DNA of 55,463 nt, taken from NCBI GenBank assembly GCA_944391115.1, contig CALXSJ010000021.1:1-55463 (forward strand), in the 5' to 3' direction. Within the stretch, counting starts at the first letter, position 1; every line of letters begins with the position of its first letter. Origin of the DNA: an uncultured Victivallales bacterium (GTDB taxonomy: Bacteria; Verrucomicrobiota; Lentisphaeria; Victivallales; UBA1829). The notes under the pieces were generated by a model, which was not told the origin of the DNA, searched no databases, and worked only from the letters and a program-made list of their open reading frames with translations. Below, piece after piece: positions 1 through 55,463 of the stretch. The position numbers were made by a program, and so were the translations under genes.

Positions 1-334
1 CATGGCCGGGGATGATGATGAAATTGCGGAACCCCTGCAGGGTCAGGGACTCGATGATTTCGCCGACAAGATTGGAAAATGTGTTGGGCTTCACATTGAT
101 CGTACCGGGAAGCATGCCGCCGGAAAACGTGTAATTCAGAACAGGCGCGGTAATGCATCCGAGCTTCTCGGCGAGGCGCACGGAGGCGAACTCCGCGTTG
201 CGGATGTCCACGTCAAGCGGCAGATGATAGCCGTGCTGTTCGCAGAGGGCATAGGGAATGATGACGGTCCTGTTCGTCTTGAGATAGTTCTGAACCTCTT
301 CCACTGTCATATGGCGCATTTCGCAGGTTTTCAT
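1..334 (-). CDS. Creatininase-family amidohydrolase (3' end outside window)
   Basis: The minus strand from 334 encodes the N-terminal 111 residues of a creatininase/creatinine amidohydrolase family protein; the rest lies beyond position 1. The family-typical metal-binding stretch EQHGYHLPLDVD is visible (Glu, His and Asp ligands), and the fragment ends in IIIPGH, which in the family is the start of a GHGGN motif. The start at 334 is chosen because AGAAGG lies about 8 bases upstream. Family members are cytoplasmic metal-dependent hydrolases of cyclic or linear amides, including creatininase and enzymes of other pathways; the substrate here cannot be told. The gene is divergent from the ROK regulator at 503, which could control it. 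Family assignment is firm, substrate unknown. Confidence 0.82.
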   Translation of the reverse strand, partial: MKTCEMRHMTVEEVQNYLKTNRTVIIPYALCEQHGYHLPLDVDIRNAEFASVRLAEKLGCITAPVLNYTFSGGMLPGTINVKPNTFSNLVGEIIESLTLQGFRNFIIIPGH

Positions 335-381
335 TTTGGAAACATCCTTCTACCGTTGGTGTGAGCTGCTTTTTTCTGCAT

Positions 382-411
382 ATATTATGAATGATTTTCC
401 TGTCATTTCAA
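382..411 (-). promoter_or_regulatory. Predicted sigma70 promoter of the creatininase-family gene
   Basis: On the minus strand a TTGAAA -35 box (406-411) is followed after 18 bases by TAATAT (382-387). This would start transcription about 40 bases upstream of the start codon at 334. Confidence 0.45.
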
Positions 412-430
412 CACTTTTTTCTTTTTTTTA

Positions 431-458
431 TTGACTTTTTCCCGGATAAATGTATTTT
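431..458 (+). promoter_or_regulatory. Predicted sigma70 promoter of the ROK regulator
   Basis: TTGACT (431-436), a 16-base spacer and TATTTT (453-458) lie 45 bases before the ROK start codon in a very A+T-rich gap. The divergent promoter at 382-411 is back to back with it, so one operator in this gap could control both genes. Confidence 0.4.
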
Positions 459-502
459 TATGATACGAATATGTTTTACAATTGACTTAAAAAGGTGTTG
501 CC

Positions 503-1678
503 ATGACAAAGAAATCCGATTTGCGTACTGAAATCATCCGTCAGATGCTCCTTTGCAGTTCGATCACACGCCCGGAACTGGTGCGGCGGACGGGGACCCG
601 GGCGGCGACCGTGTTCGAGGTGGTCGACGAGCTGAAGAGGGAAGGAATTCTGAGCGAGCCGGACCGGCGCGGCAGAAAGACGGGACGGCGCGCGCCCGCC
701 CTCTCGTTTCATCCGGACCATCTCTGGTGCGCGGGCATCGATTTCCAGGTGCGGAGGACCCGCGGCGTGGTCGCGGACATGACGGGAAAGATCCGGGCGG
801 AAGCGGAACTCGCCGCGCCGGAACGCACCTCGCTGCACGCCTGCCGGAATGAAATCCGGGAAGTTCTGCGGCGTCTGCGCGAACAGCTCGGGGAACGGTG
901 GAACCTCGTCAAGGGAATCGGGTTCGCCGATCCGGGTCTGGTCGATGTGGAAAAAGGCATTTCGATCCGCGCGGTCAACGTCCCCGGATGGGAAAACGCG
1001 CAGACGGGAAAATGGCTGGAAAGTGAAAATGCCGTCCGCGCGAAACTCTGGCCGGAGTGCACGGTGAAAACTTATATGGAATATCTTTCGCGCCTCCATG
1101 CGGAAAAGCCTCCGAAGAGTCTTTTCCATCTGGGAATGGACGACGGAATCGGCGGAGGTTTCGTCAAGGACGGCGTCTGCTTCATCGGGGATTCGAACCA
1201 GGGCATGGAGATCGGACACATCGTGATTGCGCCGAACGGACCGCTCTGCCAGTGCGGCAACCGGGGCTGTCTGGAAGCCGTGGCGGGCGAGACCGGGATC
1301 CGCCGCAGAATCCGGGAGGCGCTGAACAGCGGCGTGGATACGGAGATGACCCTGGAGGATTTTTCGCTTGCAAGATTCGTCGGATATGCAAAACAGGACA
1401 AGGCGGCGAAAATCATCGCCAACGAGGTCTGCGACAGCATCGGAAGCGCGCTTGCGGTCGCGGTCGCGCTGCTGAATCCCTCCATGATCGTCCTCAGCGG
1501 GGAGCTGACGAAACTCGGAACGGTCCTGACCAATGCGGTCGGGCGCGCACTCTCCATGAACTGCTTCGCCGGAGCAATCAAAGAACTGAAGATCGAACTC
1601 TCCACGCTCGGCGCGTTCGACACCGCGCGCGGCGCGGCCCTTCTCATGCGCGACGCGCTTCTGAAGGAGGAGAACTGA
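503..1678 (+). CDS. ROK-family transcriptional regulator
   Basis: A 391-residue protein with an N-terminal winged helix-turn-helix (about residues 5-65) followed by a ROK sugar-kinase-like domain, as in NagC, Mlc and XylR. The glycine-rich loop DDGIGGGFVKDG and the zinc site CQCGNRGCLEAVAG are present. The ENDAN-type segment that carries the catalytic Asp in ROK kinases is replaced by VKTYMEYLSRLHAEK, which resembles Mlc-type regulators; the protein is therefore probably a sugar-responsive repressor without kinase activity. It lies between the divergent creatininase-family gene and, tail to tail, the fucosidase operon, so either could be its target. Start ATG at 503 follows AAAAAGG. Confidence 0.88.
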   Translation: MTKKSDLRTEIIRQMLLCSSITRPELVRRTGTRAATVFEVVDELKREGILSEPDRRGRKTGRRAPALSFHPDHLWCAGIDFQVRRTRGVVADMTGKIRAEAELAAPERTSLHACRNEIREVLRRLREQLGERWNLVKGIGFADPGLVDVEKGISIRAVNVPGWENAQTGKWLESENAVRAKLWPECTVKTYMEYLSRLHAEKPPKSLFHLGMDDGIGGGFVKDGVCFIGDSNQGMEIGHIVIAPNGPLCQCGNRGCLEAVAGETGIRRRIREALNSGVDTEMTLEDFSLARFVGYAKQDKAAKIIANEVCDSIGSALAVAVALLNPSMIVLSGELTKLGTVLTNAVGRALSMNCFAGAIKELKIELSTLGAFDTARGAALLMRDALLKEEN

Positions 1679-1685
1679 ACGACGC

Positions 1686-2960
1686 CTATTCTTCCGCGTT
1701 TCTTTCGGAAAGGATGTAAAATTTATCTCCTTCCCGGACAAGTTCCGGAACGGGGAAAGTGATCTCGGATCCCTTTGCGGCGGAATCCGCCGCCGCATCC
1801 TCCGCGCGCAGCGGATCGATCACCCCCTCGACAACGCCCGTCGTCGGGCCGGTGACAAGAAAACGCTCCCCGGCACGGACCCCCCGCGCCGTCAGCCGGA
1901 CCGCCGCGACTTTGAGTTTCGGATACCAGTGCGTCACTTTTCCAGCAAAGGTTTTGACAAGCGTCGAACGGTTTTCCGCCGACTCCGCCCATTCGCCGGT
2001 CTTTTCGCCCAGATAATAGCCACCGTGCCAGAAACCGCGGTTGAAAACTTCCCCGAGACGTTTTTCCCATTGCGCCAGCTGTCCGCGGTCCGGCCGCAGG
2101 CCGCTGCGCCATGCGTTCACGGCCTCGCGGTAGACGCGCGTCACCGCTGCAACGTAATCGGAAGAGCGTCCCCTGCCCTCGATCTTCAGCACGGACACGC
2201 CGGCATCCAGAATGCGCGGAAGAATGCCGACCGTGCAGAGATCGCGCGGCGACATCACGTAACGGTTGTCAATCACAAGCTCCTGCCCCGTGACCGTGTC
2301 GCGCACCGTATAGGAACGGCGGCAGGGCTGATAACAGTTCCCGCGGTTCGCCGACGTGTTGAAGACGGCGAGACTCATGTAGCACTTTCCGGAAACCGCC
2401 GCGCAGAGGGCGCCATGAACGAACAGTTCAATCCCGACCAGTTCGCCGGACGGCCCCCGGATATTCTGTTCGCGGATTCCCGCGCAGAGCCGTCCGATCT
2501 GTGCAAGCGTCAGCTCGCGCGCGGGAACGACCACATCCGCATAACGCGCATAAAACCGGACCGCCGCAAGGTTGGCGACATTCGCCTGCACGGAGAGATG
2601 CGCGGGAAGCCCCGCCTCGCCGACGGCGGCAAGCACGGCGGGATCCGCCGCAATGACGGCGTCAACGCCGGCGTTTTTCGCGTCCGCGCAGATGCCGCGG
2701 ACCGCGGGAATCTCGGAATCGTAAACGATCGTGTTGAGCGCAAGAAACGCCCGCGCACCCGCGCCGTGGCAGAGTTCCGTGATCCGGGGCAGATCCTCCC
2801 GGCGGAAATTCGCCGCCGCGCGGGAACGCATATTCAGAGTTCCGACGCCGAAATAAACCGCGTCCGCGCCGGAGCGGAGCGCCGCATGGAGCGACTCGAA
2901 ATCTCCGGCCGGCGCCAGCAGAATCACACTGCGCGTGGATGCACTCTTTTCCGTATTCAT
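1686..2960 (-). CDS. Peptidase U32 family protein (TrhP/YegQ-like)
   Basis: A 424-residue U32-family protein. It starts LLAPAGDFESLHAALRSGADAVYFG, and carries the family signature HGALCAAVSGKCYMS followed by further cysteines (GNCYQPC) that in characterised members bind an Fe-S cluster, then KIEGRGRSSDYVAAVTRVYR. Despite the name, studied members (TrhP, RlhA, UbiU/V) act in hydroxylation of tRNA, rRNA or ubiquinone precursors. Length and layout best fit TrhP, which makes 5-hydroxyuridine in tRNA; this is inference. The ATG at 2960 is preferred over the upstream in-frame one (3170) because the latter lies inside the preceding gene. It is the last gene of the fucosidase operon, 19 bases after the AAC(3)-like gene. 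Confidence 0.82.
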   Translation of the reverse strand: MNTEKSASTRSVILLAPAGDFESLHAALRSGADAVYFGVGTLNMRSRAAANFRREDLPRITELCHGAGARAFLALNTIVYDSEIPAVRGICADAKNAGVDAVIAADPAVLAAVGEAGLPAHLSVQANVANLAAVRFYARYADVVVPARELTLAQIGRLCAGIREQNIRGPSGELVGIELFVHGALCAAVSGKCYMSLAVFNTSANRGNCYQPCRRSYTVRDTVTGQELVIDNRYVMSPRDLCTVGILPRILDAGVSVLKIEGRGRSSDYVAAVTRVYREAVNAWRSGLRPDRGQLAQWEKRLGEVFNRGFWHGGYYLGEKTGEWAESAENRSTLVKTFAGKVTHWYPKLKVAAVRLTARGVRAGERFLVTGPTTGVVEGVIDPLRAEDAAADSAAKGSEITFPVPELVREGDKFYILSERNAEE

Positions 2961-2979
2961 TGCAGCGGCGCAATCCCTT

Positions 2980-4416
2980 TCACATCGCGCCCAGAAGATT
3001 CCGGAAATCATGCACGGCATCTTCCAGGGAACCGGGATAAACCACGCCGCCGCCAAGGCAGAGGAATCCGCTGAAATTGTGGCAGCGGAGGATCGAAAGC
3101 AGTTCTTTGATCTCCCCGTTTCCGCACGCGAGCGCGGTCGGCTCGCCGTCCCATTTGCAGTCCGATACATCCAGCTGATTCATGAACTTGATGAAACGCC
3201 CGGCGCGGTAGGACTGCAGGAACGGCATTTCGCCCGCAAGGACAAAGCGCGGACCGTTGAACGTGAGGCCGCAGCCGGATTTCTCCGCAAGCTCCGCAAT
3301 CGCCTTCTTTGCGGAAAGCGCGCTCTGGCAGAGATTGACGAAACTGACTTCGATTCCCGCCTTCTGCAAGACTTCCGCCGCATTCTGCGAATTCATCAGG
3401 GGAAGAATTGCGCGCCGGATGCCGCAAGAGGAAAGCAGTCCGGCAAGCTTCGCCGGATCATCCGGCACGGCGGGAACGCGCAGCGCGGAGACGGCAATTC
3501 CCGCTTCCGCCAGCTCCTCGACGGCACGTCTGAGCTTGTCCGCCGGAGTCAGTGCACACGCCCTCCCCTGCAGATAATCCAGTTCAATCAGCGAGATTCC
3601 CACGCGCTTCAGATTCTCGATCATCTCGGGCACATAACGCCCGGCAAGACGGGAGGAGACAGTCAGACGGAACGACTCCTCCGCCATCTCCGCCGCAAAA
3701 ATCGCGGCGCGCTGGCGCACGCAGTCCGCACAGGAGGGATTCGAGCAGAGCGCAAAGGCGGGATCCTCCTCTCCAAGCGCAAGCAGTACTTCAAACATCT
3801 TCGATGCGCGGATCAGCCGGACCTGCGCATTGCCGATCCTGCCGGTGCGCATTGCCCCGCTTTCCAGCAGGATGCGGTCAAGCCCGATGAAATCGCGATG
3901 GGGACCGGGATAGAAATTCCATGTTCTGGTAACCTCCTCCCCCTCCGGCGTCCGGAAGGTGCGCGTCACCGGGGAAAGATACGGCAGTCTGAGAAGCGCT
4001 TCCACGGAATGGAGCGACGTGTTGCGGTCCTGATCCACGCCGAGAAGACAGATCCAGCCGTCCTTCTCCGCGAGCTTCGTGAACGGCGTATTCCTCCCGT
4101 GCGCCGTATCGGCCTTCCAGTGTCCGGCGCAGAACTCCTTCGCCGCCGCGCCGACCGCCGCAACCGTGCCGACCGGGCAGTCGCTGAACACCGCGTCAGG
4201 ACGCTTCTTCAGCACTTCCGGAATGATCCCGAGCGCGCCGAAGGCAGGCACAAGAAGGGTTCCGCGTTTTCCGATCACATCCAGAAACGCCTTGATGACA
4301 GCCTCCGCGCCGCCTTCGACATGGCCGAGGCTTATCAGGGAACTGTGCAGCAGAACGCAGTTCCCTCTCCCCAGACCGAGTTCACGAAGCGATTTTGCCA
4401 GTTCGGCAGCATTCAT
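2980..4416 (-). CDS. AAC(3)-like acetyltransferase fused to sugar phosphate isomerase-like TIM barrel
   Basis: A 478-residue two-domain protein. Residues about 1-245 match the aminoglycoside 3-N-acetyltransferase/YokD fold (LLHSSLISLGHVEGGAEA, GTLLVPAF, AHGRNTPFTKL and LLGVDQDRNTSLHSVE, with the family His). Residues about 255-478 look like a xylose-isomerase-type TIM barrel (sugar phosphate isomerase/epimerase), ending in SGFLCLGGGVVYPGSLEDA. The start at 4416 has AAAGGAGTT 8 bases upstream; an in-frame GTG at 4479 has no spacing to its ribosome site. The setting (fucosidase and cyclase-family genes) argues for acyl-CoA-dependent modification of an amino sugar or related metabolite, not antibiotic resistance. 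Exact substrate unknown; the second domain could be non-catalytic. Confidence 0.75.
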   Translation of the reverse strand: MNAAELAKSLRELGLGRGNCVLLHSSLISLGHVEGGAEAVIKAFLDVIGKRGTLLVPAFGALGIIPEVLKKRPDAVFSDCPVGTVAAVGAAAKEFCAGHWKADTAHGRNTPFTKLAEKDGWICLLGVDQDRNTSLHSVEALLRLPYLSPVTRTFRTPEGEEVTRTWNFYPGPHRDFIGLDRILLESGAMRTGRIGNAQVRLIRASKMFEVLLALGEEDPAFALCSNPSCADCVRQRAAIFAAEMAEESFRLTVSSRLAGRYVPEMIENLKRVGISLIELDYLQGRACALTPADKLRRAVEELAEAGIAVSALRVPAVPDDPAKLAGLLSSCGIRRAILPLMNSQNAAEVLQKAGIEVSFVNLCQSALSAKKAIAELAEKSGCGLTFNGPRFVLAGEMPFLQSYRAGRFIKFMNQLDVSDCKWDGEPTALACGNGEIKELLSILRCHNFSGFLCLGGGVVYPGSLEDAVHDFRNLLGAM

Positions 4417-4475
4417 AGCGACAACTCCTTTTCTTGAAAAATCCAGTTTTTTGTCTCCCGCGGCAAGGCGCACGG

Positions 4476-5102
4476 TCACTCCTCCTGTTCGGCGATCAGG
4501 CGGCAGGGAATCTGGGTGACTCCGGCAAGCGGCAGAAAGAGACAGGTGATTTTCACCTCTCCGCAGTGGAGCGCGGCAAGATTCGCCGGACAGCAGATCG
4601 TCGTTACGCCCGCCTGAAAAAGCTTCAAAAACACCCCGTGCAGCGCCTGGCTCTCGTAAACGTCGGAGATCAGGTAGCGCACCCCGCAGGCGATGATCCA
4701 GTCGAGCGCGCTGTGATCCAGATAGACGATACGGAACGGCAGCTCGGTTTCATCGCGCGCGCCAAGGGCGTTGATCACCAGGACAGGCGTATGCACTTTC
4801 CCGCCGAATGCGGCCTCCAGTTCCGCATCGGACACCGGCCCATGATCGCGGTCAAGCCGGATCACCGAAGCAGGAGCGCGGTAAAGCTCCCGGACGGGAA
4901 AGTTTCCGGCGTCCACGCCGTTGTCCGTCTCCCGGATGTGGCCGGGGAAATCGATGTAAGTTCCGAGCATGGAACTTTCCGCAATGCGGTAGATGACGCC
5001 CGTGTAGCGTGTGTTCGCGGATTCCAGCGGAACTTCAGACACGGCAGCCTCAAAACCGTCTTTCCCGCCCCTCCATCTTCTTGTCAGGTCAGCAATATGC
5101 AT
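4476..5102 (-). CDS. Cyclase-family (kynurenine formamidase-like) protein
   Basis: A 208-residue protein of the cyclase superfamily (PF04199: kynurenine formamidase, isatin hydrolase and relatives). The metal-binding signature, usually HxGTHxDxPxH, appears here as GTYIDFPGH, so the Asp and last His remain while one ligand His has become Tyr; ESSML precedes it, so the first His is also missing. Enzymatic metal binding is thus uncertain. The C-terminal half retains the family pattern (VYLDHSALDWIIACGVRYLISD). Start ATG at 5102 follows GAGGATGAAAG. It sits 102 bases after the fucosidase gene and 59 before the AAC(3)-like fusion, all on the minus strand. Confidence 0.72.
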   Translation of the reverse strand: MHIADLTRRWRGGKDGFEAAVSEVPLESANTRYTGVIYRIAESSMLGTYIDFPGHIRETDNGVDAGNFPVRELYRAPASVIRLDRDHGPVSDAELEAAFGGKVHTPVLVINALGARDETELPFRIVYLDHSALDWIIACGVRYLISDVYESQALHGVFLKLFQAGVTTICCPANLAALHCGEVKITCLFLPLAGVTQIPCRLIAEQEE

Positions 5103-5204
5103 CTTTCATCCTCATAGATTCCATATGACAATATAGACCATTTTCCGGACCGGACAACAGGGCAGAGGAAAAATCAGCATTTTTTATGATACGGAAACGG
5201 ATCA

Positions 5205-6473
5205 TTAATACTGAATGTCCGACGGAGCGGGATCATAGCGGGTGTGACGGCACTTCGGAACGCGCATGCCGCCGGTCCGGTAGATGGACGGGACGCCGTC
5301 GCACTCGAATTTCAGCACCGGGCAGAACGCTTCCGCCATCGCCTCCGGCAGGGAAACGGCGATTTTTCCGCCGTCCTGCGTAAAAGAGAGCTCACCGAAA
5401 GGAACGCTTGTCACGCGCCTCACACGCATTTCAAACCCGGAAAACGCCAGCATTGCGCCGGGATAATAGAGCATCGTGAAGAAGAGATTGTTTCCGGAAG
5501 CGGAAAAGACACCGGCTCCGTCCCAGTCCGTGCGTTCGTCTTCTTTCCGGAAATAAGCGCCGAGCTTCATGATCTCGTTGTCCGTCACCGCTTCGCGCCC
5601 GCCTGCACGGAGCCACGCGCCGACCTTGCGGATGATCGAAACGGATTTTTCCGGAATCGAACCGTCGCCGCGCGGACCGATGTTCAGAAGCAGATTCCCT
5701 TTTCCGTTGGCGCAGGTCAGGAGCATTTTCACGACACTGCGCGGCGACTTCCACTCCTCGTCGGAAATATGGAAACCCCAGTGTTCGTTCAGCGTCATGC
5801 AGGCCTCCCAGGGATGCCAGGGATCAGGCACGGAGAGGTGGTTTTCGGGCGTCCCGAAATCGCCCGGCAGGCAGTTCCGCCCGTTGAAGATCAGATGCGT
5901 CTGGATGCTCCGCGCCATCTCGTTCATCCGCTCGGCCTGCCATCCGTTCGCGTCAAACGGCCACCAGCCGTCGTACCAGAGGATGTCGATCGGATTGAAA
6001 CGCGTGAGAAGCTCCCGGATCCGGTCAAAGGTATGCCGGATGAAGATCCGATAGTCGGCGTCGGATTCCAGCGCGGCAACCGCGTCGGGCCGGTCGTGCC
6101 AGTTGTTCAGGCTGTGATAGAGTCCGATTCCGAGTCCGTGTTTCCGTGCGGCATCAACGAGTTCCGCCACAAGATCGCGTCCGCAGAACGCCTTTGCATT
6201 GAAAGAGCTCAGCGCGGTGTCGTAGAGACGAAACCCCTCATGATGCATGGTAGTGAAAACAATGTATTTCATTCCGCCGTCCACGGCAAGACGGCAGATT
6301 TCTTCCGCGCTGAAGCGCGAAGGGTTGAACTTTTCCGCAAGTTTTTCCATTTCCGCGGGCGGGATCTGTTCGCGGTTCATCACCCACTCTCCGCGACCCA
6401 GCATGCTGAACAGTCCGTAATGAACAAACATCCCGTAGCGCATTGTGCTGAATATTTCCACTTCTTTTTTCAT
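5205..6473 (-). CDS. Alpha-L-fucosidase, GH29
   Basis: A 422-residue glycoside hydrolase family 29 protein. Visible family patterns are RYGMFVHYGLFS near the N-terminus, GMKYIVFTTMHHEGFRLYDT, LGIGLYHSLNNWHD and DILWYDGWWPFD, which contains the nucleophile Asp, then GNLLLNIGPRGDGSIPE. No signal peptide is seen, so it probably acts in the cytoplasm on imported fucosylated sugars. The ATG at 6473 is preferred to the one at 6494 because GAAAGGAA lies between them at proper spacing. It heads an operon of four genes reaching 1686 with a clear promoter upstream. Confidence 0.9.
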   Translation of the reverse strand: MKKEVEIFSTMRYGMFVHYGLFSMLGRGEWVMNREQIPPAEMEKLAEKFNPSRFSAEEICRLAVDGGMKYIVFTTMHHEGFRLYDTALSSFNAKAFCGRDLVAELVDAARKHGLGIGLYHSLNNWHDRPDAVAALESDADYRIFIRHTFDRIRELLTRFNPIDILWYDGWWPFDANGWQAERMNEMARSIQTHLIFNGRNCLPGDFGTPENHLSVPDPWHPWEACMTLNEHWGFHISDEEWKSPRSVVKMLLTCANGKGNLLLNIGPRGDGSIPEKSVSIIRKVGAWLRAGGREAVTDNEIMKLGAYFRKEDERTDWDGAGVFSASGNNLFFTMLYYPGAMLAFSGFEMRVRRVTSVPFGELSFTQDGGKIAVSLPEAMAEAFCPVLKFECDGVPSIYRTGGMRVPKCRHTRYDPAPSDIQY

Positions 6474-6522
6474 AACCGCATTCCTTTCACGCATTGCATG
6501 AGGTTTCTCTGAAAAACGGAAT

Positions 6523-6550
6523 ACTATACGCTTCCGGGTGCGGATTGCAA
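6523..6550 (-). promoter_or_regulatory. Predicted sigma70 promoter of the fucosidase operon
   Basis: On the minus strand TTGCAA (6545-6550), 16-base spacer and TATAGT (6523-6528) predict a start about 43 bases before the fucosidase gene. TATAGT recurs as the -10 box of other promoters in this window. Confidence 0.6.
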
Positions 6551-6643
6551 GGCGCGAAATTCAGGATTGCCGTTGTCCGCGGCGGGAAGCAGGCCGGAAC
6601 AAAGGCAAATTATTGCAAGCGGAAAAACCTCTCTTCCGGAAGA

Positions 6644-7498
6644 TCATTCCCCAGAAAAAGGCGGAGTGACGGTGCCGGAGGCGCGGAGAAGATCCGCCAT
6701 GCGGAGGAATTGCGCGCCGCTCACTTTTTCCGCACGGATGTCCGGATCAATGCCGAGCGTGCGCATGGCATTCTCCACCTGCGCGAGACCGAAAACCGCG
6801 CCCGCCTGTTTGAGCATCTTTTTCCGGCGGTGGGCAAAGGAGGCATTCACAAGGCGCGTCAGATTGCGGAAGCGCGGAGCGTCGGGCGCGTCAGGGCGGA
6901 GCGTCAGGCGCAGCACGCTCGAATCCACCTCGGGACGCGGGTGGAACATCTGCGGCGGCGCCGTCTTGACAAGCTCCACCGTATACATCGACTGGATGCG
7001 GATCGACAGCGCGCCGTATTCGTCGGTATCCTCCTTCGCGGTGAAGCGCATCGCCACCTCCTTCTGCAGCATGATGAACATTTCGGAAGGGGGCGTTTTC
7101 AGGGAAAGCATGTTCGCGACGATCACCGTCCCCGCCGAATACGGAAGATTCGAGATCAGCCGGAACGGCGTATCGATGCCGTAAATGCTCGCGATATCCA
7201 CCCGGCACGCGTCGCCCTCGATCAGGCAGAGTCCGCGGTTCGCGTAGGTCATCCGGAGCCACGTCGCCAGTTTGCGGTCAAACTCGATGGCGGCGACCGA
7301 AGCGCCGGTTTTGAGCAGACGCGAAGTCAGCGCGCCGAATCCGGGACCGACCTCGATGATCCGGTCGCCGGGTTTGACGTCGGCAAGACGGATGAGCGCA
7401 TCCAGAAAATTGTCGTCGATCAGGAAATTCTGCCCGAGCTTCCGGTTCGGGGCGATCCCGAGCGACTTCATCAGCTGATCCAGTTCGCTTTTTTTCAT
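6644..7498 (-). CDS. rsmA: 16S rRNA dimethyladenosine transferase RsmA (KsgA)
   Basis: A 284-residue methyltransferase that uses S-adenosylmethionine to dimethylate two adjacent adenines near the 3' end of 16S rRNA. The sequence shows the typical N-terminus KLGQNFLIDDNFLDAL, the SAM-binding motif IIEVGPGFGALTS, the acidic EFDRKL, and the catalytic motif NLPYSAG, followed by FHPRPEVDSSVLRL. Length is normal for the family. It is the last of three closely spaced minus-strand genes (CorA-like, FmdB-like, rsmA), starting 10 bases after the FmdB-like gene stops. Confidence 0.96.
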   Translation of the reverse strand: MKKSELDQLMKSLGIAPNRKLGQNFLIDDNFLDALIRLADVKPGDRIIEVGPGFGALTSRLLKTGASVAAIEFDRKLATWLRMTYANRGLCLIEGDACRVDIASIYGIDTPFRLISNLPYSAGTVIVANMLSLKTPPSEMFIMLQKEVAMRFTAKEDTDEYGALSIRIQSMYTVELVKTAPPQMFHPRPEVDSSVLRLTLRPDAPDAPRFRNLTRLVNASFAHRRKKMLKQAGAVFGLAQVENAMRTLGIDPDIRAEKVSGAQFLRMADLLRASGTVTPPFSGE

Positions 7499-7508
7499 GG
7501 AAAAACCG

Positions 7509-7742
7509 TCAGTGTCTGTGTCCGCAGCAGCCGCCGCAGCCGCAGGAGGAGGACGCGGAGGGACACGATTCCGCCGCTGGGCATTTTCCGGAGGAGGACG
7601 GCACCGAAGGCGAGAAGGTGGAGAGACGGCGTTTCAGGTTCCGGGAGTCGCATTTCGGACACGCCGGTTTCGATTCGGAATTCCGGACCAGCGCCTCGAA
7701 CGCGTTTCCGCAGTCTGCGCAGATGTATTCGTAGATCGGCAT
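7509..7742 (-). CDS. FmdB-family zinc ribbon protein
   Basis: A 77-residue protein starting MPIYEYICADCGNAFE, with a second knuckle CPKC, giving the four-cysteine zinc ribbon of the FmdB family, whose members are thought to be regulatory. After residue about 50 it has a Ser-rich linker and a Cys/His-rich tail (CGCGGCCGHRH) that could bind a further metal ion. It lies 12 bases after the CorA-like gene and 10 before rsmA, so the three are likely cotranscribed. Confidence 0.85.
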   Translation of the reverse strand: MPIYEYICADCGNAFEALVRNSESKPACPKCDSRNLKRRLSTFSPSVPSSSGKCPAAESCPSASSSCGCGGCCGHRH

Positions 7743-7754
7743 AGTGTAAACTCC

Positions 7755-8687
7755 TTATGAATTCCTGTCGGATCGGGTGATGAGCCAGTAGATGAAAAGC
7801 GCCAGCAGCAGCATCACGATGAGAAAAACCGGATATCCGACGTACCATTTCGTTCCCGTCAGCAGCGAAGTGAACTCCGACATGCCGAACACGCCGGTGA
7901 AAAACGTCGGAACGGAAATCGCGATCACGATCGCGTTCATGTTTTTCATCATGATGTTGAGATTGTTGTTGATGATCGAGGCGCGCGCATCCATCAGGCC
8001 GGAAAGCACCTGCGAATAGACCTCGGCCTGATCGAGGAACTGCCGGTTCTCAATGGCGAGGTCGTCGAGGAGCTCGATGTTCTCCTCGGTGAAGCTGAAC
8101 TTCTGGGCATTGACCTTCATGCGTTCGATCACACGGCGGTTTCCGTTGAGCGCGTTGACGTAGTAGACCAGGCCCTTTTCCAGCGTGAACATATTCAGAA
8201 GGTTCTTGTTTTCGCAGGACTTGTTGATTTCATGCTCAATCTCATCGCTGCACATGTTGATGACGCGCAGATGAGTCTCGAAATGGCGGATGGTCTGAAG
8301 CAGAGTTTTCAGCAGTACATCCTGCGCGGCCTTGACATTCGAGGCGAGACGGCCGGTGAAAAGCGGGACGCTGTCATCCAGAACGATCACGATCCGCTCC
8401 GGGGGAAAAAGGAAAATGCCCATGGACTTGACCTTGAAGAGGAAATTGTCCTCCGCGGAATAGTTCTTGGGATACTTGAGGATGATCGCGGTATGGTTGT
8501 CCTCGAACTCGATACGGGGCGTCTCGTCGGGGTCGGTGGACGAGAGAAGCGTATGCTCGTCCACGCCGTAGTCGTTGATCAGGCGGTTGCGTTCGGTCTC
8601 ATCGGGCAGGATGTAGACTTCAATCTGCGGAAACCCTTCCGTACCCTTCGCGATTCTTCCATTTACAACTGAATAACTCTGAAGCAC
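7755..8687 (-). CDS. CorA-family divalent cation transporter
   Basis: A 310-residue CorA-like protein: a soluble acidic N-terminal domain (to about residue 245), a long helix region, then two C-terminal membrane helices (AIVIAISVPTFFTGVFG and VGYPVFLIVMLLLALFIYW) and a basic tail RSDRNS, as in CorA channels for Mg2+ or Co2+. The signature GMN at the end of the first membrane helix is here GMS (FGMSEF). Because GMN is central to ion selectivity in studied CorA proteins, transported ion and activity are uncertain. First gene of the corA-like/fmdB-like/rsmA group and about 100 bases downstream of serC. Confidence 0.83.
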   Translation of the reverse strand: MLQSYSVVNGRIAKGTEGFPQIEVYILPDETERNRLINDYGVDEHTLLSSTDPDETPRIEFEDNHTAIILKYPKNYSAEDNFLFKVKSMGIFLFPPERIVIVLDDSVPLFTGRLASNVKAAQDVLLKTLLQTIRHFETHLRVINMCSDEIEHEINKSCENKNLLNMFTLEKGLVYYVNALNGNRRVIERMKVNAQKFSFTEENIELLDDLAIENRQFLDQAEVYSQVLSGLMDARASIINNNLNIMMKNMNAIVIAISVPTFFTGVFGMSEFTSLLTGTKWYVGYPVFLIVMLLLALFIYWLITRSDRNS

Positions 8688-8787
8688 AGTGCGGCTCCTT
8701 TCCTCTTCGCGACAGATTGAAAACCGGACGGAGGAGGCCGGTGAACCTCCTCCGCCGCATACGAACGTTCAGAAACAACTGGAAAGA

Positions 8788-9861
8788 TCAGTTGTTCTTT
8801 CTGAACTCGTTCATGATGGAGACGAGCTTTTCGACCCCCTCCATCGGCATGGCGTTGTAGATGCTTGCGCGCATGCCGCCGACGGAACGATGGCCCTTGA
8901 GACCGATCATGCCGTTCGCCTTGACGACATCAAGGAACTTCGCCTCGAGCTCCTCGGTCGGAAGCCGGAAGACGACGTTCATCTTCGAACGGCTGCACTT
9001 CTGAACCGGCGTGCGGTAGAAGCCGTCGGAGTCATCAATCGCCTGATAGAGAAGCGCGGCTTTCGCGTCGTTGATCTTTTCAAGCTCGGCGAGTCCGCCG
9101 ACTTCCTTGATCCAGTCGGTCACGAGCCCGATCATGTAGATCCCGAAGGTCGGGGGCGTGTTGTAAAGGGAGTTGTTCTCCGTGTAGGTGGCGTATCTGA
9201 GCATCGTGGGAACCTTTTCCGGCGTGCGGGAAACGAGATCCTTGCGGATGATGACAAGCGCAAGTCCGCTGGGGCCGAGGTTCTTCTGGGCTCCCGCGTA
9301 GATCATGCCGAACTTGGAAACGTCGACGCGGCGGGACATGATGTCGCTGGACATGTCGGCGATCAGCGGAGCCTTGGTCGTCGGAAAATCCTGATACTGG
9401 GTTCCGTAGATCGTGTTGTTGCTCGTGATGTGGACATAGGAGGCGTCATCGGAAAGCTTCCAGGTGTCGAACGCCGGGATGTGATCGTATTTCGTATCCT
9501 TGCTCTGGGCGGCGACGCGCACCTCGCCGAAGAGTTTGGCCTCCTTCATCGCCTTGCCGGACCATGTGCCGGTGTCGACATAGTCGGCCGCGCCGGTGTT
9601 CATGAGGTTCATCGGAATCATGGCGAACTGCATGCTGGCGCCGCCCTGGATGTAAACGATGTCATAAGCGTCGGAAACGCCGAAGACGTCGCGGATGTTC
9701 TGATTGGCATGGTCGAGAACGGCCTGGAAGTCCTTGCCGCGGTGGGAGTGCTCGAGAATGCCGCATCCTGTGCCGTGGTAGTCGCAGAATTCCTTTTGTG
9801 CCCGTTCCATCACGGATGTCGGCAGCATGGCCGGCCCTGCATTGAAGTTGAATACCTTCAT
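8788..9861 (-). CDS. serC: Phosphoserine aminotransferase SerC
   Basis: A 357-residue class V aminotransferase that makes 3-phosphoserine from 3-phosphohydroxypyruvate and glutamate (serine synthesis; a parallel step in pyridoxal phosphate synthesis). Diagnostic stretches are NFNAGPAMLPTSVMERAQKE, YIQGGASMQFAMIPMNL, the cofactor region ADMSSDIMSRRVDVSKFG and the Schiff-base lysine in YAGAQKNLGPSGL; the C-terminus has GHRSVGGMRASIYNAMP. AAGGAG lies 8 bases before the ATG at 9861. It faces lptF across a 214-base divergent gap. Confidence 0.97.
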   Translation of the reverse strand: MKVFNFNAGPAMLPTSVMERAQKEFCDYHGTGCGILEHSHRGKDFQAVLDHANQNIRDVFGVSDAYDIVYIQGGASMQFAMIPMNLMNTGAADYVDTGTWSGKAMKEAKLFGEVRVAAQSKDTKYDHIPAFDTWKLSDDASYVHITSNNTIYGTQYQDFPTTKAPLIADMSSDIMSRRVDVSKFGMIYAGAQKNLGPSGLALVIIRKDLVSRTPEKVPTMLRYATYTENNSLYNTPPTFGIYMIGLVTDWIKEVGGLAELEKINDAKAALLYQAIDDSDGFYRTPVQKCSRSKMNVVFRLPTEELEAKFLDVVKANGMIGLKGHRSVGGMRASIYNAMPMEGVEKLVSIMNEFRKNN

Positions 9862-10075
9862 GGCATGTTCTCCTTATTGTTCATGTTGATCCGGAAGCAT
9901 ATAAAATACCACGTTTCCGCCGTTTTGCCAGAGAAAAACGGAAGAATCGGGAAATAAAAAAACAACTTTTTCTTGAAAAACCTTGTTTCCCAGCCTTTCC
10001 ATTCCGTGTTTCGCGTGCTAAATTGACGTGTGTACTTCGGCAAAAAATCTCTAACGGCGGAAACCGGATGAAAAT

Positions 10076-11170
10076 ATGAAAATACTGAACCTTTACGTGA
10101 CCCGGAACTTCATGGGAACCTTTCTCATGGCGATCGGCATTCTCACCTTCGGCATGACGGGTTCGCATCTGATGAAGGTGTTCGAATACATCTCCAGCGG
10201 CGTGCCGATCCGGAATGCGTTCATCTTCCTGCTTTACGTGCTGCCGATCGTCCTGGCGTTCACAATTCCGTGGGCGGCGCTGGTCTCGGTCATGCTTGTC
10301 TTCGGACGCCTTTCGGCGGACAATGAAATCACCGCGATGCGCGCCTGCGGCGTCTCCATTCTGCAGATCGTCGCGCCGATCATCGTGATCGCGTTCATCC
10401 TCACCTGCACCTGCCTCTATCTCCAGCTTCAGGTGGGACCGCACTATCTGGGCGAAGCGCGCAATCTCGTCAAAAACGTCATCGTCGAACAGCCGACCGC
10501 CATCTTCGAGCCCGGAATCCCCGTCCGCTACAGCGATCTCTACATCTACATCGGGTCCAAGGACGGCAACCGCATCCATGACATCCAGGTCTACCGGATG
10601 GGGAAAAACGGAAAATGGGAACAGGATGTCACGGCGGCAAGCGGCCTCGTCGAAGTGGACAAGGAAAAGCAGATGCTCAACGTGATCCTGGAAAATGCGA
10701 CAGTGGCGGCCTACGAGGGCGGCAGAAACAGCAAAACCATGCGCCGCACCTTCAGCAAGGAACTCACCTTCCAGATCGACTACGGGCGCGGATTCAACGC
10801 CGCGCGCGTCTCCAGACGGGACAAATATCTCACCGCCATGGAACTTCTCGCCAGAATGAGCCTCGACAAAAAGCGAGGGAAAGACACCACGCAGCTGGAG
10901 GTGGAGCTCAACCAGCGCGTCGCACTCGCGCTTGCGCCGATCGCCTTCCTTCTGCTCGGAATGCCGCTTGCGGTCCGGACCTCCCGCCGCGAAACCTCCA
11001 TCGGACTCTTTCTGAGCGTTCTGCTCGCCGGACTCTATTTCGGGGCGGTGCTCGTTTCCGACACCCTGCGGGAATCCCCGAAACTTTTCCCGCAGTACAT
11101 CGTCTGGATTCCGCCCGCGCTCTACCAGATCTTCGGAGCCTTCTACATCTTCAAAATCGCAAAACGCTGA
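10076..11170 (+). CDS. LptF/LptG-family lipopolysaccharide export permease
   Basis: A 364-residue YjgP/YjgQ-family permease. Three membrane helices in the first 125 residues and three in the last 90 enclose a periplasmic beta-jellyroll-like part, the standard LptF/LptG plan. The conserved cytoplasmic motif FGRLSADNEITAMRACGVS is present. With LptB these proteins extract lipopolysaccharide from the inner membrane. Its presence supports a Gram-negative envelope. No partner lptG is next to it: thrC follows 54 bases later. The 214-base gap upstream, shared with serC, shows no convincing promoter on this strand. Confidence 0.9.
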   Translation: MKILNLYVTRNFMGTFLMAIGILTFGMTGSHLMKVFEYISSGVPIRNAFIFLLYVLPIVLAFTIPWAALVSVMLVFGRLSADNEITAMRACGVSILQIVAPIIVIAFILTCTCLYLQLQVGPHYLGEARNLVKNVIVEQPTAIFEPGIPVRYSDLYIYIGSKDGNRIHDIQVYRMGKNGKWEQDVTAASGLVEVDKEKQMLNVILENATVAAYEGGRNSKTMRRTFSKELTFQIDYGRGFNAARVSRRDKYLTAMELLARMSLDKKRGKDTTQLEVELNQRVALALAPIAFLLLGMPLAVRTSRRETSIGLFLSVLLAGLYFGAVLVSDTLRESPKLFPQYIVWIPPALYQIFGAFYIFKIAKR

Positions 11171-11224
11171 GTTTTGCCGAAATACGGAAAAATTCAATCC
11201 TATTCACAAACGGGAAAAGAGAAA

Positions 11225-12514
11225 ATGATCAGAACCGAATCCTATCTGCAATGCGTCCGGTGCGGCAGAACCTATGACATCGGGGAACTCCGCTACAACT
11301 GCGAATGCGGCGGCATTCTGGACGTGAAGCGGGATTTAAGCAAACTCGACGGCGGGGAGCTCAAGGCTCTCTGGGAAAAGCGCTGGGGAATGAAGCGCGG
11401 CATCGAATCCTCCGGCGTCTGGCGCTACCGCGAACTCATCCTGGATGCGCCCGACGACAAAATCGTCACAAGACAGGAAGGCAATACGCGCCTCTATCCG
11501 GCGGGCTCCGCCGGAAAATGGGCCGGGCTTGACAATCTCTACTTCAAGCACGAGGGAGAGAATCCGACCGGAAGCTTCAAGGACCGCGGCATGACCTGCG
11601 GCGCAAGTGCGGCGAAACTCTTCAACGCGAAAACCGTCGCCTGCGCCTCGACCGGCAACACCAGCGCGAGCATGGCCTCCTACGCCGCCGTCAGCGGCAT
11701 GAAATCCGTGATCTTCATCCCCGAGGGAAAAATCGCTTACGGGAAACTGGCGCAGGCGCTCGCATACGGCGGAATCACGCTGCAGATTTCCGGCAACTTC
11801 GACGACGCGATGAGTCTGGTGCAGGACGTATGCCGGGAGCTTGGCATCTATCTGCTCAACTCCATCAACCCCTTCCGGATCGAGGGACAGAAAGCCATTA
11901 CATTCGAAACGCTCCAGCAGCTCGACTGGGAGGCGCCCGACTGGTTCGTGATCCCCGGCGGCAATCTCGGCAACAGCAGCGCCATGGGCAAGGCCCTGAT
12001 GGAGCTTCACGAGCTGGGAATCCTCTCCAAAGTCCCGAAAATCGCAGTGATCCAGGCGGCGGGAGCCAATCCGCTTTACAAAATGTGGACGCAGCACACC
12101 CCCTACGAGGCTGTGAAGAATCCCGAAACGATCGCAACCGCAATCAAGATCGGCAATCCGGTTTCCTGGGAAAAGTCTCTCCGCGCAGTCAAATGGAGCG
12201 GCGGAACCGTCGAACAGGTCACCGAACAGGAGATCATGGATGCGAAGGCGAAGCTCGACGCCGCCGGCATCGGTGCGGAGCCGGCATCATGCTGCTCGCT
12301 CGCCGGAGCCAAAAAACTGGCGGACGCGGGCGTGATCCGTCCGGAGGAAAAGGTTGTCGGCATTCTCACAGGAAACATCCTCAAGGATCCCGACGCCGTC
12401 GTGGGCTATCATCAGGACCAGCTCGGAAAACTGGGAATCCGGGGAACCTTTGCAAACCGTCCCGTCCAGATTCCGCCGACGCTCGAAGCTGTCCGGAACG
12501 CGCTCGGGTGCTGA
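11225..12514 (+). CDS. thrC: Threonine synthase
   Basis: A 429-residue pyridoxal phosphate enzyme that converts O-phosphohomoserine to threonine. The N-terminus has a four-cysteine zinc-ribbon-like segment (CVRCGRTYD and YNCECGG), typical of one thrC subgroup. The cofactor lysine is in NPTGSFKDRGMT, followed by ASTGNTSASMASYAA and the phosphate-binding PGGNLGNSSAMGKAL. The ATG at 11225 is used because the upstream in-frame ATG (11174) lies only 3 bases after lptF and would add a non-conserved leader. The next gene begins 3 bases after the stop. Confidence 0.94.
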   Translation: MIRTESYLQCVRCGRTYDIGELRYNCECGGILDVKRDLSKLDGGELKALWEKRWGMKRGIESSGVWRYRELILDAPDDKIVTRQEGNTRLYPAGSAGKWAGLDNLYFKHEGENPTGSFKDRGMTCGASAAKLFNAKTVACASTGNTSASMASYAAVSGMKSVIFIPEGKIAYGKLAQALAYGGITLQISGNFDDAMSLVQDVCRELGIYLLNSINPFRIEGQKAITFETLQQLDWEAPDWFVIPGGNLGNSSAMGKALMELHELGILSKVPKIAVIQAAGANPLYKMWTQHTPYEAVKNPETIATAIKIGNPVSWEKSLRAVKWSGGTVEQVTEQEIMDAKAKLDAAGIGAEPASCCSLAGAKKLADAGVIRPEEKVVGILTGNILKDPDAVVGYHQDQLGKLGIRGTFANRPVQIPPTLEAVRNALGC

Positions 12515-12517
12515 ATC

Positions 12518-13705
12518 ATGCCGGCGCCGAAACCCTTTCCCGGAATTGAAAAGGTCCCCTTCCTGAAGAACGCCTACATCGAAAAATATTCGAAAATGGC
12601 GGGACTTGAGGAAACGGACATCCGGAAGATCATCGCCGTCAAGGACGCGCTGCTGACGCGCGACTCCTTCATGCGTCTCCTCTGGGATCTGCATGACCTG
12701 CTTTACCGGCAGGAGCTGAAGTTCTCCGAAGTGCTCCCGGAGGATCCCAAGCTGGAACGGATTCTCGGCGAGGAACAGTGCGGCGTCTTCTACTTTCTGC
12801 TGGTGCTTTCCGGCTTTCCCTTCGGAATCCGGAACTATGAAAGCCGCGGATGGGACGACGCGATGCGCGACTCGGCCTTCCGCGACATGGCGGTCTGGGT
12901 GGCGCACTACAAGCGGAATTTCGGAACGCCCGGCATCGCCTGGATGATTCTCGTCTGGCTGCAGGGACATTTGAACTGCACGCTTCTGAGCTTCGGACGA
13001 CTCCAGTTCAATCTCAGAGGAACCTTCCGCTCGCGGACCTTCGTATTCCGGAACAATCTCAGCCGGGAAGTCACCGCGCTTTCCGACGCCGGATTCCGCT
13101 ACACGGCCGACGGCATCCGCGACGACCTCGGCAAGACCCCCTCCCCCGGAAGCTGGGTGAGCATCTACCGCGAAAACGAGAGCTCCTATACGGGCAACCG
13201 CATCACGCCGGACGGCCGCGCGGAACGCGATCCGATCTCCCTGCCGAAATCCGACTGGGACCCGGTCCTCTCCTTCGGTGATCCGGTCCTGAACATCCAC
13301 ATTCCGGAAGGCGGCGCGCTGACCCATGCGCTCTGTGTCGACTCCATGCGCCGCGCAATGGACTTCTTCCGCCGCTATGAACCGGATTACCACTGGAAAG
13401 CCTTTTTCTGCAGCACCTGGCTTCTGGATCCGCAGCTCCAGAAAATTCTGCCGCCCGATTCCAACATTCTGGCCTTCCAGCGCGCCGCCTATCTGATCCC
13501 CTATCCTGGGAAAGCCGATACGGTTTTCCGCGTTTTCGGCATCAAGGCGGACCGCGACGGCGCGGAGACGGTTCCAGTTCGCACCTCGCTCCAGAGAACG
13601 CTTCTGAAATTCATCCGCGACGGCGGAGAGTTCCATTCCGGCGCAATGTTCCTGCTCCGCGAGGACGCCGACGGCAGGGAAAATCCCTACGGACAGCGTT
13701 TCTGA
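12518..13705 (+). CDS. GNAT-like acyltransferase domain protein
   Basis: A 395-residue soluble protein that resembles the two-domain acyltransferase family with a NAT_N-like N-terminal half and a GNAT-like C-terminal half. The C-terminal signature is recognisable: LNIHIPEGGALTHALCVDSM, then FFCSTWLLDPQLQKILPPD and NILAFQRAAYLIPY. The family is annotated by similarity only and its substrate is unknown to me. Start ATG at 12518 is 3 bases after the thrC stop and lacks a good ribosome site, which suggests translational coupling with thrC. Confidence 0.6.
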   Translation: MPAPKPFPGIEKVPFLKNAYIEKYSKMAGLEETDIRKIIAVKDALLTRDSFMRLLWDLHDLLYRQELKFSEVLPEDPKLERILGEEQCGVFYFLLVLSGFPFGIRNYESRGWDDAMRDSAFRDMAVWVAHYKRNFGTPGIAWMILVWLQGHLNCTLLSFGRLQFNLRGTFRSRTFVFRNNLSREVTALSDAGFRYTADGIRDDLGKTPSPGSWVSIYRENESSYTGNRITPDGRAERDPISLPKSDWDPVLSFGDPVLNIHIPEGGALTHALCVDSMRRAMDFFRRYEPDYHWKAFFCSTWLLDPQLQKILPPDSNILAFQRAAYLIPYPGKADTVFRVFGIKADRDGAETVPVRTSLQRTLLKFIRDGGEFHSGAMFLLREDADGRENPYGQRF

Positions 13706-13721
13706 ACAGAGGAGCGACGGA

Positions 13722-14249
13722 ATGGGACGCGCCTGCTTTCCGCTTCTTCTGAGTCTGACCGCCGCTGCCTTTCTCCGCGCCGATGATCTCGTCACGCGGA
13801 AAGGGAAGGTCTTTGCCGATTATAAAATCGTCGAGGTCGCGCCCATCGGCGTCCGGGTCACGTATCAGAAAGCAAAAAAGACACGCACGGCAACCATTCT
13901 CTTCAAGGAGCTCACGGACGAATTCCTGGAAAACTATCAGGGGAAAGACCCTGTTGAACGCGAAATCTTTGCCGCAAGTCTTGAGAAACGGAAAAAAATC
14001 CGTGAACTGGAAGAACAGCGCGACGCAAAGCTTGAAGCACTGGAGATGAGCGAAGCCGATTTGAAAGAGAAGAAACTCCCGGCGGAACGGCGGAAACTCC
14101 TGCGGAGCCGGATCCGGGAGGAAAAGAAAAAACTTGTCCGGGCATTTCACCGGGCGTGCGCAAAACTTGACGCAGAGGAACGCGCCCGCATCGAAACGGC
14201 AAGAAAAAAGGCCGAACAGCAGAACGACGCTCCGAAAACAGGGAAATGA
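13722..14249 (+). CDS. Secreted SH3-like/coiled-coil protein of unknown function
   Basis: A 175-residue protein with a signal peptide (MGRACFPLLLSLTAAAFLRA), a short beta-rich N-terminal part (TRKGKVFADYKIVEVAPIGV through TILFKELTDEFLENY) like small SH3-type modules seen in related phyla, and a long charged helical stretch (about residues 75-165, rich in Glu, Lys, Arg) likely to be a coiled coil. Probably periplasmic. I do not recognise a named family. Starts 16 bases after the GNAT-like gene with GAGGAGCGACGGA before it. Confidence 0.6.
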   Translation: MGRACFPLLLSLTAAAFLRADDLVTRKGKVFADYKIVEVAPIGVRVTYQKAKKTRTATILFKELTDEFLENYQGKDPVEREIFAASLEKRKKIRELEEQRDAKLEALEMSEADLKEKKLPAERRKLLRSRIREEKKKLVRAFHRACAKLDAEERARIETARKKAEQQNDAPKTGK

Positions 14250-14270
14250 ACTGCCCCGGTGCAGAGCATG

Positions 14271-14715
14271 ACACGGAGGGATCGGAGATTTCGCCTCCGG
14301 CGGCCGGCTTGCGCTGCCGGATCGCACAAGGGTCAGCGACCCTTGACCCCGAGAAGAATGCATGCGCATTCTTCCGTCTCTTGGAAGCCGGGGAGATTTC
14401 GCCTCCGGCGGCCGGCTTACGCAGCCGGATCGCACAAGAACTGAGAGGAGTGTACGAAGCAAAATTGCTTTGCAATTTTTTTAATTGCGCAGCTTCGCGC
14501 GCAGAATTTGTTTCGCCTCCGGCGACCAGCTTACGCAGCTGGACCGCGCAAGGGTCAGCGACCCTTGACCCCGAGAAGAATGCATACGCATTCTTCCGTC
14601 TCTTGGAAGCCGGGGAAAGTTCGCCTCCGGCGGCCGGCTTGCGCTGCCGGATCGCACAAGAACTGAGAGAAGAGCACGAAGCCATTCTGGCGATGCGGAG
14701 CATCGCACTATGAAA
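14271..14715. repeat. Tandem array of multi-hairpin repeats (four modules in two 222-bp units)
   Basis: This intergenic stretch is made of four copies of a core beginning TCGCCTCCGGCG at 14291, 14399, 14513 and 14621, spaced 108, 114 and 108 bases, i.e. two tandem 222-bp units. Each core has a hairpin of the form CCGGCT-TACGC-AGCCGG; the third copy has CCAGCT-TACGC-AGCTGG, a paired change that keeps the stem. Copies 1 and 3 are followed by the hairpins AAGGGTC-AGC-GACCCTT and AAGAATGC-(ATGC or ATAC)-GCATTCTT. Copies 2 and 4 are followed by an ACTGAGAG...ACGAAGC segment and other hairpins (AAATTGC-TTT-GCAATTT; GCGATGC-GGA-GCATCGC). Related single copies lie at 45,562-45,690 and 52,424-52,689. 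Confidence 0.85.
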
Positions 14716-14743
14716 CTGATTTTTTGAATAAGAAGGGACCGTC

Positions 14744-15457
14744 ATGTCCGGAAAAGTCACACAGGAGAAAGAGATGGAAAAATCCCGCGCCGCAAAGGAG
14801 TTTGATACGAACCTTGCCCAGTTCCCGGAATCTCTGTGTACAACAGGGCTTGCACAGCAATTCGAACCGCCGCCGGGAACGGACGAACCAGCGGCGGGAA
14901 ATCAGCGCACGGCGTGGCGTCTTCTGCGGACAAGCGGCGTGCTTCAGGCATGGGAGAGCATCGGTGCGGAAATCCGTCTTGTCGGCTCCCTGCGGACGGG
15001 ACTTCTGGCGAAACACCGGGATATTGACCTGCATGTCTACACGGCGGAACTCAATCCTGCGGAAAGTTTCCGCGCAATGGGACGCTTCGCGGAGAATCCC
15101 GCCGTGACGCAGATGACATACCGCAATCTTGCCGGCACCCCCGAAGAATGTCTCGAATGGCACGCGGATTACCGCGCGGAAGACGGCGCGCTCTGGACGC
15201 TCGACATGATCCAGATCCGCAAGGGTTCCCGCTACGACGGCGTGTTCGAGAAAATCGCGGAACGGATCGAAGCCGTTCTCACGCCGGAAACGCGCCGGAC
15301 CATCCTGCATCTGAAATACGCCGCGGACGAAACGGAACATGTCATGGGGATTGAATACTGCCGCGCAGTCCTCGAAGGAGGAGTCTCAACGCCGGAAGAG
15401 TTCCGCGCATGGCGCAGGGCCCATCCGATCGAAGGCATCCTGGAGTGGTCGCCATAG
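14744..15457 (+). CDS. Predicted nucleotidyltransferase-fold protein
   Basis: A 237-residue soluble protein. The segment GAEIRLVGSLRTGLLAKHRDIDLHVYT matches the G-S-x(n)-D-x-D pattern of minimal nucleotidyltransferases, and a later Asp (TLDMIQIRKGS) could be the third metal ligand. I do not recognise a named subfamily. The first ATG (14744) has AGAAGG 6 bases upstream; a second at 14774 has AGGAG 7 bases upstream and gives a 227-residue form, so the start is unsettled. The gene follows the hairpin repeat array directly. Confidence 0.55.
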   Translation: MSGKVTQEKEMEKSRAAKEFDTNLAQFPESLCTTGLAQQFEPPPGTDEPAAGNQRTAWRLLRTSGVLQAWESIGAEIRLVGSLRTGLLAKHRDIDLHVYTAELNPAESFRAMGRFAENPAVTQMTYRNLAGTPEECLEWHADYRAEDGALWTLDMIQIRKGSRYDGVFEKIAERIEAVLTPETRRTILHLKYAADETEHVMGIEYCRAVLEGGVSTPEEFRAWRRAHPIEGILEWSP

Positions 15458-15572
15458 CACGGAAAACGCATCCGGACGCATCTGCCGCAAAAAATTCTTT
15501 TCCCCGCTCCCGAGGCAAAAACGGAAATGCGCACCCCGTCTGCAAAAACATCCTGATTTTCCGGACGCCCCC

Positions 15573-15639
15573 TTGACAAAGAGACTCTTTTATTTATAAT
15601 TAATGGTATTAAAGGTATTAATGGTTCTGATGGTATTAT
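15573..15639 (+). promoter_or_regulatory. Consensus sigma70 promoter with four 9-bp tandem repeats at the start site
   Basis: TTGACA (15573-15578), 16 bases, TATAAT (15595-15600) is a perfect match to both boxes. From 15604 to 15639, covering the predicted start point and running into the start codon, lie four 9-bp units: TGGTATTAA, AGGTATTAA, TGGTTCTGA, TGGTATTAT. The repeats occupy the place of a normal ribosome site and are a likely operator, probably for the regulator encoded just downstream. Confidence 0.7.
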
Positions 15640-16771
15640 GACGATTTACGATTATCTGAAAATCGACCGGCGGACAGGAACGCCGATTTACCGGCAGCTG
15701 CTTTCCGGGCTCGAACGGTTCTGCCGCGACTACCCTGCGGAGACGCCGATTCCCCCCGAGCGCGATCTCTCGAAGACGCTCGGAGTCAGCCGCACGACAT
15801 TGCGTCAGGCGCTCCGGGAGGGCTGCTCCCGGGGTCTGATCGTCAGCCGCTGGGCGAAGGGAATTTTCGTTGCCGAACAGGAAAAACGCCGGCGCATTCT
15901 CGTCCTGCTGCCGGATTCGACGGAAATCAGCATGCCGTGGAACTATACCATGCCGGGAATCGAACAGCGCGCGGGGGAACTCTCCATCACAGTGGAAAAG
16001 ATGTCCACGACCTTTCTGCGCAGCCAGACGCCCGGGGAGATCGAACAGTTTCTGAACCGCGAGCGGTTCACGGGGATTCTGCATATGGATCACACCTCCT
16101 GGACAGAAGCGGAGGAGATGCCGGTGCTCCGGAGACTCCGCACGCCGATTCTCTTTCCCCACAGCTGCCTCCACTGGTTCCGCCAGATTCCCTTCCCGAT
16201 GAACATCGTGGACGAACGCCGGGCGTTCCGGGACGCTGTGGCTTCCATGGTGAAAATGGGGCATACAAAAATTGTGACGCTGGCGGCACTTTCCACCAGC
16301 AGCGCAATCCGGGGCTATTCCGGCGGCGAATATTCCGCAATGCTCGAAACGCTCGGCGCGGACCCGGATCCGGAACTCTTCCTGAAAGCGCCTTATCAGG
16401 AGGACAAGGTCGCGGAGGCGATCGGATCGCTCATTGGACAGAAAAAGGAGTTCTCAGCGGTCGTCTGCTTCTCGGATTTCTTCGCGATCATGGCGATGAA
16501 GGCGCTGAAGGCGCATTCGCTCCGGGTTCCGGAGGATGTTTCGCTCATGGGCTTCTGCGGTTTTCCCGGCGGGCAGTTCCTCACACCGGGGCTTTCCACC
16601 ATCGATTTCCATTACTTCCGGATCGGAAGGAACGCCGTCGACCGTCTGCTGACAATTCCTCCGGACTGGCAGAATATGAAAATGTCCGAACGGATCGCCT
16701 ATTCCCCGTATGATGTCGTCATCCGGGACAGTATGAGAATGCGGAAAAGCGGAAACAGGAAAGGAAAGTGA
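15638..16771 (+). CDS. GntR-type regulator with LacI-like sensor domain
   Basis: A 377-residue regulator with a GntR winged helix-turn-helix at residues about 10-75 (GTPIYRQLLSGLERFCRDYP, PPERDLSKTLGVSRTTLRQA) and a periplasmic-binding-protein-like sensor at about 85-360 (RRILVLLPDST, GHTKIVTLAAL, VVCFSDFFAIMAMKALKAH, VPEDVSLMGFCGFPG), the AraR-like layout. It probably binds a sugar and controls the two genes that follow 3 and 724 bases later. The start has no Shine-Dalgarno sequence; tandem 9-bp repeats lie there instead. Start at 15638 is the first ATG after the promoter. Confidence 0.85.
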   Translation: MTIYDYLKIDRRTGTPIYRQLLSGLERFCRDYPAETPIPPERDLSKTLGVSRTTLRQALREGCSRGLIVSRWAKGIFVAEQEKRRRILVLLPDSTEISMPWNYTMPGIEQRAGELSITVEKMSTTFLRSQTPGEIEQFLNRERFTGILHMDHTSWTEAEEMPVLRRLRTPILFPHSCLHWFRQIPFPMNIVDERRAFRDAVASMVKMGHTKIVTLAALSTSSAIRGYSGGEYSAMLETLGADPDPELFLKAPYQEDKVAEAIGSLIGQKKEFSAVVCFSDFFAIMAMKALKAHSLRVPEDVSLMGFCGFPGGQFLTPGLSTIDFHYFRIGRNAVDRLLTIPPDWQNMKMSERIAYSPYDVVIRDSMRMRKSGNRKGK

Positions 16772-16774
16772 TTC

Positions 16775-17446
16775 ATGTCCAGCCGATGCGGATTTACCTT
16801 GATCGAGCTTCTCATCGTGATTGCGATCATCGCAATCCTCGCGGGAATGCTGCTGCCGGCCCTGAACAAGGCGCGCGAATCCGCACGCCGAATCTCCTGC
16901 ACCTCGAATTTTTCCCAGCTGGGGAAAGCCGTGGCGATGTATACGTCCGACCACAAGGAGCACATTCCGCCGTATCGCGACTACGGTTCGCCGGAAATGT
17001 ATTTCTTCGGGGGAGGAAACGCGAACGGGTATCTCGCCGTCTACCTCGGAGAGAGCGGCAATACGGCAAAGGACAATTTCGGAATCATCACCGAAACGGG
17101 GAAATATACCCGCCTTGCCTGCCCGAGCTATGCGGCCGTTCCCGGGCAGAGAATCTTCTGTTCCGGGATCAACTACCAGACGTATCTTTCCGGGGACAAG
17201 GCAGTGCTTTCCCGTTTCAAGCGTCCGGTCAAGACCATGATTGCAGGCGAATGCGCCAAACAGAATGCGGCTCAGCTGCTTTCCTTCTCGAGCTCCCATA
17301 CGACCTATAAAACCGGGGTTCCGCATTCCGGAGGCGCGAATATCCTTTTCGCGGACTTTCATGTGGAACGGGTGCCGTTCCAGGATATCCCGACGCCGGA
17401 AAATTATACCGTCGGCGACCGGAGATATTTCTGGTTTTTTGAATGA
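16775..17446 (+). CDS. Type II secretion-like pseudopilin with H-X9-DG-type C-terminus
   Basis: A 223-residue protein with the prepilin N-terminal methylation signal [20 protein letters not shown], cleaved after Gly with Glu at position +5, then a globular domain. Near the C-terminus [17 protein letters not shown] has the family H-X9-D spacing, with FHV in place of the more usual GHV. Such single pseudopilins are very numerous in Lentisphaerota and Planctomycetota; their role is not established. It sits between the GntR/LacI-type regulator (3-base gap) and a secreted DUF4838-like protein (46-base gap), which suggests a link with display or export of that enzyme. Confidence 0.88.
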
Positions 17447-17492
17447 CGCCGCCGCAACCCTGCAAATCAGTTCATAAGGAAAAGGAAAAAGT

Positions 17493-20342
17493 ATGAAACG
17501 AAAGGAACTGGCTCTCCTGATTTTCATCTGCTGCGCCCTGACCGCAAATGCGATGGAGTTCAAACAGGGGGAACGGATCGTCCGGATCGGGGGAACCCCC
17601 GCGAAGGCGGAAAATCCCGTGATTGTCGTCCCGGAGGAAACCCCTCTTCTCAAATTTGCCGCAACGGAGCTCCGGACCTTTCTCGGAAAGGCGACCGGCG
17701 TAAAACCGGACATTGTGAAAACACCCCGGAAAAGCGGAGTGTCGCTGATCCTCGGCGACAATGCGCTTGCACGGAAAGCCGGAATCCGGGTATCCTCGCT
17801 TCCCGAACAGGGGTATTTCATCCGGCGCACCGGCAGCAGCGTTTATCTTGCGGGAAAGGATTCCCCGGACGACGCGCCCGCGCAGAACAGATGGGCGCAG
17901 TGCTACAGGCGCGGGACCTTGAGCGCGGTCTACGATTTTCTGGAGCGTTTCGCCGGCGCGAGGTTCTTCTTTCCCGGCGAAACGGGCACTGTCGTCCCGG
18001 AAAAAGGCGCACTTTTTCTGCCGCCCGTCATCGACATTCTGGAACGCCCGGACTTCATCGACCGCCGTTTTCTCCATTACGACGGCAAATGGTATGAAGG
18101 AGACGGCAGCTACGGCGGCGTCAAGGGGATCAACCTGAATCTGCTCCGTCTCCGCATGACGGAAAACGTGATACCGTTCGGACACGGGCTTGCGCATCTG
18201 GATTACGTCAAACGCTTCCGGAATCATCCGGAGTATTTCGCCATGATGCCGGACGGGAAACCCTATAACGATCCGTCGCTTCCGCACTCCGGTCATCTCT
18301 GCTTCAGCAGCGGCATCCGCGAGGAGATCTTCCAGGATGCGAAAGCGTATCTGACGGGCAAAGCACCTGCATCGCGAGGCCTCGGACACTGGAATTTCAA
18401 CGCCGCGCGCCCGGGTTATTTTTCCCTGATGACGCAGGACTGGCTCTACTGGTGCGGCTGCGGGAAATGCCGCGGAATCGCGCCGGCGGGACGGGGCAAG
18501 TCCTACGGGGAAAACAGTCAGGCGGTCAGCAACTTCATCTGGCAGTTCACGGCGGAGATCGCAAACCGTCTGGCAGAAGAGGGCATCCCCGGAACCGTCA
18601 CGCAGATGGCCTATCCGCCATATGACAAAATTCCGGAATGCGACATCCCGCGGAATGTCGCCGTGCAGGTCGCAGTGACCGGACCCGGCAAAAGCGATCA
18701 GAAGTCCGACGACGCGAAAATCAGGGCGTGGGTTGAAAAACTGAACAGAAAAGTATCGCTCTGGACCTATCCGGGAAAATACGGAAAGAAAGCCATGCCC
18801 GGCATCCCGGCGATGATGCATCACTTCATCGGAAGCTATTTCCAGGAACGCCGGGAGTGGCTCCTCGGCGCGTTCATCGAGTCCGAAACCGACTTCTACA
18901 TCTTCAATTATCTGAACTATTACATTTTTGCGAAGGCGACTTGGAACAATCAAGCCGACGTGAATGCCCTTCTGGAGGATCACTACAAGGCGATGTTCGG
19001 ACCGGGCGCGCCGATGATGCGGCAGTTCTACGACGAACTTGAGACGCTCTGGGTAAAAAAAATCGCCGGCAGCACCGTGGACACCGCGCTCGGTCCGGTC
19101 GCGCAGATTCCCCCGGACATCGACGTCTGGACAAAAATCTACTCTCCGGGAAAACTGAAATCATTTGCCCGGCTTTTCGATCGCGCCGAAAAGGCTGCGG
19201 CACAGACGCCGGACGCGCTCAAACGCATCCGTTTCATGCGCAGACACCTTCTGGCCCCCCTTCTGGAAGGCTCCGCACGCTTTGCAAACAACCGGAACGC
19301 CATTGGCAGCTGGTCATCCTCCGTTCCCGGAGAAGTCCATCTGCGCCCCTTCCGGGGGGAGGTCAACGAGGTCGGGACGCGTGTCCGGATCACGCGCGAC
19401 AAGGAATGCCTGACCATCGCCTTCCGCTGCGAAGAACCGCGCATGAAGGATCTCATCGCGGAACGGAGCGCGCGAGACGCACCCGATACCTGCGCAGAAT
19501 CCTGCGTGGAAATCTTCCTGAATCCTTCCGGCGACCGGAAACACTATTATCATCTGGTCGTCAACGCCAAGGGCACGCTGTATGACTCGGTCTGCGCCGT
19601 GAACACACCCGCGGATCCGCGCTGGGACAGCGGCGCGGCCGTGGAAACGAAAAGACTTCCCGACGCATGGGAGGCTGTCGTCAGGATCCCGTGGAAATCG
19701 CTCGGCAATTACGACAAAGAAGGATTCCCGGTCAATTTTGCACGTCACCGGGCTCTGAAAGGTCCCCGTGTCAGGGAAGTCTACTATCAGTGGAGTCCGG
19801 CGCCGGGCAGCAGTTTCCATGCGCTGGAACGCTATGGAAAACTCCTGTTCCGGCAGGCCCCCTGCGAAAACCTCGTCGCCGACCCGGATTTTCAAATTGA
19901 AACAGCGGAACGCTATCGTGCGGGCGCGTGGAGCCTCTGGCGAAGCATGCCGGAAGAGGGGCAGCGTTTTGAACTTGATCCCAGGATTTTCATCTCCGGG
20001 GGGAAGAGCCTTCATCTGAAAAACATTCCGGGCGGACGCATAAGCGCCGGACAGGCCGTCAAGCTGGAACCGGACACAAAATACCGCCTCAGCTATTTCA
20101 TCCGGACGGAAAACATCAAACCGCCGCTCGGCGCGGGCGCATTTCTCTACTTCACGAAAACAAAGGGACGCGCATTTCCCGGCTCGCGCCTCACGGGCAC
20201 GCACCCGTGGCACAAGCTCTCGTTCGAATTCACAACGCCCCCGGACACGGGAAAAGACTGCACGCCCCGCCTCGGGCTCTGGATCTGGAACGCCGCGGGC
20301 GAAGCGTGGTTCGACGACGTCCGCATCGAAAAGATTCCGTGA
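17493..20342 (+). CDS. Secreted DUF4838-type glycosidase-like protein with C-terminal carbohydrate-binding domains
   Basis: A 949-residue secreted protein. Signal peptide at residues 1-20 (ends LTANA). Residues about 25-140 resemble the alpha-glucuronidase N-terminal-like domain (PLLKFAATELRTFLGKATG). A large central part (about 180-600) has the DUF4838 pattern, including DWLYWCGCGKCRGIAP with its C-x-C-x2-C. Residues about 610-780 look like a CBM9/DOMON-type domain (ESCVEIFLNPSGDRKHYYHL), and 790-949 like a CBM4/9-type jellyroll (VADPDFQIE, WFDDVRIEK). The polysaccharide attacked cannot be read from sequence. GGAAAAGGAAAAAGT precedes the ATG. Confidence 0.78.
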   Translation: MKRKELALLIFICCALTANAMEFKQGERIVRIGGTPAKAENPVIVVPEETPLLKFAATELRTFLGKATGVKPDIVKTPRKSGVSLILGDNALARKAGIRVSSLPEQGYFIRRTGSSVYLAGKDSPDDAPAQNRWAQCYRRGTLSAVYDFLERFAGARFFFPGETGTVVPEKGALFLPPVIDILERPDFIDRRFLHYDGKWYEGDGSYGGVKGINLNLLRLRMTENVIPFGHGLAHLDYVKRFRNHPEYFAMMPDGKPYNDPSLPHSGHLCFSSGIREEIFQDAKAYLTGKAPASRGLGHWNFNAARPGYFSLMTQDWLYWCGCGKCRGIAPAGRGKSYGENSQAVSNFIWQFTAEIANRLAEEGIPGTVTQMAYPPYDKIPECDIPRNVAVQVAVTGPGKSDQKSDDAKIRAWVEKLNRKVSLWTYPGKYGKKAMPGIPAMMHHFIGSYFQERREWLLGAFIESETDFYIFNYLNYYIFAKATWNNQADVNALLEDHYKAMFGPGAPMMRQFYDELETLWVKKIAGSTVDTALGPVAQIPPDIDVWTKIYSPGKLKSFARLFDRAEKAAAQTPDALKRIRFMRRHLLAPLLEGSARFANNRNAIGSWSSSVPGEVHLRPFRGEVNEVGTRVRITRDKECLTIAFRCEEPRMKDLIAERSARDAPDTCAESCVEIFLNPSGDRKHYYHLVVNAKGTLYDSVCAVNTPADPRWDSGAAVETKRLPDAWEAVVRIPWKSLGNYDKEGFPVNFARHRALKGPRVREVYYQWSPAPGSSFHALERYGKLLFRQAPCENLVADPDFQIETAERYRAGAWSLWRSMPEEGQRFELDPRIFISGGKSLHLKNIPGGRISAGQAVKLEPDTKYRLSYFIRTENIKPPLGAGAFLYFTKTKGRAFPGSRLTGTHPWHKLSFEFTTPPDTGKDCTPRLGLWIWNAAGEAWFDDVRIEKIP

Positions 20343-20365
20343 GCGGGCGGAATCCTCTCCGGCAG

Positions 20366-21154
20366 TCAGATTTTCGCCCGGCGGATCGGGAGCCAGCGGA
20401 TGATCTCGCGGATCTTCTGATCCCAGTAGCCCCACTCGTGCGTGCCCGGCCCTTCGTCGTAGGTGAAATCCACGCGGAGCGATTCCAGATGTCTGCGGAA
20501 CTTCTGGTTCTCCTCATAAAGAAAATCGGAGGTTCCGCATGTCAGGAAGAGTTTCGGAAGTGTGACGCCGTTCCGGACGCAGGCTTCCGACTGCGCATAA
20601 AGATCGTTGACCGAGCCGGGTATGGAGGCCGCGTCGCCGAAGATGTTGCGGAATTCGGCCTCGCGTTCCGGCATGTGCGAAAGAAGCTCCAGCGGCGAGA
20701 GCGCGCCGGAGAGACTGGCCGCGGCTGCGAAACGCTCCGGACAGTTGAAGGCAAGCTTGAAAGCGCCGTAGCCCCCCATGGAAAGCCCCGCCACAAACGT
20801 ATCCTCGCGCCTGTCGGAAATTTTGAAGAATGTATGCATCAGGCGCGGCAGTTCCTCGCTGACATAGGTCCAGTATTTCAGCCCGCAGGCCATGTCGGTG
20901 TAATAGCTCCGGTGGGCATTCGGCATCACGAGGGCGAGTCCGTACTGGGTGGCGTAGCGTTCGACGGAAGTGCGGCGGATCCAGGTGCTGTGGTCGTCGG
21001 ACATGCCGTGCAGAAGATAAAGCACCGGGCAGCCGTCGTCGGCAGCCACCCCTTTCAAACCGATCTGCCCGCTCGTATTCTGCGGCAGGACGACATTGAC
21101 GCTGGAGGTCATCCCCAGCGACTCCGAAAAAAGACTGCATTCCAGAAAAGCCAT
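20366..21154 (-). CDS. Esterase family protein (esterase D/S-formylglutathione hydrolase-like)
   Basis: A 262-residue alpha/beta hydrolase of the putative-esterase family. The nucleophile elbow GLSMGGYGAFKLA holds the catalytic Ser; LYLLHGMSDDHSTWIR is the oxyanion region, and CGTSDFLYEEN and GTHEWGYWD supply the likely Asp and His. There is no signal peptide. Family members cleave acetyl, feruloyl or formylglutathione esters; here a role in deacylating imported sugars would fit the genome but is not shown. The ATG at 21154 with AGGAG 8 bases upstream is preferred over 21196. It converges with the DUF4838 gene 23 bases away. Confidence 0.85.
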   Translation of the reverse strand: MAFLECSLFSESLGMTSSVNVVLPQNTSGQIGLKGVAADDGCPVLYLLHGMSDDHSTWIRRTSVERYATQYGLALVMPNAHRSYYTDMACGLKYWTYVSEELPRLMHTFFKISDRREDTFVAGLSMGGYGAFKLAFNCPERFAAAASLSGALSPLELLSHMPEREAEFRNIFGDAASIPGSVNDLYAQSEACVRNGVTLPKLFLTCGTSDFLYEENQKFRRHLESLRVDFTYDEGPGTHEWGYWDQKIREIIRWLPIRRAKI

Positions 21155-21262
21155 TGCGTTCACTCCTGATGTCCGGTTGAAAATCCGCCGGAGCACATTC
21201 CGGCAGACGGATAATATTCCACGGAAACGGGAAAATTACAAATGATTTTTTCATTTCTCCGC

Positions 21263-21323
21263 TTGCCCTTGGGCAAAAGAAGAGTAATTTACCTCCTGAA
21301 TCAACCAAACATTCAATCAGGAG
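21263..21323 (+). promoter_or_regulatory. Probable tolB promoter and ribosome-site hairpin
   Basis: TTGCCC (21263-21268), 16 bases and TAATTT (21285-21290) form a moderate promoter. In the short leader CTCCTGA (21293-21299) is fully complementary to TCAGGAG (21317-21323), which contains the Shine-Dalgarno AGGAG of tolB, so a 7-bp stem with a 17-base loop could block it. Confidence 0.4.
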
Positions 21324-21334
21324 TATATTTCTTC

Positions 21335-22522
21335 ATGCGTCGCGTTATGCTTCTTTTATCGGTGCTGGCATTTCTGCCGCTGGCGGCCCAGGTCACGGTC
21401 ACGGGAGAAGGCAAAAAGGGAAATCCGACGGTCCGGATCCGGAACATCACGGGCAATGCGGCAACCGCCGCGAAGATCGCCTCGGATTTCCGCTGCTGCG
21501 GCTGGCTTGACGTCGTGCGCGGCAATACGAGCGACTACGTTGTGAGCGGGAACGCGGAGGAGAACTCGGCCTCCCTCACCGTCTCCAACGGCGCGGGCGT
21601 CCCGATGTACACCGTCACGGCACGCGGCACAGACGCAACAAAGACAGCCCATGCCGCAGTGGACGCCGTTCTGAACAGGGAATTCGGAATTCCGGGCATC
21701 TGCCGCACGAAAATCGTCTTCGCCGCCGAGGTGGGAAAAAACAAGAAGGAGATTTACCTCTGCGACTTCGACGGCGGAAACATCACGAAACTCACGAACA
21801 ACAACACGCTTTCGATCGAACCTTCCTGGCATCCGAGCGGCCGCGCAATCCTCTACAACCAGTTTCTGGTCTCCTCCACGCCGCTGGTCGAGTATGACCT
21901 AGTGAACAACCGCAGCCGCGCGCTGGTGCGCCAGAACGGGCTGAACTCCGGACGCATCTCCCCGGACGGGAAAAAGATCGCCTTCGTCGTCTCCGTCGGC
22001 AACCAGATGGATCTTTACGTGCGCGACGTCGAGGGCGGCAACCTGAAGCGTCTCACCAGAGACCGCGCCGTCGAGGCGAGTCCCGCATGGTCGCCGGACT
22101 CCAGGGAGCTCTGCTATGTTTCCAATGTCAACGGGCGTCCGCGCCTCTACATCATCAATGCGGCGGGCGGCAGGCCAAGACGCGTCCCCGGCGTGCTTGG
22201 GAGCGAGTCGGTCTCGCCGGCATGGTCGAAGGACAACAAGATTGCCTACGCCGCGCGGCTCGGCACCTACACGCTCAAGGTGCTGGATCTCTCCAGCGTC
22301 ATGAACTATGCGGGCCCCAAAGGAGAGAGCGCGCTCATCGCGGACTCCTCCGCGCCCGCCGTCGAGGGGGAAAGCCCCTCCTGGGCGCCGGACAACCGCC
22401 ACGTCGTGCTCTCCAGCCGCGGCACGATCTACGTGGTCGACACCCGGACCAACAGAAAGCGCGTGCTGATCTCCGGAAAATCCAAATGCAACGGCGCGAA
22501 CTGGTCGCCGATTCTCTACTGA
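21335..22522 (+). CDS. tolB: TolB-like periplasmic beta-propeller protein
   Basis: A 395-residue protein: signal peptide (MRRVMLLLSVLAFLPLAAQV), an N-terminal alpha/beta domain to about residue 130, then repeated WD40-like PD40 blades (GNITKLTNNNTLSIEPSWHP, GKKIAFVVSVGNQMDLYVRD, ASPAWSPDSRELCYVSN, SPSWAPDNRHVVLSS). This is the TolB plan of the Tol-Pal envelope system. No pal, tolA or tolQR is adjacent, so assignment rests on the sequence alone. The ATG at 21335 is chosen because it begins the signal peptide and follows AGGAG by 11 bases; upstream in-frame starts would add a non-signal leader. Confidence 0.82.
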   Translation: MRRVMLLLSVLAFLPLAAQVTVTGEGKKGNPTVRIRNITGNAATAAKIASDFRCCGWLDVVRGNTSDYVVSGNAEENSASLTVSNGAGVPMYTVTARGTDATKTAHAAVDAVLNREFGIPGICRTKIVFAAEVGKNKKEIYLCDFDGGNITKLTNNNTLSIEPSWHPSGRAILYNQFLVSSTPLVEYDLVNNRSRALVRQNGLNSGRISPDGKKIAFVVSVGNQMDLYVRDVEGGNLKRLTRDRAVEASPAWSPDSRELCYVSNVNGRPRLYIINAAGGRPRRVPGVLGSESVSPAWSKDNKIAYAARLGTYTLKVLDLSSVMNYAGPKGESALIADSSAPAVEGESPSWAPDNRHVVLSSRGTIYVVDTRTNRKRVLISGKSKCNGANWSPILY

Positions 22523-22538
22523 GGGGTTCCCCGGGATC

Positions 22539-23822
22539 ATGGAAAACGCCGGAGAGCTTCTTGAGTGGCTCGGCAAACGCGAATTCTTCGGCGTCAAGCT
22601 GGGTCTGGAACAGACGCGCGAACTCTTCCGCCGAATCGGTTCGCCGGAAAAGCGCCTGCGCTTCATTCACATCGCCGGAAGCAACGGAAAAGGTTCGACC
22701 GGGGCGCTCCTGGAAGCGGCCTTGCGGAATGCCGGATTCCGGACGGGCTTCTACTCCTCGCCGCATCTGGCGGAGGTGAACGAACGATTCCGGCTTGACG
22801 GAGAGCCCGTCGACGATCTCCGCCTCGCCGGAGCCCTGGAACGCGTCCGCGGCGCGGCGGACTCGATGCAGGCGGAGTGCGGGATGCGCGTCACCTATTT
22901 TGAGGCGGCAACCGCGGCGGCGGCTCTTCTTTTCGCCGATGCGAAAACCGATTTCGCCGTATGGGAAACCGGCATGGGCGGCCGGCTCGATGCAACCAAT
23001 ATCGTCACACCCGTCGCAACGGTCATTACAACGATCTCGCTGGAGCACACGGAATATCTCGGAAACACGCTTGCCGCAATCGCATGCGAAAAAGCCGGAA
23101 TTCTCAAGCCGGGCGTTCCGCTCTTTTCCGGACGGAGCATTCCGCCCGAAGCCTATGAAGTCATCGCGGCGCGCGCCCGGGAGCTCGGCGTCACCATCAC
23201 GCGTCCGCCCGAAGCTCCGGCGGAAGCGGTTCTGTCCGTGGAAAACGGCATTCCGTATCAGTGTTTCGAAGGCAGGAAGCTGCGTCTCCTCGGCGCACAC
23301 CAGCGCGGCAATCTCCTGCTTGCCGAATGCGTCCTGAACTATCTCGCGGAACATTTCCATTTTGATGCGGCGAAAGCCGCCGCCGGATTTTCCAAGGCGC
23401 AATGGCCCGCGCGCTTTCAGGTTTTTCCGGAGGAAAACATGGTGTTCGACGGAGCGCACAATCCGGAATGCGCGGCGGTTCTCGCTTCCACCCTGCGGGA
23501 AGTCTGGCCGGGAGAAACATTCAGCTTCATCTACGGAAGCTTCGCGGACAAGGACTCGGAAGCGTTCCTGCGGACGCTCGCTCCGCTCGCCGCCGACTTC
23601 ACATTCATCCCGGTGAATTCGACGCGTCCGAGCCGCGCGCCGGAGGTTCTGGCGGAGCTTCTGCACGGCATCGCGCCGGACGTTCCGGGCCGTCCTGGCG
23701 ATCTCAAGACCGCGCTGGAAGCGGAAACGCCGCATCGGAAGGTGCTGTGCGGTTCGCTTCACCTCTGCGGGGAAGCTCTCGCCATGCGCCGGAAACGCAG
23801 ATACGTTTCCAGCCGTTACTGA
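22539..23822 (+). CDS. folC: Folylpolyglutamate synthase/dihydrofolate synthase
   Basis: A 427-residue Mur-ligase-family enzyme that adds glutamate to folates and, in many bacteria, to dihydropteroate. Recognised by the ATP loop HIAGSNGKGSTGALLE, SSPHLAEVNERFRLDGE, the metal and folate motifs ETGMGGRLDATNIV and LEHTEYLGNTLAAIACEKAG, and the C-terminal FDGAHNPECA. Length is normal. It begins 16 bases after tolB and ends 9 bases from the convergent phoH-type gene. Confidence 0.95.
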   Translation: MENAGELLEWLGKREFFGVKLGLEQTRELFRRIGSPEKRLRFIHIAGSNGKGSTGALLEAALRNAGFRTGFYSSPHLAEVNERFRLDGEPVDDLRLAGALERVRGAADSMQAECGMRVTYFEAATAAAALLFADAKTDFAVWETGMGGRLDATNIVTPVATVITTISLEHTEYLGNTLAAIACEKAGILKPGVPLFSGRSIPPEAYEVIAARARELGVTITRPPEAPAEAVLSVENGIPYQCFEGRKLRLLGAHQRGNLLLAECVLNYLAEHFHFDAAKAAAGFSKAQWPARFQVFPEENMVFDGAHNPECAAVLASTLREVWPGETFSFIYGSFADKDSEAFLRTLAPLAADFTFIPVNSTRPSRAPEVLAELLHGIAPDVPGRPGDLKTALEAETPHRKVLCGSLHLCGEALAMRRKRRYVSSRY

Positions 23823-23831
23823 CGCACGCCC

Positions 23832-25151
23832 TCAGAGATATTCGGCGGCGGCGGCGGCAAGCTCGCTGCGCTCGCTCTTCCGGAGCGTAATGTGACCGTG
23901 AAGCGGCAGGTCCTTGAAACGCTCCGCAATGTAGCTCAGCCCGTTGCTGGAGGCGTCCAGATAGGGATTGTCGATCTGTTCCGGGTCGCCGGTGAGAATC
24001 ATTTTCGTATTTTCCCCGGCGCGGCTGACGATCGTCTTCACCTCATGCGGCGTAAGGTTCTGCGCCTCGTCGATGATGACGAACTGATGCGGAATGCTGC
24101 GTCCGCGGATATAGGTCAGCGCTTCGAGTTCGAGTTTGTCGGTGCGGATCAGTTCATCGACCTTCCGCTTGACCGACTCTCCGCGTTTTTCCGAATGAAG
24201 CAGATAATCCAGATTGTCATAGATCGGCTGCATCCAGACGCTGAGTTTCTCGTTCTTATCGCCGGGCAGATAGCCGATATCCTTTCCGAACGGGATGATC
24301 GGGCGCGAAACGAGAATGTTTTCAAAGAGATTGTCCCGCAGCACAAGCTGCAGCGCGGCGGCAAGCGCAAGAAGGGTCTTTCCGGATCCCGCCTGCCCGA
24401 CAAGCGTGACGACCTGAACCGCGGGATCCATCAGGAGCTGAAGAGCGATCCGCTGTTCGCGGCTGCGCGGCTTGATGTTCCAGACCGTGTCTCCAGGCAG
24501 TTCGCGCGGCATGACAAGACGGCCGCCGCGGAACTGGCCGATGGCGGACTTCGAACCGCATTTCATCGTCACGAATTCGTTGGCATGAAGCGGCATTCCA
24601 TCCGGAGGCGCAACGGATTTGTCCCTGAAAAACGAGTCGATCACATCCGGAGGGACCTCCGTTTCCGCCGTTCCGGTGTAAAGTTCCTCGTATTTGACAT
24701 TCTCGCACTCAAAGTCCTCGACGGGGATGCCGAGGCCGTCGGCGCGGAGACGAAGATTCAGGTCTTTGGTAATCAGAATGACGCTGTTCTTGTCATCCGC
24801 CTTCTGCTGAAGCATGTAGGCGACCAGCAGAATCCGGTTGTCGGCGACATCCATGTCCATATTGCCGGGCAGGCTGCCTTCGCCGGACATGATCCGGAGC
24901 GTCCCGGACGGTTTTCCCCCCGCCGCATTCTGGAGCGGAACCCCTTCGGAGAGACGGCCCTTCAGGCGCAGGGCGTCAATTTTCCGCACCACCTGCCGGG
25001 AGTTCCGGCCAAGTTCGTCCTGGCTTTTTTTGAATTTGTCCAGCTCCTCAATGACCGCCATCGGAAGCACGACCTGGTTGTCCTGAAACGAGTCGAGCGC
25101 CTTTGCGCTGTGAAGAAGAACATTGGTGTCAAGCACATACGTTTTCGCCAT
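23832..25151 (-). CDS. PIN-PhoH family ATPase
   Basis: A 439-residue two-domain protein: an N-terminal PIN nuclease-like domain (KTYVLDTNVLLHSAKALDSF with its acidic residues, DVADNRILLVAYML, ILITKDLNLRLRADGLG) and a C-terminal PhoH-type ATPase (Walker A VGQAGSGKTLLALAAAL, RPIIPFGKDIGYLPGD, Walker B QFVIIDEAQNLTPHEVK, LTGDPEQIDNPYLD). PIN-PhoH proteins are proposed to be RNA-unwinding nucleases. The start ATG at 25151 has AAGGAG 5-8 bases upstream. It is divergent from the RNB exonuclease gene across 258 bases with no further gene. Confidence 0.92.
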   Translation of the reverse strand: MAKTYVLDTNVLLHSAKALDSFQDNQVVLPMAVIEELDKFKKSQDELGRNSRQVVRKIDALRLKGRLSEGVPLQNAAGGKPSGTLRIMSGEGSLPGNMDMDVADNRILLVAYMLQQKADDKNSVILITKDLNLRLRADGLGIPVEDFECENVKYEELYTGTAETEVPPDVIDSFFRDKSVAPPDGMPLHANEFVTMKCGSKSAIGQFRGGRLVMPRELPGDTVWNIKPRSREQRIALQLLMDPAVQVVTLVGQAGSGKTLLALAAALQLVLRDNLFENILVSRPIIPFGKDIGYLPGDKNEKLSVWMQPIYDNLDYLLHSEKRGESVKRKVDELIRTDKLELEALTYIRGRSIPHQFVIIDEAQNLTPHEVKTIVSRAGENTKMILTGDPEQIDNPYLDASSNGLSYIAERFKDLPLHGHITLRKSERSELAAAAAEYL

Positions 25152-25409
25152 GGAGAGCTCCTTGTCCGGGATGGTGTTTTAATTCCCTGTTACGGAAAAT
25201 GACGCTGAATTCAGGATTTTGCAAGCGTTTTCCCGAATATTTTTCCGGAAAAAACTTCGTCTTCCGCGTAAAAGAAGCGATTTTTCATGCCGCGGCATTG
25301 CATTCGGCGGGTTCCGCGTGTAAGTTCCCGGTTCCGGGATGCGCGGTTTCAACGAAGAGACGCCGCGCCGAAAGACAAAATCATCTGGGAAGCGGAACGG
25401 AACATCGCC

Positions 25410-27233
25410 ATGCTGAAATACAATACGGGCGCGCTGGTCGTATACCACGGAAAAAGCGCACAGATCACGGGACTCAACGGGGATAAAATCGAAATCCGGA
25501 TTGAAGGTGGAGCGTCGAAGTCGGTCCGGACCAAAGACCTTGAGTATCTGCATCCCGGCCCGGTCACCGCCCTCCCCCCGCGCGAAATGCGCGAGGTTGA
25601 CTGCGCGGAAATTGCCGAACTCATCGAAGGGGAGACGATCCCGTTTCCGGAATTCGCCGCGCTGCTGTATTCCGAAAACACGCCGGACGCCTTCTGGGGC
25701 GCATGGAAAATCCTTGCGCAGGGCATCTATTTCACGGGCACTCTCTCCGGCGGCGTGAAAGCGCGCGCGAAAGAGGAAGTCGAAGCGGAACTCGCGGCGG
25801 AACGCGCGAAGAACGAGGCGAAGGAACACCGCGCCGCCCTGCTGGAACGGATGCGTGCGGGAACGCTCCTTCCGGAGGACCGCCCGCTGATGTCGGAAAT
25901 TGAACAGCTCGCCCTGGGGCGGAGTGAAAACAGCCGCCTGATGCGCGAGCTCGGCATCGAGGCCACGCCGGAAAAGGCGCATCGGCTTCTCCTGCGCCTC
26001 GGGGTCTGGGATGAGCTGGCCGATCCCTATCCGGAACGTGCGGGAATCGAGCTCGGGAATCCGGAATTTCCGCTTCCCGCGCCTCCCTGCGAAACACGCG
26101 AGGATCTGACGGGAATGATCTCTCTTGCCGTCGACAACGAGGGCAGCGCCGATCCGGACGACGCAATCGGATTCGCGGACGGTCTGCTCTGGGTGCATGT
26201 CGCCGATCCCGCATCCGTCGTGACAGACGGAAGCGAAATCGATCTGGAATGCAGGCGGCGCGGCGCAAATCTGTATCTGCCGGAAACCATCGTCCACATG
26301 CTGCCGCCCGAGGCTACGCGCGTCTTCGGGCTCGGGCTGAATGAAACAAGCCCGGCCCTCAGCTTTGCCGTCCGGATCGGAGACGACGGACATGCCGTGC
26401 TGGAAAAGTGTCTTCTGAGCACCGTGCGCGTCGAACGCCTGACCTATGCCGGAGCGGCCGCGCGGATGGAAGAAACGCCGCTGCGGGAAATTTCCGAAGC
26501 GCTGGAACGCTTCCGCCGCAGACGGGAACAATCCGGCGCGCTCTTCATCCGTCTGCCGGAAACGGACATCCGCTTGAAGGACGCCAGGGTCGAAGTGACG
26601 CCGGTGGAAGTGACGCCGGAACGGGAACTGGTCGCCAACGCGATGCTGGCCGCGGGCGCCGCGGTTGCGGAGTTCGCGGTCAGGCAGGAACTTGCCATGC
26701 CGTTTGCGGTGCAGCCTCCGATTGAAGGGGAACGCCCGGATGAGAAAACCCTGAGCGGCATGTATGCGCTGCGGCGCCTCTGCCCGCCGAGCACGGTCCG
26801 GACCTCGCCCGGCCTGCACGCGGGGCTCGGACTGGATCCCTATGTCCGCGTGACCAGCCCGCTGCGGCGGTATGTCGATCTGCTCGCGCACCGGCAGCTG
26901 CGCCGCTGGATCGCCGGGGAGCCCCCGCTGACGGCAGAAGAACTCGAGGAGCGCATTTCAAGCGCGGAGAAGGAGTCCGCGCTCCGGAGGAAGCTGGAAC
27001 GGCAGGCGGACGATTTCTGGATGCAGGTGTTTTTCCGCCAGAATCCGGACTGGAGCGGAGAGGCCGTGCTGGTGAACCGCATCGACGACCGTCTGACATT
27101 TCTGATTCCGTCGCTCGCGTATGAATTCAAAACCCGCGGAGGCGGAAAGCTGGAACCCGGAGATTCCGTCCGGGTCGGAATCCAGTCCGCCGATCCGACG
27201 ACGCTCACAGCCCGGTTCCGGATCGAACCGTAG
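25410..27233 (+). CDS. RNB-domain exoribonuclease (RNase II/R family)
   Basis: A 607-residue 3'-5' exoribonuclease-like protein. The RNB active-site segment is SLAVDNEGSADPDDAIGF, with the Asp cluster that binds Mg2+, then LLWVHVADPASVV and the family motif VRVTSPLRRYVDLLAHRQLR. The N-terminal part (KYNTGALVVYHGKSAQITGL) is a short beta domain; classical tandem cold-shock domains are not obvious, and it lacks the long basic tail of RNase R, so it is closer to the short RNase II-like forms. The ATG at 25410 marks where conserved-looking sequence begins; the ribosome site is weak. An earlier in-frame start at 25287 is possible but adds low-complexity basic sequence. Confidence 0.88.
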   Translation: MLKYNTGALVVYHGKSAQITGLNGDKIEIRIEGGASKSVRTKDLEYLHPGPVTALPPREMREVDCAEIAELIEGETIPFPEFAALLYSENTPDAFWGAWKILAQGIYFTGTLSGGVKARAKEEVEAELAAERAKNEAKEHRAALLERMRAGTLLPEDRPLMSEIEQLALGRSENSRLMRELGIEATPEKAHRLLLRLGVWDELADPYPERAGIELGNPEFPLPAPPCETREDLTGMISLAVDNEGSADPDDAIGFADGLLWVHVADPASVVTDGSEIDLECRRRGANLYLPETIVHMLPPEATRVFGLGLNETSPALSFAVRIGDDGHAVLEKCLLSTVRVERLTYAGAAARMEETPLREISEALERFRRRREQSGALFIRLPETDIRLKDARVEVTPVEVTPERELVANAMLAAGAAVAEFAVRQELAMPFAVQPPIEGERPDEKTLSGMYALRRLCPPSTVRTSPGLHAGLGLDPYVRVTSPLRRYVDLLAHRQLRRWIAGEPPLTAEELEERISSAEKESALRRKLERQADDFWMQVFFRQNPDWSGEAVLVNRIDDRLTFLIPSLAYEFKTRGGGKLEPGDSVRVGIQSADPTTLTARFRIEP

Positions 27234-27325
27234 AAACCGCCTCCGGCAGGAAGATTCCGGACGCTGGCTTTTTTCCGGAAGAGATGCTATAGTAACGCAA
27301 AACAATGCACAGGGAGGACCTCATC

Positions 27326-27985
27326 ATGGAAAATGAAATTCAGGTTCGCTGTCCGGAATGCGGCTCGTCGCAGATTGCGCCGGTCCGGAAGAATTACGAC
27401 ATGGGATGCGGCTGCCTCGGACTGCTGCTTTTCGGCTGGATCGGACTGCTGCTCGGACTGCTCGGCGCCGGCGACGTGGAAATGGTCTGCGCCAACTGCG
27501 GCGCCCGCTGGGAACCGGGCAGGCACAATGAAAAATCCTCCGGATGCCTGGCGTCCCTGCTCCTGATTCTGGTGATTCTGTTTTTCCTCTTCTGGACGTT
27601 CCGGCTGATCGGCGCCGAACCCGCGGGAACGACCAGCTACCGGGATGCGCGGGGAGCCTTCTCCGGCTCCGCCACAGTTGACGCTTCGGGAAAAACCTAC
27701 CGCGACGCCGCGGGCAGAGTCACGGGCCGCGCTGTGACCTCGGGAAACGCCACGACCTACCGCGACGCCGCGGGCAGAGTCACGGGCCGCGCTGTGACCT
27801 CGGGGAACGCCACGACCTACCGCGACGCCGCAGGAAGAGTCACGGGCCGGGCCACGACAAACGGCAATGTCACCACCTACCGCGACGCCGCAGGAAGAGT
27901 CACGGGAACGGCGACCAGAACCGGCGACAGGATCATCTACCGCGACGCCGCGGGAAGGACCACCGGCTCGGAAACGTTCCGCTGA
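27326..27985 (+). CDS. Zinc-ribbon membrane protein with six 20-residue YRDAAGR repeats
   Basis: A 219-residue protein of unknown function. Residues about 6-70 hold two CxxC pairs (CPECGS and CANCGARW) separated by a hydrophobic GCGCLGLLLFGWIGLLLGLL segment, a zinc-ribbon-like unit. A second hydrophobic helix (LASLLLILVILFFLFWTF) follows at about 72-92. From about residue 100 to the end there are six copies of a 20-residue repeat with consensus TYRDAAGRVTGRAVTSGNAT, similar in feel to RHS/YD repeats; four are nearly identical in DNA. GGAGG stands 8 bases before the ATG at 27326. TATAGT at 27288-27293 may be its -10 box. Confidence 0.72.
   Translation: MENEIQVRCPECGSSQIAPVRKNYDMGCGCLGLLLFGWIGLLLGLLGAGDVEMVCANCGARWEPGRHNEKSSGCLASLLLILVILFFLFWTFRLIGAEPAGTTSYRDARGAFSGSATVDASGKTYRDAAGRVTGRAVTSGNATTYRDAAGRVTGRAVTSGNATTYRDAAGRVTGRATTNGNVTTYRDAAGRVTGTATRTGDRIIYRDAAGRTTGSETFR
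27700..27985 (+). repeat. In-gene 60-bp tandem repeats
   Basis: About four and a half direct repeats of 60 bp within the zinc-ribbon/repeat protein gene, each starting at ACCTACCGCGACGCCGC; two neighbouring copies differ at only one or two bases, pointing to recent duplication or gene conversion. Confidence 0.85.
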
Positions 27986-28055
27986 ATCTCCGGAGAAAAC
28001 CCGCCTCGGGAATTCCCGGGATTTCTCTTTCCATGATTTTTTCCGCAATCCGGGA

Positions 28056-28083
28056 TTGAAAAAACACCGGATTGTTATATAGT
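28056..28083 (+). promoter_or_regulatory. Predicted sigma70 promoter of purA
   Basis: TTGAAA (28056-28061), 16 bases, TATAGT (28078-28083), about 50 bases before the purA start codon. Confidence 0.6.
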
Positions 28084-28134
28084 GTTTCTGTTTCGTTTTT
28101 TTAACTCTACAACTGCAAAATCTGGAATAAAAAA

Positions 28135-29406
28135 ATGTCTGTCAGCATTCTTGTTGGATTACAGTGGGGCGACGAAGGCAAAGGGAAAATCATCGACGTT
28201 CTTACGAAATCCGTCGATATGGTCGTCCGTTTTCAAGGCGGGAACAACGCGGGCCACACCGTGGAAAACGGCAGGGAAAAATTCGTGCTTCATCTGATTC
28301 CTTCCGGAATTCTCTACAAAGGGACGGACTGCGTCATCGCAAACGGCGTCGTTGTCGATCCCGTCGGACTCATGGAGGAGATGCAGGCGCTCGCGGAACG
28401 CGGCGTCGATCTCTCCGGCATCCAGCTTTCCGCGCGCTGCCAGCTCATCATGCCGTGGCACAAGGAGCTCGACGCGTTCAATGAAAACACCGCCGATCCC
28501 TCCAGAAAAATCGGCACGACGAAAAAGGGAATCGGCCCCGCCTACATGGCGAAAATGGCGAGAACCGGTCTCCGCGCATGCGAAATTCTCGACAAGAGCC
28601 GTTTTGAAAAGCACTTCCGCGAGGAAGCCGCAAACTACAACAAGCTGTATGTGCCGCACGGAGCGGCCGCAATCGACGCGGATGCCGCATTTGCAAAAGT
28701 CTGGAACGCCTGCGAATACCTCAGGCCCTACATCCGCGATTCCGTCGTCGAGGTCAACGCGGCCATCAAAGCCGGACGCAACATTCTGTTTGAAGGCGCG
28801 CAGGCGATGTTTCTCGACATCGACCACGGCACCTACCCCTTCGTCACAAGCAGCAACACCATCAGCGGCGCCGCCTGTCCGGGAGCCGGCATTCCCCCGA
28901 AGGCGATCGACACGGTCTGGGGGGTGCTCAAAGCCTATACGACCCGCGTCGGGGAAGGCCCCTTCCCGACGGAACTGCATGACGGGCTCGGCGAACATCT
29001 CCGTACAAAAGGAGGCGAATTCGGAGCGACGACCGGACGCCCCCGCCGCTGCGGCTGGCTGGACATCGTCGGCTCCCGCCACAGCTGCATGATCAACGGC
29101 GTGGATTACCTCGCCGTCACGAAGCTGGACGTGCTGGACGATCTGGACGAGATCAAAATCTGCACCGCCTACCGGATTGACGGGGTTCTTACGGAACACA
29201 CCCCCGCGGATACCGAGCTTCTGAAACGGATCGAACCCGTTTACGAGACTCTGCCCGGCTGGAAACAGTCCACCAGCGCGGCCCGTTCCTGGGAGGAGCT
29301 CCCGGAAAACGCAAGAAAATATCTGGAGCGCGTGGCGGAACTGCTCGATGCGAAGATCGGAATCATCTCCGTCGGACCGAAACGCGAACAGACTTTCCGG
29401 AAGTAA
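28135..29406 (+). CDS. purA: Adenylosuccinate synthetase
   Basis: A 423-residue GTP-dependent enzyme joining IMP and aspartate in AMP synthesis. All hallmarks are visible: VGLQWGDEGKGKIIDVL, FQGGNNAGHTV, GTTKKGIGPAYM, FEGAQAMFLDIDHGTYPFVT, TRVGEGPFPTEL and GATTGRPRRCGWLD. The length is normal. It has its own promoter and is followed by a strong hairpin. Confidence 0.98.
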   Translation: MSVSILVGLQWGDEGKGKIIDVLTKSVDMVVRFQGGNNAGHTVENGREKFVLHLIPSGILYKGTDCVIANGVVVDPVGLMEEMQALAERGVDLSGIQLSARCQLIMPWHKELDAFNENTADPSRKIGTTKKGIGPAYMAKMARTGLRACEILDKSRFEKHFREEAANYNKLYVPHGAAAIDADAAFAKVWNACEYLRPYIRDSVVEVNAAIKAGRNILFEGAQAMFLDIDHGTYPFVTSSNTISGAACPGAGIPPKAIDTVWGVLKAYTTRVGEGPFPTELHDGLGEHLRTKGGEFGATTGRPRRCGWLDIVGSRHSCMINGVDYLAVTKLDVLDDLDEIKICTAYRIDGVLTEHTPADTELLKRIEPVYETLPGWKQSTSAARSWEELPENARKYLERVAELLDAKIGIISVGPKREQTFRK

Positions 29407-29417
29407 CGCTCATTCCC

Positions 29418-29450
29418 GTGCGGAACCGCGGAAAAACGGTTCCGCACTTT
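29418..29450 (+). terminator. Hairpin after purA (terminator or attenuator)
   Basis: An 11-bp perfect stem, GTGCGGAACCG (29418-29428) with CGGTTCCGCAC (29437-29447), 8-base loop, followed by only three T before CCCC. It may weaken read-through into the FtsW/RodA gene. Confidence 0.55.
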
Positions 29451-29482
29451 CCCCGACATTCTCCATCCGCCGAGGCGGCGTC

Positions 29483-30676
29483 ATGAAACAGTCCGTTCCG
29501 CAAAAATATGATCTGAAACAGGAAGAAAACGCCGGACACGGCAGAATCCGGATGTTCCTCGGCAACGTTCTCCATCATGTCGATTTTCTTCAAATCATTC
29601 CCATGCTGATTCTGCTGGCCATCGGGGCCTGTTTCATCTACGGCGTCGGTCAGCAGGTGGGTGGATTCGCCGCCGCGACATTCTGGAAGCGGCATCTCTT
29701 CTACATGGGAATCGGCCTGACGCTCTGGCTCGTGCTCTCCTTCGTGGATTACCGATGGTTCGGTCCGGCATCAGCCGTGCTCTATCCGCTCAGCGTTCTT
29801 CTGCTCGTGCTGGTTCTGATTCCGGGGATCGGGACCAAATATTTCGGAGCGCGCAGCTGGCTGGAGTTCGGTCCCGTCAACTTTCAGCCGGCGGAAATCG
29901 CCAAACTGGCGGTGGTTCTCGCCTGCGCATGGATTCTCTCCATGAAAGGAGCGGACGTCAACCGCATTCTCTGGATGCTGCCCGTCCTGATGATTGCCGC
30001 ACTTCCCTTTGTCCTCATCAAGATGCAGCCCGATCTCGGAAGCGCGCTTCTTCTGCTGCCGATCGTCGGATTCACGGCGTTTGCCGCGCGGTTGAAATGG
30101 CGTTATCTCATCATTCTGGGCGTTCTTGCGCTTGTCGTCCTGCCGACCGCCTATTTTTCCCTCAAGGATTACCAGAAGGACCGCATCATGGTCTTTCTGG
30201 ATCCGGAACGCGATCCGCAGAACCGCGGCTGGAATCAGATTCAGGCGGAAATCGCAATCGGAAGCGGCGGACTTGCGGGAAAGGGCTTCATGCAGAGCAC
30301 GCAGAACCCGATGGGATATCTGCCGCAGACCGTTTCCAACTCGGATTTCATTTTTCCCGTGATCGCGGAGGAAACCGGTTTTCTCGGCTCGCTGCTCGTG
30401 GTGCTGATGTACATGCTTCTCCTATTCTCGATTCTCCGGACGGCGTTGCTGGCGGCGGATGATTTCGGGCGTTATCTCTGCGTCGGAATCGCGACAGTCA
30501 TTTTTTTCCACTCCGTCATCAACATCGGCATGTGCATCCGCCTGACGCCGGTCACGGGACTGCCCCTGCCCCTGATCAGTTACGGCGGCACCTTTCTGGT
30601 TGCCGTCCTGGTCTATCTGGGAATCGCGCACTCGATTTACGTCCACCGGGAGAAAAACTCCATCATGGAGCTCTGA
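29483..30676 (+). CDS. rodA: FtsW/RodA/SpoVE-family peptidoglycan polymerase
   Basis: A 397-residue integral membrane SEDS protein with about ten hydrophobic segments. Conserved family residues are seen in IPGIGTKYFGARSWLEFGPVNFQPAEIAKL and in IKMQPDLGSALLLLP, QNRGWNQIQAEIAIGSGGL, TVSNSDFIFPVIAEETGFLG and TGLPLPLISYGG. RodA is favoured over FtsW because there are no cell-division genes nearby, but this is not decisive. Start at 29483 follows GAGG. The last 255 bases overlap, antisense, the reading frame of the next gene. Confidence 0.88.
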   Translation: MKQSVPQKYDLKQEENAGHGRIRMFLGNVLHHVDFLQIIPMLILLAIGACFIYGVGQQVGGFAAATFWKRHLFYMGIGLTLWLVLSFVDYRWFGPASAVLYPLSVLLLVLVLIPGIGTKYFGARSWLEFGPVNFQPAEIAKLAVVLACAWILSMKGADVNRILWMLPVLMIAALPFVLIKMQPDLGSALLLLPIVGFTAFAARLKWRYLIILGVLALVVLPTAYFSLKDYQKDRIMVFLDPERDPQNRGWNQIQAEIAIGSGGLAGKGFMQSTQNPMGYLPQTVSNSDFIFPVIAEETGFLGSLLVVLMYMLLLFSILRTALLAADDFGRYLCVGIATVIFFHSVINIGMCIRLTPVTGLPLPLISYGGTFLVAVLVYLGIAHSIYVHREKNSIMEL

Positions 30677-31111
30677 AACGGCCGTTTCCCGTTCGGGGAG
30701 CTCCGCCGTTCCGACACCGTACTTCGACAGGACGGCAGACAGTTCCGCACCGGAAGGCGCTCCGCCCTTTTCCTCCTTCTCCAGAAAGAGAAAATACAGT
30801 TCCGCAAAGCAGCGGCCTTTTTTCAGATACAGACGGCCGAACCCGTGTTTTTCCCGGATATGCAGCCATTCCGGATGCGGATGCAGAACATATCCGGAAA
30901 GCCGGGGCGACAGAACGGACGGCGTTTCCCGTCTGCAAAGCGTCATCCCGGGGATTCGGCAGACCGTGAGAACATTGCCGGTTCTCAGGTTCAGATACGA
31001 AGAGAAATGAACCAGGGAATACAGACGGGGAACTCCCGCAAGGAGAAACGCCGCAATGACTGCCGACGCCGCAGCCAGGAAAAACAGTTTCCTTTTCGCA
31101 CGCTCTTCCAT
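30422..31111 (-). CDS. Membrane-anchored hypothetical protein overlapping rodA antisense
   Basis: A 229-residue protein with a basic N-terminus and one membrane helix (LFFLAAASAVIAAFLLAGV, residues about 9-27). The following ~120 residues (VLHPHPEWLHIREKHGFGRL) look like folded protein; I recognise no family. A GGAGG site lies 8 bases before the ATG at 31111, and the radical SAM gene ends 45 bases upstream on the same strand, so it is probably translated. The last 85 residues (from about 30,676 down) lie antisense inside rodA and have the charged, Asp/Arg-rich character of an out-of-frame shadow, so the natural stop may have been lost. Confidence 0.5.
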   Translation of the reverse strand: MEERAKRKLFFLAAASAVIAAFLLAGVPRLYSLVHFSSYLNLRTGNVLTVCRIPGMTLCRRETPSVLSPRLSGYVLHPHPEWLHIREKHGFGRLYLKKGRCFAELYFLFLEKEEKGGAPSGAELSAVLSKYGVGTAELPERETAVSELHDGVFLPVDVNRVRDSQIDQDGNQKGAAVTDQGQGQSRDRRQADAHADVDDGVEKNDCRDSDAEITPEIIRRQQRRPENRE

Positions 31112-31156
31112 TTCCTTCACCTCCGCCTCATTTGAAAAAAAAGGACGCGCGGACGC

Positions 31157-32119
31157 TCATTTTGCCGGGCGGTAAAACGTGCCGCGCGTACCGGGTTCGG
31201 AAACGACAAGCCCCGCACGCTCCATGCGTCTGAGGTGCGGTTCGATGCGTTCGCTTTCAATCCCGACGGTCGCGGACAGGTCCTCCGCCGTGCAGGGCCG
31301 CGAACGCAGCGTCTTGAGGATCAGCTCGTTATACTGCGCAAGATCAAGTTCCCGGTGTTCCGCATTTTCAACGCGTCTGGCATGTTTTGCAATCTTTTCG
31401 ACGGGGACGGAACGACCGATCACCTCCGCGATCCGGTCGAGCGCCGCATCGTCCGCGGGCTTCACCCAGTCGTAAAGTCCGGGCCGGTCGAGCGAGTTGA
31501 GCTGCACCTTGTCCGGCCGGATTCTTGCGGCAAGACGGCGGAAGCGCTCCGCAGATTCGATGGTGTCGTTGACTCCCGGCAGAATAAAGATCTCCAGCCA
31601 GACCGCCGCGCGCGAATGCGCCTTGAAATTGAGAATCCCATCCACGATGCGCTCCAGGGTAATGCCGGGGGCCTGACGGTTGATCCGGAAAAGTTCCTCG
31701 TCATTGGAACCGTCCAGCGACGGCACAAGCAGATCGACGGAGGCGATTTCCCGAACCAGTTCCGCATCGTTGAGCAGCGTGGCATTGGTCAGAAGGCATA
31801 TCTTCAGTTCCGGGTGCGCCGCGCGGATATGACGGATGACCGCGCCGATCCCGGAATGCAGCGTCGGCTCTCCGACGCCGGAAAAGGTCACATAGTCGAT
31901 TTTCTCACGCCGGGCAAGGACCTCCTCCAGTTCCCGGATCACCTGAGCGGTCGGGAAATATTCCCGGCGTTCGCACGTCAGATTGGTTGTCGCCCCGCAT
32001 TCACAGTAGACGCAGTCCATGGAACAGGTTTTATAAGGCAGGAGGTCGATGCCCAGGGAAAGGCCGAGACGGCGGGAGGGAACGGGTCCGAACACGCATT
32101 TTGTCTTGATTTGACTCAT
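31157..32119 (-). CDS. Radical SAM protein with C-terminal winged helix
   Basis: A 320-residue protein. FGPVPSRRLGLSLGIDLLP precedes the cluster motif CSMDCVYCEC (C-x3-C-x2-C) that holds the [4Fe-4S] cluster, followed by TFSGVGEPTLH and LLTNATLL, as in COG0731-type Fe-S oxidoreductases related to TYW1. Residues about 245-320 (YNELILKTLRSRPCTAEDLS, LRRMERAGLVVSEPGTRGTF) form a likely winged helix. Its substrate is unknown. Start ATG at 32119 follows AAAGGAG at a rather long 14-base spacing. Confidence 0.85.
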   Translation of the reverse strand: MSQIKTKCVFGPVPSRRLGLSLGIDLLPYKTCSMDCVYCECGATTNLTCERREYFPTAQVIRELEEVLARREKIDYVTFSGVGEPTLHSGIGAVIRHIRAAHPELKICLLTNATLLNDAELVREIASVDLLVPSLDGSNDEELFRINRQAPGITLERIVDGILNFKAHSRAAVWLEIFILPGVNDTIESAERFRRLAARIRPDKVQLNSLDRPGLYDWVKPADDAALDRIAEVIGRSVPVEKIAKHARRVENAEHRELDLAQYNELILKTLRSRPCTAEDLSATVGIESERIEPHLRRMERAGLVVSEPGTRGTFYRPAK

Positions 32120-32137
32120 AATCAGCGAAAAACTCCT

Positions 32138-32166
32138 TTGAATAACGGCATTTTCAGGATTATAGT
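32138..32166 (+). promoter_or_regulatory. Predicted sigma70 promoter of the WecA/TagO-like operon
   Basis: TTGAAT (32138-32143), 17 bases and TATAGT (32161-32166), leaving a leader of about 68 bases before the TTG start at 32241. Confidence 0.6.
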
Positions 32167-32240
32167 AATAATATATGCGTTTCCGGCGACTAGTCCAGCG
32201 CAAAAGCAAGGTAAATCAAAGATTCTGAAGGAGGCGTTCT

Positions 32241-33374
32241 TTGGACTGGGCACAAATTTATGCGGCGATCTTCATCATGGCGCTGGGACTTTCCCTTGTC
32301 CTCACCCCGGCCTGCCAGAAACTCGCCCAGAGACTGGGTTTTCTCGACGTTCCCAAATGCGAAGGACATAAACTGCATGCGAAATCCACTCCGCTTCTCG
32401 GCGGCGCAGCCATGTACGGAGCGTGGGTTCTCACGATCCTCGCCGCCCTCGCGGCGGTCACCTTCATCCTGCCGGACCGGATCATGCGCGACATCCTCGA
32501 AGGAGTCGCCGGAATCCGCCTCGTTCTGCGGGAGTTCCTCGTGATCGTCCTCTGCGCCCTTGCCGCGCTCGTCATGGGCACCTGGGACGACAGACATCCG
32601 CTGAAGGCGCATTACAAACTTTACGGGCAGATCGCCATCGCGGCGGCGACAGCAACGCTCGGAGGAGTGCGCATCACGCTTTTCCTGGACATCCCGTTCC
32701 TGAGCTGGGCCCTTACGGTTTTCTGGATCGTCTTCATTTTCAACGCAATCAACTTCTTCGACAACATGGACGGTCTGGCCGTCGGCACGGCGGCGATCGC
32801 CTTTGTCTTCTTCACGACGGCGGCAATCGTCAATGAGCAGTATTTCGTAGCCTGTCTCGGCGCCTGCAGTGCGGGAGCGGCAATCGGCTTCTGGTTTTTC
32901 AACCATTCTCCGGCCTCCATTTTCATGGGGGACGGGGGGAGCCATTTTCTCGGCTACATGCTGGCGGTCGTCAGCGCAAAAGTCACCTATTTCAATCCGC
33001 AGGTGGCGGAATCGCGCCTCTCGATTCTGATTCCGCTGTTCATCCTCGCCGTGCCGATTTTCGACACCCTCGCCGTTGTCGTGATCCGGCTTCTGAACCA
33101 TAAGCCGATTTACGTCGGGGATCACAATCATATCTCGCACCGCTTTCTCCACATGGGGATGTCGCGCAAGCGCGCAGTGCTTCTGGTGCATCTGCTCTGC
33201 CTGACCGCGGGGCTCGGCGCAATGCCGCTTCTCTGGGGAGACGAAAAGTCATGCCTGATTCTGATCGCGCAGGGCGTCACGATCCTTCTGATGCTCACCC
33301 TGATTCAGTATTCCGGCTCCGTTGCAAACAGGACACAGGAACAAACGCAGGAAACAACGCATGAAAAGCAATGA
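32241..33374 (+). CDS. WecA/TagO-like undecaprenyl-phosphate sugar-1-phosphate transferase
   Basis: A 377-residue polytopic membrane protein of the MraY/WecA family, which transfers a sugar 1-phosphate (usually GlcNAc-1-P) to undecaprenyl phosphate to begin surface polysaccharides. Typical stretches are KLHAKSTPLLGGAAMYG, NAINFFDNMDGLAVG, SIFMGDGGSHFLGYML and GDHNHISHRFLHMGMSRKRAV. It starts with TTG at 32241, supported by GAAGGAGG 7 bases upstream. The stop overlaps the next gene's start by 14 bases. Confidence 0.92.
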   Translation: MDWAQIYAAIFIMALGLSLVLTPACQKLAQRLGFLDVPKCEGHKLHAKSTPLLGGAAMYGAWVLTILAALAAVTFILPDRIMRDILEGVAGIRLVLREFLVIVLCALAALVMGTWDDRHPLKAHYKLYGQIAIAAATATLGGVRITLFLDIPFLSWALTVFWIVFIFNAINFFDNMDGLAVGTAAIAFVFFTTAAIVNEQYFVACLGACSAGAAIGFWFFNHSPASIFMGDGGSHFLGYMLAVVSAKVTYFNPQVAESRLSILIPLFILAVPIFDTLAVVVIRLLNHKPIYVGDHNHISHRFLHMGMSRKRAVLLVHLLCLTAGLGAMPLLWGDEKSCLILIAQGVTILLMLTLIQYSGSVANRTQEQTQETTHEKQ

Positions 33375-35550
33375 ATCCCCCGCGGGGGAAATGAGTTTCG
33401 AGCGCGTCGGCGACTCCTGGCAGATCGCCGTCCGGACCGCGGACGACCTTTTCCATGTGCGGGAACTGGATGCCGCGCTGTGGGCGATGACCAGTCTCCC
33501 GATCGAATCGGTCTCCTGCGATCCGGAATTTCTCGCATTCATGGACGATGACAACAACGGAAGAATCCGTGTGGACGAGGCGAAACGGGCCATCTCCTGG
33601 CTGCTCGGCGCGCTGAAGGATTATTCCGGCGTCAACGCCTCTTCCGACGTGCTGAAGTTCTCCGCCATCAACGACGAAACCCCGGAAGGGAAAATGCTGC
33701 TCCGTTCCGCAAAGCTCGCCATGGAGAACACCGGCACGGAAGAACCATCCGAAATTTCTCTTGCCGACATCCGCGACAGGAAGAAAATCATGGCGGCGGG
33801 TCTTCAGAACGGCGACGGCGTCATTCCGCCGAGCCTGATTCCCGATCCGGACACCGCCGAATTCGCCTTCTGCGCAATGAACTGCGTCGGCAAGGTCACG
33901 GACGTTTCCGGCCTGGACGGGATCGACCTTGACATTCTGACACGTTTCAGCGACCTGCTGGAGGCCTATCTGCAATGGAGGGACGAGCCGCTTCAGAATC
34001 CGGAAATCCTCCCTTACGGGGAAGCGACAAAGGGAATCTTTGCGCTCTACACGGAACTGGCGCCAAAAATCGATGAATTCTTCACCTTCTGCGGCATTCT
34101 CCGCATGTCCGCCGGCAGCACGACCAGGGCGTTTCCGGCACTGGACGTCATGGATTCCGCCGCGCTGGGGAAATACCTGGCGTCCGCACCGCTTCTCGAA
34201 CCGAATGAAAAGGGAACCCTTCTCCTGAAATCCGCCCTCAATCCGCTTTATGCGGAAAAAGTGACGGCCTTCTTCCGGAGCACGTTTCCGGAACAAAGCG
34301 AGATTTCAGAAGAGGAGTGGCGGAATGTCAAAACAAAGCTCGCCGTATTCGATGCATGGCTCAAACGCAAGAACACGACCTGTCTGGATGCGCTTCCGCC
34401 GGACCGTCTCCAGTATTTCCGCACGGCGGACATGAGAGCCAGAATCGCCGGCATGATCGAATTCGACGCCGAACGGAAGGATGAAATCGCCTGTTTCAAG
34501 GATGTGCGCAAACTCATCCTCTACCAGCGTCACATGCTGGAATTCATGAACAATTACGTATCGCTGAAATCCCTGTTCAATCAGGACATCACCTCGATGC
34601 TTCTCGCGGGAAAGCTCGTCATGGACGGGCGTCATTTCACGCTTACAACCCGGGTTTCCAATGTTGCATCGCATAAGAAACTGGCGGTCAACTCCAATAT
34701 CTGCACGATGTATGTCGACGTTTCCACGGGACCGGTCGGAGCCGTCCGCAAAATGACGCTCGCCGTGGCGGTCACCTCCGGTGACATGTACAGTCTCTTT
34801 ATCGGGAAAAGCGGCGTCTTCGTGACGCCGGACGGCGTCACATGGGACGCGCAGGTCATCGACTACATTCAGCAGCCGGTTTCCTTCTCCGAAGCGTTGA
34901 AAATGCCCTTCTTCCGTTTCGGCGCCTTCATCGGCAAACAGATTGACAAATTCTTCTCGGCACGTTCCAAAGAGTTTGAAACCGGATTTGAAAAATCCGT
35001 CGCGCAGGCCCAGTCCTACGATCCGCAGAAAGCCCCGGAAGCCGTCAAACAGCAGACGCCCGCGGTCAGCGGCTCGATGCTGCTGATGGGCGGCGGCGTC
35101 GGACTGGCCGCAATCGGAAGCTCCATCGCCTTCATGGCCCAGGCGCTGCACAACATCTCGCTCTGGAACGTGATCGGAGTTCTGCTGTGCGTCATCCTGA
35201 TCTTCGGCGGGCCGGTAGTGGTGATCTCGCTGGTCAAGCTCTACCGGCGCAATGTCGCCGGATTTCTTGAAGCGGGCGGCTGGGCGCTGAACAAACGGCT
35301 TCGGCTCTCCCGCAAGATGGGCCTCATCTTCACCAACCAGCCGAGGATTCCGGTATCAACGCTGCTGAATCCTGTGGATGTGGTCGAAAGTTTCCTCAAG
35401 CCGGCCCGGGGAATTCAGGCAGTGGTCCGGATGTCCGCGGGCAAAAGAGTTCTTCTCGTTTTTCTCGCGCTGCTGCTCGGAATCGCCGCCGGCCTGCTGA
35501 TCTGGCACTGTTTCCTCAGCGGGCTGCCGCTGTTTCAATGCGGGAAATAA
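33361..35550 (+). CDS. Large membrane protein with an EF-hand loop, unknown function
   Basis: A 729-residue protein. At residues about 60-73 DDDNNGRIRVDE is a perfect 12-residue EF-hand calcium-binding loop (Asp 1, 3, Asn 5, Gly 6, Ile 8, Glu 12). The bulk (80-560) is soluble; near residues 570-640 two hydrophobic segments (SMLLMGGGVGLAAIGSSIAF and VIGVLLCVILIFGGPVVVIS) and one at about 697-717 (VLLVFLALLLGIAAGLLIWH) anchor it. I recognise no further family. It is coupled to the WecA-like gene (14-base overlap) and ends in a terminator, so they form an operon; a role in envelope polysaccharide assembly is only suggested by that. Confidence 0.72.
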   Translation: MKSNESPAGEMSFERVGDSWQIAVRTADDLFHVRELDAALWAMTSLPIESVSCDPEFLAFMDDDNNGRIRVDEAKRAISWLLGALKDYSGVNASSDVLKFSAINDETPEGKMLLRSAKLAMENTGTEEPSEISLADIRDRKKIMAAGLQNGDGVIPPSLIPDPDTAEFAFCAMNCVGKVTDVSGLDGIDLDILTRFSDLLEAYLQWRDEPLQNPEILPYGEATKGIFALYTELAPKIDEFFTFCGILRMSAGSTTRAFPALDVMDSAALGKYLASAPLLEPNEKGTLLLKSALNPLYAEKVTAFFRSTFPEQSEISEEEWRNVKTKLAVFDAWLKRKNTTCLDALPPDRLQYFRTADMRARIAGMIEFDAERKDEIACFKDVRKLILYQRHMLEFMNNYVSLKSLFNQDITSMLLAGKLVMDGRHFTLTTRVSNVASHKKLAVNSNICTMYVDVSTGPVGAVRKMTLAVAVTSGDMYSLFIGKSGVFVTPDGVTWDAQVIDYIQQPVSFSEALKMPFFRFGAFIGKQIDKFFSARSKEFETGFEKSVAQAQSYDPQKAPEAVKQQTPAVSGSMLLMGGGVGLAAIGSSIAFMAQALHNISLWNVIGVLLCVILIFGGPVVVISLVKLYRRNVAGFLEAGGWALNKRLRLSRKMGLIFTNQPRIPVSTLLNPVDVVESFLKPARGIQAVVRMSAGKRVLLVFLALLLGIAAGLLIWHCFLSGLPLFQCGK

Positions 35551-35578
35551 TCCGGACACAGGAAACCGGATTGTTTTT
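35549..35578 (+). terminator. Intrinsic terminator of the WecA-like/EF-hand operon
   Basis: A 7-bp stem AATCCGG (35549-35555) with CCGGATT (35566-35572), 10-base loop, followed by GTTTTT. Confidence 0.7.
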
Positions 35579-35600
35579 CCCGGAAGCGCCGCTATATTAT
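35571..35600 (+). promoter_or_regulatory. Possible promoter of the PP2C phosphatase gene
   Basis: TTGTTT (35571-35576) and TATATT (35593-35598, 16-base spacer) lie just before the PP2C gene; the -35 box overlaps the preceding terminator's T-tract. Confidence 0.4.
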
Positions 35601-35635
35601 CCGTCAGGCGGAAAAAATATATATGGTTTTTTGAG

Positions 35636-36472
35636 ATGAATCGGACAAAAGCAGATTCGGCAGACAAACAAGTCGCTGCGGGACAGAGTGCGGCTCCGCC
35701 CGCTCCCGATGTCCTGACCCGGATTGAACCCGCCAGCATTGCGGCGGATTCCCACAGGGGCCTGGTCCGCCGGAACAATGAAGACAGTTTTTTTTATGCG
35801 CTGAACCCGGATGGTTCACGGCTCATTGCAGCGGTTGCAGACGGTATCGGCGGCAACGAAAACGGAGAAATCGCCAGCAGTCTTGTCTGTAAAATGCTTC
35901 TCATGCGCTGGCGGGCTCTGCTAGCTTCAGGGGGACCCGCGACCTCCCGTGATGCCGCGGCATTCCTGAAACGGTCCATTCTTGCAATCAACAGCGACCT
36001 CTTCAAAATCAACGACTCCGGCGCCCCTTCCAAACCCATGGGAACCACGCTTGCAGTCATGATGACAGGAGAGGACTGGATGGTATCCGCACACTGCGGA
36101 GACAGCCGTCTGTACCGCCTGCGGGAAGGAAACCTTGCCCTTCTGACAAACGATCACAGCCTGGTCAACGAAATGATCCGGAACGGGGAACTGACCGAGG
36201 AAGATGCGAAAAACCATCCTTATGCGCACGTCATCACACGTTCCGTAGGCCCCATGAAAAATCCGGATCCCGAAATCAGCATCCGCGACCGTCTTCCGGG
36301 AGACCGTTACCTGCTTTGTTCGGACGGACTGACGCTTCATGTCGGTGAAGATCAGCTCCGCCGCGTTCTCCTTGATGCCTTTGAACCTTCCCAGGTCGTA
36401 AAAAAACTGATGCGTCTCGTGCTTCAGAGCGGCGCGCGTGACAATACAACCATCGTAAGTGTGTTCGCATGA
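35636..36472 (+). CDS. PP2C-family Ser/Thr protein phosphatase
   Basis: A 278-residue Stp1/PrpC-type phosphatase. Metal-binding motifs are seen in order: GLVRRNNEDSFFYA, IAAVADGIGGNENGEIAS, PMGTTLAVMM, SAHCGDSRLYRLREGNLALL, LLCSDGL and GARDNTTIVSV. About 35 low-complexity residues precede the domain. No Ser/Thr kinase lies nearby in the window. The stop overlaps the start of the next gene by four bases (ATGA), indicating coupling. Confidence 0.93.
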   Translation: MNRTKADSADKQVAAGQSAAPPAPDVLTRIEPASIAADSHRGLVRRNNEDSFFYALNPDGSRLIAAVADGIGGNENGEIASSLVCKMLLMRWRALLASGGPATSRDAAAFLKRSILAINSDLFKINDSGAPSKPMGTTLAVMMTGEDWMVSAHCGDSRLYRLREGNLALLTNDHSLVNEMIRNGELTEEDAKNHPYAHVITRSVGPMKNPDPEISIRDRLPGDRYLLCSDGLTLHVGEDQLRRVLLDAFEPSQVVKKLMRLVLQSGARDNTTIVSVFA

Positions 36473-38523
36473 AACCATTGAATTTCCTTCCCCGCAATAT
36501 TCCGCCGGCGGCGTTTTCCTGGATTGTCTTCCTCCTTCTTCTGCTGCCGGGGACCGGACTGCGCATCCTGCATCTGCTGGACTGCTCCACCCTGCCATTG
36601 CTCGCCACGGTAATCGGCCCGGATGTTTCTGAATATCATTCCCACGCCATGCAGCTTCTTGCCGGGGAGCTGCTCCCGGCAGGTGTCCCGATTCATGCGC
36701 CCCTCTATGCCGCATTTCTTGCATTTCTGCTGAAGATTACAGCGATGGATTATTTTGCAGTTCGCCTTGTGCAGAGTCTCCTGCTGATGACCTTCATCGC
36801 GCTTCCTGTATTTCTCATGATGCAGAACTGTGCAGACGGCGGAGAAAAGCAAGAAAAGAACCGCCTCCTCCTGCCCGCTCTTGCCGTTCTTCTTCTAACG
36901 CTTTATCCGCCGATGGCGGTATACCAGTGCGAGCTGATCAGCGAGCCGCTGATGATCGTCCTGAGCCTCTGGGGACTCTTCTTCGCGACACGGGCGGCGG
37001 CGCCCCTGAAAAAATCTGCCTTCTGTCTTTCCGGACTTTTCTGCACGTTGGCGCTTCTTACGCATCCAAACAGTCTCCTGTTCTTCATTGCGCTTTTTTT
37101 CTTTCTGCTTTTCGAAATGCGACGGAACCCGGGCAGAATCACTTTTTCACGTCTGGCACTTTTTCTGCTCCCGTTCCTGCTGCTTGTTCTTCCCTTTTCC
37201 CTCTGGAATTCCCATCTTGCCGGCCGGGCGATTTTTATTCAGGCGAACAGCGGATTCAACTATTATCTCGGCAACAACCCCGCGGCAACCGGAACCTGTT
37301 ATATTCCCCCGGGTCTGGCATGGGAAAAAGTTCATGCGAACGCCGCTGCGGCAGCAGCTGCGGAAGCGACATCCACGGACGCCTGTTTTCTGAAGGAGAC
37401 CATGCACGGAATTCTCCGGCATCCGCTTCGTTTCGGCGGGCTTCTTCTCAAAAAAGCGGCTCTGGCGCTGAACGGACAGGAGTTCACCACATGGTCCGAC
37501 ATCGCGGTATTGAAGGAACTCTTTCTTCACCGCCATCTGTATTCCGGCAGCTTCGCCATTCTGCTTCTTCTTTCGCTTCCGCTTCTGCTCTGCGGGCTCG
37601 CGGACGGAGCATTCCGCTCGCGCATGAAATGGTTTCTTCTGTATTTCATCTCATTTTACATTTCTCAGATCCTGCTTCTGACTGCGGGACGCTACCGTCT
37701 GCCGCTGACAGTTCCGCTCTGTGTGTTCGCCGCATATTTTCTCTGCGCTCCAGGCACCTGTTTCGCAACGACAAGAAAAACGGCGCTCTGGTGCGCCGCA
37801 CTGCTGTTCACAGCATGGATTGCCTTCTGGCCCTTCCAGCGCGACATTGTGCGGGAACGGAATTATGCGCTGAGCGTACTGGCGGAATCCTGGCTCCGTT
37901 CGGGAAATCCCGCGAAAGCGGAGGAACTTCTTGCCGTCGCGGATGATCCGCTTTTCAATGACCGGCGCTGCAATCTGCTCGGAGAAGTCATGCTGGCGAA
38001 AGGCGATCCGGCCGCTGCGGAACTCTGGTTCCGGAAAGCCATGCAGGATTACCCGAATCAATATCATGGATACATGAATTGCGGAACTCTTCTTCTGGAT
38101 GCGAAACGCTGGGATCAGGCGGAAGAACTGTTTGCAAAAGCGCGCCCGCTAGTCCGCGATGCATCCGGCATGGCGGATCTGGACTACAACACAGGACGTC
38201 TCCATCACGCGCGCGGAGAAATCAAAAAGGCGGAAGAATATTACAGGAAAGCCCTATCTCATGTGCCGGCCCACAGAAGAGCCCTGAACAATCTGGGCGC
38301 CCTGACGCTTGCGGAGAAAAAGTATCCGGAGGCTGTGCAGCTGTTTCAAAAAGCATCTAAACTGGAACCGCTCAATGACCGCCTTCATGTCAATCTTGCT
38401 CTGGCCTATTTTCTTTCCGGGCGCAAGGCGGCGGCGGAAAAGGAACTTCAAAAAGCCCTGCGCCTGAATCCGGAATCTGAAAAGGCGCGTTTCCTTCTGG
38501 AAGATTTCCGGAAAAACGGCTGA
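36469..38523 (+). CDS. Membrane GT-C-like glycosyltransferase with C-terminal TPR repeats
   Basis: A 684-residue protein. Residues 1-470 carry about ten membrane helices with an acidic loop after the first (GPDVSEYHSHAMQLLAG), the layout of GT-C (ArnT/PMT-like) lipid-linked sugar transferases. Residues about 475-684 form tetratricopeptide repeats (PAAAELWFRKAMQDYPNQYH, KAEEYYRKALSHVPAHRRAL, PEAVQLFQKASKLEPLNDRL). Similar fusions occur in related phyla; donor and acceptor are unknown. Coupled to the PP2C gene by a 4-base overlap. Confidence 0.75.
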   Translation: MKPLNFLPRNIPPAAFSWIVFLLLLLPGTGLRILHLLDCSTLPLLATVIGPDVSEYHSHAMQLLAGELLPAGVPIHAPLYAAFLAFLLKITAMDYFAVRLVQSLLLMTFIALPVFLMMQNCADGGEKQEKNRLLLPALAVLLLTLYPPMAVYQCELISEPLMIVLSLWGLFFATRAAAPLKKSAFCLSGLFCTLALLTHPNSLLFFIALFFFLLFEMRRNPGRITFSRLALFLLPFLLLVLPFSLWNSHLAGRAIFIQANSGFNYYLGNNPAATGTCYIPPGLAWEKVHANAAAAAAAEATSTDACFLKETMHGILRHPLRFGGLLLKKAALALNGQEFTTWSDIAVLKELFLHRHLYSGSFAILLLLSLPLLLCGLADGAFRSRMKWFLLYFISFYISQILLLTAGRYRLPLTVPLCVFAAYFLCAPGTCFATTRKTALWCAALLFTAWIAFWPFQRDIVRERNYALSVLAESWLRSGNPAKAEELLAVADDPLFNDRRCNLLGEVMLAKGDPAAAELWFRKAMQDYPNQYHGYMNCGTLLLDAKRWDQAEELFAKARPLVRDASGMADLDYNTGRLHHARGEIKKAEEYYRKALSHVPAHRRALNNLGALTLAEKKYPEAVQLFQKASKLEPLNDRLHVNLALAYFLSGRKAAAEKELQKALRLNPESEKARFLLEDFRKNG

Positions 38524-38607
38524 ACAAAATATTTGATCCCCCCTGGATCACCAGAGTTCTGTTTCGGGGCAACGCCAAGAATAAATTATTTTTTTTTGAA
38601 AATCCGC

Positions 38608-38642
38608 TTGTAATATTTCAAAAGGCATGTAACTTACATGCC
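38608..38642 (+). promoter_or_regulatory. Possible tRNA promoter overlapped by a 19-bp palindrome
   Basis: TTGTAA (38608-38613), 16 bases, TAACTT (38630-38635). The -10 region is the centre of a perfect 9+1+9 palindrome, GGCATGTAA-C-TTACATGCC (38624-38642), about 20 bases before the tRNA. Confidence 0.4.
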
Positions 38643-38662
38643 ATCAAGATTACTGAACTTAT

Positions 38663-38737
38663 CGCGGGGTAGAGCATTGGTAGCTCGTCAGGCTCATAAC
38701 CTGGAGGTAGCAGGTTCGATTCCTGCCCCCGCTACCA
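38663..38737 (+). tRNA. tRNA-fMet (CAU anticodon)
   Basis: A 75-base cloverleaf with encoded CCA. Acceptor CGCGGGG pairs with CCCCGCT apart from the first position, where C1 faces T72; an unpaired 1-72 position is the mark of bacterial initiator tRNAs. D-arm GAGC/GCTC, anticodon arm TCAGG-CTCATAA-CCTGG, T-arm GCAGG-TTCGATT-CCTGC. The anticodon stem has A29-T41 followed by two G-C pairs, where most initiators have three G-C pairs. An elongator methionine tRNA or tRNA-Ile2 is less likely on these features. Confidence 0.93.
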
Positions 38738-38756
38738 ATTTTTGAATTCAAAAAGC

Positions 38757-38787
38757 CCTGTTTCCAATGCCGGAAACAGGTTTTTTT
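38757..38787 (+). terminator. Intrinsic terminator after tRNA-fMet
   Basis: A 9-bp perfect stem CCTGTTTCC with GGAAACAGG, 6-base loop AATGCC, then seven T. Confidence 0.92.
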
Positions 38788-39259
38788 ATTTGATTTTACT
38801 CTGCGCACTCTATCTGTTTGCTCCTCCTGATACAGCAGGATATCAACAGCAAATGTAAACGTAATTCCCCCCCTTCCGCCTGCGACTTTAGAAGTTTGGA
38901 AGAAAAGATGCGTATTCAGACGGAAATCATAATCCTGCCAAACTCATTACGCCCTCAGGAGCTGATGACATCCGCAATGCTGAACATGGGAAATTTCCGA
39001 TCTTCCGCACAAATGCGGGATAGAGCGTCCGAATCAACTATGGAGGATGGACATGACTTATATGGCACTGGCCGGTCATCGGGCATTTTATCCGCAATCC
39101 TGCCTGCGGCATGATTTGGTGGAATATTTGGCTTTCCAAGGCAAAATCCGATAAAAGTGCTTATTTCCAAAACACATTCCGCACGAAGAAAAATGCAGTC
39201 GAGAGGCAGTATTCTTAATTTTCATTAAGATTTCCATGAGAAAATTTCACTTTTGCCTC
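38788..39259. other. A+T-rich gap without a recognisable gene
   Basis: About 470 bases between the tRNA terminator and the next promoter. Short open frames exist (one of 98 codons starting at 38,818), but none has a ribosome site or resembles a known protein. The change to lower G+C begins here. It may hold debris from an insertion. Confidence 0.5.
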
Positions 39260-39288
39260 TTGACAAGTGATATATAGTGATATATAAT
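39260..39288 (+). promoter_or_regulatory. Consensus sigma70 promoter with 10-bp tandem repeats in the spacer
   Basis: TTGACA (39260-39265), exactly 17 bases, TATAAT (39283-39288). The spacer and the first half of the -10 box consist of two identical 10-bp units, AGTGATATAT at 39266 and 39276, a probable operator for the regulator encoded downstream. Confidence 0.72.
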
Positions 39289-39314
39289 AAAAATGATAAT
39301 AAAGGATGCCTATT

Positions 39315-40331
39315 TTGATTCCGAAAGACAAAACAAAAAAACAAGTCGTCCTGGATACGATTATGGACTACATACAGTCCGGGGTTCTGAAGCCGGGAGA
39401 CCGAATGCCGGGGATTCGGCAACTGGCGCGGGATTTCGATGTCAGTTATGCTGTGATCAATGACGCTTATAATGTTCTTGATTCCCGGCAAATCATCATC
39501 CGGCATCTGGGCAGCGGCACGTTCATCAATCCTGCCATTAAGTTTCGTGAAACACGTCTGGTCGCCTTATTGAGCAGTTATCAAAGGCATGATATTGAGG
39601 ATTATTACGAGCCTTTGCTTGAGGCTGCGAATGAAGCAGATGTTCTACCGCTTTTGGGGATTTTGCCTTGTGGAAATCCAGAATCATGGGGAAAAATCAT
39701 TGGGAAAGTCCTGGACCGTAATCCGGATTTGATTATGATCGATGTAGAGGCGCGTCGCTTTCCATTGAACAAGCTCAAAAAACTTCTGCACGGAAGACGG
39801 TATTGTTTTGTGAACCGCTGGGAATGGGATGATACCGAGCCATACTCTGCTGTACTCAATGATTATGTTGCAGCATATGCGGAAGCACTTCTTTATTTAA
39901 AAGAACGTGGACACCGGAAAATTATTGTTTACGCGTTTCATGTGAGACCGTTACAGTTTATGCGGAAACGTCTTGAAGCCGCCGCCGAGAGGGCTGGATT
40001 GAAATTCGGGAAAGAACTGTTTCTGCTCTCTCGTGATAGGATGCAAATCGAACCCGAGACCTTGAAAAAGCTCTGGGAAGAGGAAAAACCAACAGCGGTA
40101 TTTGCTTTGTCTGATTATCTGATGATGGGCTTTATGGAGCAGGTGCGGAAATATTGTCCGGCATTATCCGGTATTTGCAAAGTTGGGATATTCCATTTTC
40201 ATTATTCTTCCTATCCGGGACATGAGTTTGCTTCAGTTCCTTTGGACTTCGATTTACTTTGGAAAACCGTGCTCCAATCCAATGGTGATAAGAATGTAAT
40301 TCTTATTCCGCCCAAAAAAATACAACAATAA
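39315..40331 (+). CDS. GntR-type regulator with LacI-like sensor domain
   Basis: A 338-residue regulator. Residues about 8-70 form the GntR winged helix-turn-helix ([40 protein letters not shown]); residues 80-330 are a periplasmic-binding-protein-like sugar sensor ([47 protein letters not shown]). TTG at 39315 is preferred as start because AAAGGA lies 8 bases before it; the in-frame ATG at 39306 overlaps that site. It precedes a pseudopilin by 13 bases, the same order as at 15.6-17.4 kb, and probably controls the glycosidase locus downstream. Confidence 0.85.
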
Positions 40332-40344
40332 GCCCGGAGAAAAA

Positions 40345-41004
40345 ATGAGTAAGAGATTCACGCTAATTGAATTGCTGGTAGTTATTTCAATCATTGCCAT
40401 TCTTGCCTCGCTCCTGCTGCCTGCTCTCAGCATGGCAATTGCTTCTGCCCGAACGACAGCCTGCCGCAGCAATCAGCGCCAGATTGGGATATGTGCATTG
40501 AACTATACTGGAGATTATGACGGCTATCTCGCCAACGGGAATCGGAGCTATGGACTGTTTTTCACTCACTTAATCAATTATTATTACCACCAGTCATGTG
40601 CGAGCCCCTACGCGATTCCCAATAAAAACAGTATTTTCATCTGTTCTGCCAATATGACTCTTCTTGAATCCAATGGAATTACATTCAATAGTGTTTCCAG
40701 CTGGAATTCGACTTATGCAATTAATTATGCGTTTCCCCAGGATTTGAAAAGCAATGGCCGTGAATATTCAAAAATTGAGCGGATAAAAACTCCATCCCGG
40801 CAATTCATGACGGCTGAGAGTTCTCCAAAAGGCACTTATCGACTGGCCTTTGTATATCTGATGCAATATAATGACAGCAGCTATAATGCCTGGAATCTGC
40901 ATAACGGCAAAAGCTGCCTGCTTTTCCCGGACGGACACGTGCTTCTGGAAAAACTGCCTGCGCGTTCAGGCTGGTCTGACAACATTTACCCGTGGAGTTA
41001 TTGA
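40345..41004 (+). CDS. Pseudopilin with H-X9-DG-type C-terminus
   Basis: A 219-residue protein starting [20 protein letters not shown]: prepilin peptidase signal with Glu +5 and a hydrophobic helix. Near the end, [19 protein letters not shown] is a clear H-X9-DG signature. The globular middle has little in common with the pseudopilin at 16.8 kb. It is flanked by the GntR-type regulator and, 2 bases after its stop, a very large secreted protein, so all three are probably translated from one message. GGAG lies 8 bases before the start. Confidence 0.88.
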
Positions 41005-41006
41005 CA

Positions 41007-44000
41007 ATGCCGCATTTACGAATTATTCTCATATTCTTTTTCTTGATACAGATCCATGTCAGCGGGATTCCTGAGTTCCAGGAAACGTCCAAAACCCGTT
41101 TTCTGCTTGATTTCAAAGAAACATCCCCCGAATTGAAAGGACAAAACCGCAGGGCAGAACTTCGGATTCCGGATGGAATGATTCATGAGAAGGCATTTCA
41201 TGGGAGCTCTGGAGCCGGAGTTGAAATTCTCTGCAAGGAAATTTACAGCGCCAAATATCCGGGTGATACAGTCGAAGCTGTAATTCTTCTGGAAAAATAT
41301 CCGGAAAGCCGCGCTTATATTTTCGACAAGATCTATCAATGCGACAATGACAAGGTTCATAATAACAAACCGTTAAACGGGGTTACCGGACTTTCTCTCT
41401 TTGTTGATTCCAAAGGTCGAATCGGCAGTGAACAGACCACGCTTTTTTACGGAAGCGGTCATAAAAAAACTTTTTACGCTCCGGATAACGTTGTTGTTCC
41501 ATTGGGGAAAAAGATAAGAATCGCACTGGTCAATATCGGCTTCCCGGTAAACCGTTATGCCATTTATCTGGATGACAAAAGCGTGGTAGACCGTTTACTG
41601 GATTACAATCATCGCCTCTATTACGATCCGCATATCCGGGATACCGCTCCGGCTCGAATCATGATTGGGAATAACGGTTCGCGGACAGCTCATTTTACCG
41701 GACTTATATATGCGGTTCGTTATTCCGAGGAAAATCTTTCTGTGCAAGAGACAGTTTCTCAGGATTGGCTTGATCCCCGGAAAGAAAAAGTCTCTCTTCC
41801 GGCAAAATCAGACGCCGCCGTCTCGTTTGACTGTGAAAAAGAAGAGGCGCTGCCGCCCGGCTGCAAATTGCAGAAGCACAAATATGTCTCTGGCGTTTAC
41901 GGGAACGCCATTGAAGGAAAAATCGAGTTCAGAGGAGAAAAACTGCCGACAGGCAGGCAAGGCAGTGTTGAATTTTTTCTGCTCCCACAAAACTGGTCGA
42001 ACCGCAGCATCAAAAATCATCCTTTAATACAATTCGGCGGAAATAACATGTTCGCGGTGTTTTATATTTTCAACACACCGGGAGATCTCAAGCCGATAAG
42101 CTGGTATTTCCCAGACGAAAATAAAAAACTGGTTTTCATTAATGCTGCAGTCCCTTTGGAAAAAGGTCTCTGGAAGCATATCGTATTAACCTGGGACAGC
42201 GGTAACTTCTGCATTTATATCGATGGCGTAAAACAGGTATCCCGTTATGTTGAAAATATCCGGAATTTCATGGACACGCATTGGAATACAATTCTGTTCA
42301 GTGAAGGGAAAAATGAGGCCGTCAATGCATTTGACCAGATTCGTATCTATGACCGCAAGCTGAACGAGGCGGAAGTTTTGAATCATTTCCGAATTTACGC
42401 CGATCCGGAAAAAGCGAATATTTCAGAACGTTATCTGATTCATTCGGAATTTTATCCCGGAGAAAAGAAGCTTTTGCTGTCTTGCAGTCAAACTGACGTG
42501 CATTTATACGTCAATTTTCTGAATGCCGGAAAATCCATATGTTCATATTCAGGGAAATCTCCTCTTGCCTGTGATTTGTCCGGCATGCCGCCCGGAAAAT
42601 ATGAGCTTTTTCTGGAAATAAAAGACAACGCCGGCAAGCTCCTGCAAAAAAGCTCGCGAGAATTTGTCTTGCCCGAAATTCCATGGCTGCGGAATACGCT
42701 GGGGATTCCTTCCCGAGTTCCGTCTCCCTGGCAGCCCTTGACCATAGATGACACCAGAACGATTCATGGTACAACTGCGGCGTATCAGTTTGGGAAAGGA
42801 TTTATTCAGGCAATCATGATTCAATCCAACGCAGACAGCAAGCGGCGCCAGATACTGGCAGCCCCGATCTCCCTGTCAGGAATGAAATCCTTGAAATGGA
42901 AGGAGCCGGAATTGCAAGCCGATGGAAAAGGATTAGCCGTCAATCTCTTTCAGCAGGCAGAAGCGGAAACATTCCGCATCAACGTAAAAGGTGTCATGGA
43001 ATTTGATGGAATGATTCGCTGCCGCATTCAATTGGCCGCCTTGGAGACGGAGTCAACATTATCTGAATTTGCGCTTCGCATTCCGTTAAAGGCTGAATAC
43101 GTCCGGGATTATTATGTGATTGGAGAACAGATGGATTATCTGGCCGCAACGGTTCCGACGGGCAACGGCGTTTTCTATGACGATTTGAATTACACAATGA
43201 ACCGTCGCCATGACCGACCGGAATATGGTGCTGTCCGCCGTGATTCCACGAAAAAGCGAACATTGCCGCCATTTGCGTGGACAGGTTCGAATCATGCAGG
43301 CATTTCTGTGCTCCTGGATAATTTTGCCAATTATGTAATTTCTCCCTCGCGCCCGATTTTGGAATTCGAACGCAAAAACGAAACCATATTGATGACAGTC
43401 AACTTCATCACCAAAGAACTACGCCTTTCAAAAGGAGAAGTCCGCGATTTTGAATTTGTGATTATGGCGACTCCTATGAAAAAAACGCTTCCGGGATGGC
43501 GAAATTGGAAAACAGCCTCATTTTTCCCTCTTGAAAAAGCCGGACGCACCATGGGGGCAAGTATGTTTTACGCCCCTTATCCTGCCGATTGGAGGAAAAG
43601 CGCCGCTTATATCGCGGAATTGAAGAAAACCGGGGTTTCCGTCCTGCCGTATTTTGATTTTCTCGGGATGGAGAAACGAATGGAACCGTTTGCGCTTTTT
43701 ATGGATGAGTGGTTTAAAAGCGGCCAGCCGAATTACCGTTCCGGTTCTCTTTCCGATTGGTATTTATTTCAATTCAGCCGCTGGGTCCGCAAGTGTGGAA
43801 TTGATGGCATCTATGTGGATAATCACTTCGCAAAATCCATCATTGATCCGACTCCGGGCAAAGCTCCAGGCAGCTCGATTCGTGCGGGATACCAGCTTCT
43901 GGCCATGCGCCATTTGTTCAAGCGATTTTACACACTCCTGGCAGAGCAGAGGGCACCGCATCCTTATGTCATGGTGCACATGACACACGCCATGATTGCT

Positions 44001-44606
44001 CCGACCATGTCATTTGCCGATATCGCTTATGAAGGCGAAGATCATTATATTGACGGCAGGAACCGCAAGTATGCAAATCTCGATCATATTGACTTATGGC
44101 CCAATGATCTGGTCCGTATCATCAATCTGCCAGACTCATGGGGGTGTGCGTCTTTCTGGCTTCCGGCCGTACAGGGAAATCCGGATAATTGGGAACTGCC
44201 GCATTCCCGGGCAAAATATATCCGGGCATGGTATACACAACTTCTTCTCCACGACCAGCGCGGCCATGTGTCAGGGGATGAAAATTTCATGGTCCCGGTG
44301 GATGAATTTTTCCGGCAGTATCCTGATGCCAAATTTGTTCTCTACCGGGATAACGATTTCATTACCTGTGAAAAAGAAGAGAAGATTTATATCAGCTATT
44401 ATGATGCCAGCCAGGAAATTCTGGCCGTAGTAGGAAATCATCGTCATCAGGCGGCGAACCTGGAACTGCGGATAAAGGAAAACCTCCCCGGGCGGAAAAT
44501 ACAGGCGGTAATTGATGCGGAAGACAATTCGCCTCTGCCAAGCCCGGTTTGCCGATTGAGTGTCCCTGCACGTGACTACCGTCTGATTAAAATCAAATAT
44601 CGTTGA
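41007..44606 (+). CDS. Secreted GH123/DUF6067-like protein with LamG-type domains
   Basis: A 1,199-residue protein. Signal peptide at residues 1-20 (IILIFFFLIQIHVSG). Residues about 60-260 and 275-475 look like two concanavalin/LamG-type jellyrolls (GLWKHIVLTWDSGNFCIYID). From about 560 (RNTLGIPSRVPSPWQPLTID) the sequence resembles the GH123-type N-terminal domain, followed by a TIM-barrel-like region with ADWRKSAAYIAELKKTGVSV and GIDGIYVDNHFAKS near 935. The catalytic residues cannot be assigned with confidence. ATG at 41007, with GGAG 9 bases upstream, follows the pseudopilin stop by 2 bases; GTG at 40992 is an alternative. A paralogue lies at 47,058. Confidence 0.7.
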   Translation: MPHLRIILIFFFLIQIHVSGIPEFQETSKTRFLLDFKETSPELKGQNRRAELRIPDGMIHEKAFHGSSGAGVEILCKEIYSAKYPGDTVEAVILLEKYPESRAYIFDKIYQCDNDKVHNNKPLNGVTGLSLFVDSKGRIGSEQTTLFYGSGHKKTFYAPDNVVVPLGKKIRIALVNIGFPVNRYAIYLDDKSVVDRLLDYNHRLYYDPHIRDTAPARIMIGNNGSRTAHFTGLIYAVRYSEENLSVQETVSQDWLDPRKEKVSLPAKSDAAVSFDCEKEEALPPGCKLQKHKYVSGVYGNAIEGKIEFRGEKLPTGRQGSVEFFLLPQNWSNRSIKNHPLIQFGGNNMFAVFYIFNTPGDLKPISWYFPDENKKLVFINAAVPLEKGLWKHIVLTWDSGNFCIYIDGVKQVSRYVENIRNFMDTHWNTILFSEGKNEAVNAFDQIRIYDRKLNEAEVLNHFRIYADPEKANISERYLIHSEFYPGEKKLLLSCSQTDVHLYVNFLNAGKSICSYSGKSPLACDLSGMPPGKYELFLEIKDNAGKLLQKSSREFVLPEIPWLRNTLGIPSRVPSPWQPLTIDDTRTIHGTTAAYQFGKGFIQAIMIQSNADSKRRQILAAPISLSGMKSLKWKEPELQADGKGLAVNLFQQAEAETFRINVKGVMEFDGMIRCRIQLAALETESTLSEFALRIPLKAEYVRDYYVIGEQMDYLAATVPTGNGVFYDDLNYTMNRRHDRPEYGAVRRDSTKKRTLPPFAWTGSNHAGISVLLDNFANYVISPSRPILEFERKNETILMTVNFITKELRLSKGEVRDFEFVIMATPMKKTLPGWRNWKTASFFPLEKAGRTMGASMFYAPYPADWRKSAAYIAELKKTGVSVLPYFDFLGMEKRMEPFALFMDEWFKSGQPNYRSGSLSDWYLFQFSRWVRKCGIDGIYVDNHFAKSIIDPTPGKAPGSSIRAGYQLLAMRHLFKRFYTLLAEQRAPHPYVMVHMTHAMIAPTMSFADIAYEGEDHYIDGRNRKYANLDHIDLWPNDLVRIINLPDSWGCASFWLPAVQGNPDNWELPHSRAKYIRAWYTQLLLHDQRGHVSGDENFMVPVDEFFRQYPDAKFVLYRDNDFITCEKEEKIYISYYDASQEILAVVGNHRHQAANLELRIKENLPGRKIQAVIDAEDNSPLPSPVCRLSVPARDYRLIKIKYR

Positions 44607-44633
44607 AAAATTATAACCATAAGGAGTTCAACA

Positions 44634-45560
44634 ATGAAAAACAAAAATCAAACAAGAAGCCGTTTCAAGTCACTTCAATTGCTTTTCTTCCTGCTTGCAA
44701 TGGGAACATTCCGGCTTTCCGCTTATGAGGATGCAAAAAGTGCAATCGCCGCGGCCGACGCACTAAGAAAAAATGGAAAATTGGACGAGGCGATTGCCGT
44801 ATACAATGAAGCTTGCAAACTGGCCGAACCAACGGAACGTTATTACCCCAGATTCTGGAAAGCAAGCATACTTGCACAACAGAAGAAAATACAGGAGGCG
44901 GTGGATGCACTGAATCAGATACTGGAAGATCCTGCATCCAAAGTGTCGGAAAAAGCCTCGGCGCTGTTTTACAGTGGATCTTTTCTGATGAATGCGGGGA
45001 AAAATACGGAAGCCCTTTCCTTTTTCAATAAGATCAGTGAACTTCCCGGGGAAAACTGGCAATTGTACATAGGTCTTTATAATACCGGCAATATTTTACT
45101 TTCCGGGAAAAAATACATGGAAGCGGATGCGGCTTTTCAAAAAATCCTTGACTTGCGCTTTACGCCGGTTGATTACCAGGTGCATGCACTGATCGGACAG
45201 GCCCGTATATTACAGAGCCAGAAACAGTTGGAAAAAGCATTGGAAAAAGCAGAAAAAGCCGTTTCCTTAATAAAAAATAATGACCGGATTGCAAGCCTTG
45301 CGTTAAATAAGCTGGCGGAAATTCAGAATGCCATGGGCAAGGATGAACTTTCAGAAAAGACCCTTATAAAAGTGATTGCCTTGGAAAAAGCGATCCCCGA
45401 TCAAAAAGCTTCAGCTTGTCTTGCGCTTTATGCATTTTACAAAAAATCCGGGAAAAAGGAAGACGGAAGAAAAATTCTGGAAACTGCTCGGAATATTTCC
45501 GGGATCAGCCCTCATTATAAAAAAATCATAGAGCGTGAAATAGTGAACTTTAAACAATAA
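44634..45560 (+). CDS. Secreted TPR protein
   Basis: A 308-residue protein with a signal peptide (LQLLFFLLAMGTFRLSA) and about six tetratricopeptide-like helical hairpins (KLDEAIAVYNEACKLAE, KKIQEAVDALNQILEDPASK, KYMEADAAFQKILDLRFTPV, KALEKAEKAVSLIKNNDRIA). It is probably a periplasmic or surface scaffold for the enzymes encoded around it; that is inference from position. AAGGAG lies 8 bases before the ATG. The hairpin repeat copy starts immediately after its stop. Confidence 0.75.
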   Translation: MKNKNQTRSRFKSLQLLFFLLAMGTFRLSAYEDAKSAIAAADALRKNGKLDEAIAVYNEACKLAEPTERYYPRFWKASILAQQKKIQEAVDALNQILEDPASKVSEKASALFYSGSFLMNAGKNTEALSFFNKISELPGENWQLYIGLYNTGNILLSGKKYMEADAAFQKILDLRFTPVDYQVHALIGQARILQSQKQLEKALEKAEKAVSLIKNNDRIASLALNKLAEIQNAMGKDELSEKTLIKVIALEKAIPDQKASACLALYAFYKKSGKKEDGRKILETARNISGISPHYKKIIEREIVNFKQ

Positions 45561-45561
45561 A

Positions 45562-45690
45562 TTACCGCGATGCAAGCATGCGCGGTATTGGGGATTTCGC
45601 CTCCGGCGACCAGCTTACGCAGCTGGACCGCGGCAGGACTGAGAGTCCTGCACGAAGCAATTTTTGGCGATGCAGAGCATCGCGGTATCA
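45562..45690. repeat. Single copy of the multi-hairpin repeat with terminal inverted repeats
   Basis: The core TCGCCTCCGGCGACCAGCTT (45,597-45,616) matches the third module at 14.5 kb. In order the element has TACCGCGATGC (45563-45573), hairpin CCAGCT-TACGC-AGCTGG, hairpin GCAGGACT-GAG-AGTCCTGC, the shared GCACGAAGC, and hairpin GCGATGC-AGA-GCATCGC. Its end GCATCGCGGTA (45677-45687) is the exact reverse complement of its beginning, so the ends can pair with each other or form local hairpins, but not both at once. Confidence 0.82.
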
Positions 45691-45719
45691 ACCTAAATTT
45701 TTTTGAAATCAAATTAAGA

Positions 45720-47040
45720 ACAAGTTTCTGTTTCATATGGATTATTTTGAGCTTCCGGGAAAAACATTGACTTGGAAAACTTTTGCGCGGGCTGCTGCCG
45801 GAGACGATGCAATTTCGGGTCTGTTGCGGATTCTGCCGCGAACAGACTGTGAAATCGGATCCCGGCACACAGAAAAAGGAATCCGTATCACTCCCAGGAT
45901 GGAAGTTTCCGCTCCCTTGTATTCGGCACTTAATCCGCCGGAGGGAAACAGCAGTCATGTTTTGCCAAAGCTTCTGTTCCACAGTCATTTTGAATGTGAA
46001 ACGGAGCTGTCCCGTATGTTTCGACCGGAAGATTCCGGGAACAGGCGCAATCCGGACTCCAATCTCCGCATGGCCAATCCTGCAACCCGGCAGATGCAGA
46101 TCGACAGCTTAGAGAGAATGCTGTCGAAAACCGACATGGATATTTATCTGCTGCACGTGAAGGTGGACGGCTCCACCGCCGGCGGCCGGCATCTGTATTC
46201 ATCCGGCCGTTCATACATGGCGACAGACCAGAATATGCCGGCGATATGCCGGCTCTGCAGCGATCTGCATACGTTCAAATATTATCTGGATCAGCTGTTG
46301 TTCACGTGGGTGCATCCGTTCCTGCCGGGAGTCGCTGCCGGAGTGTTCAAAATCTGCGCGGTTGACAGAGTTCAATCTCATAGGACGCTCCCCGGCGCAG
46401 CTGATGAGCAGTTTCCGGATTATGGCCGGCTTTTTTCCTGTCGTAATCACGGGTGTTTTTTTTCTGACGGCGGAATCATTTTCCGGCTGCCGGCCATATG
46501 GAACCATGCCATGGCACACACTCCTCCTCAGGAGCGCGGAAATCGATGAATCAGAGATGCGGAGAAGCGCTCACGATATGAAGATTTATCTTGATTGCCA
46601 CTGGTTCCCGGAACCGGATACACCGTTCGACCGGAAAATGGCGGAAACTTATAGGACCGTTTCTGTCAGCCTGGCGCAAACAACTGCGATGCCTCTGCCG
46701 GACGAATCTTTCCCCGCGCTTCGGAAATTCCAGGAAAACGATGTAACGCGCTTGGAATTCGAATCGGCGGAAGCCTTGACCATGCACGATCGGCAATTTG
46801 CACTCCGGCATTCCGGCAAACTGCACATTGAGGATAAGTTGCAAGAAGCAGAAAAGAGCATGGCGGGCTCTGCCCCAAGACGGCATCGCGGGAACACCTC
46901 GAGACGTTGGAGGCGAACACCGATTATTCGCCGGACTCCAGGATTGTGTGCGTCCGTGTCTCTTGGCAAAAATGGGAATCTGCCAGGAAAAACGTCCTCT
47001 GCGGCGCTTCCCCAGACAGGCATGTAACATTTATCTGTAA
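45720..47040 (+). pseudogene. Decayed coding region, no intact gene recognised
   Basis: This 1.3-kb stretch contains open frames of 270 codons (from 45,737) and 221 codons (from 46,362), but neither has a ribosome site. Protein-like sequence seems to shift frame: PFDRKMAETYRTVSVSLAQ and LEFESAEALTMHDRQFALRH in one frame (46.6-46.8 kb), then NTDYSPDSRIVCVRVSWQKW in another (46.9-47.0 kb). I recognise no family. The best reading is one or more degenerated genes between two active enzyme genes; a rapidly evolving real gene cannot be excluded. Confidence 0.4.
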
Positions 47041-47057
47041 TAAACAAAGGAAAACAT

Positions 47058-50000
47058 ATGAAAGCATTGATTTTATTCGGGTCCATTCTGTTCGGAAGCA
47101 TGTTGATATATGCGAGCGAAAATTCTTCCATAGCTGCCTTACGCGAAAAATTGAAGGCGCTGAAAGCAGAAGAAGACACTGTCATGTCCCAATTACATAA
47201 ACTGGAACAGGAAAAGAAGAATCAGAAAATTCTTGATCCCTTTCAAACCCGTTTTGATATTCCGCGCTTCCATGTGTCTCCTAAAATAGACGGCATTCTG
47301 TCGCCCGGGGAATGGGACAGCGCCATTGAAATACCGACAACGGCAACAAGCAGCACCTGGTTGATGAAAGAACGTCCGGGAGCAAGATTTATGATCGGTT
47401 ATGATTCCGATTATTTTTATATGGCTGGAATTACGCCGCTGCGTCCAGGGGAAAAGATGCTTCGCCTCTGCCGCAGTCCGGAACCGGATAATGTCAACTG
47501 CCTGGAAAATTCTGTAGAACTTTATATTGACCGCAGCTCATTCGGTTCCCATCAATCGCTCTGCCGGTGGCAGTTCATGGGGAACGGATCCGGGAACAAA
47601 TATGAACGTGAAGACCAGCATCAAATCGGGCAGAATCATATAGACTGGAATGGGAAATGGCATTTTTCCCAAAGCCTTGATCCTTCAGGGAAATATTGGT
47701 ATGCCGAGATGGCAATCCCACGGCAAACGGTTTACCAGAATGCCGCGTTAAAAGACGGTGACATCTGGAAAATCGGATTTGCGGCGAATCTTCAGAATCC
47801 ATGGACATTCAGTGGCTTTTACCGGTGGAATATTCCGGTCCGTTTTACGGAAGATGCTCCTGCTGTAAAATTATTCAACATTCTGGATATTATTCTGAAA
47901 CGGAAAATCTCTTTCGGCTTGAAAATACAGAATTTGAAAAAAGAATTGAATGGGAGAGTTTGTTTTATCATGCGAAACGCCAACGGCGGCCAAGAAGTTT
48001 TTCGACAGGAATGGCCCTTGAAAGCGGCGGCGGGGACAGTATTTGAACAGCAGTTTTGCCATGATTTCTCTTCCGGCGTGAAGGATATGCAGAATTACGC
48101 GATGAGCATTATTGTCAATGACGGGGAAAGGGATATTTATGTCTGGACCCGCAACATTCGTTTCGGTGATCCTGCCAACAAGATCGGAGTGAAGTATGAA
48201 GCTCCCGCCAGCGCTTTCCCGGTTTCCGTCCAATATGCACCAGTATCCAATGCGATCAATATTACCGCCGATAAATACGACTTGCCCCAAAACAAGACAA
48301 TCATAAAGGCTTTGATTGAAGTAAGGAAAAAAGACAAACGGCAAATCATAGCATCCGGCGAGATTTCCAAATTCAGTTATGACAAAGGAGAAATAACTCT
48401 GCCGGTACCAAAACTCATGCCCGGCGAGTACACAGTCCGAGTCTCTATGCTGGATCAACAGAAGCGGATCACCGCCACCCAGGAGAAAAACTTCAATGTT
48501 CGAGATTTGAAAGAATTTCCCTGGATCGGAAATCAGCTTGGCATGGAACGAATCGTTCCATCAATTTTCCAGCCGCTTTCCGCCAAAGGCGATATTCTTC
48601 ACGCTTATCGGAAGACCATTCAAACCGGAAACAGCGGCTTGCCCAGACAGATAACGGTGACGGGGCAAAAACTGTTAAGTGCCCCCATATCAATATCCGG
48701 AACAATGGGAGGAAAAGATTTTACCTTGCGGGAAGTGAATTTTGGAAAAAACTTAATCAGCGCGGATGCTTTCGGAGCGGAATATTCGGGACAGCTTGCG
48801 GCGAATGGAATTAACGCTGAGGTGAAAAGCTGCTGGGAATATGACAGTACGGCAAAAGTTGTTATCATATTTTCGCCCGCAAAGCCTGAAGGGAAAGTTC
48901 TGTTTGAACGCTTGTCGATGCGTATCCCGTTCACCTCCGAAAGCAGTTTGAATTTCATGACTTGCGGACTCAATATGCGCCTCAGCTGCCATGCCGGACG
49001 AATTCCAGCGGGTCCGGGTCAAGTTTGGACTTCAAAAGAAGTTCCTGCCCAGAAAATGACGAAAGGCAGTTTCGTTCCAATTGTCTGGCTTGGCAACCGT
49101 TCCTGCGGATTGACATGGTTCGCAGAAGGAGACCGTGACTGGTGGGTTGATGATGACAAGCCGGCCTTGGAAATTGTCCGCAGAAAAGATGGCGGCGCGG
49201 ACCTCTTCATCCATTTTGCCGCAAATGGCGGAATACTGGACAGGAAGCGGACCATTGAGTTCGGGCTGAATATCAATCCGGTACGGAAGCTGTCGGAACA
49301 TCGCCAGTCAGCCCTTACCTTCGGGTATTACAGAGAACGGGGACTATGGGTGCCCGGAAAAAGCAAACGCCATGAGTTTGCCTTGCGTTATCCGCAATCT
49401 CCGGAAAAATCGCGAGCCTTGAGCAATTTTTTTCATCAGTTCGGGGAAATTTATGCACCGTATACGGAAATGACGGATATGGATATCCCGGAAGACGAAG
49501 CGGAATACTTTGCTGCGGAATTCAGGGGACGCCAGTTAATGGTTTTTCCTACAAAAACATTTACTGAAGCCGCCGTTTACTGGAGCGAAAAAGCCATGCG
49601 CGAATGCGGGATTGATGGATACTATTTCGACAATCTCTTCTTACGTATGAGTGATTCTCCCGCCAACAGCCGAGCATATTATCTGGAGGACGGACGCATC
49701 CAGGGCGCTTATTGCATCTGGGCCTGGCGCGATCACATACGCAGGCTGCGGGTATTGGCGGAAAAAAATCTCGGTCCGGGCAAATTCCGACTTTGCATCC
49801 ATAATACCCGATTCCAGTTTGCTCCCGTCATGGGATTTGCCGATCTCGCCATGGGGGGTGAAATGGAAACGCCCCGTATGGGAACACCCGATTTCATGGC
49901 CATGTATCCACGTGATTTCATGGAAGTGATGTATAATCCCGGATTATGGGGTTACAAACTGTCGCATCTCTATCATTTCGATTACCATAGCTATCGTGAC

Positions 50001-50558
50001 CGATATGGGAACTGGGATAAAGGCGCCGCAGATAAAGTGCATCGGAGCGCAGTGGGAACCATGCTGCTGCACGGTGTCGAATTTTTCCATAATCTAGAAT
50101 ATCGGCGCAACCTGGATTTGCTGACGAAATATCGGCTGTTCAAAAAGCTGGCGGGGAAATCACTTCAGTTTATCCCCTGGTGGGAAAGCTCTGACTTCTT
50201 CCAAATGCTTTCCAGTCCGGACAAATGCGGTGTTTCGGCTTGGAAGAGTAAAAACGGATTGTTATTTGTGCTCACCAATTTCAGTGAAAAAGAGCAAATA
50301 ATCCGAACCTGCGTAGACTTCCCCAAAATGCTTGACGTTCCGCAGTCAGGGGATGTCCGCATGGTTCTCGATTTTGAAACCATGTCACCGCCGGGACATA
50401 TTTTTGAAAAGCAGCTGCAAGTTCCGAACAAATTCCCAGGCAATACGCCGGAACGGCAGTCTATGATAAAGAATATCATGCGTGTGAAAGTTCCCCCGCG
50501 CGACTTCCGACTGATTTATGTCCATAACACTGCTCCCGCACATGGGGTGCAGTTTTAA
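47058..50558 (+). CDS. Secreted GH123/DUF6067-like protein with N-terminal CBM9-type domain
   Basis: A 1,166-residue protein: signal peptide (MKALILFGSILFGSMLIYAS), a short coiled coil (IAALREKLKALKAEEDTVMS, about 28-60), and a CBM9/DOMON-like domain at about 70-270 (SPKIDGILSPGEWDSAIEIP, NSVELYIDRSSF, WYAEMAIPRQTV). From about 487 (FPWIGNQLGMERIVPSIFQP) it is a paralogue of the protein at 41,007, including a TIM-barrel-like GIDGYYFDNLF near 850 and a similar C-terminus (VPPRDFRLIYVHN against VPARDYRLIKIKY). The two share the catalytic-looking half but have different binding modules. AAAGGA lies 6-9 bases before the ATG. Confidence 0.7.
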   Translation: MKALILFGSILFGSMLIYASENSSIAALREKLKALKAEEDTVMSQLHKLEQEKKNQKILDPFQTRFDIPRFHVSPKIDGILSPGEWDSAIEIPTTATSSTWLMKERPGARFMIGYDSDYFYMAGITPLRPGEKMLRLCRSPEPDNVNCLENSVELYIDRSSFGSHQSLCRWQFMGNGSGNKYEREDQHQIGQNHIDWNGKWHFSQSLDPSGKYWYAEMAIPRQTVYQNAALKDGDIWKIGFAANLQNPWTFSGFYRWNIPVRFTEDAPAVKLFNILDIILKRKISFGLKIQNLKKELNGRVCFIMRNANGGQEVFRQEWPLKAAAGTVFEQQFCHDFSSGVKDMQNYAMSIIVNDGERDIYVWTRNIRFGDPANKIGVKYEAPASAFPVSVQYAPVSNAINITADKYDLPQNKTIIKALIEVRKKDKRQIIASGEISKFSYDKGEITLPVPKLMPGEYTVRVSMLDQQKRITATQEKNFNVRDLKEFPWIGNQLGMERIVPSIFQPLSAKGDILHAYRKTIQTGNSGLPRQITVTGQKLLSAPISISGTMGGKDFTLREVNFGKNLISADAFGAEYSGQLAANGINAEVKSCWEYDSTAKVVIIFSPAKPEGKVLFERLSMRIPFTSESSLNFMTCGLNMRLSCHAGRIPAGPGQVWTSKEVPAQKMTKGSFVPIVWLGNRSCGLTWFAEGDRDWWVDDDKPALEIVRRKDGGADLFIHFAANGGILDRKRTIEFGLNINPVRKLSEHRQSALTFGYYRERGLWVPGKSKRHEFALRYPQSPEKSRALSNFFHQFGEIYAPYTEMTDMDIPEDEAEYFAAEFRGRQLMVFPTKTFTEAAVYWSEKAMRECGIDGYYFDNLFLRMSDSPANSRAYYLEDGRIQGAYCIWAWRDHIRRLRVLAEKNLGPGKFRLCIHNTRFQFAPVMGFADLAMGGEMETPRMGTPDFMAMYPRDFMEVMYNPGLWGYKLSHLYHFDYHSYRDRYGNWDKGAADKVHRSAVGTMLLHGVEFFHNLEYRRNLDLLTKYRLFKKLAGKSLQFIPWWESSDFFQMLSSPDKCGVSAWKSKNGLLFVLTNFSEKEQIIRTCVDFPKMLDVPQSGDVRMVLDFETMSPPGHIFEKQLQVPNKFPGNTPERQSMIKNIMRVKVPPRDFRLIYVHNTAPAHGVQF

Positions 50559-50572
50559 AAGGAGCGGAGGGA

Positions 50573-52369
50573 ATGGAAATTGCATGGCATAAGGGAACCC
50601 TTTCGGTACGGGAAGGGAATATAGGATGGACATCGATTGCATTTGAGCTCAACGGAGTGATTTGGGATGGATCCTCTGAGGAGCAGCGTTTTGAAATCGG
50701 GAAAAGAGGAAACGGCATTATCGTAAAGCGTTTCGTTCGCGGACCGATGACGATCCGTTCATTGTCCGACTATGCGAACTTTCAGATAAACGGGGCACTG
50801 CGCTATTATCATTCTTCGAATGTCCGCACCGAAAGTTATCCTGTTTCAACCCAGGAAGGGCCGTTGATTCGTCCGCTGCCATTGAAACTGCGTCGTTTCA
50901 ATGATGGAGAAGGCAATCAGTTTCCCGCTTTTGCCTTGTTCGATAAGGATTATGATACCTTATTGATCGAGGGAGATCTCGATCAGACCCGGTTGCGCCG
51001 GATATGGGAGCTGAATACTTCTTCACGCCGTGCAATCGAAAGTTACGATCTTGCTTCGGAATGTTTGAGTTTAAGTGTCGGAGAGGAACTGGAAGTTTCA
51101 TGCGTTTACTATGAAATTCTCCATAACACCCATGTGCAGAACGCCTTTCAAGGATATATCAATGCTTTAAGAGAAAAATACCACTTTGCCGTTGCAAACT
51201 CTGCAATGATTCACGGGGGAGTTTACTGCACATGGAACTATGGAACAAAGGAAAAAATTAATGAGGCATTGATTTTACAGCGTGCCGCCTCGCTCGCAGT
51301 CAATTTGCCGGAATGCACTCATTTTCTGATTGACGATGGCTATCAGGCAAACCGATTGCAGAAATATGCCGGAATCGACTCCTTTTATCCGGATCCGGGA
51401 AAAGGGTATAATAAACAGTTATTCCCTTCCGGAATGAAATTTCTCAGTAATTCTCTCAAGAAACTGAATTTGAAACCCGCAATTTGGCTGGCGCCTTCGG
51501 TTTACCTGGATTCACCTCTGGCATATGAACATCCGGAGTGGTTAATGCGAGATGCGGACGGCAATCCGGATTTAATCGAAAATACGACCTATCTTGACCT
51601 TTCCATTCCGGATGCGTACGCTTTTATGCTTTCCATACTGGACACTGTATTCTGTGAATGGGGATTCGAAGGGCTGAAATTTGATTATATGACCCAATAT
51701 TTCACATTGGAGAAAGCACGCTTCCATCATGGTTCCGGCTGTGAATGGCGCGACCGGCTCTTCTCTGAAATCCGTAACAGAATTGGTCCGGCAGGACTTT
51801 TTATGACCTGTATCGCCATGAGTATGGGCAACCCGTTTCCCGGCCGATTCGCCGACTGCTATCGATGCGGACGTGACATTCATGATGGAACAAAATGTGA
51901 GCAGATTGCGGCATGTAAATCCACTTTGCCTCAAGTTCTTCTTCCGGGAAAGGAATTATTCCTGTTAAATATGGACAGTATTGGATTTGGCTCTCTTCCA
52001 TTCAATGAACAACATTTCCGTTTTGTCTGGGTTTTCATCACACAAGGTGTGCTTGAATTCGGCGGCGCAGTGGAATCCTTGAGCCAGGCCCAATTCGCCT
52101 GGTTCCGCAAATTATTCCGGAAGGAAGGTCGGGGAAATAAGGTGGAATGTATTGATGAACAAGCTTTTACCGAATATGATTTGCCTCGGATTCTCCGTTC
52201 TGGCCGATTTACGGCCTATTTCAACTGGGACAATAGAAAAACAGTAAGATTCCAGCATTCTTCAGGAAACACATTGTTTGATTATTTCAGCGAAAAAGCA
52301 TATCCGGAAGGAAGTATCATATTGCAGCCATTTTCAGCCGCTTTAATTGAAGAACCTGATTTTTCATAA
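50573..52369 (+). CDS. GH36-type alpha-galactosidase
   Basis: A 598-residue glycoside hydrolase of the melibiase/GH36 clan (GH-D). The beta-rich N-terminal domain covers residues 1-210, the barrel about 215-520. HFLIDDGYQ, NLKPAIWLAPS and FEGLKFDYMTQY are typical; Asp371 in KFDYM is the expected nucleophile and Asp435 in RCGRDIHDG the likely acid/base. No signal peptide, so it probably acts inside the cell on oligosaccharides released by the secreted enzymes. It begins 14 bases after the preceding gene with GGAGCGGAGGGA before the start, in the same operon. Confidence 0.82.
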   Translation: MEIAWHKGTLSVREGNIGWTSIAFELNGVIWDGSSEEQRFEIGKRGNGIIVKRFVRGPMTIRSLSDYANFQINGALRYYHSSNVRTESYPVSTQEGPLIRPLPLKLRRFNDGEGNQFPAFALFDKDYDTLLIEGDLDQTRLRRIWELNTSSRRAIESYDLASECLSLSVGEELEVSCVYYEILHNTHVQNAFQGYINALREKYHFAVANSAMIHGGVYCTWNYGTKEKINEALILQRAASLAVNLPECTHFLIDDGYQANRLQKYAGIDSFYPDPGKGYNKQLFPSGMKFLSNSLKKLNLKPAIWLAPSVYLDSPLAYEHPEWLMRDADGNPDLIENTTYLDLSIPDAYAFMLSILDTVFCEWGFEGLKFDYMTQYFTLEKARFHHGSGCEWRDRLFSEIRNRIGPAGLFMTCIAMSMGNPFPGRFADCYRCGRDIHDGTKCEQIAACKSTLPQVLLPGKELFLLNMDSIGFGSLPFNEQHFRFVWVFITQGVLEFGGAVESLSQAQFAWFRKLFRKEGRGNKVECIDEQAFTEYDLPRILRSGRFTAYFNWDNRKTVRFQHSSGNTLFDYFSEKAYPEGSIILQPFSAALIEEPDFS

Positions 52370-52423
52370 TCCGCTTTTAGTGCCGATTCCTGTGCTGCGG
52401 GGGGCTTTTATTATGCCGGCGTC

Positions 52424-52689
52424 AATACTTTGCCATGCGCCTCTCCCCCCGGGAGAACAACTTTTATTAAAAGATTGCTGCCAAAGCACTTGGGTTACTA
52501 TATCCTATTGCCTGCCGATTACAAGTTCAAAAATAGACTTCGTCCGGCGTCTGATATTGGATTGCCGAATGAATCCGCCTCGAGTTGTAAAAATTCACAT
52601 AATGCTGCACCCCAAAGCGGAGCTGCGGCAAGCTCAGGACTCACTGGAAAGCACGAAGCTGTTCTGGTGATGCAAAACATCAAGGTATT
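52424..52689. repeat. Degenerate multi-hairpin repeat copy interrupted by a transposase remnant
   Basis: The right part (52,619-52,689) aligns with the repeat at 45.6 kb: GCACGAAGC (52651-52659), then GGTGATGC-AAA-ACATCAAGG, ending GGTATTA. The stem G-C pair seen at 45.67 kb is T-A here, a compensatory change. The left end AATACTTTG (52424-52432) pairs with CAAGGTATT (52681-52689) apart from one G-T pair, mirroring the terminal inverted repeat of the 45.6-kb copy. The core hairpin is missing; a transposase fragment sits in between. Confidence 0.55.
52527..52620 (-). pseudogene. C-terminal remnant of an IS3-type transposase
   Basis: The minus strand encodes HYVNFYNSRRIHSAIQYQTP followed by DEVYF and a stop (52527-52529). 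This matches the end of IS3-family integrase-core transposases, which typically read FYNxxRxHxALxYxTPxEVYF. An in-frame stop and the hairpin repeat cut it off at about 52,620. Nothing else of the element is recognisable. Confidence 0.7.
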
Positions 52690-52806
52690 ACTTCAATTTT
52701 TTATAAAAAGATTCAAAAAGGCACGATTATCTTTTTTCAAACAACGGATGCATTCCATAAAACACAGGGTGAAACCCTGCAGCAAAAGCGCAATCGATAA
52801 AATTAC

Positions 52807-52850
52807 GGAATGTTTTCGGGGGAAAACGTTCATCCCGGCGAAAACATTCC
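52807..52850 (-). terminator. Long hairpin downstream of the hexosaminidase-like gene
   Basis: A perfect 12-bp inverted repeat, GGAATGTTTTCG (52807-52818) and CGAAAACATTCC (52839-52850), with 20 bases between them that can pair further (GGG with CCC). It lies 27 bases after the stop of the minus-strand gene; no strong T-tract follows, so it may be a terminator or an mRNA 3' stabiliser. Confidence 0.5.
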
Positions 52851-52876
52851 GAGTGGGAGCTCAGAAATACCTTGCT

Positions 52877-55463
52877 TTATCGCGAATCCGCATTTCCCGC
52901 GAACCGGATAAGCTGAAAAAGCATCTTCCACTGCTCAAGTTCAGGATCGCAAATTTTGTCATCGCAGCTGAATCCAAAAATTTCGCCGGTATATACGACG
53001 CGTCCCTTTCCCACTGAACCGGCTGCCGTAACCGTTTTTCCTGCCGCATTGACAAGAATTATTTTTGCATCCACACCCGGCTTGACGGCAAGATGATCCC
53101 GGTAGACATGCCGGTAAATATCCCCTTTTCTCAAAAAATTCCGGAAAATGGAGTCGTCATTGACGATGAGATCCGCCATTCGCACATATTGTCCGTCATA
53201 TCCGCGCGATATTTCGGGAAAAATCGGTTTTCCGAAATTCGAGCTTGCAACACGTCCGACAGCATTATGTGCAAAAATCACACCCTTCCCGTCTTTTTCT
53301 ACAAAATCACGCACATTGGCGATCCAGTCCTCCTCGCAGTCGCCGGCATGGGAGTCGGCATTGAAGATCAACACGTCAATCTCTTTGAGATTACTTCTGC
53401 GCAGATCGGAAACCGTGGACACATGGATGCCTGCAACCTTGTTGAAATTTTCCGGAAGCAAACCAATTACTTTCGAACCGCCATTTCCACCCGAATAACG
53501 GTAAAACGCGACGCGAAGCGGCACTTTCCTGAACTGAGCCGCATATTTATTCCGTTCCCGCCGCAGACTTATGGATGAACTTGCATCAAGATCGGCCAGG
53601 ATCTGCTTTTTGGCCAGAGCGGCATGAGATTGATCCAAAATCTTGTCCGAAAGAAGGGTTTTGCATTCCATGCGCAGCTTGCCAAGTTCATTTTCATCTT
53701 CATTATCCAGTGCCGCTCTGGCCTGGATCGCACACAATCGCGCTCTGGCAAGAAGATTCGTCTGTTTGACGTAAACAGTGAGCATTCTGTATCCATACCT
53801 GCCGGAGGGATATACGTATTTTTCGACGGCGGCGAGCCGTTTCATGGTTTCTTCAGAATCCTTCGCTGCTTTTTCAATGATGGCTTTCACGTCCAGATTA
53901 CCCGGAATGATGAAATAAGGCTGTTCGAAAAGCCTGACCGAAAATTTATGTGCATAAGCCTCTGCTGCGGCAGGCCCCGCTTTTTCTCCGAAAAGCAGGG
54001 AACATATCCGTGGCAGCAGTTCCTCCTCAATCCTGGGGGATGGCCTGAAATTGATGCTGTAATTATAATGACTGTCAGGCAGATACTCCGCTCCGGGAGC
54101 AAATGCGTTCCACATATATTCGGCATGACTCCACTTCATCGGAGAATGGTAGATGCTGACCGGAGTCCAGTCCTGCAGTTCGGCCTTGCTGTCCTGACCG
54201 GCGTAGAATGTCGCGAGATAGGAAGCAGTGGAAAGAAAGGAGGGAAGCACGGTAAAGTCGTAAGGATAATAGGAAATGATGGGGATGTGAGGTTTGAATA
54301 CCTCCAGCGCTTTTCTGTAAATATTGAATGGAGCTTCCCGGATCAGGTATGTCACATTCGGAACTTCTTGTACAAGCGTCCTGATGTATTTCCGGAACTG
54401 CGGCATAATAATAGCAGAGCATGTGTATGGATATGGAATGAAGAAAACCTCAATGTCCGGATCGCTTTTATGGATTGTCCGTGCAAAGATGTTGAAAAGA
54501 TTGGCGTCTGCCGCTCCGTGATCGTCGCCCCAGCGTTTGCGGTCACGTTCGCTTCTGTTGTTCCAGTTGCCCGGATTGTCCACTCCCCCGTAATCCTGAG
54601 AATGAAACATTACAGCACGCTTCCCGCTCCGTTTCAGGAAACCGGTTATTTCATTCGCGCGGTCCTGTGCCATGCCGTCCTGCGACCAGCTGTAAACCCC
54701 GGCCAGAAAGCCGGTTAACCCTTTTTCCCGGTCATAGATGTAAAACATGTCCGAATAGCCTGGCGTGACATATTGCTTGTAATTTTTGAGATGTTTCAAA
54801 GATGGATGGAAAACGTCATTTGTGCGTATCCCGCGTGCGGCCGCGTACTGCGAAATCCGCCGAACACCTTCATCTGCTTTTCGATTGTAGTCATCTCCGC
54901 ATTTGCAGACGTAGGCAACGTGATTGATCCGGGCGCGAAACGCCTCGTCCAGAACCAATTTGTCGAGAGCTTCGTTTTCGAAAAGATAATATGCCCCTCG
55001 CACTTTATAATCCGGCCAGTCGGATATTTCAACAGGCTGGATAGTGCCGTTTTCCTTGAGAAGATTGCCGAGCGTAAGCCATGCATAGCGTATCCCGTCC
55101 TCGTCGCTGCCTGCAAGAATGATCTTCCTTGCGTTTTCGCTGCCGAAGAAACAGATCACATATCCCTGACGGATCGGCTTGGCGGGAGCTCCATTTGCCT
55201 TCAAAATATCCTTCAGCTCGTCATACAGACCGCTCACAATCTCGTGTCTCCCCGTTTTTCCGGAAAGCGGCGGGAGCTTCAAATCCTTCAGTCTTGCCTT
55301 GAAAGCCTCAACCCCAGGAAGATCATTTTCCTTCTTGCGCGTGACTTTCCATTCGGAGGGATCAAAAGGGAATGCTTTTCCTCGAGCATTTTTTTATTTT
55401 CCAGAAAAATTCTCTCCACCTCAAACTGGCGAATTTTTCGAGTCTCAAAAGGAGGAGCATTTT
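52877..55463 (-). CDS. Hexosaminidase-like protein with C-terminal ThuA-like domain (frameshifted, 5' end outside window)
   Basis: The reading frame is open from 52877 up to about 55,395 and includes about 835 residues. The early part LAGSDEDGIRYAWLTLGNLL then ISDWPDYKVRGAYYL resembles the GH20b-type domain and barrel entry of beta-N-acetylhexosaminidases. The last ~190 residues (VLIFNADSHAGDCEEDWI, VEKDGKGVIFAHNAVG) look like a ThuA/class I amidotransferase-like fold. Upstream, the frame meets a stop, but the neighbouring frame continues to the window edge (RKIRQFEVERIFLENKKMLE) and joins AFPFDPSEWKVTRKK if one A is added to the run complementary to 55376-55379. So the gene has a one-base frameshift or there is a sequence error. 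Confidence 0.62.

Follow-up and report, generated by a model that had tools for sequence, protein, structure and literature searches.

What kind of sequence occupies positions 14245-14733 of the window (the whole stretch of DNA analysed, 55,463 nucleotides), where hairpin-forming words recur in tandem, and by what route did it come to lie there? The array slightly exceeds the span reported for it in the first-pass annotation (14271-14715), and repeats common to at least four other loci of the same genome delimit it at 14242-14734. Its features are as follows.

14245-14733, + strand: mosaic hairpin array consisting of a type-A 5' end, inner modules and a type-A 3' end (same ends in the ortholog of genome G001)
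14245-14250, + strand: AATGAA, the 5' junction of the array
14246-14713, + strand: open frame of 155 codons, judged spurious
14285-14347, + strand: tri-hairpin module 1, third hairpin CAAGGGTC/GACCCTTG (cmsearch 60.3 bits)
14289-14460, + strand: direct duplication, copy one (repeat search)
14393-14459, + strand: tri-hairpin module 2 (cmsearch 76.1 bits)
14507-14569, + strand: tri-hairpin module 3, the CCAGC/GCTGG version (cmsearch 57.6 bits)
14511-14682, + strand: direct duplication, copy two (repeat search)
14615-14681, + strand: tri-hairpin module 4 (cmsearch 67.8 bits)
14682-14733, + strand: type-A 3' end of the array

The four modules in a 222-bp tandem duplication that had been described from the letters were borne out by a repeat search, and the covariance model placed four modules at start spacings of 108, 114 and 108, each divisible by three; the two copies of the duplication are 91% identical at a spacing of 222 bp. 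The described change of the core stem from CCGGC..GCCGG to CCAGC..GCTGG is likewise present, and it alters the translation of the open frame from PPAAGLR.RIA to PPATSLRSWTA. The 5' junction contains, as TGA at 14247-14249, the stop codon with which the upstream gene (13722-14249) ends; the 3' end runs from a GCGATGC/GCATCGC hairpin through the foot TATGAAAC and a T run to AATAAG. The array region folds well below dinucleotide shuffles (z = -4.9). An ortholog was found between the same genes in G001, sharing the start AATGAACTGCCCCGG and the end GCGATGC..GCATCGC..TTTTTTGAATAAG, with an interior that is ~120 bp shorter than in the window and composed of units alike within G001. Since the ends are the same and the interiors differ, the window array stems from an insertion that preceded the species split and was later altered by duplication and exchange.

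The genome itself (G000, 3.66 Mb in 44 contigs) contains 95 BLAST pieces matching the window array and 53 matching a second copy in the window (45556-45709). A search of the genome and its relatives with a covariance model of the module, as the first-pass annotation had advised, showed the family to be spread across the order Victivallales, with matches in 31 of 137 genomes, all of those compared being draft assemblies; phage and plasmid collections were also searched and gave no family match. The type A unit (~150 bp, AATRAATTACCGCGATGC...GCATCGCGGTATYAACCTAAATTTTTTTGAAT) is present in G000 in ~19 copies at 95–100% identity, and near-identical sets of their own are found in G001 (mostly 96–98% to the query) and G003 (91–93%); several contigs break off within type A. 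Type B comprises long arrays, the longest 926 bp, in which hairpins have been exchanged and modules run both ways, modules being found on both strands in arrays L018, L033 and L046. The distant G036 has one copy only. Two of these (L033:2905-3382 and L046:2897-3375) have tandem units ~411 bp apart in both module orientations, a BIME-like type B arrangement. Besides the array, the window holds two further members.

45556-45709, + strand: near-pristine type-A element, 99–100% identical to many other copies
52600-52705, + strand: third copy in the window, a degenerate type-A 3' half (array extent 52635-52701 plus sequence reading)

The element at 45556-45709, which served as our reference, sits at the stop codon of a ~309-codon gene and reads AAT with a TAA stop (45558-45560), three internal hairpins (45591-45657), a closing 11-bp terminal stem with the foot GGTATC, whose C at 45689 is the base termed N1 below, then T7 and AAT. 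On folding, as DNA or as RNA, this copy is predicted to form a closed stem TACCGCGATGC/GCATCGCGGTA around the three hairpins, a closed multi-branch structure with z = -5.4 as DNA. Covariation strongly supports the predicted three-hairpin fold. Across 103 distinct modules, taken both from the genus and from further families, changes on both sides were found in 14 of 17 pairs (208 cells), with a covariation score of 0.307 against 0.118 for shuffled and ≤0.05 for slid partners and none of 500 shuffles reaching the observed value, on an alignment that was fitted to the model and so leans toward structure. This strong signal depends on the relatives and on stem-swapped copies, and the within-genome core alignment (A1) alone yields one strongly covarying pair, the same pair that the first-pass annotation had seen. 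Whole stems have been swapped between copies: CGCC-TCC-GGCG for CGTGC-TCC-GCACG or CGCGC-TTT-GCGCG, CCAGCT..AGCTGG for CCAGCG..CGCTGG, and GCAGGACT..AGTCCTGC for CAAGGGTC..GACCCTTG.

To look for empty sites, congeneric genomes were searched with the sequences flanking young copies, and the young ~150-bp copies proved to be clean insertions at AAT^NAA (^, insertion point), AAT being present at all of them and congeners keeping the empty sites. At one site that is exactly empty in G001, the occupied sequence CTCAAGAAAT-AAATTACC...GAAAT-GAACCGCG stands against CTCAAGAAATGAACCGCG; the empty sites of L080, L091 and L086 in congeners are likewise exact, and in the other direction the sites of the G001 copies L103 and L265 and of the G003 copy L285 are empty in G000. 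Host DNA shows no visible loss on insertion, and a 3-bp AAT target duplication is indistinguishable from none. The proteins upstream of insertions retain their C-termini, near-identical in congeners (FIQEELDSMDDFEFE*, SVVISLKK* and GKSHVK*), and in the first of these the TGA of the empty site is replaced by a TAA that the element supplies. Of 34 non-tandem copies, 18 have their 5' end exactly where the called upstream gene has its stop codon; of the copies outside genes (stop plus intergenic) this is 18/31, as against 35/260 for AATRA sites in the background (odds ratio 8.9, p = 1e-7), counts that are approximate because the genes were called by a simple home-made hexamer model for which the window served as training sequence. 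The enrichment may partly reflect selection against other insertions.

Inside the unit, little more than GGTAT[C/T]AACC distinguishes the two subvariants of G000, together with a single A at the right end. With N1 denoting the element base in GGTAT[N1]AACC and N2 the host base beside the insertion point, downstream, C-variants lie mostly before GAA, T-variants before AAA, and G003 copies with G before C. The two bases are complementary in 44 of 52 non-tandem insertions (T:A 21, G:C 14, C:G 9), a post hoc count over three element lineages, where permutation averaged 18.7 and never exceeded 32 in 20,000 rounds; within single genomes the association gave p = 0.002 (C- versus T-variants of G000) and p = 0.0015 (G003). 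Read from empty sites, N2 is G at L083, L080 and L086, A at L091, L103 and L265, and C at L285. Among 15 C-variants, five went into AATA sites and one stands before C; the last of these is the window's own copy at 45556, with N1 = C and N2 = C, and the window array, an old copy, is also non-complementary (N1 = G at 14712, N2 = A at 14730). The association emerged from the data before further copies were fetched, and those fetched later fit it almost without exception, most of them coming from one lineage. As the N1 variants amount to about three lineages, and as a further difference between the subvariants is the final A of their right end, linked causes are possible. We offer only tentatively, as possible rather than probable, the proposal that an element-encoded base picks the target, T-N1-A at the foot of the terminal stem pairing with T-N2-A of the host so that the variants enter AATGAA, AATAAA or AATCAA, through an enzyme outside the recognised REP transposases. 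If this were true, two of the three targets would be stop-codon contexts and insertion there harmless, stop codons would be a safe harbour within the target motif, and the target choice of a passive repeat could be read, and changed, from sequence alone.

Taken more broadly, the family probably consists of non-autonomous, single-strand-foldable mobile repeats that insert at AAT^NAA, perhaps with guide pairing by N1 and an enzyme acting in trans. The type A unit (~150 bp) folds with its 11-bp terminal stem around the three hairpins and, presumably moving as single-stranded DNA, inserts strand-specifically at AAT^NAA, with host DNA left visibly intact; T-N1-A at the stem foot would pair at that moment with T-N2-A of the target in the guide manner of IS200/IS605. 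TRA is a stop codon, and for this reason insertion often falls at the very end of a gene; the element supplies its own T(A/G)A, which leaves the protein as it was and turns the hairpins into 3' UTR. Its 3' end again reads AATNAA, so that additional copies can be added in tandem, and with age copies decay, duplicate and swap hairpins, giving mosaic arrays such as 14245-14733. A putative enzyme, perhaps lost or missing from the assemblies, would mobilise the family in trans.

IS608 chooses its target through base pairing with a guide that the element itself carries, as shown by structure and retargeting (PMC5934647), and the hairpin family resembles IS200/IS605 elements in its strand-specific insertion by a short fixed motif kept in the left flank and in its hairpins at the ends, terminal inverted repeats not being required. 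It is unlike IS608 in having no tnpA and in that its putative guide follows the terminal stem on the 3' side, the matching base being downstream of the insertion point. IS200s of the group, whether fossil or intact, have ends unrelated to those of the family. The element perhaps works like IS200/IS605, and membership of that group is not claimed.

We regard the hairpin family as a variant of REP/BIME/MITE-like palindromic mobile repeats. It shares with the REP/BIME/REPIN sequences served by RAYTs (PMC2817692, PMC3116915, PMC3733652) high-copy extragenic palindromes, mosaic arrays and compensatory stem changes, and with BIMEs in particular the arrays of alternating orientation; GTAG REPs have also been reported to supply TAG stop codons to flanking ORFs (PMC3733652). 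That the repeats are REP sequences proper, mobilised by a RAYT on contigs missing from the drafts, would agree with this palindromic, high-copy, mosaic character in both module orientations and with the contigs that break within repeats, but we consider it unlikely. The ~150-bp multi-hairpin unit far exceeds REPs (20–40 bp; PMC3733652), its junctions are AATNAA with a GTAG or CGTC tag at neither end (PMC3733652), its target base correlates with an element base, and no intact RAYT/Y1 was found with PF01797 in G000, G001 or G003 (drafts 94–95% complete). The matches to PF01797 were a broken IS200-type tnpA relic in G000 with stops and frame changes (C35:25416-25862, L030), the only Y1 trace of that genome and with no family copies in its flanks, and a fragment in G001; G003 and G019, both copy-rich, gave no match. 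Drafts easily lose repeat-flanked genes, so the absence of Y1 is not proven. The suggestion in the first-pass annotation of a REP-like transposase target thus holds as regards a REP-like mobile repeat, while the link to a TnpA-REP/Y1 gene found no support. CGTC-tagged REPs are likewise palindromic repeats without a dedicated transposase, differing in tag, size and target (PMC3733652), and how high-copy palindromes spread without a visible RAYT is a stated open question for them, on which the clean natural series described here, with its young copies, empty sites and three target-base variants, bears.

Movement as a MITE by a DDE transposase, with a 3-bp AAT target duplication, is less likely still. 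It is favoured by the length of ~150 bp, by copies that are near-identical and have AAT at either side, and by a terminal stem resembling inverted repeats, and bacterial MITEs (NEMIS, Nezha, Bcr1, ERIC) are similar in size, single closed fold and insertion next to genes. Yet the ends are asymmetric and the inverted repeats do not lie at the very ends, the complementary stretch starting ~5 bases inside the left end and ~17–20 bases inside the right end, and a DDE enzyme leaves the N1–N2 complementarity unexplained. No autonomous parent sharing the type-A ends was found in G000, G001 or G003, nor were solitary end pairs at kb distance.

Less probable again is that these are host-useful 3' UTR RNA structures, protecting or terminating mRNA ends, kept for regulation and spread by recombination. 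The hairpins are conserved and lie at gene 3' ends, the upstream gene sharing the strand of the array in 42 of the 58 cases where genes were called to either side, and + strand mismatches comprise more G.T than A.C cells (32 versus 17), but these occupy equal numbers of positions (10 versus 10), many sites are cleanly empty in sister species, and the G003 copies enter AATCAA, which is not a stop codon. A terminator role was rejected, terminator-like matches not rising above the shuffled level. The role of 3' mRNA structure or independent structured RNA, which had been floated for the array, is not supported; no Rfam 15 model matched the window region at E values up to 1 or reached its gathering score in four arrays.

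It can hardly be entertained that the repeat is translated and lengthens or adds proteins, since the 155-codon open frame and the spacings in threes, both present as had been noted (14246-14713), are outweighed by a synonymous fraction in that frame of 0.26 across module copies (0.288 expected), by hairpin offsets that vary by 1–2 bases and stops in many copies, and by a start and a stop that both lie within the repeat. The ATG, within AATGAACTG, overlaps the TGA of the upstream gene and the frame closes at a TATGA belonging to the repeat's 3' foot, which makes the frame an accident of the repeat, and a protein reading was rejected. Selection on nucleic-acid structure rather than on protein, the central claim of the first-pass annotation, is supported by this lack of a synonymous excess and with the strong order-wide covariation.

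Tandem repetition of other kinds also occurs in the window. A 60-bp tandem repeat at 27695-27957, with ~3.5 copies at 90% matches followed by more diverged ones, is unrelated to the hairpin family, and a 9-bp short tandem repeat at 15599-15638, ahead of a GntR/LacI-type regulator gene, is adjoined by a perfect sigma-70 consensus at 15573-15600.
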